Shown here: positions 1 through 64,000 of the stretch, one piece after another
How the letters are laid out: each line of letters opens with the position of its first letter
How positions within the stretch are numbered: the first letter of the stretch is position 1
Assembly: GCF_002019635.1 (NCBI RefSeq)
Contig: NZ_KV917373.1
Span: 108,268-172,267, forward strand
Reading direction: 5' to 3'
Source: Metabacillus halosaccharovorans
Lineage (GTDB): Bacteria > Bacillota > Bacilli > Bacillales > Bacillaceae
DNA length: 64,000 bases
The notes under the pieces: generated by a model
Database searches by the model: none
What the model was told of the DNA's origin: nothing
What the model saw: only the letters and a program-made list of their open reading frames with translations
Position numbers and translations under genes: made by a program

Positions 1-221
1 ATATTTATATTCATGTAAAAGATCACGGTATTGGAATAGCACAGGAAAGGATTGCTAAGCTAGGTGAACCCTATTACTCCAATAAAGAAAAAGGAAGCGG
101 ATTGGGCCTAATGATTAGTTATAAAATTATTGAAAATCATAAAGGGAAAATCCTTTTCACTAGTGAACTTGAAAAAGGAACAACAGTGAAAATCATCCTT
201 CCGATTGAACACCAAGCATAA
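1..221 (+). CDS. C-terminal end of a sensor histidine kinase (partial)
   Basis: The gene enters from the left edge; reading from base 3 gives about 72 residues ending in TAA. They contain the end of a HATPase_c domain: an N/G1-like DHGIGIA segment, a GEPYYSNKEKGSGLGL ATP-lid and G2 box, and the usual final strand ending in LPIEH. The same layout, with close wording ([16 protein letters not shown]), closes the next gene, so the two kinases are tandem paralogues of the Bacillus sporulation-kinase-like PAS-HisKA-HATPase type. The sensory part lies outside the window, so the signal is unknown. Confidence 0.85.
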   Translation, partial: IYIHVKDHGIGIAQERIAKLGEPYYSNKEKGSGLGLMISYKIIENHKGKILFTSELEKGTTVKIILPIEHQA

Positions 222-231
222 TAATCATCTG

Positions 232-258
232 AAAGGAGCGAGTAAGTCGCTCCTTTTT
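232..258 (+). terminator. Rho-independent terminator of the partial kinase gene
   Basis: A 10-bp stem (AAAGGAGCGA with TCGCTCCTTT) around a 5-nt loop runs directly into a T-tract, 10 bases after the stop codon. Confidence 0.85.
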
Positions 259-509
259 GTCTACTCTTGGAATAGCAATATTGAAAATAATGGTTTTATT
301 TAAGAAATAAGAACTAGTTATTAGTTTTAACTCCAAATGATAACTGATATCATAAAATTATCCCATTATTGTGTTCGCTATAAAATTATTCAGGTGAAAT
401 AGATCATCTACTAAATGAATCTAAATGAATTTTTTTCCTATTTTGCTAACAGGAAATTACTAGCATTTGTCGAATGTTTTTATTGGCAATGTTTAAGGGA
501 GGATATTAG

Positions 510-3500
510 ATGTTACATGCACAAGGCGGACGAATGGAAATGAATCATACGAAATCCGCAACTGAAGTTCCCTATGTGGTTGGAATCGGCGCCTCAGCTG
601 GAGGACTTGAAGCAATCGAACAATTTTTCCAAAATATGAATCCTTTTATTGAAGCAGCATTCGTTGTTGTCCAACACTTATCATCGAAATACAAAAGCTA
701 TATGCCGGAATTACTTGCGAAATCTACCAGCATGAAAATTATTACAGCTGAAGAAGGCCTTCGGCTTACAGAAAAGACTGTCTTTTTATGTCCACCAAAC
801 CATTACATAACGATCAATGAACAAGGGTTTATTCATTTGGAAAAATATGATGACAAACAACCTGTTCACTATCCCATCGATATCTTTTTATCTTCACTCG
901 CAACTTATGCTGACACAAAAGCAATTGGTGTTATTTTATCAGGAAAAGGAACAGATGGGACAAAAGGGCTTAACGATATACGGGCAAAAAGTGGACTTTG
1001 TCTAATTCAAGATGGAACAGCAAAATTTATGGACATGCCTGAAAGTGCAATGAAGTCAGGGGCAGGGGATTACATATTGGCTCCAAAAGCAATGCCGAAA
1101 CGAATTAGTGATTATATCGCAACAAAGCCAATTGATTATACAGATAATGCGTTAAAACAAGTGTTAATGATGATACATAAAAAAAGTGGAATTGATTTTT
1201 CCATGTATAAAAAGAATACGGTGTTAAGAAGAATTGAACGTCGTATGAGTCTGATTGAGGTGGAATTACCGACTCTAGAGGCTTATAAAAACTATTTATT
1301 AGAAAACCCTTTGGAAATCCGTTATTTACAAGAAGATTTACTCATTGGGGTCACTCACTTTTTCAGAGATACCGAGGCATTCAACTATTTGCAGCAATCT
1401 CTTATTCCTAAAATGATAGATGAGAATATACATAGAGGAAGAAATAAAATAAGAATATGGGTAGCAGGCTGCTCATTAGGTCAGGAAGCGTATTCTCTGG
1501 CGATTCTCTTTCATGACGAAATTGAAAAACGAGGATGTGATATGGATCTTCAGATTTTCGCCACAGATATTGACCGTGATTCAGTGAAATTTGCTAGTCA
1601 AGGCTGCTATTCAGAGCAAATTGTTTCAATGATTCCAAAACATCTGTTAGTGAAATACTTTGATAAAGATGGAAGTGATTATCAAGTAAAAAGGGAAATC
1701 AGGCATAAAATTGTCTTTGCTCCTCATAACATGACAAAGGATTCACCGTTTGTCAATTTAGATATGGTGAGCTGTCGAAATGTCATGATTTACTTTCAAA
1801 CCGAGCTTCAGCAAAAAGTATTGTCTCTTTTTCATTTTGCATTAAAAGAGAAAGGATATTTATTTTTAGGACCAAGTGAAACAATCGGCAAGCTATCAAC
1901 TTTGTTTACTGCAGTGCATCATAAATGGAAGATTTTCAGCAATGAGGTATCAGATAGCCAGCATGTCTCTCAAGCATTTCTTACTCCTAAAGAATCACTT
2001 AAAGAACAAGGGAAGGACAGAAGAAATTTGGAGCATCTTCGTGAATTGAATCGATTTCAACACCCGGATGAGTTATATGTTTCATTAATGGATGAAATAT
2101 TGCCTCCGTGTATTGTTGTTAATGAGCATAATGAGGTTTTATTAGTCTCCGGGAATGCAGGAGAGTATTTGAATCTGCCAAAAGGGAAAGTGAATTATAA
2201 TATTTTTAATATGGTTCCTACGAATTTATCAGTGGCAATTGGAACAGCGATTAAAAAGGCAAGAGAGGAACTTAAAGAAATTAAGTATAAAAACCTTCTT
2301 ATTAATCAAAATGAGAATAAACAGGTAAAGCTTATCGTAAAGCCTTTAGAGAGAGCAGGAAAAGGATATGTATCGCTGTTTTTAGAAGCGCATAAGCCGG
2401 ATTCTTCAACTGAATTTAAGGCGGATTCTATAATATTTGATCATGACTCAGCCTATAATCAAAGAATCTTTGACCTGGAGCAGGAACTTTTTTATACAAA
2501 ACAAAGTCTGCAAACAACGATAGAAGAGCTTGAAACATCGAATGAGGAGCTGCAGTCTACAAATGAAGAATTAATTGCTGCAAATGAAGAATTGCAAAGC
2601 ACGAATGAAGAAATGCAGTCTGTAAATGAAGAGTTAATAACCGTAAATACCGAGTATGAAAAGAAAATCAAAGAGTTAACTAACTTAAATAATGATATGG
2701 ACAACCTCCTCATTAATACGAATATCGCCACGATTTTCTTAAATAAAAACCTTGATATTAAGCTCTATACACCTGAAGCTATGAAAATATTTCATCTCAT
2801 AGAGCGTGATATAGGAAGGCCGATTTATCACATTTCACATCGTCTTGATTATGATCTGATTCTACAGGATATCGAGGAAGTGTTATTAACAACAAAATCG
2901 ATTATCAAGGAATTGCCATCAAAGGACGGAAAGTGGTACAGCGTTAAAATCATGCCATATCGAACAGGTGAAAACTTAATCGATGGTATTGTGATTACAT
3001 TTATTGATATTTCAAATATTAAAAAGGTTAATCGCGAGTTGCAATTGAGTATGCAAGCAATTGAGCTTGGACCTGCATATACGGCATTTACCGATTTTCA
3101 AGGTAAAATTGAATATGCAAACAGTAAGTTTGCGGAACAACTGGGCATAGATGTGCACCAAATCATTGGCCGTAAAATAAAAGATATTTATTCTAAATAC
3201 TATCAAGAAAGTGAATTTGAACAGTATTGGAAAAAAGTTCGTGCCGGTGAGACATGGACGGGCGAGCTGTCTTATAAAGGGAAAGACGGGAAGGAGAAAT
3301 GGGAACATTTATCTCTAATTCCTGTTGAAAATGTAGAAAATGATGTTGTCCAAATCTTACTTGTTGGTGAGGATATTACAAGCAGAAAAAGTTCAGAACA
3401 AATGCTGATTAAATCTGAAATGCTTTCTGGAATTGGTCAGCTGGCAGCAGGAATTGCACATGAAATTCGAAATCCGTTAACTTCTTTACGAGGATTTCTT

Positions 3501-4073
3501 CAATTAATGATCCAAACGAATACATATAGTAAGGAATATGCGGAAGTGATGATGACGGAATTTATCAGGCTTGAAGAAATCATCAATGAATTCCTTGTAC
3601 TTTCGAGAAAGAAAACAGCTGAATTTAAAGATGTCAATATAAATAAAATTATTCAAGATATATCAAAGATCTGGGAAACACAGGCGATCCTTAATAATGT
3701 GACGATTGAAACCTCCATTGACCCAATGAGTTTTACTGTTAAAGGGATTGAAAATGAACTAAAGCAGGTGTTTATCAATATTGTAAAAAATGGAATAGAG
3801 GCAATGGAAGGACGTACAGGCCAGCTCAAAATAGAAGCAAAGAAACTCGAAGATGATCGAGTACTTCTGCGATTTGAGGATCAAGGAAAAGGCATACCTA
3901 AGGAGCAGCTTGAAAAAATGGGTGAACCATTTTTTACAACAAAAGAAAAAGGAACAGGTTTAGGGTTAATGGTAAGCTTTAAAATTATTGAAAGTCATAA
4001 TGGTAAGCTCATTTTTACAAGTGAACCGGATAAAGGAACGACAGTTGAAATTACGTTACCTTTATCTCATTAG
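510..4073 (+). CDS. CheB-CheR-PAS-histidine kinase fusion protein
   Basis: A 1187-residue cytoplasmic signalling hybrid; the start is set by an SD site (AAGGGAGG) 7 bases upstream. Domains in order: a CheB-type methylesterase (GIGASAGG with Ser29, His56, and Asp149 in GTDGTKG form the catalytic triad); a CheR-type SAM methyltransferase at about 210-480 ([32 protein letters not shown]); a long coiled coil of repeated SNEEL/ANEEL units at about 655-740; two PAS domains; a HisKA H-box ([13 protein letters not shown], His near 984); and HATPase_c. The CheB receiver domain is absent, as usual in this fusion family. No chemotaxis receptor gene is nearby, so the methylation target is unknown. The kinase half resembles Spo0F-phosphorylating kinases, but no cognate regulator is adjacent. 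The stop overlaps the convergent downstream gene by 4 bases. Confidence 0.95.
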
Positions 4074-4699
4074 TCAAAGCGGTCGAGAAGAGGCAGTAGT
4101 GTAATATAAAAATCAATGGAAGAGCGAAGTTCATTAAGCTCATCAACAATAACCTCATAGTGGGCACTTTTCCCACTCTCGATAATATCAGGTCGAAGAA
4201 GGCTTAATAAATCTTGAATTTTTTCTAATTTTCCTGGAAGTTGCTTCATGTGGTCGGAAGAACTAATTAAATTATATAGATCTGAATCTGTTAAAAATGG
4301 TTGAAACAATGAAATAATTTCTTTCCTTTGATGCTGCTCCATCCTGTCCTTGTCAGTCACAATCAATTGCTCTCGAAGCAAATGAACTTGGTGGCTGACT
4401 TTTTTTAGTTTCTCTTTAAGAGGGATACAAACAACATATAAATAACCTTCACGATTCTGGGTTACATATATTTCAAAAAGCTCCAACTCATTTTCTGCTG
4501 TCATGATATTTGCTTCAAATTTTTGCTTTTCTTTCGTTGATAAAAAATAATGTACTTTGTTTTTACTATCATCATCTACTATATCCAGGAAGTTTTTTCT
4601 TTTAGAAAAAAGTGTTATAGAAATAGATGAACGATCTAGTATGTTAAGTTCGGTATCAAGAATAAAAACAGGAACGGGAATATTCTCTAGAGCAAACAT
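4070..4699 (-). CDS. PAS-like sensor protein without an output domain
   Basis: About 209 residues. The start is placed at the ATG preceded by GGAGGACAAT; the ATG 12 bases further upstream overlaps that SD site. Residues 1-45 (PVPVFILDTELNILDRS, then a segment with FLDIVDDDSKNKV) look like the first part of a PAS domain and match the N-terminus of the PAS-STAS protein at 47924-48670, which has FLDIVDRESKNKA at the same place. The second half is predicted helical (around LREQLIVTDKDRMEQHQRKE) with no recognisable catalytic or DNA-binding motif. It is convergent with the CheB-CheR-kinase gene, with a 4-base overlap of their ends. A role as a small input or adaptor protein is inference. Confidence 0.75.
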   Translation of the reverse strand: MFALENIPVPVFILDTELNILDRSSISITLFSKRKNFLDIVDDDSKNKVHYFLSTKEKQKFEANIMTAENELELFEIYVTQNREGYLYVVCIPLKEKLKKVSHQVHLLREQLIVTDKDRMEQHQRKEIISLFQPFLTDSDLYNLISSSDHMKQLPGKLEKIQDLLSLLRPDIIESGKSAHYEVIVDELNELRSSIDFYITLLPLLDRFD

Positions 4700-4916
4700 A
4701 TTGTCCTCCATAGTTTAAAAAGATTATCGTAATGAGTGAGCAGCTTCATTTGTAATGTATCGCCAAGTAAAACAGTTGAGCAAGCTTTCTGGATAGATCA
4801 TTCATAAAAGCTAGTCCCCTTCTTGTTTCATCTCCATTTATTATACTTATCTATGAAAATAACTGCATCTATTAATATGATGACGCTATCCCATTCTTCT
4901 ATTCCCTAAAAATCTA

Positions 4917-4936
4917 TTAATTAAACGTTTGTTTAA
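4917..4936. promoter_or_regulatory. 20-bp palindrome-like motif, copy 1
   Basis: TTAATTAAACGTTTGTTTAA occurs here and again, identical over 20 bases, at 52086-52105. The AAACGTTT core is self-complementary and the outer TTAA ends pair, which is typical of a TetR-type operator. It lies in the 364-bp divergent gap (4700-5063) between the PAS gene and the sortase, about 90 bases upstream of the sortase promoter. The rest of that gap is AT-rich and shows nothing else recognisable apart from that promoter. Confidence 0.35.
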
Positions 4937-5019
4937 CTATATTTTGAGTGTATTTACAAAAAATTAACAAAAAACAGGTATGAATCTAGCAACTTATTCC
5001 ATAAAGAAAAATTCTTCTG

Positions 5020-5028
5020 TGCTATAAT
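5020..5028 (+). promoter_or_regulatory. Extended -10 promoter of the sortase gene
   Basis: TGCTATAAT is a perfect extended -10 element (TGnTATAAT); no good -35 is seen. Transcription would start near 5035, so the in-frame GTG at 5031 would lie upstream of or at the transcript end. This supports the ATG at 5064 as the sortase start. Confidence 0.6.
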
Positions 5029-5063
5029 ATGTGTATGAAATTAACAGAAAGCGTGGATGGTTC

Positions 5064-5642
5064 ATGAAGAAGCTTTCCTATTTATTCATTATTGTAGGAC
5101 TTTGTATTGTAGGCTATGCCGTTTGGGAAATTGTTGATACAAAAATGCAAACATCCAATTCCTTAGCAGAAGCCCAAGCCATTGTTACATCGCCGCCGGA
5201 TAAAGAAGTCTATAAGGAAGAGGACGGTACATTTAAACCGCCAATAGGTGAAGCTGTTGGTATTTTACATATACCAAGATTAGAGGCAGACCTCCCAATT
5301 GTGGAAGGAACCGATCCTGATGATCTTGAAAAAGGTGTTGGTCACTATAAAGGCAGCTATTACCCTGACGAAAATGGACAAATCGTCTTATCCGGTCACA
5401 GAGATACGGTGTTTCGGAAAGCAGGGGAGCTGGAACTCGGTGATTCATTAGAAGTCAAACTGCCTTATGGAGATTTTGAATATGAAATCATTGATACAAA
5501 GATCGTAGAAGCTGACGATCGTAGTATTATTACCCTCCAAAATGAGAAGGAAGAGCTTATATTAACAACCTGCTATCCTTTTAGCTATGTGGGAAATGCT
5601 CCACAAAGGTATATTATTTATGCGAAAAAGAAAGATGTTTAA
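5064..5642 (+). CDS. yhcS: Class D sortase (YhcS family)
   Basis: About 192 residues: an N-terminal membrane anchor (KKLSYLFIIVGLCIVGYAVW) and an extracellular sortase domain. The catalytic residues are His in LSGHRDTVF, Cys in LTTCYPF, and Arg in the final APQRYIIY strand, with the LTTCYPF spacing of class D enzymes. It would join LPXTG-like proteins to the cell wall. No substrate gene with a sorting signal (such as B. subtilis yhcR) is adjacent, so the substrate must be elsewhere. It is convergent with the yhcT homologue, keeping the B. subtilis yhcS-yhcT neighbourhood. A GTG at 5031 would add 11 residues but is disfavoured by the promoter position. Confidence 0.92.
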   Translation: MKKLSYLFIIVGLCIVGYAVWEIVDTKMQTSNSLAEAQAIVTSPPDKEVYKEEDGTFKPPIGEAVGILHIPRLEADLPIVEGTDPDDLEKGVGHYKGSYYPDENGQIVLSGHRDTVFRKAGELELGDSLEVKLPYGDFEYEIIDTKIVEADDRSIITLQNEKEELILTTCYPFSYVGNAPQRYIIYAKKKDV

Positions 5643-5651
5643 ATATAACAA

Positions 5652-5681
5652 ACAATCCAGCTCCTTTAAAAGCTGGATTGT
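5652..5681. terminator. Convergent hairpin between sortase and pseudouridine synthase
   Basis: An 11-bp perfect stem (ACAATCCAGCT with AGCTGGATTGT) around an 8-base loop that contains the last codon of the minus-strand gene. U-tracts are weak on both sides, so it may be an inefficient bidirectional terminator. Confidence 0.5.
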
Positions 5682-6580
5682 CTGCTTTGTATAATCGAGA
5701 GGATATCTGCCGGTATGCTGGCTTCGACTTCAATTTTTTCATGTGTTAGAGGGTGTGAAAGAGTAATCTTCTTTGCGTGTAATGCCTGTCTTTTGATAAG
5801 GTCCTTACTTCCGCCGTATAAAGTATCACCGATAATAGGGTGGTTCATGGAACTTAAGTGAACACGAATTTGGTGTGTTCGTCCTGTTTCTAATTGTACT
5901 GACAAAAGCGACAGATTTGTTTTGGGATTAAATGTTTCAACCTTGTAATGAGTAATGGCTTTTTGACCATTTGGCGAAACTCTTCTACGTGTTGCATGAT
6001 GTCGATCCCGACCGATTGGCTTATCAATACTTCCATTTGTTTTGGAGAGGTTACCTTTTACAATCGCAAGGTATGTTCTTTTGATTTTTTTCACTTGTAA
6101 ATCCTGATCTAAAATGGTTTGGGCCAGATCGTGCTTTGCAAATATGATGGCACCGGAAGTATCACGATCAAGGCGGTGAATATGTCGTACACGAATTTGC
6201 CAACCGTTAAGCTGGTAATAAAAAGCAATCGCATTTGCCAGTGTTCCTGTTTGGTTTAGTTCGTTCGGATGTGTATCCATACCTGCCGGTTTATTGACAA
6301 TGATTAAATGATCATCTTCGTAAAGGATATTTATTGAGACATTTTCAGGTAATACTCCGTATTCTTCTTTTTTAAATAAATGAAGATATAGCCGATCATT
6401 TTGTTCCAGTTTATGGTTAACATCTGCATTGTTTTGATTTTTTTTGATAGCTGCTGATTGATTCCATCTTTGGATAAGCGCTTTAGAGGCGCCGAGTTTG
6501 TTGGATAATATGGAAAAAACAGTGGCATTTGCCCAATCCTTTGGAATCGTAATCTCAAGCCATTCACCAACACGTTTCAA
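5666..6580 (-). CDS. yhcT: RluA-family pseudouridine synthase (YhcT)
   Basis: 304 residues, starting at TTG with AAGGA upstream. The catalytic motif HRLDRDTSG carries the Asp nucleophile, and the RluA-family segments VNKPAGM, RTHQIRVHL and HPIIGDTLYG are all present. The N-terminal ~85 residues look like a weak S4-type region. The enzyme isomerises uridine to pseudouridine in rRNA or tRNA; which position cannot be told from sequence. Length and neighbours (sortase, yhcU) match B. subtilis YhcT. Confidence 0.93.
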   Translation of the reverse strand: MKRVGEWLEITIPKDWANATVFSILSNKLGASKALIQRWNQSAAIKKNQNNADVNHKLEQNDRLYLHLFKKEEYGVLPENVSINILYEDDHLIIVNKPAGMDTHPNELNQTGTLANAIAFYYQLNGWQIRVRHIHRLDRDTSGAIIFAKHDLAQTILDQDLQVKKIKRTYLAIVKGNLSKTNGSIDKPIGRDRHHATRRRVSPNGQKAITHYKVETFNPKTNLSLLSVQLETGRTHQIRVHLSSMNHPIIGDTLYGGSKDLIKRQALHAKKITLSHPLTHEKIEVEASIPADILSIIQSRQSSF

Positions 6581-6776
6581 TGGTATATCATTCCTTGCTG
6601 AATTTATATTTTGTTACGCTGTAATAGCAAACCTTTCGGAAACAGCTATATTAAAACAGTATACAAAACATCGAATGGATGTACAATCTAGTTCCGGTAA
6701 CACTTTCCTCTGCAATCTTGAAATGTCCTGTGTTATGCTTAATGCAGTGAAACAGATGAAAGAGAAAGGTGATAAA

Positions 6777-7181
6777 ATGAAGGTTGTTGTGGCATCGACA
6801 AACGAACAGGAACATCATATTTCTGAGTTAGTTGATCAATTGTACACAGAGATATTCCCGAAATTTTTCCCGGATGAAAAAATTGTAGAATTAAAGAAAC
6901 TTAACGTGCTTCAGCCACAGGCTTCTGACCAAATCTATAATGCAACATTAAAGGATGCATTTCAAATAATCTCTAGTCTCCAAGCTTTAATAGCTGTACT
7001 CGATTTACTACATGAGAACAAACATGAAAATGAGTATAAAGAAATGTTCGAGCGTAATACGCAAAACTTAAATGATTACGGTTATTTCTTTCCTTTAACA
7101 TTTTCCGAGTTTAAAGAAGCTGATTGTCAAAAAGGGCAATTTAGTCAGTTTATCAGACCGGCTAATCAATATATGATCTAA
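6777..7181 (+). CDS. yhcU: YhcU-like protein (DUF5365)
   Basis: 134 residues starting at the ATG behind GAGAAAGGTGAT. The open frame continues upstream to 6498, but that part runs antisense over yhcT and reads like a shadow. The protein is soluble, begins MKVVVASTNEQEHHISELV and has no recognisable catalytic motif; it resembles B. subtilis YhcU in size, start and position between yhcT and yhcV. Function is unknown. Confidence 0.85.
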   Translation: MKVVVASTNEQEHHISELVDQLYTEIFPKFFPDEKIVELKKLNVLQPQASDQIYNATLKDAFQIISSLQALIAVLDLLHENKHENEYKEMFERNTQNLNDYGYFFPLTFSEFKEADCQKGQFSQFIRPANQYMI

Positions 7182-7188
7182 CTAAAAC

Positions 7189-7221
7189 GGACAGTTCATT
7201 ATGAACTGTCCTCTTTGTTTT
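7189..7221 (+). terminator. Terminator of yhcU
   Basis: A 10-bp stem (GGACAGTTCA with TGAACTGTCC) and a 3-base loop, followed by a T-rich tail (TCTTTGTTTT). Confidence 0.85.
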
Positions 7222-7223
7222 CG

Positions 7224-7385
7224 TCTAGGAAATTATAAAATTCTTGAACTGTGGATAAGTGCGCGACATCCAGCTCCAGCGCCTAGCCCCTCGAGGTCAT
7301 AAGGCAATTTGGAATTGAAGGCAAAGAACGCCTTCTATTCCAAATCGCCTTATGCTTGTCGGGGCTGACCAAGGCGCTTGCGCTA
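7224..7385. repeat. Intergenic repeat family A, copy 1
   Basis: A structured repeat with GACATCCAGCTCCAGCGCC near the left end and AAGGCGCTTGCGCT at the right, with internal inverted segments (AAGGCAATTTGGAATTGAAG against a complementary stretch ending CGCCTTATGC). Related copies lie at 9284-9468, 16484-16668, 41898-42119 and 53196-53362. This copy shares its leading GAACTGTGGATAAGTG flank with the 41.9-kb copy. No coding capacity is apparent. Confidence 0.8.
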
Positions 7386-7388
7386 TTC

Positions 7389-7862
7389 TTATTCAGCTGT
7401 CCACTCATTTAATAAAGTACGGAGAGCTTCTTCATCAGTATTGCCGCCTTCTGCACGTGCAACTTCTTTTCCGTCTTGGAAATGAACAAGGGTTGGTGTA
7501 CCTGTAATGCCATATTGGTTCCAAGCATCTTCATATTCCAATAAATTGAATTGATCAATTTCGACACCTAAATCATCAGCAACAGGCATTAATACAGGTG
7601 TTGTTGCTTTACAATGAGAACATTCCGGGCTGAAGAAATAAACAATTGCATCTTCTTTGTTATCAAGCTTTGATTCGAGTTCATCAGGAAGAATGATGTT
7701 TTGGTAATTAGGATCGTCAAGCTGATCAATTGTAGCTGGTTTAAGATCACTTTTACCATATACATTTCCTTCAGCTTGCTGTTTGTTTTGGTAAGATGTT
7801 ACAAAGGCTAGTCCACCAAAAAGGATAAGAATAATGGCTCCGAAAATGAGTAGTTTTTTCAT
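7389..7862 (-). CDS. Membrane-anchored thioredoxin-like protein, partner of BdbC
   Basis: 157 residues: an N-terminal membrane or signal segment (KKLLIFGAIILILFGGLAFV) and an extracytoplasmic thioredoxin fold with active site FSPECSHCK and cis-proline in GTPTLVHF. A CSHC redox pair next to a DsbB-like gene indicates a thiol-disulfide oxidase of the BdbA/BdbD/DsbA type. Its start lies one base after the bdbC stop, so the two are probably translationally coupled. Substrates cannot be told from sequence. Confidence 0.9.
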   Translation of the reverse strand: MKKLLIFGAIILILFGGLAFVTSYQNKQQAEGNVYGKSDLKPATIDQLDDPNYQNIILPDELESKLDNKEDAIVYFFSPECSHCKATTPVLMPVADDLGVEIDQFNLLEYEDAWNQYGITGTPTLVHFQDGKEVARAEGGNTDEEALRTLLNEWTAE

Positions 7863-7863
7863 C

Positions 7864-8295
7864 TTACTTACCTGCTTTCTTTAAAATTAAAAGACTTGTG
7901 ATAAAAACAATTGAAAATCCGACTAACGCTAAAAATGGAATAGTAATAAATCCTAACCAATTTATGTATTCCCCTGTACATGGCACAATTCCACAGGAGA
8001 CGGAATTTTCTCCTAAGAAATCTATCTTTTGCACACCATAATGATAAATTGAAATACATCCACCAATCGCAGATAAAACTAGTGTATAAAAGGCGATTTT
8101 ATAGTCCTTTTTAAAGACACCAATTCCCAGGATGATGACAAGAGGATACATGAAGATCCGTTGATACCAGCAGAGGTCACAAGGTGTATATTGAAGAACT
8201 TCCGAAAAATAAAGGCTTCCTAGTGTGGAGATAAATGCCGCAACCCAACCGATTGAAAGTAAATTCTCCAGTTTTTTTTCATTTGAACTTGACAT
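7864..8295 (-). CDS. bdbC: Disulfide bond formation protein BdbC (DsbB family)
   Basis: 143 residues from the ATG with GAGGG 7 bases upstream; an ATG 12 bases earlier overlaps that SD site and is less likely. Four membrane helices are visible. The two periplasm-facing Cys pairs of the DsbB family are present: CDLCWYQRI and a second pair in CGIVPCTGEY. It would reoxidise the neighbouring thioredoxin-like protein by passing electrons to quinone. In B. subtilis yhcU is followed directly by yhcV, so this two-gene operon is an insertion relative to that order. Confidence 0.93.
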   Translation of the reverse strand: MSSSNEKKLENLLSIGWVAAFISTLGSLYFSEVLQYTPCDLCWYQRIFMYPLVIILGIGVFKKDYKIAFYTLVLSAIGGCISIYHYGVQKIDFLGENSVSCGIVPCTGEYINWLGFITIPFLALVGFSIVFITSLLILKKAGK

Positions 8296-8467
8296 AACAT
8301 CCCTCATTTATCTTTGTAGATACTTCTAAATTATAATCGCAAGCGTTTTTACTTGTAAAAGAATACATATTAAAATTCAAATGTTTTTGAACATTTTTTG
8401 AAAATTGGAAATTTATTGGTGGCTATTTTGAGAATGACTGTTTTCTCAAACTGTTTGAGAAATGTCC

Positions 8468-8563
8468 GTTCCATTCGCTCCAGACACAAGATTCGCCTTC
8501 GGGGTCTCAGCCTTTCCTTTACTTCCCGCAGGAGTCAAGTGTCCTCCGCTCCATTACACTCTC
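8468..8563. repeat. Intergenic repeat family B, copy 1
   Basis: A GC-rich element whose ends TTCCATTCGCTCCAG and GTGTCCTCCGCTCCATT frame a core containing GGGGTCTCAGCCTTTCC and GCAGGAGTCAAGTG. A longer, inverted copy lies at 25981-26102. It sits in the 497-bp gap 8296-8792; the remainder is AT-rich leader of yhcV, including a short dyad AAAGGGACGTTCCCTTT near 8744-8762. Confidence 0.75.
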
Positions 8564-8792
8564 TCATTTTAAACTAGTTTTAAGCCCAATAATTATTTTG
8601 GAAAAAGTATAAGGGTTCTTAATAAAATCATAAATAAAGTACTTAATTAACCATCACAACTCTTACGAGTATTTATGGTTTTAAACTTTAATTTATTTTT
8701 GTAACGACAACGTTCATCTATCCCCAAAAAATTTTTCTAATTATAAAGGGACGTTCCCTTTCTCATACTATATTTGAAAGGGGAGGATGATC

Positions 8793-9218
8793 TTGAATAC
8801 GATTCAAGAATGTATGACAACAAGTGTAGCAACTGTTTCTTCTTCACAATCGATTAAAGAGGCAGCAGAGATGATGAGTCAAAATAATGTTGGGTCTATT
8901 CCAGTTGTTGATAATGGTCAATTAAGAGGTATTATTACGGACCGTGATATCACACTTCGTTCAACAGCAGAAGGACTTGATAGCAACATCCCTGTCTCAC
9001 AAGTGATGACCACAAACCTTGTTTCAGGACATACGAATATGTCAGCTGCTGAAGCTGCCAAAGTAATGGCACAGCATCAAATTCGTCGATTGCCAATTGT
9101 TGAAAACAACCAATTGGTAGGAATTGTGGCACTAGGGGACTTAGCTGTAAACCAAATGTCTGACGAAGCAGCTGGACATGCGTTAACAAATATTTCAGAA
9201 CAAACAAAAACACATTAA
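8793..9218 (+). CDS. yhcV: CBS-domain protein YhcV
   Basis: 141 residues consisting of two CBS motifs (IPVVDNGQLRGIITDRDI and LPIVENNQLVGIVALGDL). TTG at 8793 is taken as start because GGGGAGG lies 6 bases before it, whereas the ATG at 8787 directly abuts that SD site; the resulting N-terminus also aligns with B. subtilis YhcV. CBS pairs bind adenine nucleotides. There is no attached catalytic or transport domain, so it probably acts as a regulator of another protein; the partner is unknown. A dyad just upstream (8744-8762) may be an operator. Confidence 0.92.
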   Translation: MNTIQECMTTSVATVSSSQSIKEAAEMMSQNNVGSIPVVDNGQLRGIITDRDITLRSTAEGLDSNIPVSQVMTTNLVSGHTNMSAAEAAKVMAQHQIRRLPIVENNQLVGIVALGDLAVNQMSDEAAGHALTNISEQTKTH

Positions 9219-9226
9219 TCTTCCTT

Positions 9227-9255
9227 AGAGGTTTGACTCTTATGTCAAACTTCTT
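9227..9255 (+). terminator. Terminator of yhcV
   Basis: Stem GAGGTTTGAC/GTCAAACTTC with a 6-base loop, followed by TTTTCTT. Confidence 0.8.
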
Positions 9256-9283
9256 TTCTTATTGTTCATATACTGAGAAGAAG

Positions 9284-9468
9284 AGCGTTGACATCCAGCT
9301 CCGAAGCACAGGATGTGCAAGTGCAGTTTTTGCGACAGGACGTCGCGTTCTTAAACTGCCAGCGCCTAGCCCCTCTAGGGTCTAGCCACAAATGAATTGA
9401 AGACAAAGAACGTCTTCTATTCATTTGCGTCTTATTTGCCTGAGGCTGATCAAGGCACTTGCGCTTTT
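9284..9468. repeat. Intergenic repeat family A, copy 2
   Basis: Contains GACATCCAGCTCCGAAGCAC at the left and AAGGCACTTGCGCTTTT at the right. An internal module (GGATGTGCAAGTGCAG, GCGACAGGACGTCGCG) is shared with the 16.5-kb and 41.9-kb copies and absent from copy 1. It lies between the yhcV terminator and yhcW. Confidence 0.8.
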
Positions 9469-9549
9469 GTACATAAATTTGAAATATAAACAAAGTTCCT
9501 TTATATATTATACATAGAAGGACACTTTTTTAGGGGAGTTGTATTTTAC

Positions 9550-10209
9550 ATGATAAAAGCGATTATTTTTGATTTTGACGGATTAATCCTTGATACAGAA
9601 ACACATGAATATGAGGTTTTATGTGAAATATTTCGTGAGCATGAATGTGAATTGCCATTAGAAGTTTGGGGAAAATTGATTGGAACTAAGTCAGATTTTA
9701 ATCCTTATACATACTTGGAGGAACAAGCTAAAAGGAAAATAGACCATGCTGAACTAAAGCTAGTTGAGAAGGATCGTTTTAACAAAAGAATACAGGTAGA
9801 AAAGGCAAGACCTGGAGTGATTGAATATTTAGATGCTGCAAAAGAACTCGGTTTAAAAGTAGGGTTAGCCTCAAGTTCCAATTATGAATGGGTTTCCTCT
9901 CATTTAAGTAGACTAAACTTATTAGATCGTTTTGAATGCATTCGAACTTCCGATTATGTTGAACATGTGAAACCGGATCCTGCCTTATATTTGGAGGCTG
10001 CTAAATGCTTAGGTGTGAAGCCTGAGGAGTGTATTGCTTTTGAAGATTCGGCAAATGGTGCCCTAGCTGCGAAAAGAGCAGGGATGAAATGTGTAACAGT
10101 GCCTAATACAGTGACGAAAGGACTTGATTTTAGTGAAGTCGATCATCGCGTCGAATCAATGGCACAAATGGAGCTTAAGGAATTACTGATGTTTCTGGAT
10201 AAGGGATAA
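9550..10209 (+). CDS. yhcW: HAD-family phosphatase YhcW (beta-phosphoglucomutase-like)
   Basis: 219 residues with the HAD motifs: DFDGLILDTE (nucleophile Asp and acid/base Asp), SSS in VGLASSSNYEW, Lys in HVKPDPALY, and FEDSANG. The helical cap between motifs I and II is that of the beta-phosphoglucomutase-like subgroup, so a small phosphorylated metabolite is the likely substrate, but it cannot be named. It is followed 43 bases later by yhcX as in B. subtilis, probably one transcript. Confidence 0.93.
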   Translation: MIKAIIFDFDGLILDTETHEYEVLCEIFREHECELPLEVWGKLIGTKSDFNPYTYLEEQAKRKIDHAELKLVEKDRFNKRIQVEKARPGVIEYLDAAKELGLKVGLASSSNYEWVSSHLSRLNLLDRFECIRTSDYVEHVKPDPALYLEAAKCLGVKPEECIAFEDSANGALAAKRAGMKCVTVPNTVTKGLDFSEVDHRVESMAQMELKELLMFLDKG

Positions 10210-10252
10210 AGGGTATATAAACGTATTAATTATTGTTCAAAGGAGAACCACT

Positions 10253-11791
10253 ATGTCTGAGAAACTTGATTTAACGAAATTTGAAAAAAAGATGATCATA
10301 CGCAATATCCTGGAAACTGATATTGATGCGATTATTGAACTTCAAGCAAAATGTTTTCCAGGGATGGAACCATGGAAAAGAGAGCATTTGGAAAGTCATC
10401 TTGATCATTTTCCGGAAGGTCAATTTTGTGCTGAGTTTGAAGGGATTATCATCGGTTCATGCTCAAGTCTTTTAGTGAATTTTGACGAGTATGATGATCG
10501 TCATACATGGGATGATATTACCGATAATGGATATATTACGAATCATGATCCCGATGGTTATAATATGTATGGAATCGAAGTCATGGTTCACCCTGATTAT
10601 CGCCGAATGAAAATTGGTCACCGTCTATATGAAGCAAGAAAGGACTTAGCCAGAAGGCTAAATTTAAAAAGTATTATTATCGGAGGAAGAATCCCGAATT
10701 ATTATAAATATGCTGATGAACTGACGGCAAGAGAATATGTGCAACAGGTTACATTACATAAAATTTATGACCCTGTTTTATCGTTTCAGCTTTTAAATGA
10801 ATTTACCCTTATGAGGATTAATCCAAACTATTTATCTGATGATGTAGCTTCAAATAAATACGCAACATTGATGGAATGGAATAATGTTGATTATCAGCCG
10901 AACACAAAACGGTTTTACAAAACATCCAATCCTGTTCGCATTTGTGTTGTTCAGTATATGATGAAGCAAATTCGTTCATTTGAAGAATTCGCAAAACAAG
11001 TAGAATATTATACAAATGTAGCTTCAGATGCAGGCTCAGACTTTGCCGTTTTTCCTGAAATCTTTACAACACAGCTCATGTCATTTTTAGATGAAAAAGT
11101 TCCAAGCTTGGCTATTCAACGTTTAACTGAATTTACAGAAGAATATATTGAATTATTTACTGAGCTGGCAGTTAAGTATAATGTGAACATTATTGGTGGA
11201 TCACATGTAGTAGAGGAAGAAGGGCGGATTTATAATATTGCTTACCTTTTTAGACGTGACGGAACAATTGAGAAGCAATATAAGCTCCACATAACACCGA
11301 ATGAAAGAAAATGGTGGGGGATCAGCCGCGGTGACCAGGTGAAGGTGTTTAATACAGACTGTGGAAAAATCGCCATCCAAATATGCTATGATATTGAATT
11401 TCCTGAGCTGGCGCGAATTGCCACAGACAAAGGAGCAAAAATTATCTTTACTCCTTTCTGTACAGAAGACCGTCAAGGATATCTACGTGTTCGCTACTGT
11501 GCCCAGGCACGTGCTGTGGAAAATCAAATTTATACAGTTATCGCTGGAACTGTCGGAAACCTTCCGCAAACGAAAAATATGGACATTCAATATGCACAAT
11601 CAGCCATCTTTGCACCATCAGATTTTGAATTTGCCAGAGACGGAGTCGTGGGAGAATGTGATCCAAATATTGAAATGGTCATCATCGGCGATGTCGACCT
11701 CGAAATCCTAAGACGCCAACGCCAATCAGGTACTGTCAATCAATTGAAAGACCGCCGGAAGGATATATATTCTATACAATATAAAAAATAA
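10253..11791 (+). CDS. yhcX: GNAT acetyltransferase-nitrilase fusion YhcX
   Basis: 512 residues with SD AAAGGAG. Residues 1 to ~200 form a GNAT domain (VMVHPDYRRMKIGHRLYEA is the acetyl-CoA loop). From about 220 it is a carbon-nitrogen hydrolase domain with the Glu-Lys-Cys triad: FPEIFTTQL, LHITPNERKWW, and IQICYDIEFPE with the nucleophilic Cys. The fusion would be an amidase or N-acyl transferase on an amide metabolite; the substrate is not known. Length and place match B. subtilis YhcX. In B. subtilis yhxA and the glp genes follow; here pgcA does. Confidence 0.94.
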   Translation: MSEKLDLTKFEKKMIIRNILETDIDAIIELQAKCFPGMEPWKREHLESHLDHFPEGQFCAEFEGIIIGSCSSLLVNFDEYDDRHTWDDITDNGYITNHDPDGYNMYGIEVMVHPDYRRMKIGHRLYEARKDLARRLNLKSIIIGGRIPNYYKYADELTAREYVQQVTLHKIYDPVLSFQLLNEFTLMRINPNYLSDDVASNKYATLMEWNNVDYQPNTKRFYKTSNPVRICVVQYMMKQIRSFEEFAKQVEYYTNVASDAGSDFAVFPEIFTTQLMSFLDEKVPSLAIQRLTEFTEEYIELFTELAVKYNVNIIGGSHVVEEEGRIYNIAYLFRRDGTIEKQYKLHITPNERKWWGISRGDQVKVFNTDCGKIAIQICYDIEFPELARIATDKGAKIIFTPFCTEDRQGYLRVRYCAQARAVENQIYTVIAGTVGNLPQTKNMDIQYAQSAIFAPSDFEFARDGVVGECDPNIEMVIIGDVDLEILRRQRQSGTVNQLKDRRKDIYSIQYKK

Positions 11792-11798
11792 TGTGTGA

Positions 11799-11837
11799 AG
11801 CCAACTCAAAGATTATGATATAGAGTTGGCTTTTTTT
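11799..11837 (+). terminator. Terminator of yhcX
   Basis: Stem AAGCCAACTC/GAGTTGGCTT followed by a seven-T run. Confidence 0.9.
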
Positions 11838-11880
11838 ATAAGGTGGGTTTTAAGAATTTCTATTAGATAAAAACTAATTT

Positions 11881-11918
11881 GGTTGATTGAAGCGAGCATC
11901 CTGGAGCTTCAATCAACC
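11881..11918. repeat. 38-bp hairpin repeat, copy 1
   Basis: A perfect 13-bp inverted repeat (GGTTGATTGAAGC / GCTTCAATCAACC) around a 12-base loop. The same element lies in reverse complement at 19001-19035, loop included. It sits in the 384-bp gap between yhcX and pgcA; the rest of that gap is AT-rich with no recognisable gene, only the pgcA leader with its strong SD. Confidence 0.8.
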
Positions 11919-12175
11919 TTCTATACACTTGTTACATAGCAACAAGGTAAAAGTAAAAAAAGAGGACCTCAAAAATTTTGTCGAAAAACAAATATAGTAA
12001 TAAAACAAATCGACCAGCTAAATTCACATCACTCTAACCCGATAATTGTTCTAAAATAACGTCATACTATCTTCTAAAGCAAATGCGCGGAATTTGTAGA
12101 AATTCAATTATGTGGAAAGTTCTATAATATGCTAAAATTAAGATGAAATTTTAGTAAAACTCCTAGGAGGTAAAA

Positions 12176-13921
12176 ATGAGCTGGGAACAAAGCTATCAAC
12201 GTTGGAATCAAAAACAAGATTTAGATCAAGAACTGCGAACTCTTTTAACGAACTTAGAAGGAAATGAAAAGGCTTTAGAAGATTGCTTCTATAAAGAACT
12301 AGAGTTTGGAACAGGCGGGATGCGTGGTGAAATCGGGCCGGGTACCAACCGTATGAACATATATACAATTCGTAAAGCTTCTGAAGGTTTAGCAACTTAC
12401 ATAAATTCCTTTGGTGATGAAGCCAAAAAACGCGGAGTCGCGATTGCGTATGATTCCCGTCATAAATCACCTGAATTTGCGATGGAAGCAGCAAAAACAT
12501 TAGCTTCACATGGCATTCAAACATATGTATTTGAAGAATTACGTCCAACTCCTGAGTTATCATTTGCTGTAAGACACTTACATGCATTCTCAGGTATTGT
12601 GATAACAGCCAGCCACAATCCACCTGAATATAATGGATATAAAGTATACGGCGAAGATGGCGGACAATTACCCCCAGCTGCAGCAGACACTGTGATCTCT
12701 TATGTGAATCAGGTTGAAGATGAGCTGCAAATTGAGGTTAAAGACGAGAGTGAATTAAAATCTCAAGGTTTAATCAACATGATCGGTGAAGAAATTGACC
12801 AGGCTTATACAGAAAAGCTAACAACCATTTCAGTGAATCCTTCATTATCACAAGAAGTCGATCTAAAGGTTGTATTCACACCATTACATGGTACTGCAAA
12901 TAAACCGGTTCGTAGCGGTTTAGAAGCATTAGGTTATAAAAATGTAACAGTTGTAAAAGAACAAGAACTGCCTGATCCAAACTTCTCAACTGTAAAATCT
13001 CCTAACCCTGAGGAACATGATGCATTCACTCTAGCAATCCGTGATGGAAAAGAGATTGATGCGGATGTTTTAATTGGAACAGACCCAGATGCAGACAGGC
13101 TTGGTGTGGCGGTTAAAAACAATGATGGTGAATATGTTGTTTTAACAGGAAACCAAACAGGTGCATTACTTCTGAATTATCTATTATCAGAGAAAAAGGA
13201 AAAAGGAACACTTCCTGAAAATGGAGTCGTTCTAAAAACAATTGTTACATCAGAAATTGGCAGAGAGATCGCAAAATCATATGGTCTTGAAACAATTGAT
13301 ACATTAACAGGCTTCAAATTTATTGGTGAAAAAATCAATGAATATGAACGCACAGGACAATATCAATTCCAGTTTGGGTATGAAGAAAGCTATGGCTACC
13401 TCATCGGTGATTTTGCTCGTGATAAAGATGCTGTACAAGCAGCATTAATATCAGCTGAAGTAGCGGCTTATTATAAAAAGAAAGGTCTTACTTTGTATCA
13501 AGGCTTACTTGAAATCTTCAAAGAGTACGGCTACTACAAAGAAGGACTTCAGTCTCTTACGTTAAAAGGAAAAGAAGGGGCAGAGCAAATTCAAAGCATT
13601 CTGCAGTCATTTAGATCAAATCCTCCTACTGATGTTGCAGGTAAGAAAATTGTAGCAATTGAGGATTATAAAAGCAGTGAACGCCAAGACGTTGCGGCAG
13701 GTACAAAGGCGAAGATCGATTTACCTGGTTCAAACGTGTTGAAATACATCTTAGAGGATAATTCATGGTTCTGTGTAAGACCATCCGGAACTGAACCAAA
13801 AGCTAAGTTCTATTTTGGAGTGAAAAGTGACACACTTGAACAAAGTGAACAAGACTTATCAACTCTTGAAGCAGGCGTCATGGAAATCGTAAATGAATTA
13901 ATCGCAGCATTATCGAAGTAA
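12176..13921 (+). CDS. pgcA: Alpha-phosphoglucomutase PgcA
   Basis: 581 residues, SD CTAGGAGG. Family landmarks: the phosphoserine loop [20 protein letters not shown], the metal-binding loop [10 protein letters not shown], the sugar-binding GFEES-type segment (seen as FGYEESYG), and the phosphate-binding RPSGTEPK. It interconverts glucose-1-phosphate and glucose-6-phosphate and so feeds UDP-glucose for teichoic acid and glycolipid synthesis. Single gene with its own terminator; yhcY follows as in B. subtilis. Confidence 0.96.
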
Positions 13922-13925
13922 TAAC

Positions 13926-13959
13926 AAAAAGCGGACAAACTCATACTTGTCCGCTTTTT
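13926..13959 (+). terminator. Terminator of pgcA
   Basis: A 13-bp perfect stem (AAAAAGCGGACAA / TTGTCCGCTTTTT) that carries its own T-tract; it also reads as a terminator on the other strand. Confidence 0.92.
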
Positions 13960-14031
13960 GCGTTCCTAAAAATACTCCAAAAGTCGTAGCAAAATTAAGT
14001 CAGAAAGAGAAGGTCGTTAAAAGAGAGTTGT

Positions 14032-14040
14032 TGATATAAT
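14032..14040 (+). promoter_or_regulatory. Extended -10 promoter of yhcYZ
   Basis: TGATATAAT is a TGnTATAAT extended -10 located 29 bases before the yhcY start; no clear -35 is visible. Confidence 0.55.
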
Positions 14041-14069
14041 AAAGATAAGAAGACTAGGGAGAAAAGCAA

Positions 14070-15203
14070 ATGACTGGAACTGATAAACGGATACAAGACC
14101 TAAATACGCTCAAAATCATTGCAGAAAAGTTAAATGAAGCGACGAATATTAAAGTTATGTTAAATGATGTGTTAAAGGAACTCCTGCATGTAACAGATCT
14201 TTCAACAGGGTGGATTTTTTTAATCGATGAAAAAGGTCATTATAAGTTAGCGGCTGATCATGATTTGCCAACAGGGTTAACGTGGAAACAAAAGAAGCCA
14301 ATGTGTGAAGGCGGCTGTTGGTGTGTGGATAGATATCAGGCTGGACGCTTAAAAAAGGCGATTAACATCATTTCATGTAAGCGAATTGAAGAGGCGATTG
14401 AACATAATTGGGGAGAGACGAACGGAATTACCCATCATGCAACAGTCCCACTGAGAGCTGGAAAGGAAAACTTCGGACTGCTTAATGTTGCGTCACCAAA
14501 TAAAAAGCATTTTTCAGAAGAGGAACTTGCCTTATTAGAGTCTGTTGCTTTTCAAATTGGAACAGCTATAAAACGAATACAATTAGTCGAGAAGGAAAGA
14601 GCTCATGCATTAGTCAAAGAAAGAAACAGACTTGCACAGGATTTGCATGATTCAGTTAATCAGCTGTTGTTTTCGATTATGTTAACAGCAAGAGGAACAA
14701 AGGAAATGACAGATCAGGAAGATGTGAAAGAGATGCTGACATATATGCAGGAGCTTTCCCAGGAAGCATTGAATGAGATGAAGGATCTGATATGGCAGCT
14801 CCGACCACAAGGGTTGGAAGATGGTATTGCAACAGCACTTATTCACTATGGAAATGTGCTCGGATTAAACATATCTTGTGATATAGAAGGTGTTTGTACA
14901 TTGCCTCAATATATTGAAGAAGAGCTATGGCGTATTGGTCAGGAGGCATTAAATAATTGCAAAAAGCATGCTGAAACAACTGAGATGAATGTCGCCCTAT
15001 CAAAAAAAGATGTATATGTAAAAATGATGATAGAGGATCGTGGAAGAGGCTTTCATTATGATGAAAGTGTTGCTATTCCTTCTTTAGGGTTAAAAGGAAT
15101 GAAAGAAAGAGTTGAACGTTTGAACGGGAATTTTAAGTTAGTAAGCATGCCAGGTAAAGGAACAAAGATTGATGTTGCGATTCCATTAAGTAAAGGGGGA
15201 TAA
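14070..15203 (+). CDS. yhcY: Sensor histidine kinase YhcY (GAF, HisKA_3)
   Basis: 377 residues, no membrane segment, SD AGGGAG. Domains: a GAF sensor (about 10-175), a HisKA_3 dimerisation domain (RNRLAQDLHDSVNQLLF, phospho-His in DLHDS) and a HATPase_c domain (LWRIGQEALNNCKKHA, IEDRGRGFHYD, GLKGMKERV). The GAF domain carries a cluster CEGGCWC plus a fourth Cys in ISCKR, a pattern suited to a metal or Fe-S cluster. The staphylococcal AirS kinase, a related GAF/HisKA_3 protein, senses redox through a 2Fe-2S cluster; equivalence here is inference. It abuts yhcZ with no gap, and azr follows. Confidence 0.93.
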   Translation: MTGTDKRIQDLNTLKIIAEKLNEATNIKVMLNDVLKELLHVTDLSTGWIFLIDEKGHYKLAADHDLPTGLTWKQKKPMCEGGCWCVDRYQAGRLKKAINIISCKRIEEAIEHNWGETNGITHHATVPLRAGKENFGLLNVASPNKKHFSEEELALLESVAFQIGTAIKRIQLVEKERAHALVKERNRLAQDLHDSVNQLLFSIMLTARGTKEMTDQEDVKEMLTYMQELSQEALNEMKDLIWQLRPQGLEDGIATALIHYGNVLGLNISCDIEGVCTLPQYIEEELWRIGQEALNNCKKHAETTEMNVALSKKDVYVKMMIEDRGRGFHYDESVAIPSLGLKGMKERVERLNGNFKLVSMPGKGTKIDVAIPLSKGG

Positions 15204-15854
15204 ATGATGGCCAAAATTAAAGTGTTAATTGCAGATGATCACCATGTTGTGCGGAGAGGCTTGCTTTTCTTTCTAAAAACACAGAAGGATATAGACATTA
15301 TCGGGGAGGCAACAAACGGGAAAGAAGCTGTAAAGCTCGTTTCAGAACTAAATCCGGATGTAGTTTTAATGGACTTATCCATGCCTGAAATGGATGGAGT
15401 GATGGCTACAAAGATTATTAGGGAAACTAACACAACAGTTAAAATCATTATTTTAACAAGCTATGGTGATCAAGATCATGTCATCCCTGCATTACGTGCA
15501 GGTGCTTCCGGATACCAATTGAAGGACATAGAACCAGATGATCTTGTTCAAACAATAAGAGATGTGTTACAAGGACAAAGTAAACTTCATCCGAAGGTCA
15601 CCTCACATGTTATGGCTCATTTGTCTACACCAGTGATTCAGCCCCAAACAAAACTAGACGACTTAACGAAGCGGGAAAAGGAAGTTTTAAACGAGCTGGC
15701 AAAAGGGAAAAGCAATAAAGAGATTGCAAGTGCATTATTTATCACAGAAAAAACGGTTAAGACACATATATCAAATATCCTGTCCAAATTACAGCTGTCA
15801 GATCGCACACAAGCAGCTATATATGCGGTGAAAAATGGATATGTAGAATCTTAA
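15204..15854 (+). CDS. yhcZ: NarL-family response regulator YhcZ
   Basis: 216 residues starting at the first of two adjacent ATG codons, directly after the yhcY stop. The receiver domain has the acidic pair in IADDHH, the phospho-Asp in VVLMDLSMPEMDG, Thr/Ser in ILTSYG and Lys in LKDIEPDD. The C-terminal LuxR-type HTH is LTKREKEVLNELAKGKSNKE followed by TEKTVKTHISNILSKL. It is the partner of YhcY and a DNA-binding activator or repressor; target genes cannot be read here, though azr directly downstream is an obvious candidate. Confidence 0.95.
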   Translation: MMAKIKVLIADDHHVVRRGLLFFLKTQKDIDIIGEATNGKEAVKLVSELNPDVVLMDLSMPEMDGVMATKIIRETNTTVKIIILTSYGDQDHVIPALRAGASGYQLKDIEPDDLVQTIRDVLQGQSKLHPKVTSHVMAHLSTPVIQPQTKLDDLTKREKEVLNELAKGKSNKEIASALFITEKTVKTHISNILSKLQLSDRTQAAIYAVKNGYVES

Positions 15855-15860
15855 AAATAA

Positions 15861-16400
<540 letters not shown>

Positions 16401-16450
16401 AGACTGACTAAGGGTAGGTGTGTGTATACTATCCTAAGTCAGTCTTTTTT
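16401..16450 (+). terminator. Terminator of the yhcYZ-azr transcript
   Basis: A long imperfect stem (AGACTGACTAAGGGTAG against CTATCCTAAGTCAGTCT) followed by six T residues. Confidence 0.85.
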
Positions 16451-16483
16451 AAAAGTTAAGGAAGCATAGAATTCTGTACTAAG

Positions 16484-16668
16484 TTTTGGTGTCTAGCTCC
16501 AGGCGCCATCGGCGAAGCACAGGATGTGCAAGTGCAGTCAATGCGACAGGACGTCGCGATTTTGACTGCCTCTAGGACTAGTCAAATAGAAATAGAAGGC
16601 ATAGAACGCCTTCTATTCCTATTCGCCTTATGCTTGTCGCCGATATGCTTAGCGCCTTGCGCTTTCCT
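16484..16668. repeat. Intergenic repeat family A, copy 3
   Basis: Begins AGTTTTGGTGTCTAGCTCCA (start shared with the copy between the nrd genes) and ends TAGCGCCTTGCGCTTTCC. It carries the GGATGTGCAAGTGCAG/GCGACAGGACGTCGCG module and inverted arms around AGAAGGC and GCCTTCT. Its right end touches the yhdB stop. Confidence 0.8.
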
Positions 16669-16906
16669 AGTGTAATGCCTCTATTGCAAAAGGTTCTTCC
16701 TCTACTGCGTGGTCGATATATCGTAAAAGTGAATACAGTTGTTTTTCAACTTCTTTATAGTCATGTTCGAAATTATAGGCATGTAAGAAATGTTCTATTT
16801 TCTTTGATAAAAAATCGTCTTTTGTTCGAACCATTAAGATAAGTAAGTTATCCCATTGTGAACGATGTGTGTAATACAATGCTTTGTCATAATCAACATT
16901 GTTCAT
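16667..16906 (-). CDS. yhdB: YhdB-like small protein
   Basis: 79 residues with SD GGGAGGGAAG. The sequence YDKALYYTHRSQWDNLLILM is the conserved start of B. subtilis YhdB, and the gene keeps its place after azr. Soluble, acidic C-terminus, no catalytic motif; function unknown. Its stop codon lies at the edge of repeat copy 3. Confidence 0.85.
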   Translation of the reverse strand: MNNVDYDKALYYTHRSQWDNLLILMVRTKDDFLSKKIEHFLHAYNFEHDYKEVEKQLYSLLRYIDHAVEEEPFAIEALH

Positions 16907-17061
16907 GATCTTCCCTCCCTTAAGGAGATATGATTATTGTATGTGTTTTATGTTTTTTGTTACTGTGAAAAACTTGGTGTCGTTGCTATATAAGGAATGG
17001 TAGTCTTTACCCACATAAAACACTTAAGAGATGGTAACCTAAAATCAAAAAGGATGAAAAA

Positions 17062-18048
17062 ATGAAGTATTGTTCGATCTTAATTCTCATATTCATAATA
17101 GCATTGGGACAAAGTGTACAAGCGAAGGAATTCGAGCAACAGATGTATACATATCAACTCATGAAAAAGAATCTTCTCTCGATTGCTAAAGCGTATGACC
17201 TTGAGGTAAGAAGATTTGGCCAATCTGAATTTGGACGAGATCTTCTTGCAGTGAAAATTGGTCATGGAGAGAATACCGTTTTTATTACAGGAAGTCATCA
17301 TGGACGGGAATGGCTGTCAACACACATCGTGATGGAAATGATCAAGCAATACGCAGAGGCTTATAAAAATTCCCGTCCTTTTTCAGGGCATTCTCCTGAA
17401 ATCTTAGATGATGTTGCGATTTGGTTTATCCCGATGGTGAATCCTGATGGTGTGACGATTCAACAAAAGGGGATCAGCTCATTTCCCTATCTGTTACAAG
17501 AGGTCTATATCGATATGAATGAAGGAGATGCAGATTTTACCCGTTGGAAAGCGAATGGTTTAGGAGTTGATTTAAATAGACAGTATCCTGCTGGATGGGA
17601 CAATATTGAAGGAGATACAGCAGATGCATCCTACTCTCATTTTAAAGGGAAAAAGCCTCTGGAATCAAAAGAAACGAAAGCTTTAACACATTTTACAAAG
17701 CAAATAAAGCCGCTTACAACTGCCGCCTATCATACTTCAGGCCGTGAGCTGTATTGGTATTATTTTAATTCTTTTCACCACCTTCAACGGGACTACTCGC
17801 TTACTGAAAAAATCTCAAAGAAAACAGGTTATGAAATCTCCTATCCTCCCTTTGATGCCATTGGCGGGGGTTACACAGACTGGTTTATTCAAGAATATGA
17901 ACGACCGGCTGTAACGATAGAACTTAGTTATCTTATTGAGGATACTAACCCTCCATTGTCAGTGTTTGATGAAGAGTGGAAACGTAATAAAGAAATTGGA
18001 TTCATTCTATGTGAATATGCCAAAAAAGAGTTGCTGGTAGAAAAATAA
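17062..18048 (+). CDS. Secreted M14-family zinc carboxypeptidase
   Basis: 328 residues with a signal peptide (YCSILILIFIIALGQSVQA) and SD AAGGATG. Zinc ligands are His and Glu in GSHHGREW and His in AAYHTSG; the substrate-binding NPDGV and DLNRQYPAGW segments and the catalytic Glu in VTIELSYLIE are present. The domain spans nearly the whole mature protein; no LysM domain is fused. The closest functional class is gamma-D-glutamyl-diaminopimelate peptidase or a general carboxypeptidase acting outside the cell. Not part of the B. subtilis yhdB-yhdC order. Confidence 0.92.
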   Translation: MKYCSILILIFIIALGQSVQAKEFEQQMYTYQLMKKNLLSIAKAYDLEVRRFGQSEFGRDLLAVKIGHGENTVFITGSHHGREWLSTHIVMEMIKQYAEAYKNSRPFSGHSPEILDDVAIWFIPMVNPDGVTIQQKGISSFPYLLQEVYIDMNEGDADFTRWKANGLGVDLNRQYPAGWDNIEGDTADASYSHFKGKKPLESKETKALTHFTKQIKPLTTAAYHTSGRELYWYYFNSFHHLQRDYSLTEKISKKTGYEISYPPFDAIGGGYTDWFIQEYERPAVTIELSYLIEDTNPPLSVFDEEWKRNKEIGFILCEYAKKELLVEK

Positions 18049-18123
18049 AATATTTTTTTGGAGAATATGGACCAAATGTCGGGGCAGATTAATTGATAGA
18101 AAGCCGTTATGGAGGTCTGTCTT

Positions 18124-18468
18124 ATGAAAACATTATCAAAAGTTTTTTTCGCATTTCTCGCTCTCTCAATTATTTTTACTGCTGGGTTGAAAGCATACGG
18201 GGAACAAAATGTGCAGGAAGTGGATTACAAAAAGTGGAGCCGTATTGCGATATCCTCTGTAAAAGAAAAATATCCTGACGCTGAATTTGTTGATTATAAG
18301 TATGATGGAAGAGAAGCTGTAAATGAAGAAGAGTCAAAAGATGTTTTTCATGTGAAGGGAAAGCAAAACAATAAACCGTTTATTGTAAAGGTAGATGTTG
18401 TATTTAACCCTAAAACAGGACAATTGATTACCGTAAATGTTTCAGAAATGAGAGAAGGCAACCTGTGA
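18124..18468 (+). CDS. yhdC: YhdC-like secreted protein (DUF3889)
   Basis: 114 residues. The start is the ATG at 18124 behind ATGGAGGTCTG; an in-frame ATG at 18109 overlaps the SD. There is an N-terminal signal segment (KVFFAFLALSIIFTAGLKAYG), then a small domain with WSRIAISSVKEKYPDAEFVD and IVKVDVVFNPKTGQLITVNV, resembling PepSY/DUF3889 proteins. It is exported; function unknown. B. subtilis has yhdC in the corresponding place before lytF and nsrR. Confidence 0.85.
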   Translation: MKTLSKVFFAFLALSIIFTAGLKAYGEQNVQEVDYKKWSRIAISSVKEKYPDAEFVDYKYDGREAVNEEESKDVFHVKGKQNNKPFIVKVDVVFNPKTGQLITVNVSEMREGNL

Positions 18469-18480
18469 GGTCGCCTTTTT
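18455..18480 (+). terminator. Terminator overlapping the yhdC stop
   Basis: AGGCAACCT/AGGTCGCCT stem (with G-U pairs) spanning the TGA stop, followed by six T residues; the nsrR gene ends immediately beyond it on the other strand. Confidence 0.8.
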
Positions 18481-18918
18481 TCATTTAGATAAAAAATATG
18501 AGAGTAGAGCAGATTGATTCTTTGATACGTCAGCTAAAGTATATTGATCAAGGACTTCCAAATACGCTTGTAATGCTTTGTTTAAAACATGTTTTAAACC
18601 ACATGCAGGAGAGATAATGCATTGATTATTGTCTTGATCAAAACACTCGACAAGATGGAAATCTTCCTCTGTTTTTCGAACAATTTCTCCGATATTAATT
18701 TCCTCTGGAGGCATTGCTAACCGAATTCCGCCATTCCGCCCGCGGATTGTTTCGATGACATTCATTTTTCCGAGCTCATATGTGACCTTCATTAAATGGT
18801 TTTTTGAAATATTATAGACTTCTGCAATTTCTTTTATATTTGAAAGATCTTCTTTAGGTTTTGTAGCAAGATATACTAAGACTCTTAACGAGTAGTCTGT
18901 ATAAAGGGTTAGTCGCAT
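18481..18918 (-). CDS. nsrR: Nitric oxide-sensing repressor NsrR (Rrf2 family)
   Basis: 145 residues. N-terminal winged HTH (LRVLVYLATKP, ISKNHLMKVTYELGKM, IRGRNGGIRLA) and the three Fe-S cysteines in CFDQDNNQC and CIISPAC, with the C-x7-C-x5-C spacing of Bacillus NsrR. Nitric oxide attacks the 4Fe-4S cluster and relieves repression, with hmp as the main target. The gene is divergent from hmp, whose promoter carries two matching dyads. Orientation and position after yhdC match B. subtilis, except that hmp is the immediate neighbour here. Confidence 0.95.
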   Translation of the reverse strand: MRLTLYTDYSLRVLVYLATKPKEDLSNIKEIAEVYNISKNHLMKVTYELGKMNVIETIRGRNGGIRLAMPPEEINIGEIVRKTEEDFHLVECFDQDNNQCIISPACGLKHVLNKALQAYLEVLDQYTLADVSKNQSALLSYFLSK

Positions 18919-19000
18919 ATAACATACCTCACATTTATTTTTAGAAAGATTTAGTTGAACTGAAAGTGATTGAAATTACTTAATAATAAGTATAGCGTAT

Positions 19001-19035
19001 GGTTGATTGAAGCTCCAGGATGCTCGCTTCAATCA
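19001..19035. repeat. 38-bp hairpin repeat, copy 2 (inverted)
   Basis: Reverse complement of the element at 11881-11918: GGTTGATTGAAGC, loop TCCAGGATGCTC, then GCTTCAATCAA with two changed end bases. It lies in the 313-bp nsrR-hmp gap, about 83 bases upstream of the nsrR start on the nsrR side. Confidence 0.8.
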
Positions 19036-19146
19036 ATGAAATAGTTTTCTAAATAGAATCTAGGTTTAAAAGTAACTTTAGACCTATCTTACCATATGGT
19101 GTGTACGTTTTAGTTATTATTGTAGGAAAATGTGACAGCTTTTCTA

Positions 19147-19216
19147 AAGATGTATTTTATATATTGCTTTTAAATCATGGTTTATCTATGATAAAGATGT
19201 ATTCAAAATACTTCTT
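19147..19216 (+). promoter_or_regulatory. hmp promoter with two NsrR-like operators
   Basis: The -35 TTGCTT (19164-19169) and -10 TATGAT (19187-19192) are 17 bases apart. Two 23-bp dyads of the AAGATGTATT type frame them: 19147-19169 overlaps the -35, and 19194-19216 lies at the expected transcript start, with nine of ten arm bases matching (AAGATGTATT / AATACTTCTT). This is the expected layout for NsrR repression of hmp. Confidence 0.75.
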
Positions 19217-19231
19217 TAGGAGTTGGAATAG

Positions 19232-20458
19232 ATGATATCTAATAAAACAATTGAAATTGTGAAATCAACAGCACCAATCTTAGCTGAGCGTGGAGTGGAA
19301 ATAACATCTTATTTTTACAAAAGCCTGTTTGAAGCACACCCTGAATTATTAAATATATTTAATCATGCAAATCAAAAACAAGGTCGTCAGCAAACAGCTT
19401 TAGCCAATACGGTTTATGCAGCAGCAACATATATTGATCAATTGGAAGTATTATTACCAGCCGTAAAACAAATTGCCCATAAACATCGAAGTTTAAATGT
19501 GAAAAAAGAACATTATCCGATTGTAGGAGAATTCTTATTAAAAGCGATCAAAGATGTATTAGGAGATGCAGCGACACCTGATATCATTGAAGCTTGGGGA
19601 GAAGCATATGCAGTGATTGCTCAAGTCTTTATCGATGTTGAGGAAGAAATGTATAACAAAGCCAAGAATGAGGCTTGGGAAGAGTTCAAGGCATTTAAGG
19701 TTGTTAAAAAGGAACAAGAAAGCTCTGTTATTACATCATTCTATCTTGAAGCTTCTGATGGTAAGCCAGTTCCAAATTTTCAAGCGGGTCAGTATATTAC
19801 AATAAGATTATCTATTCCAGGTGAAGAGTATTTACTAAATCGTCAATATAGTCTTTCTGACTCTCCAGGGAAACAAACATTACGAATCTCCGTTAAGAGA
19901 GAAACAGGAGAAAACATAGATCAAAATGGTAAAGTATCAAATTATCTTCATGATTCAGTCAATGTTGGTGATGAAGTAGAAATTACGGCTCCTGCAGGTG
20001 ACTTTGTTTTAGACGGATCAGCAAATTCTCCACTTTATCTCATTAGTGGTGGTGTCGGAATTACACCGATGCTTAGTATGCTAAAAACAGTTGGAGATAA
20101 CCAGCCGAATCGAATGGTAACATTTATCCAGGCAGCAAATGATGGATATGTACAAGCATTTGAACATGAAGTAAGTGAAACGGTTCAATCGATGCCAAAT
20201 GCAAAGAAATATGTCGTCCTCCAACAGCCAACTGTATCTGATCGTGAGGAAAATAAATTTGATTTTGAAGGATACTTAGATTTACAAAAGCTTGAACAGC
20301 TTGTGAAAGAAAAGGATGCAACATTCTATGTATGTGGTCCGGCACCGTTTATGGGAAGTGTAATTGAAAACCTTCAAAGACTTGGTGTGAAATCAGAGAA
20401 TATTAACTATGAATTTTTTGGTCCTGCAATTGATTTGAAGCAGTATCAGGAAGCGTAA
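19232..20458 (+). CDS. hmp: Flavohaemoglobin Hmp (nitric oxide dioxygenase)
   Basis: 408 residues. An N-terminal globin domain (distal Tyr in SYFYKSLF, proximal His in AHKHRSLNV) is followed by FAD- and NAD-binding ferredoxin reductase domains (RQYSLSD, GGVGITPMLSML, YVCGPAPFM, NYEFFGP). It oxidises nitric oxide to nitrate using oxygen and NAD(P)H, in the cytoplasm. It faces nsrR and has NsrR-like sites in its promoter, so it is probably induced by nitric oxide. Full length, no anomaly. Confidence 0.97.
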   Translation: MISNKTIEIVKSTAPILAERGVEITSYFYKSLFEAHPELLNIFNHANQKQGRQQTALANTVYAAATYIDQLEVLLPAVKQIAHKHRSLNVKKEHYPIVGEFLLKAIKDVLGDAATPDIIEAWGEAYAVIAQVFIDVEEEMYNKAKNEAWEEFKAFKVVKKEQESSVITSFYLEASDGKPVPNFQAGQYITIRLSIPGEEYLLNRQYSLSDSPGKQTLRISVKRETGENIDQNGKVSNYLHDSVNVGDEVEITAPAGDFVLDGSANSPLYLISGGVGITPMLSMLKTVGDNQPNRMVTFIQAANDGYVQAFEHEVSETVQSMPNAKKYVVLQQPTVSDREENKFDFEGYLDLQKLEQLVKEKDATFYVCGPAPFMGSVIENLQRLGVKSENINYEFFGPAIDLKQYQEA

Positions 20459-20472
20459 ATATTGGATTGAAG

Positions 20473-20517
20473 CCATTAATTATAGGGATTTTGTTTCCCT
20501 ATAGTTAGTGGTTTTTC
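20473..20517 (+). terminator. Terminator of hmp
   Basis: Long stem CCATTAATTATAGGGA paired with TCCCTATAGTTAGTGG (two G-U pairs), followed by TTTTTCTTTT. Confidence 0.8.
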
Positions 20518-20627
20518 TTTTGGATTTATTGTGTTCTAACGTTATAGAGTATATTTTTCTGGAAAGGGTATAGTTAAACCTATTAGCTAGTATCAAACTT
20601 ATATATTTGTAAAGTTAGGTGAGATAG

Positions 20628-21005
20628 ATGGAGAAAGACTTGGAACAGAAGCAAAAAACGATTGATTCTAAGTACATACAACAACACCTGGCAAATGAGC
20701 GCACATTTTTAGCCTGGATCCGAACGGCGATTGCGATAATTGGTGTGGGATTTCTTGTTTCAAATTTACATGAAAATATGGAGCCGAATCTTTCACAGAC
20801 TAGTGATTATTTAGCCAATATTATTGGGATAACATCAGTTGGAGTAGGAATTATAACGATCATTATGGCAACCATTGCTTATTTACGAAAATACAAAGCG
20901 ATTAACGCTCAAACATTTAGAACCCCGAAAATAACCGTAATTACACTTGGGATCTTTGTGATCGTGATTGCGTTTATTTTTGGTATTTACTTTGTATTAA
21001 TGTAG
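20628..21005 (+). CDS. DUF202 membrane protein (YidH family)
   Basis: 125 residues with three membrane helices. The N-terminal NERTFLAWIRTAIAIIGVGF is the DUF202 signature. Such proteins are short inner-membrane proteins of unknown function. Single gene between hmp and spoVR with SD TTAGGTGAG. No clear promoter or terminator is visible, so it may be co-transcribed with spoVR, 88 bases downstream. Confidence 0.85.
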   Translation: MEKDLEQKQKTIDSKYIQQHLANERTFLAWIRTAIAIIGVGFLVSNLHENMEPNLSQTSDYLANIIGITSVGVGIITIIMATIAYLRKYKAINAQTFRTPKITVITLGIFVIVIAFIFGIYFVLM

Positions 21006-21093
21006 AAATGCTAGAGTCTCCCTTTGAACAGGTTAGCATGTTTTTCAACTAAGGCTCATACATTATTGTAAGATTTGCTTTAGGGGGGAGACC

Positions 21094-22512
21094 ATGAAAG
21101 CAGCTGATCAAAAAGCTTTGGAATATGCTATTAGTGAAATAACCGAGGTTGCGAAAGGCTTCGGACTTGATTTTTATCCAATGAGATATGAGATATGTCC
21201 TGCTGATATTATTTATACATTTGGTGCATATGGTATGCCTACAAGGTTTTCACACTGGAGCTTTGGGAAACAATTTCACAAAATGAAGCTTCAATATGAT
21301 TTAGGTTTGAGTAAAATCTACGAACTTGTCATTAACTCAGATCCTTGCTACGCATTTCTTCTAGATACTAACTCTTTAATCCAAAATAAATTAATCGTCG
21401 CTCACGTATTGGCACATTGTGACTTTTTCAAAAATAATTCACGTTTTAGTAATACAAAACGTGAAATGGTTGAGAGTATGTCTGCCACAGCAGAGCGAAT
21501 TAAGAAATATGAACTCATTCATGGAAGGCAAGAGGTAGAAACGTTTTTAGATGCAGTTCTTTCGATACAGGAACATATTGATCCTTCCCTTGTTCGTCCA
21601 AAACTTTCTTGGACGATTGATGATATTGAATTTGAGGAAGACTCAGAAGAGCAAAAGGTCACTCCATATGATGACCTTTGGAATCTTGATAAAAAAGCTG
21701 AACCCAAATCTACAATAAAAAAGAAGAAAAAGAAATTTCCACCTTCACCTGAGAAAGATATTCTATTGTTTATTGAAGAATACAGTAGAGAATTAGAGGA
21801 TTGGCAACGTGATATTTTAACGATGATGAGAGAAGAAATGCTCTATTTCTGGCCACAGCTTGAAACGAAAATCATGAATGAAGGTTGGGCTTCGTATTGG
21901 CACCAACGCATTATCAGGGAGCTTGATTTAACATCTGATGAAGCTGTTGAATTTGCAAAGCTGAATGCAGGTGTTGTACAGCCATCAAAAACAAGCATTA
22001 ATCCGTATTATTTAGGTCTGAAAATTTTTGAAGACATTGAAGAGAGATACGATAACCCGACAGAAGAGATGAAAATGTTCGGTGCGAAGCCTGGTTCCGG
22101 ACGTGAAAAAATGTTTGAAGTCCGTGAAGTGGAATCCGATATTTCGTTCATCCGCAATTACTTAACAAAAGACCTTGTGATGCGCGAGGATATGTACTTA
22201 TTCCAGAAGCAAGGCCGGGATTATAAAATTGTTGATAAAGGCTGGGAATCAGTTCGCGATCAGCTTGTCAGCATGAGGGTCAATGGAGGATTCCCATATA
22301 TTACGGTAAATGACGGAGATTATCTAAAAAACAATGAACTTTACTTAAAGCACTGGTTTGAAGACATTGAGCTTGATCTAAAATACTTAGAGAAGGTGCT
22401 TCCATATATTTATCAATTATGGGGCAGACCTGTTCATATGGAAAGTATGCTGGAAGGAAAAAATGTGTTGTTTTCTTATGATGGAAAAAGTGTATCGAGA
22501 AGATACTTGTAA
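21094..22512 (+). CDS. spoVR: Stage V sporulation protein R
   Basis: 472 residues, SD AGGGGGGAG. SpoVR-family landmarks: [36 protein letters not shown] and [18 protein letters not shown]. The internal lysine-rich stretch [10 protein letters not shown] links the two halves. In B. subtilis SpoVR is involved in spore cortex formation; the biochemical activity is not established. Retained from the B. subtilis nsrR-ygxB-spoVR order. Confidence 0.96.
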
Positions 22513-22542
22513 AAAATCGCTGCTTAGGCAGTGATTTTTTTT
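22511..22542 (+). terminator. Terminator of spoVR
   Basis: AAAAATCGCTGC/GCAGTGATTTTT stem with a 4-base loop and an eight-T run. Confidence 0.9.
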
Positions 22543-22589
22543 GCATGAATGTAATAATTTACGCAATACTAATAAAATATATTTTTCTA

Positions 22590-22625
22590 TTGAATATATA
22601 AGTAAATTATTATATAGTAATTTAC
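22590..22625 (+). promoter_or_regulatory. arsRBC promoter and ArsR operator
   Basis: -35 TTGAAT (22590-22595), 17-base spacer, -10 TATAGT (22613-22618). A dyad GTAAATTA-N8-TAATTTAC (22602-22625) covers the -10, the usual position for ArsR autorepression. Its sequence differs from the ATCAA-type operator of the second arsR gene. Confidence 0.65.
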
Positions 22626-22648
22626 GGATACAAGTGGAGGTGTAAACA

Positions 22649-22993
22649 ATGTCAGAAACAACTCTTGAAATAGATAAAGCTGCGACAGTATTAAAACTTT
22701 TAGGTGACAAAACCCGTTTAACAATGGTGAAAATGTTGGATTCAAATGATTGTTGTGTGTGTGAGTTTGTTGAAATTTTTAAAGCAAGTCAACCTGCCAT
22801 TAGTCAACATCTCAGAAAACTAAAGGATGCAGGAATTGTTCAAGAAACGAGAAGAGGGCAGTGGATCATTTATTCATTAAACAAAAGCAGTGATTATTAC
22901 CCATTTGTTCAAAACATACTTGAACACCTTCCGAACCAGGATTATCGAATAAAAGAATTAGAGGAACAAGGATTACGTATTTCGTGTGAATAA
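22649..22993 (+). CDS. arsR: ArsR-family arsenic-responsive repressor
   Basis: 114 residues. Winged HTH (LLGDKTRLTMVKML, SQPAISQHLRKLKDAGIV, RRGQWIIYSLN) with a cysteine cluster DCCVCEFVEIF before the recognition helix, the ELCVCDL-type arsenite site that classic ArsR proteins use. It represses its own operon until arsenite binds. First gene of arsR-arsB-arsC; arsB starts 12 bases after the stop. Confidence 0.93.
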   Translation: MSETTLEIDKAATVLKLLGDKTRLTMVKMLDSNDCCVCEFVEIFKASQPAISQHLRKLKDAGIVQETRRGQWIIYSLNKSSDYYPFVQNILEHLPNQDYRIKELEEQGLRISCE

Positions 22994-23005
22994 TGGAGGT
23001 ATGAA

Positions 23006-24304
23006 ATGACATCAGTAATTTTGGCATCCGTTATCTTTTTACTCACACTTACGCTCGTCATATGGCAACCAAAAGGGTTATCCATTGGCTGGTCTGCATG
23101 TGGCGGGGCGATTTTAGCCCTTCTGGTAGGTGTTGTTGATTTTAAAGATGTAATGGATGTAACGTCAATTGTTTGGAACGCAACCTTAGCATTTATTGCG
23201 ATTATTATTATTTCTTTAATATTGGATGAAATAGGTTTCTTTGAGTGGTCAGCTTTACACATGGCAAGGGCTGCAAAAGGAAACGGCATGAAAATGTTTG
23301 TTTATGTCAGTATATTAGGTGCAATTGTAGCTGCACTCTTTGCAAATGATGGAGCAGCACTAATCCTTACACCGATTGTCCTTGCGATGGTAAGAAACTT
23401 AAACTTTAGTGAAAAGATGGTGTTTCCATTTATTATGGCTAGTGGATTTATTGCAGATACAACCTCTCTTCCATTAGTCGTGAGTAATTTAGTGAATATC
23501 GTATCAGCAGACTTTTTCGGGATAGGTTTTGTCGAGTTTGCATCAAGAATGATTATTCCTAACTTTTTCTCACTAGGTGCAAGTATTTTGGTTTTATTTC
23601 TCTTTTTCCGTAAAAGCATTCCGAGAAATTATGATATATCCCAATTGAAAAAACCAGTAGAAGCCATTCGTGATGAAAAGATGTTCAAATTGTCCTGGGC
23701 TGTTTTGGGAATCTTACTTATTGGATACTTTGCAAGTGAGTTCATCGGCATCCCTGTATCGTTCATTGCCGGCATTGTTGCCATCTTCTTTTTAGCCATG
23801 GCAAAAAGAAGTCCTGTGGTAAACACAAAAACCGTCATAAAAGGGGCCCCTTGGGCAATTGTCTTTTTCTCAATCGGAATGTATGTCGTTGTTTACAGCT
23901 TGCGAAATGTTGGGTTAACAAATGTATTAGCTGATTTAATTCAAGTAACAGCAGACCAAGGGCTGTTTGCAGCAACAGTTGGAATGGGCTTTATTGCTGC
24001 CATCTTATCATCAATCATGAACAATATGCCAACGGTTATGATTGATGCACTAGCCATTTCGGATACGAATACAAGTGGTGTGATAAGAGAAGCTCTTATT
24101 TATGCAAACGTGATTGGTTCTGATTTAGGACCGAAAATTACACCAATAGGCTCATTAGCTACTTTATTATGGCTTCATGTCTTATCTTTAAAAGGTGTAA
24201 AAATCTCTTGGGGAACCTATTTTAAAACAGGAATTATCCTAACCATCCCAACATTATTTATTACCCTTGTTGGTTTATATATTTGGTTACTTATCATCCA
24301 TTAA
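23006..24304 (+). CDS. arsB: Arsenite efflux permease ArsB
   Basis: 432 residues, polytopic with about 11-12 hydrophobic helices. ArsB-family segments include [33 protein letters not shown] and [20 protein letters not shown]. It expels arsenite and antimonite, driven by the membrane potential. No arsA gene accompanies it. SD GGAGGTATG; second gene of the ars operon. Confidence 0.95.
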
Positions 24305-24329
24305 TCTTATCTGAAAAGGAGAAATAAAC

Positions 24330-24749
24330 ATGTCTAAAAAAACAATCTACTTCTTATGTACAGGAAATTCTTGCAGAAGCCAAATGGCAGAAGGCTGGGC
24401 AAAAAAGCATTTAGGTGATGAGTGGGAAGTAAAAAGTGCCGGCTTAGAAGCACATGGTTTAAATCCAAATGCAGTGAAAGCAATGAAAGAAGCGGATATT
24501 GATATTTCAACTCAAACATCTGATGTTATTGATCCGGAAATCTTAAATCATGCTGATTTAGTTGTAACACTTTGTGGTCATGCGGCAGACAATTGCCCAG
24601 TTACTCCTCCACATATTAAACGAGTACACTGGGGTTTTGATGATCCGGCGAAAGCAGAAGGAACAGATGAAGAAAAATGGGCGTTCTTCCAACGTGTACG
24701 TGATGAAATCGGAGAAAGAATTGAACGTTTCGCAAAAACCGGAGAATAA
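24330..24749 (+). CDS. arsC: Thioredoxin-coupled arsenate reductase ArsC
   Basis: 139 residues. The low-molecular-weight phosphatase-like P-loop [16 protein letters not shown] holds the nucleophilic Cys, and the cascade cysteines are in [15 protein letters not shown]. This is the thioredoxin-dependent class found in Gram-positives. It reduces arsenate to arsenite for export by ArsB. Last gene of the operon, with a strong terminator after it. Confidence 0.96.
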
Positions 24750-24750
24750 T

Positions 24751-24784
24751 AAAAAAGCCGTGGGACACATATCCCGCGGCTTTT
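24751..24784 (+). terminator. Terminator between arsC and arsI
   Basis: AAAAAGCCGTGGGA/TCCCGCGGCTTTT stem with a 6-base loop; the A-run and T-run make it usable on both strands, closing both convergent ars operons. Confidence 0.92.
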
Positions 24785-24801
24785 CCTTTACCAATACCTA
24801 T

Positions 24802-25200
24802 TCATTCATCACAACAAGAATCAATGGTATCTACTTCAGTGTCTTCTTTTGTTAAGAAAAATTCCCATTCGTGGCCATCAGGATCTGTGATCCAAAATTT
24901 ATCTTGCTTAGCATAGCAGCATGTAGTATCACTTTCATTACGAGAGAAAAAACCTTCCGTTTCCAGCCTCTCTTTATGTTTTACCAACTCATCTGTACGG
25001 AATACTTGAAAACCAAAATGATTGATATGATTACCCTCTACACGATCTACTGGTCGTAATGTAAAGTTTAACCCAGGGTTCTCTAACAAAAACTTCACAT
25101 AATCTGGTTTTACTTTTACAGGTTTTGCACCAAATAACTTAGAATAAAAGGTAAGGGAAGTCTCTAAATCTGTTACATTTAAACCAATATGAATATTCAT
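24802..25200 (-). CDS. arsI: ArsI-type C-As lyase (CadI/VOC family)
   Basis: 132 residues, one vicinal-oxygen-chelate domain (IHIGLNVTDLETSLTFYSKL; metal ligands His4, His in NHINHFGFQV, Glu in WEFFL). It has the vicinal Cys pair TTCCYAKQ that ArsI enzymes use to hold trivalent organoarsenicals, and a C-terminal CC. ArsI enzymes cleave the carbon-arsenic bond of methylarsenite and aromatic arsenicals. The older name for the family, cadmium-induced CadI, is the alternative. It is the last gene of arsR2-peptide-arsI. Confidence 0.9.
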   Translation of the reverse strand: MNIHIGLNVTDLETSLTFYSKLFGAKPVKVKPDYVKFLLENPGLNFTLRPVDRVEGNHINHFGFQVFRTDELVKHKERLETEGFFSRNESDTTCCYAKQDKFWITDPDGHEWEFFLTKEDTEVDTIDSCCDE

Positions 25201-25246
25201 ATTTTCATTCCTCCTGAGGGTCTATTTCGTCATTAATTCTCCGTTT

Positions 25247-25402
25247 TTAGCAACAAACTGTTTGGCAACAAATCATTTCAATTGATTTAGTTTCATCAGT
25301 ACACTTATCTTCTTTAGTTACAGGAATCGAAAAAGAACTAAATTCAGTCATTTCATTTTGTTTTATTTTTGAAAGTATATAAACCTCATACTCATTAAAC
25401 AT
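25247..25402 (-). CDS. 51-residue cysteine-rich peptide in the arsR2-arsI operon
   Basis: ATG with a strong SD (AGGAGGAAGTT) encoding 51 residues: a polar N-terminal part (MFNEYEVYILSKIKQNEM) and a C-terminus ending IEMICCQTVCC, with one more Cys at residue 34. Five cysteines in 51 residues, four in the last seven, suggest a soft-metal-binding tail. It lies between arsR2 and arsI on the same strand, with an ATCAA-type operator just upstream. I do not recognise the family; a role as an arsenic-binding peptide or chaperone is inference. Confidence 0.65.
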   Translation of the reverse strand: MFNEYEVYILSKIKQNEMTEFSSFSIPVTKEDKCTDETKSIEMICCQTVCC

Positions 25403-25437
25403 AACTTCCTCCTAAAACAAATTATTTTGATCTATTT

Positions 25438-25453
25438 ATCAAAAAAAATTGAT
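25438..25453 (-). promoter_or_regulatory. ATCAA-N6-TTGAT operator, internal copy
   Basis: ATCAAAAAAAATTGAT between arsR2 and the Cys-rich peptide gene. The same 16 bases occur at 25872-25887, and a near copy at 25815-25830. This ATCAA-N6-TTGAT form resembles known Bacillus ArsR operators. No clear -35/-10 pair is seen beside it. Confidence 0.6.
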
Positions 25454-25472
25454 ATATTGTAGAAAAAAATTA

Positions 25473-25796
25473 TCAGCAAGTTGGCCGAAATAGACAACAA
25501 AGCTCTGCTGATAATAGGTGATTTACTTCATCTAGGTTAAGTTTGTAATAATTCCATGTACCTCTTGTTTCTCGTATAATAAGGTTGGCATCTAAAAGTA
25601 TTTTTAAATGATATGACAGCTTTGATTGTGTCATGTTTACCATTGGAGCCAGATCATTAACATTAATTTCACCTTTTTGTGTAAGAAGGTTCATGATCTG
25701 CAATCTCTTTTTGTCTGCAATGGCTTTAAACTTGCTCTCATACATTTCAAAGGTTTTTTCTAAAGATACATCTTGGAAGTTGGTTTCCTGTTTCAT
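25473..25796 (-). CDS. Second ArsR-family repressor with C-terminal Cys site
   Basis: 107 residues from the ATG with AAAAGGTG upstream; a GTG 9 bases earlier lies inside that SD. Winged HTH (KAIADKKRLQIMNLL, MTQSKLSYHLKILLDANLI, RETRGTWNYYKL). It lacks the helix-3 CxC site; its cysteines are at the very end, ELCCLFRPTC, a C-C-x5-C pattern like the C-terminal arsenite site of the Acidithiobacillus ArsR. Together with arsI it is probably specific for trivalent organic or inorganic arsenic. Cys to the last residue shows the gene is intact. Confidence 0.88.
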   Translation of the reverse strand: MKQETNFQDVSLEKTFEMYESKFKAIADKKRLQIMNLLTQKGEINVNDLAPMVNMTQSKLSYHLKILLDANLIIRETRGTWNYYKLNLDEVNHLLSAELCCLFRPTC

Positions 25797-25814
25797 GAAA
25801 TACACCTTTTCTAC

Positions 25815-25887
25815 ATCAATTTTTTTTGATATTTAAACTATATATCCAAATTTTTCTTTTGTCAACGATTAATCAAAAAAAATTGAT
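25815..25887 (-). promoter_or_regulatory. arsR2 promoter flanked by two identical-type operators
   Basis: On the minus strand TTGACA (25860-25865) and TATAGT (25837-25842) are 17 bases apart, a near-consensus sigma-A promoter. ATCAA-N6-TTGAT dyads lie just upstream of the -35 (25872-25887) and just downstream of the -10 (25815-25830), centre to centre 57 bases. Confidence 0.75.
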
Positions 25888-25980
25888 GTATGTGAATTTT
25901 TTTGTAAAAGATATCTGAGTTTTTATCACAACTGTTTTTGCATAGATCGTTGCTATAAATTATCATGTTATGATCGATAG

Positions 25981-26102
25981 TGGAATGGAGCGGAAGACAC
26001 TTGACTCCTGCGGGATGTGAGGAAAGGCTGAGACCCCACAGGCGAAGCCGAGGAGGCTAAGCTTCCTCCCCGGCGAATCTTGTGCCTGGAGCGCAATGGA
26101 AC
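25981..26102. repeat. Intergenic repeat family B, copy 2 (inverted, longer)
   Basis: Reverse complement of the 8.5-kb copy at both ends (AATGGAGCGGAAGACACTTG and CAAGATTCGCC on the other strand), with about 30 extra internal bases forming a GGCGAAGCCGAGGAGGCTAA segment. It lies in the 25797-26212 gap; the remainder holds the arsR2 promoter and the chrA terminator. Confidence 0.75.
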
Positions 26103-26174
26103 AAATCTGTTTTTATATTCAACTATCTAAATTACAGCATAGAAACCTTTATTTTAGATCAAAAGTGTGAAGTA

Positions 26175-26210
26175 ACAAAAGAAGCTACCAGATTAGGTAA
26201 CTTCTTTTGT
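26175..26210 (-). terminator. Terminator of chrA
   Basis: ACAAAAGAAGCTACC/GGTAACTTCTTTTGT stem just beyond the chrA stop; the T-tract on the minus strand lies in the distal arm. Confidence 0.8.
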
Positions 26211-26212
26211 CA

Positions 26213-27397
26213 TTAAATCAATCCAATAAGTAATCCGCCAACAGCTCCGGTCAACACAATGATCCATGGTGGAAGCTTCCAATAAACTAACATACTGAAT
26301 AATACGGCAGCAAAGGCAAAGTCAATTGGTGCCAGAATGCTGCTGGTCCAAATAGGATGATAAAACGCAGAGATTAAGATTCCAACAACCGCTGCATTTA
26401 CTCCAAGTAACGCTCCCTTAATCTTAGGATTACGGCGCAATGTATCCCAAAATGGCAATGTTCCTAAAATTAATAGAAATGCGGGTAAGAAAATAGCAAC
26501 TGTGGCTATTAATCCACCTTGCCAACCATTTATTACGGCACCTAAATAGGCTGCAAATGTGAAAAGTGGACCCGGGACTGCTTGTGCTGCACCATATCCG
26601 GCTAAAAAGGCCTCTTCTGACAGCCACCCGGTTGGAACAAATTCACGTTCCAATAAAGGCAAGACAACATGCCCTCCGCCAAATACTAATGATCCTGAGC
26701 GGTAAAAGCTATCAAACATAGCAATCCAACTTATCGAAGTCATTTCTCTTAAGATTGGTAGTAAAATGAGTAACCCGAAAAATAATGATAAGCAAACAAT
26801 GGCAAATCCTTTTGAAATAGGGAACTCAACTCTTGATTCTTCAGATTCTGTGTGATCTTTATATAAGAGAAACCCAACGAATGCGGCGATGATAATCACA
26901 CCGACTTGTGTAAAGGCTGTTTGCCATAAAAGTGTTCCTACTAAGGCAAATAAAGCAATTGTTTTTCTCTTTAAATCTGGAGTTAACTTTTGTGCCATCC
27001 CTAGGATCGCATGTGCAACCACGGCAACGGCGACTATTTTCAAGCCGTGAATCCATCCGGCATCTGCGACATCAAATCCCTGTAGAATTAAAGCAAAGAT
27101 AATAAGTGCTAAAACCGAGGGAAGGGTAAAACCTATAAAGGAAGTGATTCCTCCCAATACTCCCGCACGCATGACACCAATTCCAATTCCTACCTGGCTA
27201 CTGGCCGGCCCGGGTAGAAACTGGCAAAGTGCTACTAGATCCGCATAGCTTTTTTCATCCATCCATTTCCTTCGGCGAATATATTCTTCATGGAAATAGC
27301 CTAAGTGTGCAATTGGTCCACCAAAGGATGTAAAACCGAGCCTTGTTGAAACAATCAAAATTTCAAGTAATGTCTTTAGTGTACTTTTTTGTTCCAT
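26213..27397 (-). CDS. chrA: Chromate transporter ChrA (two-domain form)
   Basis: 394 residues with about 10-12 membrane helices and two homologous CHR domains: GFTSFGGPIAHLGYFHEEYI with CQFLPGPASSQVG in the first, and GSLVFGGGHVVLPLLEREFV with AQAVPGPLFTFAAYLGA in the second. Long ChrA proteins export chromate. It starts 19 bases after the padR-type regulator and is presumably controlled by it. Confidence 0.94.
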   Translation of the reverse strand: MEQKSTLKTLLEILIVSTRLGFTSFGGPIAHLGYFHEEYIRRRKWMDEKSYADLVALCQFLPGPASSQVGIGIGVMRAGVLGGITSFIGFTLPSVLALIIFALILQGFDVADAGWIHGLKIVAVAVVAHAILGMAQKLTPDLKRKTIALFALVGTLLWQTAFTQVGVIIIAAFVGFLLYKDHTESEESRVEFPISKGFAIVCLSLFFGLLILLPILREMTSISWIAMFDSFYRSGSLVFGGGHVVLPLLEREFVPTGWLSEEAFLAGYGAAQAVPGPLFTFAAYLGAVINGWQGGLIATVAIFLPAFLLILGTLPFWDTLRRNPKIKGALLGVNAAVVGILISAFYHPIWTSSILAPIDFAFAAVLFSMLVYWKLPPWIIVLTGAVGGLLIGLI

Positions 27398-27416
27398 TAT
27401 TATTTACCTTCCTTTC

Positions 27417-27725
27417 CTAGTCTTTAATTTCTTTAAATAACTCATATGCTTTTGCCCGAGCTTCTTTAAGAACCATGTTTCCTTTTTCTGTAGTTGTATA
27501 ATATTTTCGTATTTTTCCTTCTACATTTCGGTCTTCTCTTATTAAGAGACCATCTGACTCCATGGTGTGAAGGATAGGATAAAGGGTGCCGGGACTGATA
27601 TTATACCCGTGTTCTCTGAGTTCTTCGAGCATCCAGACACCAAAAATTGGGTGTTCTTTTGCATGGTGAAGGATGTGAATGTGAATAAACCCGAGAAACA
27701 ATTTCCGCAGGACTTTGTCTTCCAA
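27417..27725 (-). CDS. PadR-family transcriptional regulator
   Basis: 102 residues starting at TTG with GAGGTG upstream. Winged-helix landmarks: FGVWMLEELREHGYNISPGT, LYPILHTMESDGLL, KIRKYYTTTEKG. First gene of a two-gene operon with chrA, so a chromate- or sulfur-related inducer is plausible but unproven. Its leader (27740-27785) contains the palindrome TCAATATTGA and two CGATAT-rich stretches that may form its operator. Confidence 0.9.
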   Translation of the reverse strand: MEDKVLRKLFLGFIHIHILHHAKEHPIFGVWMLEELREHGYNISPGTLYPILHTMESDGLLIREDRNVEGKIRKYYTTTEKGNMVLKEARAKAYELFKEIKD

Positions 27726-27867
27726 TAAATCACCTCATTAACTTATATCGATATCGTACTTCAATATTGAGATTCGATATTATGTATTGTAACATCTTCA
27801 TTTAATTTTTCCACTCATAACTACAATATTTACAAAACCTTTACATTTCTAAAGAAATTAATAAAGT

Positions 27868-27876
27868 TGATATGAT
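27868..27876 (+). promoter_or_regulatory. Extended -10 promoter of the YdhK-type lipoprotein gene
   Basis: TGATATGAT fits TGnTAnnnT; it lies 112 bases upstream of the gene, leaving a long leader with no evident structure. The -35 region is weak. Confidence 0.4.
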
Positions 27877-27987
27877 TTTTGCATACTTTCTGCAAAGTCA
27901 TTTGTTATTTTAGAAATAAAGAGACCTATAAATAAGAAAATATAGGGTAATACTTTAACAACTAAGATACCAAAAAGGAGTAGTAAA

Positions 27988-28572
27988 ATGAAAAAAATCA
28001 ACTTAATTATTTTGACAAGTTTGTTAGCCATTTTATTAGCTGCATGTACTAGTAATACTGAGGAAACATCAGAAAATAATGAGGATAAGAATACAAATAC
28101 AGGAAAACATTCGGAAATGGATCATTCTGAGATGAACCATTCAAGTTCTGGTGAGGTTCCGGAAGGTTTAAAGGAAGCAGAAAATCCTACATATAAAGTG
28201 GGGAGCCAAGCTATCCTTGAAACAGATCATATGCAAGGTATGAAGGGAGCAGAAGCAACAATTGCTGGAGCTTATGATACAAAAGTTTATGCTGTTTCTT
28301 ATACACCAACAACCGGCGGAGATATAGTTGAAAATCATAAGTGGGTCATTCATGAGGAAATCGAAGGTGCAGGGGATACACCATTTAAGACAGGTGAAGA
28401 AGTTGTTTTAAATGCTGATCATATGGAAGGTATGAATGGTGCAGAAGCTGTAATTGACTCTGTTGAAGAGACGACTGTGTATATGGTTGATTACACACCT
28501 ACAACGGGTGGAGAAGAAGTGAAAAACCATAAATGGGTAACTGAAAGTGAATTATCACCAATAGGAGAGTAA
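27988..28572 (+). CDS. ydhK: YdhK-family lipoprotein (DUF1541 repeats)
   Basis: 194 residues. Lipoprotein signal with lipobox LLAAC, then a His/Met-rich stretch KHSEMDHSEMNHSS and two DUF1541 repeats (YKVGSQAILETDHMQGMKGA and GEEVVLNADHMEGMNGAEAV, each closing with a TPTTGG and NHKWV motif). It is anchored on the outer face of the membrane. Met/His clusters suggest copper or another soft metal; it is convergent with a two-component system and near a copper-storage-like protein. The metal role is inference. Confidence 0.9.
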   Translation: MKKINLIILTSLLAILLAACTSNTEETSENNEDKNTNTGKHSEMDHSEMNHSSSGEVPEGLKEAENPTYKVGSQAILETDHMQGMKGAEATIAGAYDTKVYAVSYTPTTGGDIVENHKWVIHEEIEGAGDTPFKTGEEVVLNADHMEGMNGAEAVIDSVEETTVYMVDYTPTTGGEEVKNHKWVTESELSPIGE

Positions 28573-28581
28573 ATATGAAGG

Positions 28582-28615
28582 AAAAGAGAACTTGGGATAA
28601 ACCGAGTTCTCTTTT
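28582..28615. terminator. Bidirectional terminator between ydhK and the response regulator
   Basis: AAAAGAGAACTTGG/CCGAGTTCTCTTTT perfect stem with a 6-base loop; A- and T-runs serve both convergent genes. Confidence 0.9.
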
Positions 28616-28629
28616 CTATATCGTTTATT

Positions 28630-29316
28630 TTATTTGTCGGAAACCCATTTATAGCCTATTCCCCAAACTGTTTTTAAATATTGTTCTACAGGGAAGTTTG
28701 CTTTACGCAGCTTTTCTCTCATATTACGTATATGTGAGTCAATGGTTCGATCTTCTGTCTCAGCCTTTAGGCCCCATAAAGTTGAAAGTAAATGTTCTCT
28801 TGAAAATACTTTGTCTTGGTTTTCTAAGAACAACCCGAGTAAGCCATATTCCTTAGGTGTCAGTACAAGCTCTTTCTCTTGATATGTGACCTGATATGTG
28901 GACTGATTTATTAATAATCCTTCAAAATAAATTATGTTTTCAGAGTGAGAAGTTCTGCTTGTTCTTCTCATAATGGCTTCTAAACGAGCGATTAACTCTT
29001 CTTCATGAAATGGTTTGACCAGGTAATCATCAGCACCTTTTTTTAAGCCTTTTACAACATCTTCCTTTTCACTTCTTGCTGTTAACATGATTATTGGTAC
29101 ATCAGATATTTTCCTTATTTTTTCACAGGTTTCCCATCCATCCAACTCTGGCATCATAATATCCAGGATTACAAGGTCAACGCTTTTATGATACAGAATT
29201 TCTAAGCCTTCATTACCAGATCTCTTTTTAATACAGGTATATCCATAAGGCTCTATATATAAAGATAATAAATCGAGCATTCTTTGCTCATCATCTATCA
29301 GCAAAACGGTTTTCAT
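28630..29316 (-). CDS. OmpR-family response regulator
   Basis: 228 residues from the second of two adjacent ATG codons (AAAGGGG 7 bases upstream). Receiver: LIDDEQRM, phospho-Asp in LVILDIMMPELDGWE, MLTARSEK and KPFHEEEL. C-terminal winged helix: LTPKEYGLLGLFLENQDKVF and HIRNMREKLRKANF. It overlaps the 3' end of the upstream kinase gene by 26 bases, so the pair is translationally coupled. Convergent ydhK and upstream csp are plausible targets. Confidence 0.94.
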   Translation of the reverse strand: MKTVLLIDDEQRMLDLLSLYIEPYGYTCIKKRSGNEGLEILYHKSVDLVILDIMMPELDGWETCEKIRKISDVPIIMLTARSEKEDVVKGLKKGADDYLVKPFHEEELIARLEAIMRRTSRTSHSENIIYFEGLLINQSTYQVTYQEKELVLTPKEYGLLGLFLENQDKVFSREHLLSTLWGLKAETEDRTIDSHIRNMREKLRKANFPVEQYLKTVWGIGYKWVSDK

Positions 29317-30682
29317 CATCCAGCCCCTTTAAAGTAATTTTAAAGCATGTTCCCTTAGTTAATTGACTTTCTACCGAAATAGTTCCTCCATGGGCATCAA
29401 TTATTTCTTTCACTATTGATAATCCTAACCCATAACCTCCTGTTAACCTTGAGCGTGATTTATCTACTCGATATAGGCGGTCAAAGATATATGGCAAATC
29501 TTCAGCAGGTATTCCTTGACCTTGGTCTCTGACATTAATATCTATGATATTCTCTTTCTTTGTAATTTCAATTGCAGTCAATGTATTGGTATCAGAGTAT
29601 TTTAGTGCGTTATCCAACAAATTTAAGAAGACTTGTTCTAATCGAATAGGATCAATATGTGCAAAAGTTTCACTTTGACAAATAAACTCAAGTTTTACTC
29701 CTTTGCTTTCAAAAGCCGGTTTCATTTTTTGAAAAATAGATTGCATGAATAAGCAAATGCTAACTTTCCCTTTTGAAATAGAAAAAGTATTTTGATCCAT
29801 TTTGGCTAAATCAAATAGTTCTGTTAGAAGATTACTCACATGGTTTGATTCTTCATAAATAATATGTATGTAATAAAGTCGATCTTTTTCTGATATGTTG
29901 TTTCTTTTTGCGATATCTGCATAACCCTTAATATAGGTAAGAGGGGTACGCAGTTCATGAGAAATACTTCCTAAAAATTCATTTCTTTCTTTTTTTAAAT
30001 AGTTTAAGTCGTTAGCTAATATCTGAATAGAAGTTGATAACTCTCCAATTTCATCATTTGAAGTTTTAGGCAGGGAAACTGAAAAATCCCCTTTGCTTAT
30101 TTTTCTTGTTGCTTCCTTCATTAAAATTAAAGGTTTAGTTAGAGCTTTTGATAAGAAGAATATGGTAAACAGCATGAGAAAGATAATGAGAACTGAAGCC
30201 AGGATAAAATGTTCATTTAATCTTGAAATAACATGTTGTATCTGGTCGGTACTTTTGAACATATAGACAAAGCCGATCTCTCCATTAGGAGCCTGGAATG
30301 AAGAAACCGTCGAAATATATCGTTCATCTTGCCAGTCAGATTGAATGATAAGGCCATTTTTAGATTCTTCATGTTTTGTATTTAGGATTTTGTCCATTTC
30401 TTTGTCTACTGTTTTAGATGAAGTAATGACTTTTCCAACGTCATTTGTTATAACTACCTCAGTATCTGTTTGTGACTCCATTATTTTAATGTGATGTAAT
30501 GTTGCCTCATCATAAGAAATTTCAATAACATCACGATGGCTGTTTCCCCGTAATTTTAAGGCGTTTAACTCTTCATTAACAAGAGAATGGACAACATTAC
30601 GATGTAAGAAGAACATAGAAGATGCTTCAATGATAAAAATGCAGATAAAAAACCATAGACCGAGTTTAATAGAAATTTTCAT
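29291..30682 (-). CDS. Membrane sensor histidine kinase
   Basis: 463 residues; ATG with AAGGTG upstream is chosen over the GTG 9 bases earlier that overlaps the SD. Two membrane helices (about 8-28 and 160-180) frame a ~130-residue external sensor domain, followed by HAMP, HisKA (FLGSISHELRTPLTYIKGYA) and HATPase_c (NLLDNALKYSD, DQGQGIPAEDL, YGLGLSIVKEI). The sensor domain lacks obvious metal motifs. The order kinase then regulator is the reverse of many Bacillus pairs. Confidence 0.93.
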   Translation of the reverse strand: MKISIKLGLWFFICIFIIEASSMFFLHRNVVHSLVNEELNALKLRGNSHRDVIEISYDEATLHHIKIMESQTDTEVVITNDVGKVITSSKTVDKEMDKILNTKHEESKNGLIIQSDWQDERYISTVSSFQAPNGEIGFVYMFKSTDQIQHVISRLNEHFILASVLIIFLMLFTIFFLSKALTKPLILMKEATRKISKGDFSVSLPKTSNDEIGELSTSIQILANDLNYLKKERNEFLGSISHELRTPLTYIKGYADIAKRNNISEKDRLYYIHIIYEESNHVSNLLTELFDLAKMDQNTFSISKGKVSICLFMQSIFQKMKPAFESKGVKLEFICQSETFAHIDPIRLEQVFLNLLDNALKYSDTNTLTAIEITKKENIIDINVRDQGQGIPAEDLPYIFDRLYRVDKSRSRLTGGYGLGLSIVKEIIDAHGGTISVESQLTKGTCFKITLKGLDDENRFADR

Positions 30683-30748
30683 AGGATACACCTTCTTAGT
30701 TTTTATATGAATATTGTAAAGGTAAATTGTTGAGAAAATATGCAGAAA

Positions 30749-30781
30749 TAAAAGAGCAAAGCTAATTTAGCTTTGCTCTTT
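30749..30781 (-). terminator. Terminator of the copper-storage-like gene
   Basis: AAAGAGCAAAGCT/AGCTTTGCTCTTT 13-bp stem with a 5-base loop, followed on the minus strand by TTATTTC. Confidence 0.8.
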
Positions 30782-30818
30782 GACTATAAACCTTTGATTG
30801 TTCAATTTCTAGTACTGC

Positions 30819-31148
30819 TTATGAAACCATTTGGCGACATGCTTCTGCACATTTAAAGCAAGAATCGGCACAGTTTTTGCAATGATCATGCTCATGTTTC
30901 TGACACTCTTGACCACATGCCTCACAAATATCGGCACATAGCTTACAAATTTGTTCAGCAAAAGGACTATTCGATTGCATTGCTTTTGCTGCAAAACCGC
31001 AAATATCAGCACATTCCCTGTCCAGACGAATACAGTTTGACATCATAGCTACATCATCTTCTTTAAGGCAGGCATGATAACAGGTATTACAAGCCTCCAT
31101 ACACTCTAAGCATGCCTGAATACAGTCTTTATATTGTTGATTTAACAT
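30819..31148 (-). CDS. Four-helix-bundle copper-binding protein (Csp-like, DUF326)
   Basis: 109 residues, 17 of them cysteine, spaced along amphipathic helices (CIQACLECMEACNTCYHACL, CIRLDRECADICGFA, CKLCADICEACGQEC, CKNCADSCFKCAEACRQM) with a His-rich loop KHEHDHC. This is the Csp copper-storage fold, in which cysteines line the bundle core and hold many Cu(I) ions. No signal peptide, so cytosolic (Csp3-like); B. subtilis YhjQ is similar. SD AAGGAGGTATT. It is divergent from a double ferritin-like gene. Confidence 0.93.
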   Translation of the reverse strand: MLNQQYKDCIQACLECMEACNTCYHACLKEDDVAMMSNCIRLDRECADICGFAAKAMQSNSPFAEQICKLCADICEACGQECQKHEHDHCKNCADSCFKCAEACRQMVS

Positions 31149-31341
31149 ATGACAATACCTCCTTATTTTTTCACATTATGTATAGTACCCGTCCAAATTT
31201 TTAAAGAAACGTATTTCTATCAACTCCTTAGAATCTGCACAATTTAGGCAATCAAAAATCAGAAAAACGAATGGTCCTTGCACAACAGCTTTTCCATGAA
31301 GCATATGATAAGTTGACATTTTATGTTTGAGGAGGACAATC

Positions 31342-32253
31342 ATGTACACATATAATTCCACCTATCAATTTGCTCCATTTCATAATGGGTATCATCGGAA
31401 TACAAATGATACAAAGCTCTTAAAGGATATTCAGAAAGCAATCAATGCAGAATACAGTGCCATTTCTTGTTATGAAAAATTAGCTGAATTGGCACCTAAC
31501 CAGGAGGTAAGAAAGCAGATTTTAGAGATACAAAAAGATGAGAGACGACATCTTGAAGAGTTCAGTAGAATTTACACAAATGTCACAGGTAAACAGCCAA
31601 CCTATAAAATCAGTGAAGAATGTCCAGGAAAGTTTACAGAAGGAATTGAATTTGCATTTAAAGATGAGCAGGAAGCTGTTGATTTTTATTTAGATATTGC
31701 TGATCAAGCTCAAGATCCTTTTATTAAAGAAAGGTTCAGACGAGCTGCAGCTGATGAGCAAAATCATGCTGTTTGGTTTTTATTTTTTTTACAAAAAATA
31801 AATAAGAAATTAGATCGACAAGGTGAAAATTACGGTGCAAAAGGGGCTTTGAGTGCATCAACACTGACCTTACCCAGTATGCTAACCTATGCTCTTCAAG
31901 ATGAATATTTAGCACAGGCACGGTATAAAAATATATTAGAAACATTCGGAAATATCCGCACATTTGCCCGAATAAAAGAAGCGGAATTGAGGCATATAAG
32001 TGCACTATTACCACTTTTTGAACGTTATAAAGTGTCTATTCCAAAAGATAATTCAAGCTCGTACGTAACAACACCTCCAAACATAAAGTCAGCCTATTCT
32101 GCTGGTGTTCAAGGTGAAATTGAAAATATTGCTATGTATGAGAAATTCATATCACAAGATATTCCTAATGATGTGAAAGCAGTCTTTACACAGCTACGCA
32201 ATGCTTCTTTAAATCATCTAGAAGCATTTAAAAGAGGGCAAGCAAGAAATTAG
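31342..32253 (+). CDS. Double ferritin-like domain protein
   Basis: 303 residues; start at the ATG behind GAGGAGGACAATC. Four related helical hairpins are visible: NAEYSAISCYEKLAELAPNQ with DERRHLEEF; KDEQEAVDFYLDIADQAQDP with DEQNHAVWF; LQDEYLAQARYKNILETFGN with AELRHISALL; and QGEIENIAMYEKFISQDIP with NASLNHLEAF. The E...ExxH pattern of diiron carriers is present in the first three and degenerate in the last. The N-terminal half resembles YhjR-type rubrerythrin-like proteins and the C-terminal half DUF2202. Iron or peroxide handling is plausible; the fusion is unusual. Confidence 0.85.
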   Translation: MYTYNSTYQFAPFHNGYHRNTNDTKLLKDIQKAINAEYSAISCYEKLAELAPNQEVRKQILEIQKDERRHLEEFSRIYTNVTGKQPTYKISEECPGKFTEGIEFAFKDEQEAVDFYLDIADQAQDPFIKERFRRAAADEQNHAVWFLFFLQKINKKLDRQGENYGAKGALSASTLTLPSMLTYALQDEYLAQARYKNILETFGNIRTFARIKEAELRHISALLPLFERYKVSIPKDNSSSYVTTPPNIKSAYSAGVQGEIENIAMYEKFISQDIPNDVKAVFTQLRNASLNHLEAFKRGQARN

Positions 32254-32339
32254 GGGTTTCATATCTCAGGGAAGGATAATGTGGAGTGTATTCCTATTAA
32301 TAAAAGTATTCAAAGTTAAAGTATCATTTTATATATGAA

Positions 32340-32370
32340 GGAGAAGGGTACAAGTTGTACTCTTCTTTTT
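32340..32370 (+). terminator. Terminator of the ferritin-like gene
   Basis: AGAAGGGTACAA/TTGTACTCTTCT stem with a 1-base loop and a TTTTT tail, 87 bases after the stop. Confidence 0.75.
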
Positions 32371-32441
32371 GAACCTGCAGGTTGAAATCATGTTGTATTT
32401 AACCACTTCAAAAGCAAGATGGAAAAAATAAATATGAGGTG

Positions 32442-32470
32442 TTGACAATATACCCCTAGTGGTATATTAT
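32442..32470 (+). promoter_or_regulatory. Promoter 1 of the sulfur operon with CstR-type operator
   Basis: TTGACA (32442-32447), 17-base spacer, TATTAT (32465-32470). The spacer holds ATATACCCCTAGTGGTATAT (32448-32467), a near-palindrome of the CsoR/CstR type (AT-flanked C4-G4 tract). Binding there would block RNA polymerase directly. Confidence 0.8.
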
Positions 32471-32519
32471 GAATCTTGTAAGTTGTTCCTTGCTATAAAC
32501 AAAGGAGGAGCTTTTAAGC

Positions 32520-32897
32520 ATGGTGATCGTCAGTTTATTTGCGCTAACAATTATCAGCTATTTCTTATTTTTAAGAAGTTTTCCCGTTTTTGGATTAGTT
32601 GATATTGAAAAGAAAAAAATAGAGTCAAACAATTTTTATGTAATAGATTTAAGGGATTATAACGAATCATATAAAGATCCTTTGAATATAGGAATGAATA
32701 TTCCAATAGCTTACCTTAAAAGATACTACAATGAAATTCCCAATCTTGAATTAATTGTTGTAGCCTCTTATTGTATGGAAAGAAATATTGGAGTTCGAAT
32801 TCTTCGGAAGAAGGGATTTAAGGTAGTGGGATACAAGATGACATCCCGCAAAGAAATAGGAAAGGAAAAACATTTAAGATTAGGAATCTTTTGTTAA
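32520..32897 (+). CDS. Membrane-anchored rhodanese-like protein
   Basis: 125 residues. An N-terminal membrane helix (VIVSLFALTIISYFLFLRSF) and a short rhodanese-like domain (FYVIDLRDYNESY; VVASYCMERNIGVRILRKKGF). The presumed active loop reads YCMERN, with Cys kept but without the usual CxxGxRS/T loop, so activity is uncertain. It is first in the operon, 14 bases before cstR, behind the operator-bearing promoter. SD AAAGGAGGAG. Confidence 0.8.
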   Translation: MVIVSLFALTIISYFLFLRSFPVFGLVDIEKKKIESNNFYVIDLRDYNESYKDPLNIGMNIPIAYLKRYYNEIPNLELIVVASYCMERNIGVRILRKKGFKVVGYKMTSRKEIGKEKHLRLGIFC

Positions 32898-32911
32898 AGG
32901 AGGTCTTGTAG

Positions 32912-33175
32912 ATGGAGTATACTGATCAAATGAAAAATAGAGTAAAGCGTATTGAGGGACAACTTAGAGGTATTTTAAGATTGATGGAAGAAGGAAAAGA
33001 TTGTAAAGAAGTTATCACACAGTTATCTGCAGCAAGAACGGCAATTGATCGAACAATTGGTGTTGTTGTTAGTTCGAATTTAGTAGAATGTGTTCGACAT
33101 GCAGAAGAAACTGGAGAACACAACACAGAAGAATTAGTGAATGAAGCTGTAAATTTACTTGTTAAAAGTCGATAA
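32912..33175 (+). CDS. cstR: CstR-type persulfide-sensing repressor (CsoR family)
   Basis: 87 residues, all-helical DUF156 fold (MKNRVKRIEGQLRGILRLME). Cysteines are at positions 31 (GKDCKEV) and 60 (LVECVRH), the pair used by Staphylococcus aureus CstR; the histidine copper ligand of true CsoR proteins is replaced by Asn, so copper sensing is unlikely. Reactive sulfur links the two cysteines and releases DNA. The surrounding genes are all sulfur-transfer genes, and six CsoR/CstR-like dyads lie in the operon. B. subtilis yrkD is the positional counterpart. Confidence 0.92.
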   Translation: MEYTDQMKNRVKRIEGQLRGILRLMEEGKDCKEVITQLSAARTAIDRTIGVVVSSNLVECVRHAEETGEHNTEELVNEAVNLLVKSR

Positions 33176-33183
33176 TGAATGGG

Positions 33184-33230
33184 TTGACATCAACTTTTAT
33201 TTACATTATTATATACCCATAGGGGTAATA
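33184..33230 (+). promoter_or_regulatory. Promoter 2 with CstR-type operator, before tusA
   Basis: TTGACA (33184-33189), 17 bases, TATTAT (33207-33212), then TATACCCATAGGGGTAATA (33212-33230) directly downstream of the -10. A complete second promoter inside the operon, again with an operator. Confidence 0.75.
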
Positions 33231-33260
33231 GTATAAATTAAAAACTAGGAGGATTTATAA

Positions 33261-33488
33261 ATGAATATAAATAAAGTATTAGATGCAAAAGGTTTAGCAT
33301 GTCCAATGCCTATCGTGAAAACGAAAAAGGCTATGAATGAACTAGAATCAGGTCAAATCTTAGAAATTCATGTAACAGATAAAGGTGCAAAAAATGATTT
33401 AACAGCTTGGGCTAAATCTGGTGGTCATGAGTTTTTAAAGCATGAGGAAGAAGATCAAGTGTTAAAGTTTTGGATTAAAAAGGGATAA
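33261..33488 (+). CDS. TusA-family sulfur carrier
   Basis: 75 residues, single TusA domain with the sulfur-carrying Cys in GLACPMPIVKTKKAM. It shuttles persulfide sulfur between rhodaneses, DsrE-type proteins and acceptors. Strong SD CTAGGAGG. Nearly the same N-terminal sequence forms the first domain of the TusA-rhodanese fusion at 34790, so one is probably a duplicate of the other. B. subtilis YrkI is similar. Confidence 0.93.
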   Translation: MNINKVLDAKGLACPMPIVKTKKAMNELESGQILEIHVTDKGAKNDLTAWAKSGGHEFLKHEEEDQVLKFWIKKG

Positions 33489-33507
33489 AAAAATTTTTTG
33501 ACGAATT

Positions 33508-33525
33508 ATATACCCTTAGGGGTAA
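33508..33525 (+). promoter_or_regulatory. CstR-type operator before the dsrE-like gene
   Basis: ATATACCCTTAGGGGTAA, preceded by a T-tract and TTGACG but with no -10 at the right spacing, and directly followed by the SD GAGGAGG of the next gene. Confidence 0.7.
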
Positions 33526-33539
33526 GAGGAGGAATTACT

Positions 33540-34019
33540 TTGACAGAAAAGAAAAAAACAACGATTGTATTATTCAGTGGGGATTATGACAAAGCGATGG
33601 CAGCTTATATTATTGCGAACGGTGCAGCTGCTTATGATCATGAAGTAACTATCTTTCACACATTTTGGGGATTAAATGCTTTACGTAAAGATGAAAATAT
33701 TCAAGTGAAGAAAGGTTTTATGGAAAAGATGTTTGGCAAAATGATGCCTAGAGGGGCAGAAAAAATGGGATTGTCTAAAATGAACTTTGCCGGATTTGGT
33801 CCTAAAATGATCAAAGACGTAATGAAGAAGCACAATGCCATGCCTCTTTCAAATTTAATAGAAATGGCACAAGAACAAGAAGTCAAATTAGTAGCATGTA
33901 CGATGACGATGGACTTACTTGGTCTTCAACAAGAAGAACTATTAGACAACATTGACTATGCAGGTGTTGCAGCATACCTCGCGGATGCAGAAGAAGGAAA
34001 TGTGAACTTATTTATCTAA
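33540..34019 (+). CDS. yrkE: DsrE/DsrF-like sulfur relay protein (YrkE type)
   Basis: 159 residues from TTG at 33540, with GAGGAGG 6-8 bases upstream. An upstream in-frame TTG at 33498 would translate the operator and is rejected. DsrE2-type fold: TTIVLFSGDYDKAMAAYIIA, HEVTIFHTFWGLNALRK, and the conserved Cys in LVACTMTMDLLG. The family carries sulfur on that Cys and partners with TusA and rhodanese. Cytosolic. Confidence 0.9.
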   Translation: MTEKKKTTIVLFSGDYDKAMAAYIIANGAAAYDHEVTIFHTFWGLNALRKDENIQVKKGFMEKMFGKMMPRGAEKMGLSKMNFAGFGPKMIKDVMKKHNAMPLSNLIEMAQEQEVKLVACTMTMDLLGLQQEELLDNIDYAGVAAYLADAEEGNVNLFI

Positions 34020-34032
34020 CACGAATAGGGGA

Positions 34033-34048
34033 ATACTCCCCTAAGTAT
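34033..34048 (+). promoter_or_regulatory. CstR-type operator-like dyad before the anchored rhodanese gene
   Basis: ATACTCCCCTAAGTAT is palindromic at its ATACT/AGTAT ends around a C4 tract and overlaps a second AGGGGAATACTCCCCT dyad. It lies 15 bases before the next start codon. Confidence 0.5.
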
Positions 34049-34063
34049 GCAGGGAGGAAACCA

Positions 34064-34426
34064 ATGGAATACTTGAACTATATCGTCATTGCTTTTTTCA
34101 TATTTTTTATCCTGAACAGGATCATTCCTACTAAAGGAGTTAGACAGATCTTGACATCAGAATTGAAAAATGAATTGAAAGATAAAAATAAGCAGTTTGT
34201 GGATGTGAGAACACCTGGTGAATATAATGGTCATCGCATTAAAGAATTTAAAAATATTCCGCTTCATGAACTGAGTCAAAAAGCTAAAAAAGAATTATCA
34301 AAAGACAAAGAAGTAATTGTCATTTGTCAAAGTGGGATGAGAAGCCAAAAGGCTAGTAAGATACTTAAAAAGTTAGGTTTTACACATGTTACAAATGTAA
34401 AGGGCGGTATGAGCGCCTGGAGATAA
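34064..34426 (+). CDS. Membrane-anchored rhodanese
   Basis: 120 residues: an N-terminal hydrophobic helix (YIVIAFFIFFILNRI) and one rhodanese domain (FVDVRTPGEYNGH, active loop CQSGMRSQKAS, closing GGMSAWR). The active-site Cys loop is complete, so sulfurtransferase activity facing the cytoplasm is likely. SD AGGGAGG. It lies 16 bases before a second, soluble rhodanese gene. Confidence 0.9.
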   Translation: MEYLNYIVIAFFIFFILNRIIPTKGVRQILTSELKNELKDKNKQFVDVRTPGEYNGHRIKEFKNIPLHELSQKAKKELSKDKEVIVICQSGMRSQKASKILKKLGFTHVTNVKGGMSAWR

Positions 34427-34441
34427 AAGGAGGATTTTCAA

Positions 34442-34738
34442 ATGAAACAATTTACTGCAAAAGAAGTCGAAAACATGCTAACTCAAGGTCAAAATGTAAA
34501 CATCATTGATGTGAGAGAAGTAGAAGAGGTGGAAGCTGGGAAAATACCTGGTGCCATTCATATTCCATTAGGATTATTGGAGTTTCGTATCAATGAGTTA
34601 GATAAATCGAAAGAGTATATAATGGTATGCCGCTCTGGCGGAAGAAGTGGTCGTGCTTGTCAATTTCTTGATAGTTATGGGTTTAATGTGATCAATATGA
34701 CTGGTGGAATGCTTGACTGGGAAGGCGAAACAAAGTAA
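34442..34738 (+). CDS. Single-domain rhodanese
   Basis: 98 residues, one rhodanese domain (INIIDVREVEEVEAGKIPGA split by a loop; active loop CRSGGRSGRA; GGMLDWEG at the end). Soluble. SD AAAGGAGG within the end region of the previous gene. It has no operator of its own, unlike most neighbours. Confidence 0.92.
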   Translation: MKQFTAKEVENMLTQGQNVNIIDVREVEEVEAGKIPGAIHIPLGLLEFRINELDKSKEYIMVCRSGGRSGRACQFLDSYGFNVINMTGGMLDWEGETK

Positions 34739-34753
34739 TTTTTTTAAATACGA

Positions 34754-34772
34754 ATATACCCCATTGGGTAAT
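34754..34772 (+). promoter_or_regulatory. CstR-type operator before the TusA-rhodanese gene
   Basis: ATATACCCCATTGGGTAAT following a T-tract and preceding the SD AGGAGG. No recognisable -35/-10 is present. Confidence 0.65.
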
Positions 34773-34789
34773 TAGGAGGAACTTAATAG

Positions 34790-35365
34790 ATGAACTCAAT
34801 TAAAACAGATTTATTAGTAGATGCAAAAGGGTTAGCATGTCCAATGCCGATTGTTAGAACAAAGAAAGCGATGAATGAAATCGAAGCAGGACAGGTCTTA
34901 GAAGTTCAAGCAACAGATAAAGGGTCAAAGGCGGATCTCCAAGCATGGGCGAAAAGCTCTGGACATCAATATCTTGGTACGCTTGAAGAAGGGGACGTTC
35001 TAAAGCACTATCTGCGTAAATCTTCAGATGAAGAAATGGTTGAAACAAAACATCCACATGTAACAACTAACGAAGAACTTGAGAAAAAACTAGATGCAGG
35101 AGAAAACATTGTTGTAATAGATGTAAGAGAATCTGCAGAATATGCATTTAATCATATTCCAAACGCAATTTCGATTCCTTTAGGGGAATTGGATAAACAT
35201 ATTAGTGAATTGGATAAAGAACATGACATTTATGTCGTATGTCGAACTGGTAGCCGTAGTGATCTCGCATCACAGAAACTGGCTGAAAAAGGTTTTACAA
35301 AAGTAAATAATGTTGTACCAGGTATGAGTGCTTGGTCAGGTCTAACGTCTACATTGAATAAATAA
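34790..35365 (+). CDS. yrkF: TusA-rhodanese fusion (CstA/YrkF type)
   Basis: 191 residues. Residues 1-78 are a TusA domain (GLACPMPIVRTKKAM) closely matching the stand-alone TusA at 33261. Residues ~90-190 are a rhodanese domain (IVVIDVRESAEYAFNHIPNA, CRTGSRSDLAS, VVPGMSAW). S. aureus CstA and B. subtilis YrkF have the same kind of fusion. The pairing lets sulfur pass from rhodanese Cys to TusA Cys in one chain. Confidence 0.93.
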   Translation: MNSIKTDLLVDAKGLACPMPIVRTKKAMNEIEAGQVLEVQATDKGSKADLQAWAKSSGHQYLGTLEEGDVLKHYLRKSSDEEMVETKHPHVTTNEELEKKLDAGENIVVIDVRESAEYAFNHIPNAISIPLGELDKHISELDKEHDIYVVCRTGSRSDLASQKLAEKGFTKVNNVVPGMSAWSGLTSTLNK

Positions 35366-35388
35366 GTAAAAATTTTTTTAAAATAAAA

Positions 35389-35406
35389 TATACCTTAGGG
35401 GGTAAT
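35389..35406 (+). promoter_or_regulatory. CstR-type operator overlapping the SD of the dioxygenase gene
   Basis: TATACCTTAGGGGGTAAT. Its AGGGGG half is also the only SD-like sequence before the ATG at 35412 (9-base spacing), so operator and ribosome binding site coincide. Confidence 0.65.
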
Positions 35407-35411
35407 TTAGA

Positions 35412-36539
35412 ATGTCTGTAAAAGCAATGACTTCAAAAGAAGTAACAAGAAAGGTCTTTGATAAAGAAACATTATTTATTCTTGATGTTCGTAATGAAGC
35501 TGATTTTCAGGATTGGAAGATAGAAGGAGAAAACTTTGGTTATTTAAACATCCCATATTTTGAATTACTTGATGGTGTTGAAGAAATTTCAGGTAGTATT
35601 CCTACTGATAGAGAAGTTCTAGTTGTGTGTGCGAAAGAAGGCTCTTCTATCATGGTAGCAGAAATGCTTTCAGAACAAGGTGTGGATGTTTCCTATTTAC
35701 AAGGTGGTATGAAGGCTTGGAGTGAACACTTAGAGCCTGTGAAAATCGGTGATCTAAGAGATGGTGGGGAAATTTATCAGTTTGTTCGTATCGGAAAAGG
35801 CTGTTTATCATACATGGTTGTTTCAAATGGAGAAGCGGCAATTATTGATTCAACTCGTATGACTGCTACCTATCTGGATTTTGCAAAAGAGATTGGTGCA
35901 ACCATTACTCATGTATTTGATACTCATCTTCACGCTGATCATATTTCAGGAGGTCGCATCATTGCTGAAACTACTGGTGCAACATACTGGCTGCCGCCAA
36001 AAGATGCAACAGAGGTAACATTCGAATATAGCCCACTAGAAGGCGGCAATACAGTGACAATCGGAAATACAGCCATTGATATTCATGCTTTATATTCTCC
36101 AGGTCACACAATTGGTTCAACATCATTTGTTGTTGATTCATCTTACCTTTTATCAGGAGATATTCTCTTTATCGATTCAATTGGAAGACCGGATTTAGCA
36201 GGGATGGCTGAAGATTGGGTTGCAGATTTAAGAGAGAGTTTATATACACGCTATAGAGAATTATCAGAGGAACTAATTGTTTTACCTGCTCACTTTATGA
36301 TCATTGAAGAGTTAAATGAAGATGGAAGTGTAGCTAAAAAGTTGGGAACGTTATTTGCAGAAAATCATGGCTTAAATATCGAAGACGAAAATGAATTTAG
36401 AAAGCTTGTAACAGAAAATTTACCACCACAACCGAATGCATATCAAGAAATTCGTCAAACAAATATGGGGAAAATCACTCCGAATGAAGAAGAGCAGCGT
36501 GAAATGGAAATTGGACCAAACCGTTGTGCGGTGCGTTAA
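35412..36539 (+). CDS. yrkH: Rhodanese-persulfide dioxygenase (YrkH, CstB-related)
   Basis: 375 residues. Residues 1-110 form a rhodanese-like domain ([12 protein letters not shown], active loop [16 protein letters not shown]). Residues ~115-370 form an ETHE1-type metallo-beta-lactamase domain with iron ligands in [19 protein letters not shown] and [15 protein letters not shown], and a later PAHF. It oxidises persulfides to sulfite or thiosulfate. S. aureus CstB has the dioxygenase first and the rhodanese last; here the order is reversed, as in B. subtilis YrkH. The tail ends GPNRCAVR with an extra Cys. Confidence 0.93.
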
Positions 36540-36559
36540 TTTATAAAAAGCTGAAATAT

Positions 36560-36588
36560 AAAGGGAACCGAGTTTAGATTCCCTTTTC
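36560..36588 (+). terminator. Hairpin between yrkH and tauE
   Basis: AAAGGGAA/TTCCCTTTT with an 11-base loop. Moderate stability; some read-through into the TauE gene 20 bases on is likely. Confidence 0.6.
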
Positions 36589-36607
36589 TAAATCGGAGGT
36601 AGGAAAC

Positions 36608-37384
36608 ATGGAATTAGGGTTTATTATGACAATTTTTCTAATAGGCTTTATAGGTTCATATATTTCAGGAATGTTAGGTATTGGCGGTTCTATTATCAAA
36701 TATCCTATGCTATTATATATCCCGCCACTATTTGGCTTAGCAGCCTTTAGTGCTCACGAAGTTTCGGGAATTAGCGCGGTACAAGTATTTTTTGCGACTA
36801 TCGGTGGTGTTTGGGCATATCGAAAAGGTGGTTATTTAAATAAAACCTTAATAGGCTACATGGGAGTCAGCATACTCATAGGAAGCTTTATTGGAGGATA
36901 TGGTTCAAAGTTAATGTCTGAAGGAGGCATTAATTTAATCTATGGAATTTTAGCTTTAATTGCTGCTGTGATGATGTTTATTCCTAAAAAAGGAATCGAC
37001 GACATTCCACTCGATCAAGTGAAATTTAATAAATGGCTTGCAGCTATATTAGCTTTAATCGTTGGTGTAGGGGCAGGAATCGTTGGTGCTGCAGGAGCGT
37101 TTTTACTAGTCCCAATTATGCTAGTTGTACTTAAAATTCCGACTCGTATGACGATCGCTTCATCTCTCGCTATTACGTTTATTTCTTCCATTGGTGCAAC
37201 TGTAGGGAAGATAACGACCGGGCAAGTTGATTACGGTCCGGCAGCTATAATGGTTATTGCGAGTTTAATTGCATCACCGCTAGGAGCGATGGCGGGTAAG
37301 AAGGTAAATACAAAAGTGTTACAAGTTATTTTGGCCTTATTAATTTTTGCGACGGCTATTAAAATATGGTTGGAGATCATTTAG
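36608..37384 (+). CDS. yrkJ: TauE/SafE-family sulfite or sulfonate exporter (YrkJ type)
   Basis: 258 residues, about eight membrane helices. The two-fold family repeat is visible: [20 protein letters not shown] in the N-half and [20 protein letters not shown] in the C-half. In sulfur operons such proteins remove sulfite made by the persulfide dioxygenase; the exact substrate is inference. SD TCGGAGG. Last gene of the cluster. Confidence 0.9.
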
Positions 37385-37414
37385 AAGTGATAGAATAAAT
37401 AAAATCTAGAAATT

Positions 37415-37460
37415 AAAAAACTCCACACCCTCAGTTTATGAGGAACAGTGGAGTTTTTTT
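37415..37460. terminator. Bidirectional terminator between tauE and the CLC gene
   Basis: AAAAAACTCCAC/GTGGAGTTTTTT stem with an inner CCTCA-TGAGG stem; A- and T-runs on both sides. Confidence 0.9.
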
Positions 37461-38757
37461 ATGTCTTATTTCTTTTCCCTTTTTTAATTAATTTGAACGT
37501 TTGAAGTGTATCATTATTATTAATCGGTATCAGTTTACTTTTTGACACACCAATTTGCTGGGAGGTATAGATACCTGTGTGGCCAGAGAATAAATAGCTA
37601 ATAATACAAACTAGAAATAAATACAAGCTGGCTTCTGATCCGAAAAGTTCAATTCCCATGATAAAGCATGCGATTGGTGTATTTGTTGCTCCGCAGAAAA
37701 CTCCGATAAAACCTAAAGCGGCCAGGAACGGAATGGATACTTGCAAGATGTCACCTAATGAACTACCAAGTGTTGAGCCGATAGCAAATAATGGTGTAAC
37801 CTCACCACCTTGATAACCAGCTCCTAAAGTTAGTGATGTAAAAAGCAGTTTTGTGATAAAGGTAAGAGGGGAGACCTCTCCTTCAAACGCATCATCAATA
37901 AGTGGGATCCCTAAGCCTAGATATTTCCTCGTGCCCACAATATACACAAGCCCGATAATGACAAGTCCCCCAACAAAGCTTTTTAACATCGGATTGGGAA
38001 ATAGCTTTGTATACTGTTTCTTCAACCAGTGAGTGAGTTCAGAAAAAAGTGTGCTTGTTAGACCAAATAAAATAGCAGCAAAAAGAATTTTAAGCAATAA
38101 AATAGCAGACAATGATGGGATTGTGCCAATTTCATAATGATGATGTCCAACTCCCCAAACAGTGGTCGTGACAATATCACCTACAAATGCAGCAATAAAA
38201 GCCGGGAAAATTGCTTCATGTCTAATTAAACCTAGTGCCAGCACTTCTAAGCCAAATACAGTACCGGCTAAAGGTGTACCAAAAACAGAACCAAATCCGC
38301 TGCTAATCCCACATATAATGATTATTTTCCGATCAACCTCATCTAATTTAAATAGTTTTCCTATCAGTTCAGAGAAAGCTCCACCCATTTGCACTGCCGT
38401 ACCCTCACGCCCGGCAGAACCTCCAAACAGGTGAGTGACGATGGTACCGAATAACACTAAAGGAGCCATTCGAAACGGAATGCTTTCCTTTGCGCCATGT
38501 GCCTGCTCAATTAGGAGGTTATTACCTTTCGCAGAATTCAACCCATATTTCCAATACAAAAAGCTGACAAGCATTCCACCAAACGGAAGGAGAAAAAGAA
38601 ACCAGGAATAAGTCTCACGGGTTTTAGCAGCCCACTCCAAACTCACCAAGAAAAAGGCAGAAGCGGAACCTGCAAGCAAACCGACCAATCCTGCTAAAAC
38701 CGCCCATTTTATAAGAAAGAAAAATAAATACAAATATATGTTTTGAGTCTTGGACAT
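37459..38757 (-). CDS. CLC-family anion transporter, probably fluoride type
   Basis: 432 residues, polytopic. The second CLC motif reads GGSAGREGTAVQMGG, with the gating Glu in GREG. The first motif, usually GSGIP, is AKGNNLLIEQ, and the third is GGEVTPLFAIG. Replacement of GSGIP by an Asn-containing loop together with GREGT is characteristic of the CLC-F fluoride/proton antiporter clade rather than chloride exchangers; this clade assignment is from memory of the family and is moderate. No fluoride riboswitch was recognised upstream. Confidence 0.85.
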   Translation of the reverse strand: MSKTQNIYLYLFFFLIKWAVLAGLVGLLAGSASAFFLVSLEWAAKTRETYSWFLFLLPFGGMLVSFLYWKYGLNSAKGNNLLIEQAHGAKESIPFRMAPLVLFGTIVTHLFGGSAGREGTAVQMGGAFSELIGKLFKLDEVDRKIIIICGISSGFGSVFGTPLAGTVFGLEVLALGLIRHEAIFPAFIAAFVGDIVTTTVWGVGHHHYEIGTIPSLSAILLLKILFAAILFGLTSTLFSELTHWLKKQYTKLFPNPMLKSFVGGLVIIGLVYIVGTRKYLGLGIPLIDDAFEGEVSPLTFITKLLFTSLTLGAGYQGGEVTPLFAIGSTLGSSLGDILQVSIPFLAALGFIGVFCGATNTPIACFIMGIELFGSEASLYLFLVCIISYLFSGHTGIYTSQQIGVSKSKLIPINNNDTLQTFKLIKKGKRNKT

Positions 38758-38778
38758 ACAAGTCTCCTTTCATTGTTT

Positions 38779-38845
38779 GGACAGGGTGGAACAGGGGGAC
38801 AGGTTCCTCGTCCCAAAGGGACTGAGAACCTGTCCTTCCGTCCCT
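38779..38845. repeat. GGGACAGGT palindromic repeat, copy 1
   Basis: GGGGACAGGTTC and GAACCTGTCC arms enclose CTCGTCCCAAAGGGACTGA, itself a smaller dyad (GTCCC/GGGAC). It lies between the ynfA stop and the CLC start; a second, more perfect copy lies on the other side of ynfA. Confidence 0.75.
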
Positions 38846-39164
38846 ATTGTCTTGATGGCAGAAGCATAACAGCGACACCTATAAGACAAATACCTGCACC
38901 GATCCAATCGTATTTATCTGGTGTTTGTTTATCAACTCCCCATCCCCATAGCACAGATAGGATAATAAATACGCCACCATAAGCAGCGTACACTCTTCCG
39001 AAAGAAGGGAAGGATTGAAACGTGGCAATTACACCGTATAAGGCTAATGCTATTGCTCCACTCAAACCGAAATAGAAGGGCTTTCCTTCTCGTAACCATA
39101 ACCATATAAGATACCCGCCACCGATTTCAGCTAAGCCCGCAAGTATAAATATTAAAATAGTCAT
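38844..39164 (-). CDS. ynfA: YnfA-family small membrane protein (UPF0060)
   Basis: 106 residues with four membrane helices ([68 protein letters not shown]). YnfA proteins are drug/metabolite-transporter-like and usually about 108 residues. The ATG at 39164 (SD TTTGGAGTG) gives that size; the open frame extends 45 codons upstream but only through the palindromic repeat. Function in efflux is suspected for the family, not shown. Confidence 0.9.
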
Positions 39165-39206
39165 AAACACTATCACTCCAAATGACTTTCTTCTATTAAT
39201 GTACCA

Positions 39207-39275
39207 CAAGAATGGAACGGGGGGACAGGTCCACTGTCCCGTTTGGGACGAGGGACCTGTCCCCCCGTTCCTTGA
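39207..39275. repeat. GGGACAGGT palindromic repeat, copy 2
   Basis: A perfect 19-bp inverted repeat (GGAACGGGGGGACAGGTCC and its complement, 39214-39232 with 39253-39271) with an inner TGTCCC-GTTT-GGGACG dyad and outer CAAG/CTTG ends. The whole forms a very stable cruciform or hairpin. With copy 1 it brackets ynfA. Confidence 0.8.
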
Positions 39276-39475
39276 CAACAGAGAAATACCTTGATACAAT
39301 AAATCTCGAATTAATAATAAATGAATTAAAAATATAAGATTTAATACTATAAGGTCTGGGTATAATTTAGTATGACCCGACTTTTATAGGTAAACAACAA
39401 GAGAGAACAGGTGGGGTGAGTATGGGTTTTTTATCAAAGCTATTTAAAAATGATTCCAAAAAGGAGATGGAAAGT

Positions 39476-40087
39476 ATGTCAAATGTGAAACTAGCCGTTA
39501 TTTATTACAGTTCTTCAGGTACGAACTATCAATTAGCTCAGTGGGCAGAAGAAGGAGCAAAAGAAGCTGGTGCTGAAGTTAAAGTGTTAAAAGTACCGGA
39601 AACAGCGCCACAATCAGCCATTGAATCTAATCCAGCTTGGAAAAAGCATCATGAAGAAACAAAGAATGTTCCTGAGGTAACATTGGAGGATCTTGAGTGG
39701 GCAGATGCAATTATCTTTAGTGTTCCAACTCGTTTTGGTAACATGCCATCACAAATGAAAGCATTCCTGGATACAACCGGCGGTTTATGGTTTAACGGAA
39801 AGCTTGTAAATAAAGCAGTAAGTGCGATGGCTTCTGCACAAAATCCGCACGGTGGACAAGAAGCAACTATTTTATCTTTATACACAACGATGTATCATTG
39901 GGGTGCAATTGTAGCAGCTCCTGGCTATACAGACCCTGTAACATTTGCTGCAGGTGGAAATCCTTACGGAACAAGTGTAACCGTTGATCAGGATGGCAAC
40001 ATGGTTGAGGATGTTCAAGCTGCTGTTAAGCATCAGGCGAAACGCACAGTTTCAGTAGCGGAAATGGTGAAAAAAAGCCATAATTAA
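39476..40087 (+). CDS. NAD(P)H:quinone oxidoreductase (WrbA family)
   Basis: 203 residues from the ATG behind AAAGGAGATGG, giving the family start NVKLAVIYYSSSGTNYQLAQ. An alternative ATG at 39422 (GGTGGGG upstream) adds MGFLSKLFKNDSKKEMES and cannot be excluded. FMN-binding segments: YYSSSGTNY, IIFSVPTRFGNMPSQMKAFL, SAQNPHGGQEATILS. WrbA enzymes reduce quinones by two electrons, avoiding semiquinone radicals. The following gene is a catechol-type dioxygenase, which fits a quinone/catechol detoxification pair. Confidence 0.92.
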   Translation: MSNVKLAVIYYSSSGTNYQLAQWAEEGAKEAGAEVKVLKVPETAPQSAIESNPAWKKHHEETKNVPEVTLEDLEWADAIIFSVPTRFGNMPSQMKAFLDTTGGLWFNGKLVNKAVSAMASAQNPHGGQEATILSLYTTMYHWGAIVAAPGYTDPVTFAAGGNPYGTSVTVDQDGNMVEDVQAAVKHQAKRTVSVAEMVKKSHN

Positions 40088-40106
40088 GTAAAAGGGAATT
40101 AAAGTG

Positions 40107-40172
40107 AAAGGGACTATCCCGCATACAGGATATATTGATATTACTTCCTGACGTTCGGGGTAGTCCTTTTTT
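40107..40172 (+). terminator. Long hairpin terminator after the quinone reductase gene
   Basis: AAAGGGACTATCCC pairs with GGGGTAGTCCTTTTTT through an inner CAGGA/TCCTG stem; ends in a T-run, 17 bases before the next start codon. Confidence 0.8.
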
Positions 40173-40189
40173 GAAAGGAAGGAAATATC

Positions 40190-41041
40190 ATGTCGTTTCA
40201 TAAATATCCAACTACTTTTGTATCTAAGCTTAGCTTAAAAGTGTTAGATCTGGATCGATCTTTGGCATTTTACCAGGAAATAATAGGATTCCAAATTCTT
40301 GAGCAATCAGAGAAAAGGGCCATTTTAACAGCAGACGGAAAAACAGCACTATTAGAAATTGAACAACCGGATGATGTGATTCCAAAACAACCGCGAACAA
40401 CAGGTTTATATCACTTCGCATTATTACTTCCATCGCGCTCTGATTTAGGAAGTGTATTAAAACATTTACTGAAAGTTAAGTATCCATTACAAGGAGGATC
40501 TGATCATCTTGTTAGTGAAGCACTTTATTTAGCAGATCCTGATGGAAATGGTATTGAAATATATGTTGACCGCTCTCCATCACAGTGGAACTGGAATAAT
40601 GGTGAAGTAGAAATGTCAACAGACCCGATTGATGTAGAGGGGTTATTGGCGAGTGGCGGGGAAGAATGGAGTATGCTTCCTGAAGGTACAGTGATGGGGC
40701 ATATACATCTACATGTGTCAGAGCTTGAAAAAACTAAGGAATTCTACTGCGAAGGACTCGGGTTTGAAGTGGTTTGCAACTATGGTAATCAAGCATTATT
40801 TATTTCAACAGGAAAATATCATCATCATATCGGATTAAATGTTTGGAATGGCATCGGTGCACCACAGCCTTCTGGGAACAGTGTTGGTCTAATGGATTAT
40901 ACAATCGTGTATCCAAGTGAGAATGAAAGGGACCATGTCACTCAAAAATTACAGCAATTAGGCTTTGATGTAACAAGAAATGATAAGGTGTTAATCACAG
41001 CAGATCCTTCTGGGAATAAAATCCGTCTCACCATTAATTGA
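40190..41041 (+). CDS. catE: Catechol-2,3-dioxygenase-like VOC protein (CatE family)
   Basis: 283 residues with two vicinal-oxygen-chelate modules (SKLSLKVLDLDRSLAFYQEI, ADPDGNGIEIYVDR; and MGHIHLHVSELEKTKEFYCE, TADPSGNKIRLTI). Metal ligands are likely His in GHIHLHV, His in the HHHIGLNVW segment and a C-terminal Glu-equivalent; the last strand has RLTI, so one ligand is not obvious. Length and layout match B. subtilis CatE (YfiE), a thiol- and catechol-stress enzyme; other VOC dioxygenases (MhqA, MhqE) are alternatives. Confidence 0.82.
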   Translation: MSFHKYPTTFVSKLSLKVLDLDRSLAFYQEIIGFQILEQSEKRAILTADGKTALLEIEQPDDVIPKQPRTTGLYHFALLLPSRSDLGSVLKHLLKVKYPLQGGSDHLVSEALYLADPDGNGIEIYVDRSPSQWNWNNGEVEMSTDPIDVEGLLASGGEEWSMLPEGTVMGHIHLHVSELEKTKEFYCEGLGFEVVCNYGNQALFISTGKYHHHIGLNVWNGIGAPQPSGNSVGLMDYTIVYPSENERDHVTQKLQQLGFDVTRNDKVLITADPSGNKIRLTIN

Positions 41042-41102
41042 CCGTATTAAAAAGTCTCCTCTTAACACAAAATAAAATAGGACATAAAGGAGGAAGACGC
41101 AT

Positions 41103-41858
41103 TTGACACAAACGAAATTGAAATCAGATGTAATAGCTTTGCTTCAGGATAAGATTCAACTTATTAGAATGCAAAAGGGTGCTATTTATTTAGTAGGGCC
41201 AATTCGCCTTCCTGTTAACTTGTTTGAAGAGACAACTGTTTTTCACTGGTATTGCTGGTTGAATTGTGATGAAGTCACAGAAAACTATTTGAAAATTATT
41301 GAAAAGTTATCTAGCATCAATTTAGCAGAGCTTCAGCAATCAAGTGTTTTAGTGTACGGGAACTTTGAAGGTGAAGAAGAAGCACTTATTAGAATGCATT
41401 CTATTTGTCATACAGGTGATATTTTTGGCAGTAAGCGATGTGATTGCGGATTTCAATTGAAGCAATCGATGAAAATGATTGTTGATCATGGTACAGGTGC
41501 TTTATTTTATCTGGCAAATCATGAAGGCAGAGGAATTGGTTTGTTTAGTAAAGCAATGGCTTATATCCTACAGGAGAATGGTTATGATACCGTAGAAGCA
41601 AACGAAAACCTTGGGTTTGTTGATGACTCAAGAAATTATGAGGATGCCATAAATGTACTAAAAGCATTGCGTTCAAAACCAGTTACTCTTATAACAAATA
41701 ATCCAAAAAAGCTAGAGGCATTGAAAGAATCAGGACTATATGTTTCAGAGCGAAAACCGCTGTGGGGAGATCGATCTGAGTATAACGAAAAGTACTTGCA
41801 AACAAAGATAACAAGATCAGGCCATTTTGGTCAAGATACTACTTGTACAAATGATTAA
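41103..41858 (+). CDS. GTP cyclohydrolase II-like protein (RibA paralogue)
   Basis: 251 residues, TTG start with AAAGGAGG upstream. Zinc ligands are kept in RMHSICHTGDIFGSKRCDCG; the GTP site NHEGRGIGL and the later DTVEANENLGF and ITNNPKKLEAL segments fit RibA. Two usual residues differ: the SEC of RibA reads SIC and the QEGRGIG reads HEGRGIG. There are no riboflavin genes nearby and no fused DHBP synthase, so a riboflavin role is uncertain; a specialised cyclohydrolase is the alternative. Confidence 0.85.
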   Translation: MTQTKLKSDVIALLQDKIQLIRMQKGAIYLVGPIRLPVNLFEETTVFHWYCWLNCDEVTENYLKIIEKLSSINLAELQQSSVLVYGNFEGEEEALIRMHSICHTGDIFGSKRCDCGFQLKQSMKMIVDHGTGALFYLANHEGRGIGLFSKAMAYILQENGYDTVEANENLGFVDDSRNYEDAINVLKALRSKPVTLITNNPKKLEALKESGLYVSERKPLWGDRSEYNEKYLQTKITRSGHFGQDTTCTND

Positions 41859-41865
41859 AGAGGTA

Positions 41866-41896
41866 AAGGACAGTTTTTAAAATCTGTCCTTTTTTG
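41866..41896 (+). terminator. Terminator of the RibA-like gene
   Basis: AAAGGACAG/CTGTCCTTTT stem with a 10-base loop and six T residues. Confidence 0.88.
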
Positions 41897-41897
41897 T

Positions 41898-42119
41898 CGT
41901 TAGGAAACTATAAAATTCTTTGAACTGTGGATAAGTGCCCTACATCCAGCTCCGAAGCACAGGATGTGCAAGTGCAGTTTTTGCGACAGGACGTCGCGCT
42001 TTTAAACTGCCAGCGTCTAGCCCCTCTAGGGTCTAGCCACAAAGGAATTGAAGACAAAGTACGTCTTCTATTCCTTTGCGTCTTATTTGCCCGAGGCTGA
42101 TCAAGGCGCTTGCGCTTTA
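41898..42119. repeat. Intergenic repeat family A, copy 4
   Basis: Shares GAACTGTGGATAAGTG with copy 1 and the interior of copy 2 nearly base for base (ACATCCAGCTCCGAAGCACA, then GCCAGCGTCTAGCCCCTCTA), ending AAGGCGCTTGCGCTTTAG. It fills most of the 41859-42168 gap. Confidence 0.8.
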
Positions 42120-42168
42120 GTTCCTGTGTTAAAATAAACTAGGTACCATATATTAAGGGGGATAAAAC

Positions 42169-42654
42169 ATGCGCAAAAGAAACATTCTGGTGTTCGCCTT
42201 GCTGGGTGGTATGTTATCAGGATGCTCCAGTACAGGTGGACATGATGCTTCTCATGATCAACATGAGGGACATGAAGTGGTGAATGATATACGAGAGGAA
42301 ACAGCGGGTATAGAGGTATTGCCTACTTTCTTAAAAGAGAAAACAGAAGATATGCAAACAATCTATCAAGCTGCTGCAGGACATAAAGAGTTGTTGGAAA
42401 ATATGCCTTGTTATTGTGGGTGCGGTGAAACAGCAAACCATACAAGCAATTATGATTGTTTTGTTAATGAAAATAAAGAAAACGGAGCTATTGTTTGGGA
42501 CGACCATGGAACAAAGTGTGGTGTGTGTTTAGAAATCGCGGCACAATCGATTGTGGACTACCAGGAAGGCAAAACGATAAAAGAAATACGAACTAAAATC
42601 GATAACATGTATAAAGAGGGATATGCCGAACCTACCCCAACTCCGGAAATCTAA
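42169..42654 (+). CDS. PCYCGC-motif lipoprotein
   Basis: 161 residues. Lipoprotein signal with lipobox LSGC, a His-rich stretch (GGHDASHDQHEGHE), then the defining motif NMPCYCGCG and further cysteines in YDCFVNE and TKCGVCLEIA. PCYCGC proteins are membrane-anchored and widespread in Bacillaceae; metal (copper or haem-related) binding is suspected from the Cys/His content but not established. Single gene with its own terminator, SD AAGGGGG. Confidence 0.92.
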   Translation: MRKRNILVFALLGGMLSGCSSTGGHDASHDQHEGHEVVNDIREETAGIEVLPTFLKEKTEDMQTIYQAAAGHKELLENMPCYCGCGETANHTSNYDCFVNENKENGAIVWDDHGTKCGVCLEIAAQSIVDYQEGKTIKEIRTKIDNMYKEGYAEPTPTPEI

Positions 42655-42690
42655 AACGTTACATGTATAAATATTCAAAACACTAACGAT

Positions 42691-42733
42691 ACGCCAAAAC
42701 CCCTTTGAATAAAGGGATTTTGGCGTTTTCTTT
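42691..42733 (+). terminator. Terminator of the PCYCGC lipoprotein gene
   Basis: ACGCCAAAA plus CCCTTT pair with AAAGGG plus TTGGCGTTTT, ending in a T-rich tail. Confidence 0.85.
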
Positions 42734-42897
42734 GTGTTGAGGATAAATTAGTTTCATAGCCGCCGATAAATTGCCCGAATTCAACTTAGTTGTACACTGC
42801 TTATTAAGTAAAATCCATACAAAAAGATTGCTCTAGACCCACCCGTTTTCAGTTTGATATTATAGTCAAGGCAAATGAGAGTAGGAGGACATGTGGA

Positions 42898-43767
42898 GTG
42901 GAAGAGCAAAAATATAGTGATCTTAAATTAGGAGAACGCGGAGCAATAATTAGTATAGTCGCCTATATTTGTCTTTCTATCTTAAAATTGATTATTGGAT
43001 ATATGAGTAATTCAGCTGCGTTAAGAGCAGATGGTTTAAATAATACAACAGATATCATTGCGTCTATTGCAGTGCTAATAGGACTCAAGCTTTCACAAAG
43101 ACCTCCTGATGAAAATCATCGATATGGCCACTGGAAAAGTGAAACAATCGCCTCAATGGTCGCATCCTTTATTATGGCAACTGTCGGACTTCAGGTTTTA
43201 ATTGATGCATGTATAGGATTGGTTCAAGGAAGAGATGAATCTCCAGATGTAATGGCAGCATATGTAGGTATTTTTTCGGCATTCGTCATGTATTTTGTCT
43301 ATTTATATAATAAAAAATTAGCCGAGAAAATTAATAGTAAGGCTGTTATGGCGGCTGCAAAGGATAATATTTCTGATGCATGGGTAAGTATAGGGACTGC
43401 CATAGGAATCTTTGGATCCCAGCTTAACATGCCGTGGATTGATACAGTAACAGCTATTATTGTAGGATTATTAATCTGTAAAACAGCATTTGATATCTTT
43501 ATGCAGGCTTCACACGAATTATCAGATGGATTTGATGAAAAGAAATTACTGATTTATGACGAACAAATAAGAAAAGTTGATGGTGTCAAAGGCATAAAGC
43601 AGATCAAAGGAAGAAGTTACGGCAACAATGAAGTGGTTGATGTTGTGATCTTAGTAAATTCCAGGCTCGATATCACGGAGGCCCATGATATAGCTACTCA
43701 AGTGGAAAAAGTAATGAGAAATGATTACGGAGTTTATGATGTCCATGTTCATGTTGAGCCGAATTAA
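42898..43767 (+). CDS. Cation diffusion facilitator metal exporter (MneP/MneS-like)
   Basis: 289 residues, GTG start with AGGAGG upstream. Six membrane helices; metal sites in ALRADGLNNTTDII and AAKDNISDAWVS (NxxxD and DxxxD types), ENHRYGHWKSE loop, then a cytoplasmic ferredoxin-like domain ending VYDVHVHVEPN. The Asn-Asp/Asp-Asp site set is closer to manganese exporters such as B. subtilis MneP/MneS than to zinc exporters (which use His); metal specificity is inference. Confidence 0.9.
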   Translation: MEEQKYSDLKLGERGAIISIVAYICLSILKLIIGYMSNSAALRADGLNNTTDIIASIAVLIGLKLSQRPPDENHRYGHWKSETIASMVASFIMATVGLQVLIDACIGLVQGRDESPDVMAAYVGIFSAFVMYFVYLYNKKLAEKINSKAVMAAAKDNISDAWVSIGTAIGIFGSQLNMPWIDTVTAIIVGLLICKTAFDIFMQASHELSDGFDEKKLLIYDEQIRKVDGVKGIKQIKGRSYGNNEVVDVVILVNSRLDITEAHDIATQVEKVMRNDYGVYDVHVHVEPN

Positions 43768-43775
43768 ATGAAATA

Positions 43776-43815
43776 GAAAAGGAGCTAACAACAAATTTGT
43801 TGTTAGCTCCTTTCT
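43776..43815. terminator. Bidirectional terminator between the CDF and HAD genes
   Basis: AAAGGAGCTAACAACA/TGTTGTTAGCTCCTTT, a 16-bp perfect stem with a 4-base loop. Confidence 0.92.
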
Positions 43816-43816
43816 A

Positions 43817-44677
43817 TTATTTCTCCGCTAAAACATATTTCTCAATAGCATGTGCAACACCGTGTTCATTGTTTGTAAGTGTTACAACATCTGCCATTTT
43901 TTTAATCGTAGGGTCACCATTGCCCATTGCAACGGATAGTCCGGCTGCTTCAAGCATTGGGACATCATTAAAGTTATCTCCGATCGCCACAGTGTCTTCG
44001 ATTGGAATATTAAAGTATTCTGCCATCACACGAATGCCGTTTCCTTTATGACCGTTCGTGTCCATGATTTCGATATTATATGGACCGGAAGTTGTGATGG
44101 ATATGCCCTCAAGATCTTGTAGAGAAGCAATTAAATCATCTTTACCAGAGATCGTAGGAATAAAGAATTTTTGAACGGTAATGTCTTCGATGCTAAGTAC
44201 TTCCTTAACATCTTCAAATATTTTAATACTGTCGGTTTCTTTTGGCTGCTCTGTCATTAGCTTGTACTCTTTTTCAGTGAGATGATTCAGCACATCTTTA
44301 TTCTTCTCTAAGAAAGAAAGCATCCGTTCAGACCATGTAGAGGCAACAAAAATTCCTTTATTTGAATAAATTTTAAATGGGTATTGTTTTTTATTAAGAA
44401 TGGCTGTAACACTCTCAACTAAATCCTTCCCGATGGAAATTTGGCTTAAAAGCTTACCATCGGCAATAACCATTGTTCCGTTACTGCCTGCAACCGGACA
44501 TTGAAGAGGTGTCTTGCTGATAACAGTTTTAATATCCTCCGGAGCACGACCGGAACAAATCATCACGATGTGACCAGCATCTTGAGCTGCTTGAATAGCT
44601 TTGATATTTTCAGGAGAAATATCAATGTTGGAAGATAACAAAGTTCCGTCGAGGTCTATTGCAATAAGTTTTTTCAT
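43817..44677 (-). CDS. Cof-type HAD hydrolase
   Basis: 286 residues; the ATG with AAAGGAG 8 bases upstream is preferred over the one 6 bases earlier. HAD motifs: AIDLDGTLLSSN (nucleophile), ICSGRAPEDI, Lys in the GHKGNGIRVMAEYF segment, and IGDNFNDVPMLEAAG. The large alpha/beta cap between motifs II and III marks subclass IIB (Cof/YwpJ type), sugar-phosphate or nucleotide phosphatases. Substrate unknown. Single gene. Confidence 0.93.
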   Translation of the reverse strand: MKKLIAIDLDGTLLSSNIDISPENIKAIQAAQDAGHIVMICSGRAPEDIKTVISKTPLQCPVAGSNGTMVIADGKLLSQISIGKDLVESVTAILNKKQYPFKIYSNKGIFVASTWSERMLSFLEKNKDVLNHLTEKEYKLMTEQPKETDSIKIFEDVKEVLSIEDITVQKFFIPTISGKDDLIASLQDLEGISITTSGPYNIEIMDTNGHKGNGIRVMAEYFNIPIEDTVAIGDNFNDVPMLEAAGLSVAMGNGDPTIKKMADVVTLTNNEHGVAHAIEKYVLAEK

Positions 44678-44866
44678 TATCATTACTCCTTTATAAAAGC
44701 GTATCTATGTAATTCAACCCTTTACTCAATTATCTATTATGACATATTTTTCACAAATCCATTAGAAAAACGTTTGAAAAACGACTAAAAATGACAAAAG
44801 CTTTTTCTTTTTGTAAAAAAAAGATATACTTGCACGTAGAAGGTCTTACATTTGGAGGTAATTAAT

Positions 44867-45853
44867 ATGGTTCGATTCGGTATTATCGGAACAAATTGGA
44901 TAACAGAAAGCTTTATTCAAGCCGCTAGTAAGGTAGAAGAGTTTTCCCTTACAGCTGTTTATTCGAGAACAAGTGACAAAGCTTTAGAGTTTGCTGATAA
45001 ATATGGTGCTGAACATACATATACTGACTTAAACGAATTTGTAAAAAGTCCCGAATTCGATGCTGTCTATATTGCAAGCCCGAATTCATTGCATGCATCA
45101 CAAGCTGTTCTTTGTATGCAAAACGGAAAGCACGTAATCTGTGAAAAACCTATCGCTTCAAATGCAGATGAAGTTAGCAAAATGATTGCAGCTGCTAATG
45201 AAAATAATGTTGTTTTAATGGAGGCATTAAAAAACACACAATTACCTAATTTCCTTGCTATAAAAGAAAATTTACATAAGATCGGGAAGGTTAGACGATA
45301 TTTTGCAAGCTACTGCCAATATTCTTCCCGCTATGATAAATACAAGGAAGGTACTGTGTTAAATGCTTTTAAACCAGAGTTCTCAAATGGATCATTAATG
45401 GATATTGGTATCTATTGTGTGTATCCTGCTGTAGCATTATTCGGAGAGCCAAATGAAGTAAAAGCATCAAGCTATATGCTTGAATCCGGTGTAGATGGCG
45501 AGGGAAGTTTGCTTCTTTCGTATGACGAAATGGATGCTGTTATCATGTATTCAAAAATAACGAATTCTTATGTTCCTTCTGAGATACAAGGAGAGAACGG
45601 CAGCATTATCATTGATAAAATTAATACTCCGGAAAGTGTGAAAATACAGTACAAAGACGGAACAGTTGAAGATATCACAAGAGAACAAGTGTCAGAGAGT
45701 ATGTATTATGAAGCTAAGGAATTTATTTCATTAGTCTCAGAAAATATTCAACAATCTGAGTTAAACTCTCATCAAAATTCAATCATTACTGCTAGAATTT
45801 TAGAAACAGCTCGTAAACAAGTTGGGCTAATTTATCCGGCAGACCAAAAATAA
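44867..45853 (+). CDS. Gfo/Idh/MocA-family oxidoreductase (YulF-like)
   Basis: 328 residues from the ATG behind TTGGAGGTAATTAAT (the TTG at 44852 overlaps the SD). N-terminal Rossmann fold VRFGIIGTNWITESFI, the family CEKPIASNADE motif with the catalytic Lys, and DIGIYCVYPAVALFG with the usual Asp-x3-Tyr. NAD(P)-dependent dehydrogenase of a sugar or polyol; B. subtilis YulF is similar. No sugar operon is adjacent, so the substrate is open. Confidence 0.9.
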   Translation: MVRFGIIGTNWITESFIQAASKVEEFSLTAVYSRTSDKALEFADKYGAEHTYTDLNEFVKSPEFDAVYIASPNSLHASQAVLCMQNGKHVICEKPIASNADEVSKMIAAANENNVVLMEALKNTQLPNFLAIKENLHKIGKVRRYFASYCQYSSRYDKYKEGTVLNAFKPEFSNGSLMDIGIYCVYPAVALFGEPNEVKASSYMLESGVDGEGSLLLSYDEMDAVIMYSKITNSYVPSEIQGENGSIIIDKINTPESVKIQYKDGTVEDITREQVSESMYYEAKEFISLVSENIQQSELNSHQNSIITARILETARKQVGLIYPADQK

Positions 45854-45858
45854 AGAAA

Positions 45859-45896
45859 AGAGGACAGTTCCATATATGGAACTGTCCTCTAGTTTT
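45859..45896. terminator. Bidirectional terminator before katA
   Basis: AGAGGACAGTTCCA/TGGAACTGTCCTCT, 14-bp perfect stem with a TATA loop, then AGTTTT. Confidence 0.9.
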
Positions 45897-47568
45897 AATA
45901 AGGATCTGCCTCGTGACCTTTTTTGACCGCATCTTCAGTTGCTTCATTTGCAGCTAATGTACCTTGGCCATATCGAGATTGACCTGATTCACGGCCGGGC
46001 ACTTTATCAAGCTCTACATCTTTCATTTCTTTCATTTTGCTCATTTTCATTTCGATGCCTTCCTTCACACGACGACCATAATCTTCATCCGCTTGTGTAA
46101 AGTGTTCGATCATTGCATCCTGAATTTTTTTATCACAAATGGCTAGGGCATCTGATAAGTTTTTAATTAATTCATCACGTTCCCACTCTTCAAGGCTGCG
46201 GTAGGTATGACCAGCTTGACCGTAGTTGTTAGGGCGGTCAATTGGTGCAGTCATCGCCGCTGCATTATACGTTGGACGATGTGGTGCACGGCCTTCTGTG
46301 CTTGCTTCCTTAAATCCGCCGAGCATTGATGGCTCATAATTAATATGAGGATTAGGGCCTGATTCTTCAGGGTCACGTACATCCATTTGTCCTCGCTGTT
46401 GATTTGTGTGAACAGTTGTTTTTGGAGCATTCACAGGTAATTTCAGATAATTTGCTCCAACACGATAGCGTTGCGTATCAGAGTAAGAAAAGGTACGACC
46501 TTGTAACATCTTATCATCTGAAAAGTCCATTCCATCGACAAGGACACCTGTACCGAAAGCAGCTTGCTCAATCTCCGCATGAAAATCCTTTGGATTACGA
46601 TCAAGTACCATGCGTCCGACGGGCAACCATGGGAACTTATCTTCAGGCCATAGCTTTGTATCATCAAGAGGATCAAAGTCGAGCTCGGGATGGTAATCAT
46701 CCTCCATAATTTGAACAAAAAGCTCCCATTCCGGATAATCACCACGCTCAATGGCTTCATATAAATCCTGTGTTGCATGACCAACGTTTTTAGCTTGAAT
46801 GGAATCAGCTTCTTCTTGAGTTAAATTTCGGATTCCCTGCTTTGGCTCCCAGTGATATTTGACCAGCACGGTTTTGCCATCTGCATTAACCCATTTATAT
46901 GTATTGACACCAGAACCTTGCATATGACGGTATGTAGCAGGAATACCCCATGGAGAAAACAAGAATGTAATCATATGAGTTGCTTCAGGAGTCCTGGATA
47001 CAAAATCAAACATCCGCTCAGGATTTGGAACGTTTGAAGCCGGATCAGCTTTGAACGCGTGAATCATATCAGGGAATTTCATCGCATCACGAATAAAGAA
47101 GATTTTTAAATTGTTCCCAACAAGATCCCAGTTTCCATCCTCCGTATACATTTTCACAGCAAAGCCACGTGGATCGCGTGCTGTTTCAGGTGAATCCTTT
47201 GCTCCTGCCACTGTAGAGAAACGGACCATTAATGGAGTTTTTTTACCTGCTCCGGAGAAAACTTTTGCACGTGTATACTTTTCAACCGGTTCATCTCCTG
47301 CTTTTCCATAGGTTTCAAAATACCCGAATGCTCCAGATCCGCGTGCATGTACGACACGCTCTGGTACTTCTTCCCGGTCAAAGTGGGAGATCTTTTCAAT
47401 AAAATGATAATTTTCAAGTGTTGCTGGACCACGATCACCGATTGTTCGGATATTTTGATTATCAAAGACAGGGTGGCCTTGTCGAGTTGTTAACGTTTCA
47501 CCAGATTCATTATTTTTTATTTTACCTTCATTTAATTCTCCAAATTCTTCATTATGGTCTTTTTTCAA
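45895..47568 (-). CDS. katA: Monofunctional haem catalase KatA
   Basis: 557 residues starting at TTG with AGGAGG 7 bases upstream; the frame opens 11 codons earlier without an SD. Distal His in [17 protein letters not shown], distal Asn in the [15 protein letters not shown] segment, and proximal Tyr in [17 protein letters not shown]. It decomposes hydrogen peroxide. It is about 50-70 residues longer than B. subtilis KatA, mainly a charged C-terminal tail with [16 protein letters not shown] dyad lies in its leader. Confidence 0.95.
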
Positions 47569-47587
47569 TGGTTTGCCTCCTAATAGA

Positions 47588-47657
47588 AAATAAATGAACA
47601 TTTACATTTATTTGCTAAGGAGTCTAAAATTATACAAATTGTTAAGGTTGTAGTTAA
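47588..47657 (-). promoter_or_regulatory. katA promoter and leader dyad
   Basis: Minus-strand -35 TTAACT (47652-47657) and -10 TATAAT (47629-47634) with a 17-base spacer. Downstream, AAATAAATG-N8-CATTTATTT (47588-47613) is a perfect 9-bp dyad between the transcript start and the SD; it does not match the PerR consensus. Confidence 0.5.
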
Positions 47658-47733
47658 TTTCTTTGTATGAATTTCATTTCACTGCAGACAATAGAAGGTG
47701 AGAAAAACAGTTCAGAGAAAGAGGGTTTAACAT

Positions 47734-47862
47734 ATGGCGGAAAGAGATAGTCATAAAAATCAGCAGAAGAAAATGAAGAAAGCCAGTGATGCGATAAATA
47801 CGGATAAAGACTTTGGAAATGACTTGGCTGAAAAAAAGCAAAATGAAAAAAGATCAAATTAA
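47734..47862 (+). CDS. 42-residue hydrophilic small protein
   Basis: ATG with GAGGG upstream, divergent from katA. The product is very charged and Lys-rich (MAERDSHKNQQKKMKKASDA, ending KKQNEKRSN), with no hydrophobic core or cysteine, like many small spore or stress proteins of Bacillus. I do not recognise the family. A hairpin terminator overlaps its last codons, which supports a real transcript. Confidence 0.6.
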   Translation: MAERDSHKNQQKKMKKASDAINTDKDFGNDLAEKKQNEKRSN

Positions 47863-47910
47863 TGATCTTTTTAAGAAAAAGACCCCAAGATTAAATCTGA
47901 GGTCTTTTTT
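47848..47910. terminator. Two tandem terminators between the small gene and the PAS-STAS gene
   Basis: AAAAAGATCA/TGATCTTTTT (47848-47873) overlaps the stop of the small gene; AAAAAGACC...GGTCTTTTTT (47876-47910) follows. Both are symmetric enough to stop transcription from either side. Confidence 0.8.
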
Positions 47911-47923
47911 GTTGGTATATAAA

Positions 47924-48670
47924 TTAGACAATAAAGCTTTTAATAGCAGTGTGTAAATCTTTCAGATAATATGTATTAGGATTGATAGGAAGGCTGTTTA
48001 ACACCTTCGCATGATGAGGAGAAACGCCAATAATATACGATTTTGCCCCCATCACTTTAAGTTCTAAAACTAAGTTACGGAGAGCTCGAATTCCTTCATT
48101 TGTAATGTCACCAATCCCATGAAAATCAATAAGAATCCGCTCGATTCGCTGTGTGCAAATGGTTTCTAGAATACGATTGTGATTTTTATTAACCAGCTCA
48201 ATGTTTAACTCACCGATAAGTGGGACAAGAACCATCCCTTCAGCAAGGTCAATCATTGGAACAGATAATTCCAGGATTCTTTCAATAGACTGTTCAAGCT
48301 GTTCCTTTTTTTGTAATAATTCAAGATTGGTATCTGACAACCGTTTCCTATGTAGCTCAACAGCATCAATTAATTCTTGAATCCGTTCATCCTGTTCAAT
48401 ACACACAATATGTCCATGCTTGTTTTGCCAATTGATTTGTATTTGGTAAAGGCCATATGGAGAATTCTTCGTGTTCATAACAAGCTCTGTGGTAACAAAA
48501 GCAGCTGATGTAAGCTTTTGTCTGGCCTTATTTTTACTTTCACGATCAACTATATCTAAAAAACTGTCAGATTTATTGAATGTTTCAAGTGCAATATCAG
48601 AGGCATCAATAATGTGAAAGTCTTGATTAATCGTAAAATATGGAAGTGGAATATGCTTTATTGCTGACAT
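47924..48670 (-). CDS. PAS-STAS protein (RsbR-like)
   Basis: 248 residues, SD AAGGAGG. N-terminal PAS-like region (HIPLPYFTINQDFHIIDASD, then FLDIVDRESKNKA) that matches the protein at 4070-4699, a short coiled-coil linker (ELLQKKEQLEQSIERILEL), and a C-terminal STAS domain (MVLVPLIGELN, RILIDFHGIGDITNEGIRAL, GAKSYIIGVSPHHAKVL). Linker and STAS follow the layout of stressosome RsbR paralogues and of the blue-light protein YtvA. It lies 13 bases after the B12-binding gene, so the two are one operon. Confidence 0.9.
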   Translation of the reverse strand: MSAIKHIPLPYFTINQDFHIIDASDIALETFNKSDSFLDIVDRESKNKARQKLTSAAFVTTELVMNTKNSPYGLYQIQINWQNKHGHIVCIEQDERIQELIDAVELHRKRLSDTNLELLQKKEQLEQSIERILELSVPMIDLAEGMVLVPLIGELNIELVNKNHNRILETICTQRIERILIDFHGIGDITNEGIRALRNLVLELKVMGAKSYIIGVSPHHAKVLNSLPINPNTYYLKDLHTAIKSFIV

Positions 48671-48683
48671 GTTGAATACCTCC

Positions 48684-49328
48684 TTAAATAGAGTATTGCT
48701 TTATCCATTCTTGAAGATCAGACAATGATGTAAATAATGTTGTTCGACTAGAAACATAGGGAGAAAAATCATAGTTTCCTAAAAGACGGCCCCCGACAAT
48801 AACAGCTGGTTTATGGGGGAGTTCTTCTAATGCTTTACTATAAGTAGTTAAAAGTTCCGCATGATACCAAATTGAAAATGAGAGTCCAATAACATCTGGT
48901 TCCCATTTTTCAGCAAAACGGACAGCTTCTTCTAAAGGTAAATTTGGTCCTAGTAATCTAGTATTCCATCCATGCTCTTCGAATAACTGGGCGACCATTT
49001 TGATACCAAGATCATGCTGCTCCTTTTCAAGGCATAACAACATGACTTTTCTTGGTTGGATCTGGTGGAAACGATGGATATTTTTCATATAAAAATCAAA
49101 TCGAACGAGAATATATTCGCATGTAGATGTTGCAAGATGTTCATCTGCAACAGTAATTTCATCATTTTCCCATAATTCGCCAATATATTGCATTGCTTTT
49201 GTTATTAGGTTTTCAAGTACATCTTTTCGATTTATATCATGGCCGACTTCGTTCATCACGATGTTCCAGGCAGCATCTTGGTTCCCTTTCAGGAGTGAAT
49301 CGGCAAATTCATGAACCGTGCATGTCAT
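48684..49328 (-). CDS. Cobalamin-binding sensor protein with CarH-type motif
   Basis: 214 residues, SD GAGGTGAG. Residues ~1-85 are a helical B12-binding_2 cap with W-x9-EH (ELWENDEITVADEHLA), the motif that marks light-sensing adenosylcobalamin domains of CarH/LitR. Residues ~90-214 are the Rossmann-like B12-binding domain with the His ligand in EKEQHDLGIKMVAQLFEEHG (ExHxxG instead of DxHxxG), LLGPNLP, IGLSFSI and VIVGGRLLG. There is no DNA-binding domain, unlike CarH. First gene of the operon with the PAS-STAS gene; a light or B12 input to a stressosome-like partner is inference. Confidence 0.88.
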   Translation of the reverse strand: MTCTVHEFADSLLKGNQDAAWNIVMNEVGHDINRKDVLENLITKAMQYIGELWENDEITVADEHLATSTCEYILVRFDFYMKNIHRFHQIQPRKVMLLCLEKEQHDLGIKMVAQLFEEHGWNTRLLGPNLPLEEAVRFAEKWEPDVIGLSFSIWYHAELLTTYSKALEELPHKPAVIVGGRLLGNYDFSPYVSSRTTLFTSLSDLQEWIKQYSI

Positions 49329-49526
49329 GTTCTCACCTCACTACAAAGGAATTTTTGTGCAAGCGAAGCTTTGCAAAAATAATCACTAATCCTTATTTTA
49401 ACATATCTTTCTTTGTCCTGTTTTAAAACTAACACATTGGTAGGAAAGTACTGAAGTTATATATCAAACTATGTGGAAATGGACCAACAGATCAGAACGA
49501 AGTGCTAATTCACAAACAGCTAATTA

Positions 49527-49556
49527 TTACAATTTTCAGAACTACTGCTGTATAAT
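49527..49556 (+). promoter_or_regulatory. Promoter of the YitT-family gene
   Basis: TTACAA (49527-49532), 18-base spacer, TATAAT (49551-49556). The 300-bp gap 49329-49628 shows nothing else recognisable. Confidence 0.5.
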
Positions 49557-49628
49557 AAAAAAATAGAGACAAGCATATTATGTTATATAGATAAAAGACA
49601 AGCTATTTAGCTAAATTGGGGGAATCGT

Positions 49629-50525
49629 ATGACAGAAATACCAATGGAAGTACAAAAACAAATAAAGAAACACCAAGGTTTATCTAAGACCAAAATATTG
49701 AAACGTGCACTCTTTATATTTATTGGTGCCGTATTAATGGGAGTTGGACTTGAGATCTTTCTAGTACCTAATCAAGTTATTGATGGTGGTATTGTTGGCA
49801 TCTCAATTATTCTCTCTCACTTACTTGGAATGAAACTGGGATTATTTATCTTTATATTAAATATTCCGTTTTTCTTTATAGGTTATAAACAAATAGGAAA
49901 AACCTTTGCTCTTTCGACTTTATTTGGAATTGCAATATTATCCATTACAACAGCACTCTTACATCCTGTACCGGCATTTACAGAGGATGTTCTTCTTGCA
50001 ACAGTATTTGGAGGGATTATATTAGGAGTTGGTGTTGGAATTGTCATTCGATATGGCGGGTCACTTGATGGTACAGAGATTTTAGCTATTCTGGCAAATA
50101 AAAAGCTTCCATTTTCTGTTGGTGAAATTATTATGTTTTTTAATATTTTTATTTTAGGAAGTGCAGGTTTTGTGTTTGGCTGGAATAGAGCTATGTACTC
50201 TTTAATCGCCTATTTCGTTGCATTCAAGACAATAGATGTTGTGATTGAGGGACTTGATGAATCGAAGTCGGCTTGGATCATAAGTGATCAATATCAGGAA
50301 ATTGGAGATGCCATAATTGCCAGGTTAGGTCGCGGCGTCACATATCTTAATGGTGAAGGTGCCTATACGGGTGATGATAAAAAAGTTATATTCTGTGTGA
50401 TTACACGTCTTGAAGAAGCGAAGTTAAAATCAATTGTTGAAGACTTAGATGAATCAGCCTTTTTAGCAGTAGCAAACATAGCAGAAGTAAGAGGCGGCAG
50501 GTTTAAGAAAAAAGATATTCACTAA
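49629..50525 (+). CDS. YitT-family membrane protein (DUF161/DUF2179)
   Basis: 298 residues. Five to six membrane helices (ALFIFIGAVLMGVGLEIFLV; GGIVGISIILSHLLG; VFGGIILGVGVGIVIRYGGS) followed by a soluble DUF2179 domain (GVTYLNGEGAYTGDDKKVIF and the LAVANIAEVRGGRFKKK end). Members occur in several copies per Bacillus genome; function unknown. Single gene with promoter and terminator. Confidence 0.92.
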   Translation: MTEIPMEVQKQIKKHQGLSKTKILKRALFIFIGAVLMGVGLEIFLVPNQVIDGGIVGISIILSHLLGMKLGLFIFILNIPFFFIGYKQIGKTFALSTLFGIAILSITTALLHPVPAFTEDVLLATVFGGIILGVGVGIVIRYGGSLDGTEILAILANKKLPFSVGEIIMFFNIFILGSAGFVFGWNRAMYSLIAYFVAFKTIDVVIEGLDESKSAWIISDQYQEIGDAIIARLGRGVTYLNGEGAYTGDDKKVIFCVITRLEEAKLKSIVEDLDESAFLAVANIAEVRGGRFKKKDIH

Positions 50526-50555
50526 AAACTTGTGGTAACTCCACAGGTTTTTTTA
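50524..50555 (+). terminator. Terminator of the YitT-family gene
   Basis: AAAAACTTGTGG/CCACAGGTTTTT stem with a 5-base loop and a seven-T run. Confidence 0.9.
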
Positions 50556-50641
50556 GTGCTGTCACATATATTTTTATTTGTCATTTCATACCTATTACTA
50601 ATGGACAGGAAGTACAAGTTCTTAATAAAGGGTGTGAAGGG

Positions 50642-51238
50642 ATGGAAAACGTCATTTTAGATGTATTGGATTGGTTAACAAATCTCGGGTATGCAGGAAT
50701 AGCGATTGGATTAATGCTTGAGGTGATTCCGAGTGAAATTGTATTAGGATATGGCGGTTATATGATTGTGCTTGGGAAAATTGGGTTTTTGGGCGCACTG
50801 TTTGCGGGTGTTATTGGAGGAACCATCGCACAACTTATTTTGTACTGGATCGGAAGTTTAGGAGGAAGACCATTTCTTGAAAAGTACGGAAAATACTTGT
50901 TCATTAAAAAACATCATATCGAACTATCCGAATTATGGTTTGAAAAATACGGTTCCGGTGTTATTTTTGGTGCAAGATTTATACCGGTAGTAAGGCATGC
51001 GATTAGCATACCAGCAGGAATTTCAAAGATGTCACTTTGGAAATTCACTCTGTATACGATCGCAGCAATGATCCCATGGACAATCTTTTTCTTGTATTTA
51101 GGTATTGAACTAGGAAGCAATTGGATGTATATCAAGGAAGCGGCAAAACCTTATTTTATTCCAATAGTCTGTACGGCGCTCATGCTTGCCACGGTTTATT
51201 ACTTAGTTAAGAAATTCAAACAACCAAGATCAAACTAA
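50642..51238 (+). CDS. DedA-family membrane protein
   Basis: 198 residues with the DedA (SNARE-associated/VTT) signature: EVIPSEIVLGYGGYMIV early, GGTIAQLILYWIGSLGG, and FGARFIPVVRHAISIPAGIS (the conserved Arg-Pro region) in the middle. DedA proteins are linked to lipid carrier flipping (undecaprenyl phosphate or phosphatidylethanolamine); which lipid is not known here. Single gene. Confidence 0.93.
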   Translation: MENVILDVLDWLTNLGYAGIAIGLMLEVIPSEIVLGYGGYMIVLGKIGFLGALFAGVIGGTIAQLILYWIGSLGGRPFLEKYGKYLFIKKHHIELSELWFEKYGSGVIFGARFIPVVRHAISIPAGISKMSLWKFTLYTIAAMIPWTIFFLYLGIELGSNWMYIKEAAKPYFIPIVCTALMLATVYYLVKKFKQPRSN

Positions 51239-51259
51239 AAATTACATAAAGTGAGACTT

Positions 51260-51294
51260 CCATCAATTGGGGTTTTCTTCATCCCCATTGATGG
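51260..51294 (+). terminator. Hairpin after dedA and following structured region
   Basis: CCATCAATTGGGG/CCCCATTGATGG with a 10-base loop. The next ~175 bases (to about 51470) are GC-richer with several short dyads (AACGCC, CACATCATGTGGC, AGTTTTTTACTGCCG) and look like a single copy of another intergenic repeat family; no coding frame is convincing there. Confidence 0.55.
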
Positions 51295-51514
51295 TTAGCG
51301 AGACTTATCACGCTCAAAACGCCACATCATGTGGCTTCGCCTGACTTGGACGTCAATCGTTCGTCGGATCTTTACGGGCAGTTTCTCCCACTTACCCTTC
51401 TGTGTTTCTCTCAAATCTTTCGTTAAGAGTTTTTTACTGCCGTTAAGATGGGATAAAGACAACACTTAGTGGAAGAATGTTAATGAAACTATTGATAATA
51501 GGGTGGTGAAGGAA

Positions 51515-51667
51515 ATGAAAGAAAAGGATCAAGAATTTTATGATCATGAAGTTTTTGCTCAGGCTGAAGTGGTACAACATCCTAAAGAAGTGAATCATTC
51601 AGCATTAGTACTGAACCAATCTTTTAATGTGTTTTCAAACCAGGATTTAACTCAAGATGAAGATTGA
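51515..51667 (+). CDS. 50-residue acidic small protein
   Basis: ATG with GGTGG and AAGGA upstream; 50 residues, acidic, with the sequence KEKDQEFYDHEVFAQAEVV and ending NQDLTQDED. No membrane segment or cysteine. Codon use is ordinary, and a clean terminator follows two bases after the stop. I do not recognise the family. Confidence 0.6.
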   Translation: MKEKDQEFYDHEVFAQAEVVQHPKEVNHSALVLNQSFNVFSNQDLTQDED

Positions 51668-51669
51668 AC

Positions 51670-51699
51670 AAATGGACAGTCATGTTGACTGTCCATTTT
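51670..51699. terminator. Terminator of the 50-residue gene
   Basis: AAATGGACAGT/ACTGTCCATTT stem with an 8-base loop, followed by TA. Confidence 0.8.
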
Positions 51700-51743
51700 A
51701 GGTAATTAAAAAGTTAACGAAGACTGTTAACCCCTTACATATT

Positions 51744-51908
51744 TCAATTAATTTTTTTTAGTTTTTGTTTTATCATATGTGATTTATGAAGACCTCTTTC
51801 CTTAATCTCTGCTTCAAGCATTTTAATAAAGTCAGCGTTAACCTCTATTTTTTTTGCTTCATGAAAGCTTTGTAATAAGGTCTTGTCTGAAAGTGGTGAA
51901 AACCTCAT
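51744..51908 (-). CDS. Sda-like sporulation checkpoint protein
   Basis: 54 residues, SD AGAGGATG. The sequence PLSDKTLLQSFHEAKKIEVN then ADFIKMLEAEIKERGL fits the Sda helical hairpin (LSDELLIESYFKA and DFIELIENEIKRR in B. subtilis Sda), with about 14 extra basic residues at the C-terminus (KSHMIKQKLKKIN). Sda binds the KinA dimerisation domain and blocks autophosphorylation when DNA replication is disturbed. It sits just downstream of the ribonucleotide reductase operon. Confidence 0.75.
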   Translation of the reverse strand: MRFSPLSDKTLLQSFHEAKKIEVNADFIKMLEAEIKERGLHKSHMIKQKLKKIN

Positions 51909-52085
51909 TTTTATCATCCTCTGCCATTTCGTACTTGTTATATACCATTTACCACTAGCAAATTAATGTTAAACAGGTTTAGAGTAAAAAATGTAGCAGG
52001 AATGTTTAAAGATATTGAACAGGTAAGGAAAATGAGAGATCAGGATTTGAAGAAGGAAGACCAGTAAATTAAGTCACTTTCCCTC

Positions 52086-52105
52086 TTAATTAAACGTTTG
52101 TTTAA
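52086..52105. promoter_or_regulatory. 20-bp palindrome-like motif, copy 2
   Basis: Identical 20 bases to 4917-4936 (TTAATTAAACGTTTGTTTAA). Here it lies 15 bases beyond the nrdB stop, in the gap to the Sda-like gene, about 180 bases upstream of that gene's start on the minus strand. Confidence 0.35.
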
Positions 52106-52120
52106 GCAGATATGATCTGT

Positions 52121-53158
52121 TTAGAGGTCATCAAATCCATTATCTGCATGGTTAACCTTTGTATATTGTCTTGACTTTTGCTCAAAGAAGTCGGATTTTC
52201 CAAGATCAACTTCTTCATATGCTTTTATCCATTTAAGCGGATTTGTACGATATCCTTCAAACGGACGTTCAAACCCTAATTGGTTAGAGCGAACATTCGC
52301 ATAAAACTTAATATAATCTTCAACATCATTTATATTAATTCCATCCATTTTGTTTCCAATGATGAATTGACCCCATTCAATTTCAAGTTCAGCTGCCTGA
52401 ATAAATGTATCTTTAACAAATGTAGCAAGCTCTTCTGTATCGTACTCCGGATATTGTTTCAGTACTTCCTTGAAAATTTGGACGAATAAGTCAACATGAA
52501 TTTGTTCATCACGGTTAATATAATTAATCATTGTACTTGTTGCGACCATTTTTTGATTGCGGGCCAAATTGTAAAAGAATGCAAATCCGGAGTAAAAGAA
52601 AAGGCCCTCTAATATCACATCATATACGATCGACTTTAGTAGGTTCTCAACATTAGGTTGTTCAGCAAATGCTTCATATCCATTTGTAACAAACTCATTT
52701 CGCTTTCTTAAAATCGGTTCACTTCTCCAGTATTCAAACACCTCATCCTGTACATGCTTAGGTACCAGGCTTGATAGAACATAGGAGTAGGAATGGTTAT
52801 GAATGACTTCCTGCTGTGCAAGCATGATCATTAATGCATTGATACTTGAATCTGTTATATAATCAGAAACCTTACCGGCATAATCGGTTTGGATGCTATC
52901 TAATAGTGCCAGCAAACCGATAATCTTCAAGAAGGCTTCTTTTTCATCTTCTGTTAAATTGGGGTATTGCTTAATATCTTGAGCCATATTGATTTCAAAG
53001 GGTGTCCAAAAATTTGCCAGCATTTTTTTATAGCGGGGATATGCCCAAGGAAATGAAATATCATCCCAGTTTAATACGTTTGAGCTTTCACCATTTATAA
53101 TAGCTGTTGAGCGGTTTGGTGCAGCTGCATCCATGATTTTTCGTTTCGTTAGTTCCAT
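52121..53158 (-). CDS. nrdB: Class I ribonucleotide reductase, beta subunit
   Basis: 345 residues, SD AAAAGGAG. Ferritin-like fold with metal ligands in QEVIHNHSYSYV (Glu, His, and the radical Tyr four residues after the His), ILEGLFFYSGFAFFYN and RDEQIHVDLF. It houses the tyrosyl radical that starts catalysis in the alpha subunit. There is no nrdI nearby, which favours a diiron (class Ia-like) over a dimanganese (Ib) enzyme. It lies 207 bases after nrdA, separated by a family A repeat. Confidence 0.94.
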   Translation of the reverse strand: MELTKRKIMDAAAPNRSTAIINGESSNVLNWDDISFPWAYPRYKKMLANFWTPFEINMAQDIKQYPNLTEDEKEAFLKIIGLLALLDSIQTDYAGKVSDYITDSSINALMIMLAQQEVIHNHSYSYVLSSLVPKHVQDEVFEYWRSEPILRKRNEFVTNGYEAFAEQPNVENLLKSIVYDVILEGLFFYSGFAFFYNLARNQKMVATSTMINYINRDEQIHVDLFVQIFKEVLKQYPEYDTEELATFVKDTFIQAAELEIEWGQFIIGNKMDGININDVEDYIKFYANVRSNQLGFERPFEGYRTNPLKWIKAYEEVDLGKSDFFEQKSRQYTKVNHADNGFDDL

Positions 53159-53195
53159 ATGAAGACTCCTTTTGACCGTGTTTGAAAATAAGATC

Positions 53196-53362
53196 TGTAC
53201 TTAGTTTTGGTGTCTAGCTGCAGCGCCTATCGCCTATCAAACTTCAAATCATCTCCCTACGATAAGTCAACATCGTTTCGCTTACGCTTACCGTGTTTCC
53301 TAAATCTTTAGTCGATGCTTCTCCAGTTTGTACGGCGATGATCAAGGCGCTTTCGCTTTTCT
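53196..53362. repeat. Intergenic repeat family A, copy 5, inside the nrd operon
   Basis: Begins CTTAGTTTTGGTGTCTAGCT as in copy 3 and ends ATCAAGGCGCTTTCGCTTTT, but the middle is different (ATCGCC...GGCGAT arms around a segment with AACATCGTTTCGCTTACGC). It separates nrdA from nrdB. Confidence 0.75.
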
Positions 53363-53365
53363 TAG

Positions 53366-55642
53366 TTAACTAGCGCAAGAATCACATTCTTCTATCGTAC
53401 TGGAGGTAGATCGTAAATAATAAGTTGTCTTTAATCCTTCTCTCCATGCTGATAAATGAAGGTCAAGCAGATCCTTGGCTTTAATTGTATTTTGTACGTA
53501 AAGATTGAACGAGATTGATTGATCTATATGGCGTTGTCGTGCTGCATTTTGTTTAATGCTCCAATGCTGATCAATAAAATAAGCAGATTTATAATACCAA
53601 GTTGTTGTTGAATTAAGATCCGGAACAGTTACCGGAATTTTATAATCTTTCTTTTCTTCTGAATAAACCTTCTGGAAGATTGGATCAATACTAGCTGTAC
53701 TCCCTGCAATAATAGAGGTCGAAGCATTAGGTGCAACGGCCATTAAATATCCATTTCTTACTCCGTAATTTGCCACTTTACTTTTTAGTGCGTTCCAATC
53801 AAAGCTACTTTCTTTTGTGTGATACCCACGTTTGTCAAAATAAGCACCTGTTTCCCAATCGGAGCCTTTAAACACAGAGTAGGTACCTTTTTCCTTCGCA
53901 AGTTCCATGCTTGCTGAAATTGTCAAGAAAGAGATCTTTTCGTATAATTCATCAGCAAATTGAATCGCTTCTTCATGCTCCCATTTAAGCTGTTTTAGAG
54001 CTAATAGGTGGTGCCAACCAAAGGTTCCTAATCCAATTGCTCGGTATTTTTCATTTGTTAATCTTGCTTGAAGGACAGGAATAGTATTTAAATCGATCAC
54101 ATTGTCCAACATTCTTACTTGGATAGGAACCAATTTTTCCAATACATCATCAGTTACAGCTTTCGCAAGGTTTATAGATGATAGATTACATACGACAAAA
54201 TCACCCGGTGTTTTAATTGTAATGATTTTTCCATCTTCCGTATATTGCTCTTCCACAGTTGTTGGACTTTGGTTTTGCGTAATTTCCGTGCAAAGATTAC
54301 TGCAATAGATCATTCCTTGATGATAGTTTGCGTTTTTACGGTTTACCTCATCCCGATAGAACATATATGGTGTTCCTGCTTCTAATTGACTGATCATAAT
54401 TCGCTTCATAATCTCAATAGCAGGGACCTTTTCCTTTGAAAGCTGTTCATTTTGAACACATGCCCAATAACGCTCTCTAAAACTTCCATTTCCTTTTTGC
54501 TCGTCGTAAAAATCTTCTATGCTAAAGCCCATAACAGTACGGACTTCATGTGGATCAAATAAATACCAGTCAGCTCGTGCTTCAACTTGTTCCATGAAAA
54601 GGTCTGGGATACAGACGCCTGTAAAGATATCATGTGTCCGCATTCTTTCATCACCGTTATTGAGCTTGGCATCAAGGAAGGAGTAGATATCTTTATGCCA
54701 TACATCAAGATAGACTGCGATCGCTCCTTTACGTTGTCCCAGCTGATCAACACTGACAGCTGTATTGTTCAATTGTTTCATCCATGGAATAATGCCGGAA
54801 GAAACACCTTTGAATCCGCGGATATCACTTCCACGACTACGGATTTTACCAAGATAAGCACCAACACCGCCACCGGATTTTGATAGATTGGCAATGTCTG
54901 TGTTGCTGTCAAAAATTCCTTGAAGACTGTCATCAATCGTATCTATAAAACAGCTTGAAAGCTGTCCAACAGGCTTTCCTGCATTTGAAAGAGTTGGTGT
55001 TGCTACTGTCATATAAAGATTACTCATAGCCCAGTAGGCTTGCTTAATAAGTGCAAGACGGTTCTCTTTATTTTCGCGAGCCATTAACGTCATTGCGATC
55101 ACTAAAAATCGTTCTTGTGGCAGTTCGTACACCTGTTTTGAGAAATCCTTTGTTAAATAGCGGTCAGCTAATGTGCGAAGGCCAATATATGTAAATAGGT
55201 AGTCGTTTTCAGGGTTTAAAAAGGAACCAATTTGATCAATTTCGTCCTTCGTATAATTTTCTACTAGACTTGTGCTGTAAAGCCCTTTTGATACAAGTGT
55301 TGTAAGTAGTGCGTAAAAATCACCGTATTTTTGTTCTTTATTATATCCGCGGTTTTGCGCGGCTTCTTTATATAGCTTGGCTAAATAAATATGCGCACAA
55401 AAATAAGTCCACTCAGGTTCTAGTTCATGGATATTTGATAGTCCTTCTAAAATAAGCAGATTTGTTAATTGATCAGATGTATAGGAATCTCTTTGAAGAA
55501 TCGTATTTTCAATTCTGTTCAGGTATTCATCAATATTTAGTGTTGGAAAGTGTTGATGGATATTTTTGATAAATGCAGTTAGTTTTGTAAGATCAAATGC
55601 TTCTTGTCCATTGATCATTGGAGATAAGGTAGTCTTGCTCAT
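53366..55642 (-). CDS. nrdA: Class I ribonucleotide reductase, alpha subunit
   Basis: 758 residues from the ATG with CGGAGGAATATTC upstream; the frame is open 30 codons further with no SD. Catalytic segments: QLSSCFIDTIDDSLQGIF (first redox Cys), KSGGGVGAYLGKIRSRGSD, FVVCNLSSINLAK (radical Cys region), MAVAPNASTSIIAGSTASID, and the C-terminal tail ECDSCAS with the exchange Cys pair. The N-terminal ~90 residues look like a degenerate ATP-cone. It makes deoxyribonucleotides with nrdB. Expression is probably set by NrdR boxes and a cobalamin riboswitch upstream. Confidence 0.94.
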   Translation of the reverse strand: MSKTTLSPMINGQEAFDLTKLTAFIKNIHQHFPTLNIDEYLNRIENTILQRDSYTSDQLTNLLILEGLSNIHELEPEWTYFCAHIYLAKLYKEAAQNRGYNKEQKYGDFYALLTTLVSKGLYSTSLVENYTKDEIDQIGSFLNPENDYLFTYIGLRTLADRYLTKDFSKQVYELPQERFLVIAMTLMARENKENRLALIKQAYWAMSNLYMTVATPTLSNAGKPVGQLSSCFIDTIDDSLQGIFDSNTDIANLSKSGGGVGAYLGKIRSRGSDIRGFKGVSSGIIPWMKQLNNTAVSVDQLGQRKGAIAVYLDVWHKDIYSFLDAKLNNGDERMRTHDIFTGVCIPDLFMEQVEARADWYLFDPHEVRTVMGFSIEDFYDEQKGNGSFRERYWACVQNEQLSKEKVPAIEIMKRIMISQLEAGTPYMFYRDEVNRKNANYHQGMIYCSNLCTEITQNQSPTTVEEQYTEDGKIITIKTPGDFVVCNLSSINLAKAVTDDVLEKLVPIQVRMLDNVIDLNTIPVLQARLTNEKYRAIGLGTFGWHHLLALKQLKWEHEEAIQFADELYEKISFLTISASMELAKEKGTYSVFKGSDWETGAYFDKRGYHTKESSFDWNALKSKVANYGVRNGYLMAVAPNASTSIIAGSTASIDPIFQKVYSEEKKDYKIPVTVPDLNSTTTWYYKSAYFIDQHWSIKQNAARQRHIDQSISFNLYVQNTIKAKDLLDLHLSAWREGLKTTYYLRSTSSTIEECDSCAS

Positions 55643-55686
55643 GAATATTCCTCCGTCTTGTCGTTTATTAGGCGGGGTAAGGAGAT

Positions 55687-55730
55687 AAAACGACAGAAAG
55701 AGAGCAAGTTCCAAGGAAGTTGAATAGCTC
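55687..55730 (-). terminator. Candidate terminator in the riboswitch expression platform
   Basis: On the minus strand, GAGC...CAACTTCC-TT-GGAACTTG...CTC forms a hairpin (55702-55730) followed by TCTTTCTGTCGTTTT. It lies between the cobalamin riboswitch and the nrdA SD, where a ligand-dependent terminator would be expected. The T-tract is interrupted, so function is uncertain. Confidence 0.5.
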
Positions 55731-55784
55731 AAGAGGTTTACTATCGTTTCATCTTCTCAGTCCCCGAAGAAATTGAAACTTTCA

Positions 55785-55940
55785 CAAGGTATAGGTAGGT
55801 CTCCTGACTTATGGTCTTCCTACTATGAGTCCTTCCCATACATGAGGTACAGTGGTTTTCTCAATTCGTCACATTTACAGTTGCGGGGACAGTTCTGGAT
55901 TTTCACCAGATTCCCTTTTAAGCTAAGCGCCTATTTCTTG
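55785..55940 (-). promoter_or_regulatory. Cobalamin riboswitch upstream of nrdAB
   Basis: The minus strand has the conserved elements in order: GGGAATCTGGTGAAAATCCA, ACTGTCCCCGCAACTGT, the B12-box-like CCACTG, GGGAAGG, and AGTCAGGAGACCTACC closing the P1 region. This is the class that binds adenosylcobalamin or other cobalamins and reduces expression. The downstream gene is a B12-independent reductase, so with B12 present a B12-dependent (class II) enzyme elsewhere would be expected to take over. Confidence 0.93.
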
Positions 55941-55948
55941 TAGATATA

Positions 55949-55989
55949 CAATATGTAGTTTTTGTGTGTAAATAAAAATCAATATATAG
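55949..55989 (-). promoter_or_regulatory. Paired NrdR boxes and promoter of nrdAB
   Basis: Minus-strand CTATATATTG (55980-55989) and CTACATATTG (55949-55958) match the NrdR core CwATATATwG fully and with one mismatch; they are 31 bases apart, about three helical turns, the usual spacing. A -35 TTTACA and a -10 near GTATAT overlap the proximal box. Confidence 0.75.
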
Positions 55990-56267
55990 TTGATTTTTAG
56001 TATAGTTCCATCATAATGCAGTTGGATAAAATAAGCAATATAATTTTTCGCAGTAAACAAAGATTCATAGAATTGGACAATCATAGTAATGATACAAGAA
56101 CAAAGATAACAGGAAAATGTAGCGAATTCAAAATAAAAGCTTTTCTCTTAAAATTATTAAATTGAATATAGTTCTAAAAAAGTCAAATTTGTTGTTTCGT
56201 CATTCATATATATGGGTAAAAGCTCCATAAAGAAAACTACTAATTTATAAGAAAAGGAGAATGGAAA

Positions 56268-56444
56268 ATGAAATCTAGTAAAGTAAGCTTAGATAATCTA
56301 TTAGGAAAAAACACAAGAGCCAAACGTAAAAATATAGTCGTTCGTGAAAGCCAAGATATGGAAGAGTGTATCATCCATAGAGAGATTCATGGAGATAAAG
56401 TCTATGTTCCATTAAATCTTGAGCGAGTTTGGAACAATATTTAG
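56268..56444 (+). CDS. 58-residue small protein
   Basis: ATG at 56268 with AAAGGAGA 8 bases upstream (an ATG at 56261 lies too close to the SD). 58 residues: MKSSKVSLDNLLGKNTRAKR, then a beta-rich part with RESQDMEECIIHREIHGD and the end PLNLERVWNNI. One Cys; no membrane helix. A terminator follows at once. I do not recognise the family. The gap 55990-56260 upstream is AT-rich with no other recognisable feature. Confidence 0.65.
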   Translation: MKSSKVSLDNLLGKNTRAKRKNIVVRESQDMEECIIHREIHGDKVYVPLNLERVWNNI

Positions 56445-56461
56445 TATAAACTTAAAGCCCC

Positions 56462-56483
56462 AAAGCCCATTAAGGGCTTTTTT
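56462..56483. terminator. Terminator shared by the 58-residue and RCK-domain genes
   Basis: AAAGCCC/GGGCTTTTTT stem with a 5-base loop; it overlaps the stop codon of the convergent gene. Confidence 0.85.
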
Positions 56484-57216
56484 CGTGCTTTACCGAATGC
56501 TCTTCTATTGGAGTATGGTTCTGCTTTTTAAGTTTCTCTTCCATGATTTTTACATCCTCTTTAAAGTTTTCACTTATAACCGCCTTTTTACCAAATAGTA
56601 GAATTTGGTCGCCTTCCTGAATTTTTGTATCATAAATCTTCTTTCTAATCTTCATTTCACCTCTTTTGATAAACAAAACAACAAATTCCAACTGCTCATG
56701 CTCTTTTAACACTTGGCTGATTTTTTTAGAAAAGAGTGATGATTCCTTATAAATATGGAGATTGAGGAGATCATCTTCTTCCTCTGTTAAAAATATATCC
56801 CGTATCGGTAAGTCAGCTATTTCTATATTTTTTTTCAGTCTATTAGCAAAGAGTTTTGATAATAATTTCTGAACGTATGGCAGTTTTACCAAACCAAGAA
56901 TGAGTATTGCTCCACCGGCGATATATAAAACTTCTTTTGTATTAATACTATTAGAAAGGAAATTACTAATAGACGATATAATCACTGCAAGTGAGACAGC
57001 ACCAAACGAAATAAGAAAGATAGCCAGTTTTCTGCGGATGGGGTGGCCTAAAATAAGCTCGGATTCACCGGTTGTAAAGCCTGTACCTGTCATAAGTGAT
57101 ATGACTTGGAATCTTGAAACTTCCAGCTTAAGATCTGTTAACCGAAATAAAATCACATGAATTTCAATGACAGTTGCAATAACGATGAAGTAAATTAATA
57201 GAAAAAATAAAGCCAT
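56470..57216 (-). CDS. Membrane protein with RCK_C (TrkA-C) domain
   Basis: 248 residues, SD GAGGTGG. Three membrane helices in the first ~110 residues (ALFFLLIYFIVIATVIEIHV; RRKLAIFLISFGAVSLAVII; VLYIAGGAILILGLVKLPYV) and a filter-like MTGTGFTTGESE. Then a soluble RCK_C domain (KISQVLKEHEQLEFVVLFIK; GDQILLFGKKAVI). RCK_C domains bind ligands such as cyclic di-AMP and control cation transport. Whether it is itself a channel or a subunit is not clear. Confidence 0.82.
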   Translation of the reverse strand: MALFFLLIYFIVIATVIEIHVILFRLTDLKLEVSRFQVISLMTGTGFTTGESELILGHPIRRKLAIFLISFGAVSLAVIISSISNFLSNSINTKEVLYIAGGAILILGLVKLPYVQKLLSKLFANRLKKNIEIADLPIRDIFLTEEEDDLLNLHIYKESSLFSKKISQVLKEHEQLEFVVLFIKRGEMKIRKKIYDTKIQEGDQILLFGKKAVISENFKEDVKIMEEKLKKQNHTPIEEHSVKHEKSP

Positions 57217-57275
57217 TTTTCCACCTCACCAAGATAATAATCAATTTTTACACACTACTTCTTAAAACAAAGAAA

Positions 57276-57307
57276 TGAGCGGGGTACTTAGTTACCGCCG
57301 CTTCATT
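57276..57307 (-). terminator. Terminator of the small gene at 57385-57639
   Basis: AATGAGCGG-GGTA/TACC-CCGC(T)TCATT hairpin with one bulge; minus-strand tail TTTCTTTGTTTT. Confidence 0.6.
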
Positions 57308-57384
57308 AAACTATCGCAAACTATTCATTTTTTATTTTGATAGAAAAAGAAACTTTTAGGCTTGGTAATAAGTAATAATGTTTT

Positions 57385-57639
57385 CTACTGTAATTTTTCA
57401 TTGTAGAAGTTTACCGAATACATCGCACCTTCGCTGACCATTTTATTGTCTTCCAGATCATAGGGATGTGGATTTCCTCCCTTTTCTATTGGGAGATTTT
57501 TATTTTTTACATAACAAGAAGGTTTTATCATTCGTTTCCAATCTCTTAGTAAGTTTTCCAGCTTCATTCTATTTGACTTTGAAGATAACCATATAGATGC
57601 GGATGCTCCTATACCAACAATCATTAATGCTCGTTTCAT
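57385..57639 (-). CDS. Small membrane-anchored protein (84 residues)
   Basis: The ATG with AAAGGAGG upstream gives 84 residues; the open frame runs 77 codons further but without an SD and over the divergent promoter region. A short hydrophobic N-terminus (RALMIVGIGASASIWLSS) like YtxH-type proteins precedes a basic stretch (NLLRDWKRMIKPSC) and a soluble tail. No family recognised. It is divergent from the KGG-repeat gene. Confidence 0.7.
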   Translation of the reverse strand: MKRALMIVGIGASASIWLSSKSNRMKLENLLRDWKRMIKPSCYVKNKNLPIEKGGNPHPYDLEDNKMVSEGAMYSVNFYNEKLQ

Positions 57640-57751
57640 AACAATACCTCCTTTAGATGTAGAATCGTTCATTCTACTTTTGTATTTTTTACCCGATAGA
57701 TAACAGATAAAACATAATGATTTGATTAAAAATATTACAAAACGATTAAAC

Positions 57752-57777
57752 GTGAAAAAGTAGGTTTTATTGGGAAA
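57752..57777 (+). promoter_or_regulatory. Sigma-B-like promoter of the KGG-repeat gene
   Basis: GTGAAA (57752-57757), 14-base spacer, GGGAAA (57772-57777). This fits the sigma-B pattern (GTTTAA, 12-15 bases, GGGwAw) and the downstream gene is a GsiB-type stress protein. One or two -35 bases deviate. Confidence 0.5.
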
Positions 57778-57839
57778 ATAAGGTGGTACAAGATTAGCGT
57801 AAGCAAATAAGAAGAAAAACTTAAAGGAGGATGTACAAA

Positions 57840-58289
57840 ATGAGTAAAGATAATAATAAGAAAATGACATTAGAGGAAGCAGGACGTAAAGGGGGAGAAG
57901 CTACTTCAAAAAATCATGATAAAGAGTTCTATCAAGAGATTGGACGTAAGGGCGGAGAAGCCACTTCAGAAAATCATGATAAGGAATTCTATCAAGAAAT
58001 AGGACAAAAAGGTGGAGAAGCGACTTCTGAAAATCATGATAAGGAATTCTATCAAGAAATAGGACAAAAAGGCGGAGAAGCGACTTCTGAAAATCATGAT
58101 AAGGAATTCTATCAAGAAATAGGACAAAAAGGCGGAGAAGCGACTTCTGAAAATCAGGATAAGGAATTCTATCAAGAAATAGGGCAAAAAGGCGGAGAAG
58201 CCACTTCAAAAAATCATGATAAAGAGTTTTATCAAGAAATTGGTGAAAAAGGCGGAGAATCACGCAGAAAACAAAATGACAATGACTAA
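57840..58289 (+). CDS. gsiB: KGG-repeat general stress protein (GsiB-like)
   Basis: 149 residues from the ATG behind AAAGGAGG (an ATG 9 bases upstream overlaps that SD). After MSKDNNKKMTLEEAGRKGG it consists of six 20-residue repeats of the form EFYQEIGQKGGEATSENHDK, ending KGGESRRKQNDND. Very hydrophilic, no cysteine: the layout of B. subtilis GsiB and group 1 LEA-like proteins made in general stress. A sigma-B-like promoter precedes it. Confidence 0.92.
   Translation: MSKDNNKKMTLEEAGRKGGEATSKNHDKEFYQEIGRKGGEATSENHDKEFYQEIGQKGGEATSENHDKEFYQEIGQKGGEATSENHDKEFYQEIGQKGGEATSENQDKEFYQEIGQKGGEATSKNHDKEFYQEIGEKGGESRRKQNDND
57901..58260 (+). repeat. Six tandem 60-bp coding repeats
   Basis: Six in-frame 60-bp units encode the KGG repeats. 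Units 58021-58080 and 58081-58140 are identical at every base, and the next unit differs at two positions, while the first and last units are more diverged. This indicates recent expansion in the middle of the array. Confidence 0.95.
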
Positions 58290-58347
58290 TACGAAATAAA
58301 GTGACTTTACAAGCAATGAGAGCATTTTATATTAGTAGGAAAGTAAA

Positions 58348-58390
58348 CTAAAAGCTGCATGCATCGAAGTTCGGTGTTTGCAGCTTTTAG
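58348..58390. terminator. Terminator between the KGG gene and the AraC regulator
   Basis: CTAAAAGCTGCA/TGCAGCTTTTAG, 12-bp perfect stem with a 19-base loop, bidirectional. Confidence 0.8.
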
Positions 58391-58422
58391 TATGTTTTGG
58401 AGTAAATTACGGTTTTGATCAT

Positions 58423-59652
58423 TTAAAATTTCCCTTTTCTAAATTGTGCTGGTGTTACTCCTTCAAATTTCTTGAATACCTTTATAAAGTGACTTTGATC
58501 ATGGAAATTTAATAGGCTTGAGATTTCCTTCATTGTATAGTTAGTATAATTTAATAGGTTTTTTGCTTCGTCTACTTTAGTTTGGTGAATGTATTGCCGA
58601 ATTGAGATTCCAACTTCTTTTGTGAAAAGAACGGACAGATAATTTGGATTCAATGAAGTTAATTCAGCTAAATCTGATAAAGTTATTTCCTCGTAGAGAT
58701 TGGTAAAAATATAATTTATGCAAATGTTAATTGGTTTAGAAAATTTATGCCTTTTGCTATTTGCAACTCGTTTAGCAAAATCTACTAGAACATGCTCGGT
58801 TAATAATACGACAGCTTTAATTTCGTCTAATTCCTCTAACCTTTGTATATATAAATCGCTAAGATTATATGCGACCTCTTGATAAAGTCCCCCTTCAACT
58901 GCAGCTCTAGTTGCTAGCGAAATAGCAACAATTCCCAAGTTTTTTTGACTACGCAAATAACTGGTCTTTGATAATATTCCTATTTTCCCTTGTTTAAAAA
59001 TAGTATGGAATGTTTCTCTTATTGCCTCACTCTGCCCAAACTTTACATAATCATTGAGTTTCTTTTCAATTGCAATGTCGGTATGAACCAGTTTATTTTG
59101 GCGTTGTTCCGTTATGTGACTGGCTACATTTTCTAGCTCAATTCTTCTCTTATCTAGTTGTTCATTTTTTTCCAAGATTTCCACCATGTTCAGTTTTTGG
59201 TGATAAACCATGAAATGCAGAACCATGCTCATATTAATATAATCAAAATTACTTAAAATCGTAAGTTGGTTATAATATTGCACCATATTTTCCTTACTTG
59301 CTTTTATATCAAGGTCTTTAAAAATTCCATTAATCGTTTCTGTTGTCATTCTAAAGTTTAAAATAGGACCAACAATAATCTTTCCCTCATATTGGTTGTC
59401 GGTAAATAAATTTATAGAGAAGAATTTTTCAAGGTAGACGGTTTCCTTAAGAATTGGGAAATGATAATGTTTCGATTCGGAAAATAGTTGAATCAATAAA
59501 GCGGTATCTGATGTATACGCAGGATTAGAAATAGTACCTGAAGATTCTTCATATATCAATTTTTCATTGGAATCAAAAAGGTAAATGGGGGTTTTGTACA
59601 AATTAAATATTAATTTACAAATGTATTCTATGTCCTGTCTAGAGTATTGCAT
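58423..59652 (-). CDS. AraC-family regulator of the beta-glucuronidase operon
   Basis: 409 residues; ATG behind TAAGGTGATAAAC (GTG 9 bases earlier overlaps the SD). The C-terminal ~100 residues hold two HTH motifs: LSDLAELTSLNPNYLSVLFT and NYTMKEISSLLNFHDQSHFI, followed by FKKFEGVTPAQFRKG. The long N-terminal region (about 300 residues, no membrane segment) is not a cupin and may bind the sugar ligand. It is divergent from the transporter and glucuronidase genes and is probably their activator. Confidence 0.9.
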   Translation of the reverse strand: MQYSRQDIEYICKLIFNLYKTPIYLFDSNEKLIYEESSGTISNPAYTSDTALLIQLFSESKHYHFPILKETVYLEKFFSINLFTDNQYEGKIIVGPILNFRMTTETINGIFKDLDIKASKENMVQYYNQLTILSNFDYINMSMVLHFMVYHQKLNMVEILEKNEQLDKRRIELENVASHITEQRQNKLVHTDIAIEKKLNDYVKFGQSEAIRETFHTIFKQGKIGILSKTSYLRSQKNLGIVAISLATRAAVEGGLYQEVAYNLSDLYIQRLEELDEIKAVVLLTEHVLVDFAKRVANSKRHKFSKPINICINYIFTNLYEEITLSDLAELTSLNPNYLSVLFTKEVGISIRQYIHQTKVDEAKNLLNYTNYTMKEISSLLNFHDQSHFIKVFKKFEGVTPAQFRKGKF

Positions 59653-59755
59653 GTTTATCACCTTACTTTCTAAACGGTTAAATAATGTGTAATTCTTACA
59701 CTTTTTCTGAATAACATACCATATTTATTGAGATGTAGTAACTATAATTCAATTA

Positions 59756-59769
59756 AGTAATCGTTTTCA
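59756..59769 (+). promoter_or_regulatory. Catabolite-responsive element (cre) before the uid genes
   Basis: AGTAATCGTTTTCA matches 13 of 14 positions of the CcpA consensus TGwAAnCGnTnwCA. It lies a few bases downstream of a TATAAT at 59743-59748 (-35 weak, as in activator-dependent promoters), so CcpA would block transcription when glucose is present. Confidence 0.65.
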
Positions 59770-59897
59770 AATTCTTGTAGAAGGGAGAATGTGTGCTCAA
59801 AAAATAATACATCTTTATAAAGGGATCATTCATTACAGATAAACACTGACATGATCAAATTTGCATCAAATACATTTTTTTAGAAAGAGGCGATTTC

Positions 59898-61409
59898 ATG
59901 AATGCTACATCGGATACTTTAACAAACAATTCATTACCATCTGAAAATAATTTTGTTAATCGTTCGAAACTATGGCAAATTGGCTTATTTGCTCTAAACA
60001 ATACCGCAACAAATCTCTATGCATTTGCTATGGGGTTTGTCTCATATTATGCAACTGGGATAGCTGGGTTGTTAGTTGTTGTCATTAGTACTCTATTGAC
60101 TGCTACGCGGATATTCGATGGAATTACAGATCCGATTATTGGCTATGTGATAGATAAAACAGAATCAAAAATAGGTAAATTCAGACCTTTTATGATTTTG
60201 GGTAACATCATTCTAGCGATAACCGTGTTATTAATGTTTAATATTACACATCTACTATCATCAGAATGGCGTCTTCCATTCTTTATTGCAATAAATGCTA
60301 TTTATATTATTGGTTATACATTTCAAACAGCGTGTACTAAAGCAGCACAAACAGTACTAACAAATGATCCGAAACAAAGACCTCTATTTGTTGCTTTTGA
60401 TGCTTCGTATAATACTATTTTATTCGTTGGTGGACAATATTTTATTGCATCTATTCTTGTTCCAAAGCACGGTGGCTTTAATAGTGGATTTTTCACAGAA
60501 TTAAATACAATTGTTATTGTTTCTTCTGCCATTTTCACACTATTAGCCGTTATTGGGATTTGGCAAAAGGACCGTTTGGAATTCTTTGGATTTGCAGAAA
60601 AGAATGTAAAGGTATCTATTAAGGATTACTGGCCGGTGATTAAAAGAAATCGTCCGTTACAAATGCTTATTGTAGCTGCATCAACAGATAAATTGGCGGC
60701 GGCAGTTATACGACAACCGGTTGTACCTGTTATGTTTTTTGGGCTCATTATAGGTGATTATGCGTTAAGTGGGACAATTTCCCTCGTTACTGTTCTCCCG
60801 ACCCTTCTGTTAACATTTATAGGGATAGGACTTGCTCGAAAAAGTGGCCTGAAAATGTCATTTGTAGCAGCTACATGGGGTGCAGTTATTACTTATGCCC
60901 TGCTTTTAATAATCATCATTACTGGAGCACCACAAGAGATCTCTCTTTCAAACCTAGGGTATATGACGGTTGCATTTCTTGTCCTTTATACATTAGGAAA
61001 CGCATTTATGGGTGTAACCGGTAACATGGTCATCCCAATGATTGCAGATGCTACTGACTATGAACTTCATATTACCGGTAGATATATTCCAGGTATGCTT
61101 GGAACAATCTTCTCTTTTGTTGATAAGGTCATTTCTTCCTTTGGAGTTACCATCGTGGGAATACTTCTGGCCATGATCGGTTTTAAAAATGCTTTTCCTG
61201 AAGTCGATACACCATTGACGACCAGTCTGTACTGGATGGGATTATTCTTTATGTTCGGTATACCAATGCTTGGATGGATTGCATCTATCATTGCAATGAA
61301 ATTTTATGAACTTGATGATAAGCGAATGGCAGAAATTCAAGATGAGATTGCTAGTGTAAAACAAATTCTCGTTGATAAAAATGAAATTTCTTTGCCAAAA
61401 AATAAATAG
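59898..61409 (+). CDS. Glucuronide:cation symporter (GPH family)
   Basis: 503 residues, about 12 membrane helices, SD AGAGGCG. GPH-family landmarks near the first loops: ATRIFDGITDPIIGYVIDKT and GKFRPFMILGNI, then GYTFQTACTKAAQTVL and MIADATDYELHITGR. Homologous to UidB/MelB/XynB-type sugar symporters. Position next to uidA indicates glucuronides as substrate (inference). Probably co-transcribed with uidA, 69 bases downstream. Confidence 0.92.
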   Translation: MNATSDTLTNNSLPSENNFVNRSKLWQIGLFALNNTATNLYAFAMGFVSYYATGIAGLLVVVISTLLTATRIFDGITDPIIGYVIDKTESKIGKFRPFMILGNIILAITVLLMFNITHLLSSEWRLPFFIAINAIYIIGYTFQTACTKAAQTVLTNDPKQRPLFVAFDASYNTILFVGGQYFIASILVPKHGGFNSGFFTELNTIVIVSSAIFTLLAVIGIWQKDRLEFFGFAEKNVKVSIKDYWPVIKRNRPLQMLIVAASTDKLAAAVIRQPVVPVMFFGLIIGDYALSGTISLVTVLPTLLLTFIGIGLARKSGLKMSFVAATWGAVITYALLLIIIITGAPQEISLSNLGYMTVAFLVLYTLGNAFMGVTGNMVIPMIADATDYELHITGRYIPGMLGTIFSFVDKVISSFGVTIVGILLAMIGFKNAFPEVDTPLTTSLYWMGLFFMFGIPMLGWIASIIAMKFYELDDKRMAEIQDEIASVKQILVDKNEISLPKNK

Positions 61410-61478
61410 AAAATTAACTATTTTTTACTTTTTGTTAACCAAATCAATGTATTTTTTAAAAATAAAGAGGTGCTTTTT

Positions 61479-63287
61479 ATGTTATATCCAATTATTACAG
61501 ATTCACGAACAATTATTGATTTAAACGGTATATGGTCATTTAAGCTTGATGAAGGTTTGGGCTTGGAAGAAGAATGGTATGCAAACGAACTTCAAGACAC
61601 GATAAGTATGTCTGTTCCTTCATCCTACAATGATGTAGGTGTGTTCTCCAAAATAAGAAATCACATTGGCTGGGTGTGGTATGAAAGAGAATTTACTATA
61701 CCAGGGATGTTATCAGCAGAGAGGATCATGTTGCGTTTTGGTTCTGCAACACATCAAGCAAAGGTTTATGTAAATGGGAGTCTTGTCACAGAGCACACTG
61801 GAGGATTCACTCCGTTTGAAGCAGAACTCAATAAATTTTTGAAACCTGGAAAAAACCGGCTCACAGTAGCCGTTAATAATATTGTGAATGAAACCACTTT
61901 ACCAGTCGGCAATTATAGTTTAGAAAACATTGAAGATATTGGGAAAGTTGAAAAGAACACACCAAATTTTGACTTTTTTAATTATGCAGGTATTCATCGC
62001 CCTGTTAAGATCTATACAACGCCAAAACTATTTATTAAAGATGTCACAATTGTCCCGGATATCACTGGAAATGTGTCTTATAATGTTGAAACGTCTAATC
62101 CAGCTGAGATAAATATCAAGGTGATAGATGAAGAAGGAAAAGTTGTTGCTGAAGAATCAGGGAGTGAAGGTAAAGTTTTTATTCCTTCTGTTACTTTGTG
62201 GGAGCCATTAAACGCATATTTATATACCTTAAAAATAGAACTAAATGAAAATAATAGAGTACTAGATGTATATGAACAACCTTTTGGAGTTCGTAAAGTT
62301 GAAGTGAAAGATAGTCAATTTTTGATCAATAATAAACCATTTTATTTTAAAGGGTTTGGCAAGCATGAAGATACCTATATTAATGGACGTGGCTTTAATG
62401 AAGCAGCAAATGTTCTTGATTTTAATCTATTAAAATGGATTGGAGCTAATTCATTCAGAACTGCTCATTATCCATATTCTGAAGAAATCATGCGACTAGC
62501 GGATCGAGAAGGAATTGTTGTTATTGATGAAACACCCGCTGTCGGGATTCATTTGAATTTTGCTGCTACAATGTTTGGTGCACCATACCGTGACACATGG
62601 AAAGAAACGGATACATTTGAAGCACATAAGCAGGTTATTGAAGAACTAGTTACTCGTGATAAAAATCATGCATGCGTCGTTATGTGGTCAGTGGCAAATG
62701 AACCGGCATCGGAAGAAGAAGGGGCACTGGAATATTTTGAGCCGCTAGTCAAACTAACAAGAGAACTTGATCCGCAGAAACGTCCAGTCACAATCGTAAC
62801 ACATGGAGGAGCCAATCCAGATACAGATAAAATTGCTGAAATAATAGACGTCCTTGCACTTAATCGTTACTATGGTTGGTATTCAGAGGGAGGAGAATGG
62901 GATAAAATACGATTGAAATTACGCGGAGAGTTCGATAAATGGAAAAAACGATGCCCAGGAAAACCTATTATGTTTACTGAGTATGGTGCTGATACTGTGG
63001 CGGGTTTTCATGATGTTGATCCTGTGATGTTTACAGAAGAATATCAAGTGGAATATTATCGTGTAAATCATGAGATTTTTGAAGAGTATGAGGAATTTAT
63101 TGGTGAACAGGTTTGGAATTTTGCTGATTTTGCAACAAGTCAGGGCATAGTCCGTGTTCAGGGGAATAAGAAAGGGATCTTTACACGGGAACGTAAGCCA
63201 AAAGCTGCTGCTCACGAATTGCGGAAACGCTGGAATGATATACCGAACTTTGGATATAAAAAGAAGCAAAGTCTGAATAAGGACTAG
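61479..63287 (+). CDS. uidA: Beta-glucuronidase (GH2)
   Basis: 602 residues from the ATG behind AAAGAGGTGCTTTTT (a GTG 9 bases earlier overlaps the SD). Three GH2 domains: sugar-binding jelly roll ([21 protein letters not shown]), immunoglobulin-like, and TIM barrel. Catalytic acid in [11 protein letters not shown] and nucleophile in [15 protein letters not shown]; the glucuronidase-type N-K region appears as [15 protein letters not shown]. It hydrolyses beta-glucuronides in the cytoplasm after uptake. No signal peptide. Confidence 0.96.
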
Positions 63288-63467
63288 TCTATTCAAGTTA
63301 GTAGTATTCAATCATCTTGACTGTAGTAAGTAGATTAGCCTGCTGGGGGGCTGTGTAATATAGACTTCATTTTTATATGTACCAAATAGAACAGTTAATT
63401 TCAAAATAGTGGATGATTGAGGGCCTAACGATGTGAATCTTGTTTCTATATACGAATAATGTAAGTT

Positions 63468-63505
63468 CCTCCCGAATTCTGTAATGTAAAAAGAATTTAG
63501 GGAGG
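63468..63505 (+). promoter_or_regulatory. Hairpin sequestering the SD of the last gene
   Basis: CCTCCCGAATTC (63468-63479) can pair with GAATT-TA-GGGAGG (63493-63505), the latter containing the SD of the ATG at 63513. The stem would hide the ribosome binding site unless opened. The rest of the 225-bp gap after uidA shows no clear terminator. Confidence 0.45.
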
Positions 63506-63512
63506 ATTTTTT

Positions 63513-64000
63513 ATGTTTAAAAGGTATAGAGACATGTTTATAGTTTTCGCTGTTGGCGTCCTTGTGATTGTAGGGCCTACTTTTACAGCTTCAGCGCTAG
63601 GGGAAAGGATACTCACGAAGGGGTCATCAGGTAAGGATGTTGCCGAACTACAGGATTATTTGATGACAAAAGGAGTATTCCCGTATCATACATCTACTGG
63701 ATACTATGGTGATATCACTGTAGAGGCCGTCAAGGACTTTCAGCGTAAACGCAACCTGAAGGATGATGGAATTGCCGGGCCGCAAACAAACCATGCGTTA
63801 AAAGTGTTGCGAAATGGAAACATTGGGAAGCAAGTTATACATATTCAGTATCAGTTAAAGCAAACAGGTCACTATAAATCAAGTGTAGATGGTATATATG
63901 GAGACGGCACAGTAAGTGCGGTCAAGAGCTTTCAAAAGCAACAAGGACTTGCGGTTGATGGAATTGCAGGACCAAATACAAGGTCGGCGTTAGATCGTAA
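63513..64000 (+). CDS. Secreted peptidoglycan-binding protein (partial)
   Basis: ATG with GGGAGG upstream; about 162 residues, then the window ends, so the rest is missing. A signal peptide (MFIVFAVGVLVIVGPTFTASA) is followed by two PG_binding_1 repeats: KGSSGKDVAELQDYLMTKGV ... VKDFQRKRNLKDDGIAGPQT, and NGNIGKQVIHIQYQLKQTGH ... VKSFQKQQGLAVDGIAGPNT. Such tandem modules usually precede a cell-wall hydrolase domain (for example SleB-type lytic or NlpC/P60); the catalytic part is beyond the window. Confidence 0.88.
   Translation, partial: MFKRYRDMFIVFAVGVLVIVGPTFTASALGERILTKGSSGKDVAELQDYLMTKGVFPYHTSTGYYGDITVEAVKDFQRKRNLKDDGIAGPQTNHALKVLRNGNIGKQVIHIQYQLKQTGHYKSSVDGIYGDGTVSAVKSFQKQQGLAVDGIAGPNTRSALDR

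What the first reader, a model, noticed from the sequence alone, without database searches (positions are those of the whole stretch)
47924..49328. B12 photoreceptor-like protein coupled to a PAS-STAS stressosome-like partner
The first gene has the W-x9-EH motif and the B12 Rossmann domain of CarH/LitR light sensors but no DNA-binding domain; the second, 13 bases on, is an RsbR-like PAS-STAS protein. CarH works by light-driven loss of adenosylcobalamin; the only well-known light input to a Bacillus stressosome is the flavin protein YtvA. This operon could be a second, cobalamin-based light or cofactor input to the general stress response. The motif and domain layout are seen; the function is inference.
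Basis: partly seen in the sequence, partly recalled or inferred. Interest (0 to 1): 0.8.

Follow-up and report, generated by a model that had tools for sequence, protein, structure and literature searches.

The report
B12 light-sensor pair wired to stressosome
Two neighbouring genes of a Bacillus relative look like one half of a four-gene light sensor, built from vitamin B12 and probably a heme-derived pigment, that may report to the cell's general stress control complex.

Summary
Window 48684-49328 (-) encodes a 214-aa CarH-like B12 protein without a DNA-binding domain; 13 bases on, 47924-48670 (-) encodes PAS, long helix and STAS, closest to YtvA. The genome, a Metabacillus by its nearest named relatives, also holds rsbRSTUVW-sigB.

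The pair is part of something larger. In 50 of 80 named loci it ends a four-gene run: IsdG-like heme monooxygenase, photoglobin-like globin, B12 protein, PAS-STAS. Here the first two genes lie together on another contig. Globin and close B12 homologue occur in the same 23 of 80 family genomes. In 199 genomes of the order, all 59 with a PAS-STAS-sized partner have RsbT; in at least 12 the B12 gene lies within 9 kb of rsbT, in two 0.8 kb from ytvA. The same PAS domain also precedes histidine-kinase or short tails, so it looks like the adaptor that reads the B12 protein.

Best reading: a split photocobilin (AdoCbl plus bilin) acting through PAS-STAS on the stressosome. Shown: genes, residues, operon, co-occurrence. 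Inferred: cofactor binding, light response, docking, sigma-B output. Separate globin and B12 genes with bilin synthesis are already described elsewhere; the stress-response output is what is new.

The parts
48684..49328 (-). 214-aa CarH/photocobilin-type B12-binding protein, stand-alone, no DNA-binding domain
   Evidence: AlphaFold2 model mean pLDDT 92.7; Foldseek best matches photocobilin 8j2x/8j2w and CtMerR 8jbs, CarH further down
49077..49325 (-). four-helix cap of the B12 protein (residues 2-84)
   Evidence: helices in the model; Pfam B12-binding_2
49137..49172 (-). W-x9-EH upper-ligand pocket motif (W53 to H64)
   Evidence: W, E and H invariant in 81 of 81
49014..49016 (-). codon of H105, the predicted lower axial ligand of cobalt
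   Evidence: invariant in 81 of 81; aligned with the SasPcob ligand His (His108 in the paper's numbering)
48690..49052 (-). Rossmann-type B12-binding domain (residues 93-213)
47924..48670 (-). 248-aa PAS-helix-STAS partner, YtvA-like architecture
48389..48649 (-). PAS-like domain (residues 8-94), the part shared by the partner classes
   Evidence: model; alignment of 20 sequences of classes A, B and C
48266..48388 (-). linker helix (residues 95-135), the best conserved part of the partner and the proposed docking and signalling helix
   Evidence: mean top-residue frequency 0.59, against 0.48 in PAS and 0.49 in STAS; model
47933..48265 (-). STAS domain (residues 136-246); the two RsbR phospho-Thr columns carry Ile and Asn here
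4070..4711 (-). second protein with the same PAS domain (class B, 213 aa, no Pfam match), with no B12 gene beside it
510..4073 (+). CheB-CheR-PAS-histidine kinase, 1187 aa, converging with the class B partner; the same kind of neighbour as in L105, L129 and L132

Best explanation
The pair is the receptor-adaptor half of a split photocobilin that feeds the RsbRST stressosome. Proposed working: the B12 protein binds adenosylcobalamin base-off through H105, with adenosine against W53 and E63-H64, as a dark dimer. A photoglobin-like globin, which carries the residues known to hold a bilin and is encoded with an IsdG-like heme monooxygenase, sits on it as in fused photocobilins and extends the colour range. 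In the window's genome these two genes lie apart from the pair. Light breaks the Co-C bond, adenosine leaves and the B12 dimer loosens. Because the histidine used by Thermus CarH for its light adduct is Glu or Gln here, the light state should be water-ligated (as in SasPcob) or Glu-assisted. The B12 module docks on the PAS domain and the linker helix of PAS-STAS and changes how its STAS domain sits among RsbR/RsbS, so that RsbT is held or released and sigma-B output shifts. Shown here: the gene set, invariant pocket residues, the conserved operon, co-occurrence, and linkage to rsbRST and ytvA. Inferred from known families: AdoCbl and bilin binding and photolysis. Inferred only: docking and the sign of the sigma-B effect.
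For: Operon: 50 of 80 named loci have heme monooxygenase, globin, B12 and PAS-STAS in one run; 21 of 80 have B12 and PAS-STAS only; 9 of 80 have other layouts, among them one with the partner split. Co-occurrence in the family: the globin is in 23 of 80 genomes, the same 23 whose best B12 hit has E <= 1e-40; G014 and G070, which have a broken copy close to the window's B12 gene, lack it. In the order: 74 of 199 genomes have both, 6 globin only, 13 B12 only, 106 neither. Globin residues: D39 and W65 in 56 of 56, C36 in 55 of 56; the profile matches phycocyanin alpha (E 0.0022) and SasPcob (0.028), with C36/D39 on the Cys-x-x-Asp of phycocyanin and W65 on the Trp that I take for SasPcob Trp296. 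B12 pocket: 81 of 81. Adaptor: the PAS domain is shared by STAS, kinase and short-tail partners. Output: RsbT in 59 of 59 genomes with a PAS-STAS-sized partner, 4 of 8 with only a kinase-sized partner, 93 of 140 without a PAS-STAS-sized partner. Linkage: at least 12 of 59 within 9 kb of rsbT, gene order checked in three, L146, L147 and L148; two beside ytvA and an RsbR paralogue. Supply: adenosyltransferase and other B12-binding proteins in the genome.
Against: No spectrum, binding or expression data exist here. Nine of 59 genomes with a PAS-STAS-sized partner lack the globin, so it is not obligatory. The window protein keeps three of the four published light-signature elements: it has KEQH where the signature has GxxH; 28 of 81 have that Gly. 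The catalytic Asn of IsdG-type enzymes (recalled) is Ser in 54 of 55 monooxygenases (one row a gap) and the Trp is Tyr in 11 of 55, so heme turnover is uncertain. Biliverdin-binding globins of a related B12-linked cluster were photoinert on their own (PMC10151467, passages). The STAS lacks both RsbR phospho-sites; both are Ser/Thr in 1 of 73 partners. Short-tail partners also occur only with RsbT (23 of 23), so that link is not peculiar to STAS. No sigma-B-type promoter precedes the monooxygenase gene: 0 of 54. Globin-to-PDB matches do not reach 0.001. Presence tables are not corrected for kinship, and in some genomes only part of the first-look candidates was scored.
Confidence: 0.6

Rival explanations
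1. A B12 or bilin (heme-breakdown) level sensor, not a light sensor: the B12 protein and the globin report cofactor or heme status to the stressosome by binding, and light plays no natural part.
For: A heme monooxygenase-like gene is in the operon. A cobalamin riboswitch is predicted in the same window, before an ORF that reads as a ribonucleotide reductase, so B12 level is probably a regulatory signal in this genome. The H132 position of Thermus CarH is Glu or Gln, never His.
Against: W53, E63 and H64, which pack against adenosine in known photoreceptors, are invariant in 81 of 81. Photocobilins also have no His after the pocket Trp in the printed alignments, and respond to light. In two genomes the pair lies beside ytvA, a LOV light receptor.
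Confidence: 0.2
2. Light-sensing B12 protein, but the PAS-STAS partner does not join the RsbRST stressosome; it acts on another STAS or anti-sigma target.
For: No RsbR phospho-sites in the window's STAS. Relatives use kinase or short tails with the same PAS domain, so the module is not tied to the stressosome.
Against: RsbT in 59 of 59 genomes with a PAS-STAS-sized partner and linkage to rsbRST in at least 12 of them. Best fold match is YtvA; RsbS and a Listeria innocua stressosome chain also match. Signalling without RsbRA and RsbS phosphorylation is published for the B. subtilis stressosome (PMC3944199, passages).
Confidence: 0.15
3. A corrinoid carrier for methyl transfer (MtaC/MtbC kind) next to an unrelated STAS protein.
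For: Weak NCBIfam matches to MtgC, MtaC and MtbC, all far below their cut-offs.
Against: The better NCBIfam match is CarH (51.3 bits, also under its cut-off of 400); PDB and fold matches are led by photocobilins and CarH-type domains; no methyltransferase among the six neighbouring ORFs tested; a PAS partner gene follows in 76 of 80 named loci.
Confidence: 0.03

Closest known systems
Photocobilins (SasPcob, AbDPcob; PMC10979010, passages and part of section 7)
   Same: B12 domain with W-EH and ExH motifs; photoglobin-type globin whose Asp270 and Trp296 equivalents are invariant here; best PDB and Foldseek matches.
   Different: There one fused chain; here separate genes, on two contigs in the window's genome. 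55 of 56 globins here keep a Cys at the phycocyanin bilin-Cys position, which photocobilins are reported to lack. A heme monooxygenase-like gene is attached.
Pre-2 clusters: bilin reductase, globin (BBAG-2) and B12-binding protein (PMC10151467, passages)
   Same: Globin and B12-binding protein as separate neighbouring genes together with bilin synthesis; the globins tested bind biliverdin.
   Different: Different bilin enzyme; mostly in delta-proteobacteria; no STAS or PAS partner mentioned in the passages seen; function stated as not known.
CarH/LitR (Thermus CarH)
   Same: Pocket Trp, Glu-His and ligand His; same fold.
   Different: No MerR DNA-binding domain; Glu or Gln in place of the His of the bis-His light state. 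The genome has a separate MerR-B12 protein (L004:3383-4351).
YtvA (LOV-STAS blue-light receptor of the stressosome)
   Same: PAS-type fold, long helix, STAS; top sequence and fold match of the partner.
   Different: LOV cysteine motif in 0 of 72 named partners; light sensing would be delegated to another protein. 56.8 bits against the family cut-off of 250.
AerR with CrtJ/PpsR (PMC9144470, passages)
   Same: A stand-alone B12 light receptor that acts on a PAS protein. The AerR-like SCHIC domain of AppA binds the helix after a PAS domain in PpsR.
   Different: Output there is DNA binding; here STAS, kinase or a short tail.
RsbRA-type stressosome co-antagonists
   Same: C-terminal STAS.
   Different: PAS-like instead of globin N-terminus; both phospho-Thr positions changed in the window protein.

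Membership tests
CarH-like light-responsive B12 domain (SignatureFinder signature) | GxxW | tested here: met
   G50-E-L-W53; Gly and Trp in 81 of 81
CarH-like light-responsive B12 domain (SignatureFinder signature) | EH | tested here: met
   E63-H64, 81 of 81
CarH-like light-responsive B12 domain (SignatureFinder signature) | GxxH | tested here: not met
   His present (81 of 81) but Lys in place of Gly in the window protein; Gly in 28 of 81
CarH-like light-responsive B12 domain (SignatureFinder signature) | GxxxP | tested here: met
   G127-P-N-L-P131; Gly and Pro in 81 of 81
CarH/LitR transcription factors | N-terminal MerR DNA-binding domain | tested here: not met
   Pfam finds only the two B12 domains; NCBIfam CarH 51.3 bits, cut-off 400
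Photocobilin | B12 domain and photoglobin in one chain | tested here: not met
   separate genes; one globin-B12 single frame, broken, in L145
Photoglobin | bilin-pocket Asp and Trp (SasPcob Asp270, Trp296) | tested here: met
   D39 and W65 in 56 of 56; W65 aligned directly, D39 by a five-residue ungapped extension and by the phycocyanin alignment; paper numbering taken as chain number + 6, from the pocket Trp and ligand His
Photoglobin | binds a bilin | not testable with these tools
   needs spectra
IsdG-type heme monooxygenase | Asn-Trp-His catalytic triad (recalled) | tested here: inconclusive
   His 55 of 55, Trp 44 of 55 (Tyr 11), Asn position Ser in 54 of 55, gap in one (Asn position from the alignment)
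RsbR stressosome family | C-terminal STAS domain | tested here: met
RsbR stressosome family | phosphorylatable Thr171/Thr205 positions | tested here: not met
   Ile and Asn in the window protein; both Ser/Thr in 1 of 73
RsbR stressosome family | assembles with RsbS and RsbT | not testable with these tools
   indirect only: RsbT present in 59 of 59 genomes with a PAS-STAS-sized partner
YtvA | LOV domain with the flavin cysteine motif | tested here: not met
   NCRxLQ in 0 of 72 named partners and not in the window sequence; family score under cut-off

The most novel reading that the evidence does not exclude
A complete, self-supplied, two-pigment light receptor for the bacterial general stress response: an operon that makes its own bilin, holds it in a separate globin, couples it to adenosylcobalamin in a B12 protein and hands the signal to exchangeable PAS adaptors, STAS into the stressosome in most species and histidine kinase in others. 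In Metabacillus the operon is divided, but the parts are kept together in the genome. It would be a candidate for a red or green light branch of sigma-B control.
Probability: 0.45. Interest if true: 0.87.

Novelty: new variant of a known kind. Interest (0 to 1): 0.75.

Why it matters
A 2011 paper reports that red light activates sigma-B in Listeria by an unknown mechanism, cites the same effect in B. subtilis through RsbP/Q, and notes that phytochrome-like proteins were not found in Listeria or Bacillus genomes (PMC3019169, passages). This operon would give other Bacillales a B12- and bilin-based receptor placed on the stressosome. It would also show an adaptor domain that lets one sensor drive STAS or kinase outputs. 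Pocket, partner and output can each be tested with single proteins, and separate chains are handy for optogenetic design.

Tried and rejected
Viral contigs: 15 stretches matched a pattern, none encodes a relative of the B12 protein. Sigma-B-type promoter (one exact pattern) upstream of the monooxygenase gene: 0 of 54, about 0.5 expected by shuffling. Sigma-70-type sites around the pair: 7 found against 8.8 expected, no information. A YtvA substitute idea (the B12 device replacing YtvA) fails: YtvA over its cut-off is in 33 of 59 genomes with a PAS-STAS-sized partner and 13 of 140 others, so the two go together. The window's own genome gave no YtvA hit at 1e-35, with 13 of 31 candidates scored. 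Fusion lead: G164 and G271 looked like globin fusions by open-frame length. In G164 the globin is a separate 120-aa ORF; G271 was fetched but its ORFs were not listed. Class B partners (short tail) were first taken for STAS proteins because they matched the whole partner; the four scanned have no STAS hit (L027, L035, L105, L132). The single-sequence globin search against PDB found nothing relevant; the profile gave weak matches.

Literature searches: stressosome with cobalamin, with B12-binding, with biliverdin and with red light; STAS with B12-binding and CarH; RsbR with photoreceptor and B12; photoglobin; photocobilin; AerR with CrtJ and cobalamin; LitR with adenosyl, Bacillus and light. 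No title or abstract start listed names this pair or operon. Eight papers were opened, as passages, named sections or outline only, so a mention elsewhere in them is possible. The first photoglobin paper (Schneider et al. 2022, recalled) is not held and may show related gene neighbourhoods. SasPcob was linked to STAS and SpoIIE-type proteins by network prediction (PMC10979010, passages). Separate globin and B12 genes with a bilin reductase are published (PMC10151467, passages).

Full report
WHAT IS THERE. The first (214 aa) has Pfam B12-binding_2 and B12-binding domains and no other Pfam match. Its best PDB matches are photocobilins (8j2w, E 9e-12), with CarH further down (7e-7). The AlphaFold2 model (mean pLDDT 92.7) matches photocobilin 8j2x and CtMerR 8jbs best; CarH domains follow, mixed with methionine synthase and other corrinoid proteins. 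The second (248 aa) has a weak but over-cut-off STAS match. Its model (pLDDT 84.9, pTM 0.50, so the relation between domains is uncertain) shows a PAS-like fold, one long helix and STAS; the first Foldseek match is full-length YtvA. Neither Pfam nor a flavin-cysteine motif supports a LOV domain.

POCKET RESIDUES. Over the window protein and the best 80 of 276 named relatives the residues G50, W53, E63, H64, E103, H105, G108, G127 and P131 are invariant, 81 of 81. The position of Thermus CarH His132 is Glu in 76 and Gln in 5. In the printed alignments the photocobilins SasPcob and AbPcob also have no His right after the pocket Trp, and the SasPcob light state is reported as water- or hydroxide-ligated (PMC10979010, passages); in CtMerR a Glu turns to the cobalt in the light (PMC11796333, passages). 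Of the published light signature GxxW, EH, GxxH, GxxxP (PMC11796333, passages and sections 8 and 12) the window protein lacks the Gly of GxxH. In two unnamed-genome paralogues the ligand His itself is Gln (L035, L048).

THE LARGER OPERON. A scan of the genome collection (84,980 species) gave 276 relatives; the best 80 loci were kept. Of these 80 loci, 50 have four genes in one run: a monooxygenase, a globin, the B12 gene and PAS-STAS. Twenty-one have B12 and PAS-STAS only. Three have monooxygenase, globin and B12 without a PAS partner, one has a STAS gene before those three, two have B12 and PAS without a recognised tail, two have B12 and PAS with a short tail, and in one (L056) the partner is split. 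The monooxygenase is of the IsdG/ABM kind (Pfam 3e-14; NCBIfam HmuQ 2.9e-13, under its cut-off; PDB IsdG 2zdo 1.9e-5). The globin has no convincing Pfam match. Its 28-row profile matches phycocyanin alpha (E 0.0022) and photocobilin SasPcob (0.028): weak, none under 0.001, but specific in place, since the invariant C36-x-x-D39 falls on the Cys-x-x-Asp motif of phycocyanin and W65 falls on the tryptophan that I take, by a numbering shift of 6, for SasPcob Trp296, which touches bilin ring D. The SasPcob Asp that holds the bilin matches D39 by a short ungapped extension. In 56 globins D39 and W65 are always present and C36 in 55.

THE WINDOW'S GENOME. The nearest named relative is Metabacillus niabensis (94% for the B12 protein). 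Monooxygenase and globin lie together, overlapping by 4 bases, on another contig (L137:3843-4148 and 4145-4513). The genome has rsbR-S-T-U-V-W-sigB-X in order, two more RsbR-like STAS proteins, a MerR-B12 regulator, an adenosyltransferase and four other B12-binding proteins, some by length consistent with mutases and methionine synthase. It gave no YtvA hit.

CO-OCCURRENCE. In 80 genomes of the family the globin is found in 23, and the same 23 have a best B12 hit of E <= 1e-40. G014 and G070 have a broken copy close to the window's B12 gene and no globin. In 199 genomes of the order: globin 80, B12 (E <= 1e-25) 87, both 74; PAS 85, PAS with B12 81 (Fisher 2.5e-33 and 5.7e-43, not corrected for kinship). 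Exceptions: 6 genomes have globin without B12, 13 have B12 without globin, 6 have B12 without PAS, 4 have PAS without B12. In some genomes only part of the first-look candidates was scored, so single absences are soft.

LINK TO THE STRESSOSOME. Partners in the order sample were classed by ORF length only: 240-310 aa as PAS-STAS, 355-400 aa as PAS-kinase. RsbT at E below 1e-40 is present in 59 of 59 genomes with the first class, 9 of 13 with the second, 4 of 8 with only the second, and 23 of 23 with short partners (59/59 vs 4/8, p 9e-5). So the link holds for short-tail partners too and is not proof of STAS entry. In at least 12 of the 59 the B12 gene lies 6.7 to 8.6 kb from rsbT; I picked these by reading the two tables, and the rsbT place of G220 was not listed. 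They belong to three genera of two families, so they are few independent events. In the three that I mapped, the whole four-gene operon precedes alr-ndoAI-ndoA-rsbR-S-T-U-V-W-sigB on the same strand (L146, L147, L148). In two genomes B12/PAS-STAS is divergent from ytvA and an RsbR paralogue, 0.77 kb away; in a third, monooxygenase-globin lies 2.7 kb from ytvA.

ONE ADAPTOR, SEVERAL OUTPUTS. The N-terminal 90 or so residues of the partner are shared by proteins with STAS, with HisKA-HATPase (L047, L050) and with a short tail (L027, L129, L132). The constant pair is therefore B12 protein plus PAS domain. In PAS-STAS partners the linker helix is the best conserved stretch (0.59 against 0.48 and 0.49). 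In the AppA-PpsR crystal structure an AerR-like domain binds the helix after a PAS domain, and AerR is modelled on CrtJ the same way (PMC9144470, passages). I propose the same docking here; it is inference.

DOUBTS. The STAS lacks both RsbR phospho-positions in the window protein. Stressosome signalling without these phosphorylations is published for B. [quoted passage not shown] The monooxygenase lacks the recalled catalytic Asn (Ser in 54 of 55, one gap). The globin is absent from 9 of 59 genomes with a PAS-STAS-sized partner, so B12 alone must suffice there. A sensor of B12 or bilin level, without light, remains possible.

NOVELTY. Fused photocobilins, stand-alone B12 receptors acting on PAS proteins, a LOV input to the stressosome, and clusters with separate globin and B12 genes plus a bilin reductase (PMC10151467, passages) are all known. 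A B12-globin-monooxygenase operon with a PAS-STAS or PAS-kinase output was not found in the searches listed under Tried and rejected; the first photoglobin paper could not be read. I file it as a new variant of a known kind. On rechecking I gave the published separate-gene clusters their due and lowered interest by 0.01 (overall and if true); the other odds stand.

Noticed in passing
window 4070-4711 (-) and 510-4073 (+): A second protein with the same PAS domain (class B, no STAS) converges with a CheB-CheR-PAS-kinase gene, as in L105, L129 and L132, but no B12 gene lies beside it; the next ORF reads as a sortase. In relatives the class B B12 copy has lost its ligand His (L035) or carries a stop (L034).
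   Followed up: partly
window 55777-55949 (-): Cobalamin riboswitch (Rfam 115.7 bits) just upstream of the ORF at 53366-55732, which reads as a ribonucleotide reductase large subunit: B12 level probably controls that enzyme.
   Followed up: no
window 45895-47601 (-): Catalase gene (Pfam) is the next same-strand ORF downstream of the pair, 322 bases on; a possible stress-response neighbour.
   Followed up: no
L145:2812-3972: In G180 the globin and the start of the B12 domain are in one frame, broken by a stop, before a GGDEF-like ORF: a photocobilin-cyclase-like layout.
   Followed up: partly
L149:2874-5318: Kinase-type version of the operon: B12, PAS-kinase, monooxygenase, globin in one run.
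   Followed up: partly
L060, L063, L065, L068, L071, L074, L083 (about 2.4-3.5 kb upstream of the B12 gene): A 153-166 aa STAS protein without a sensor domain lies upstream of the operon; three loci are Mesobacillus, three unnamed Bacillus, one is titled Chryseobacterium.
   Followed up: no
L068 and L082 record titles: Records titled Chryseobacterium sp. and Paenibacillus sp. carry Bacillaceae-like copies of the operon; the titles may be wrong.
   Followed up: no
window 41956-42021, 9305-9370, 16516-16579 (all -): Three Bacillaceae-1 small RNA matches in one window.
   Followed up: no
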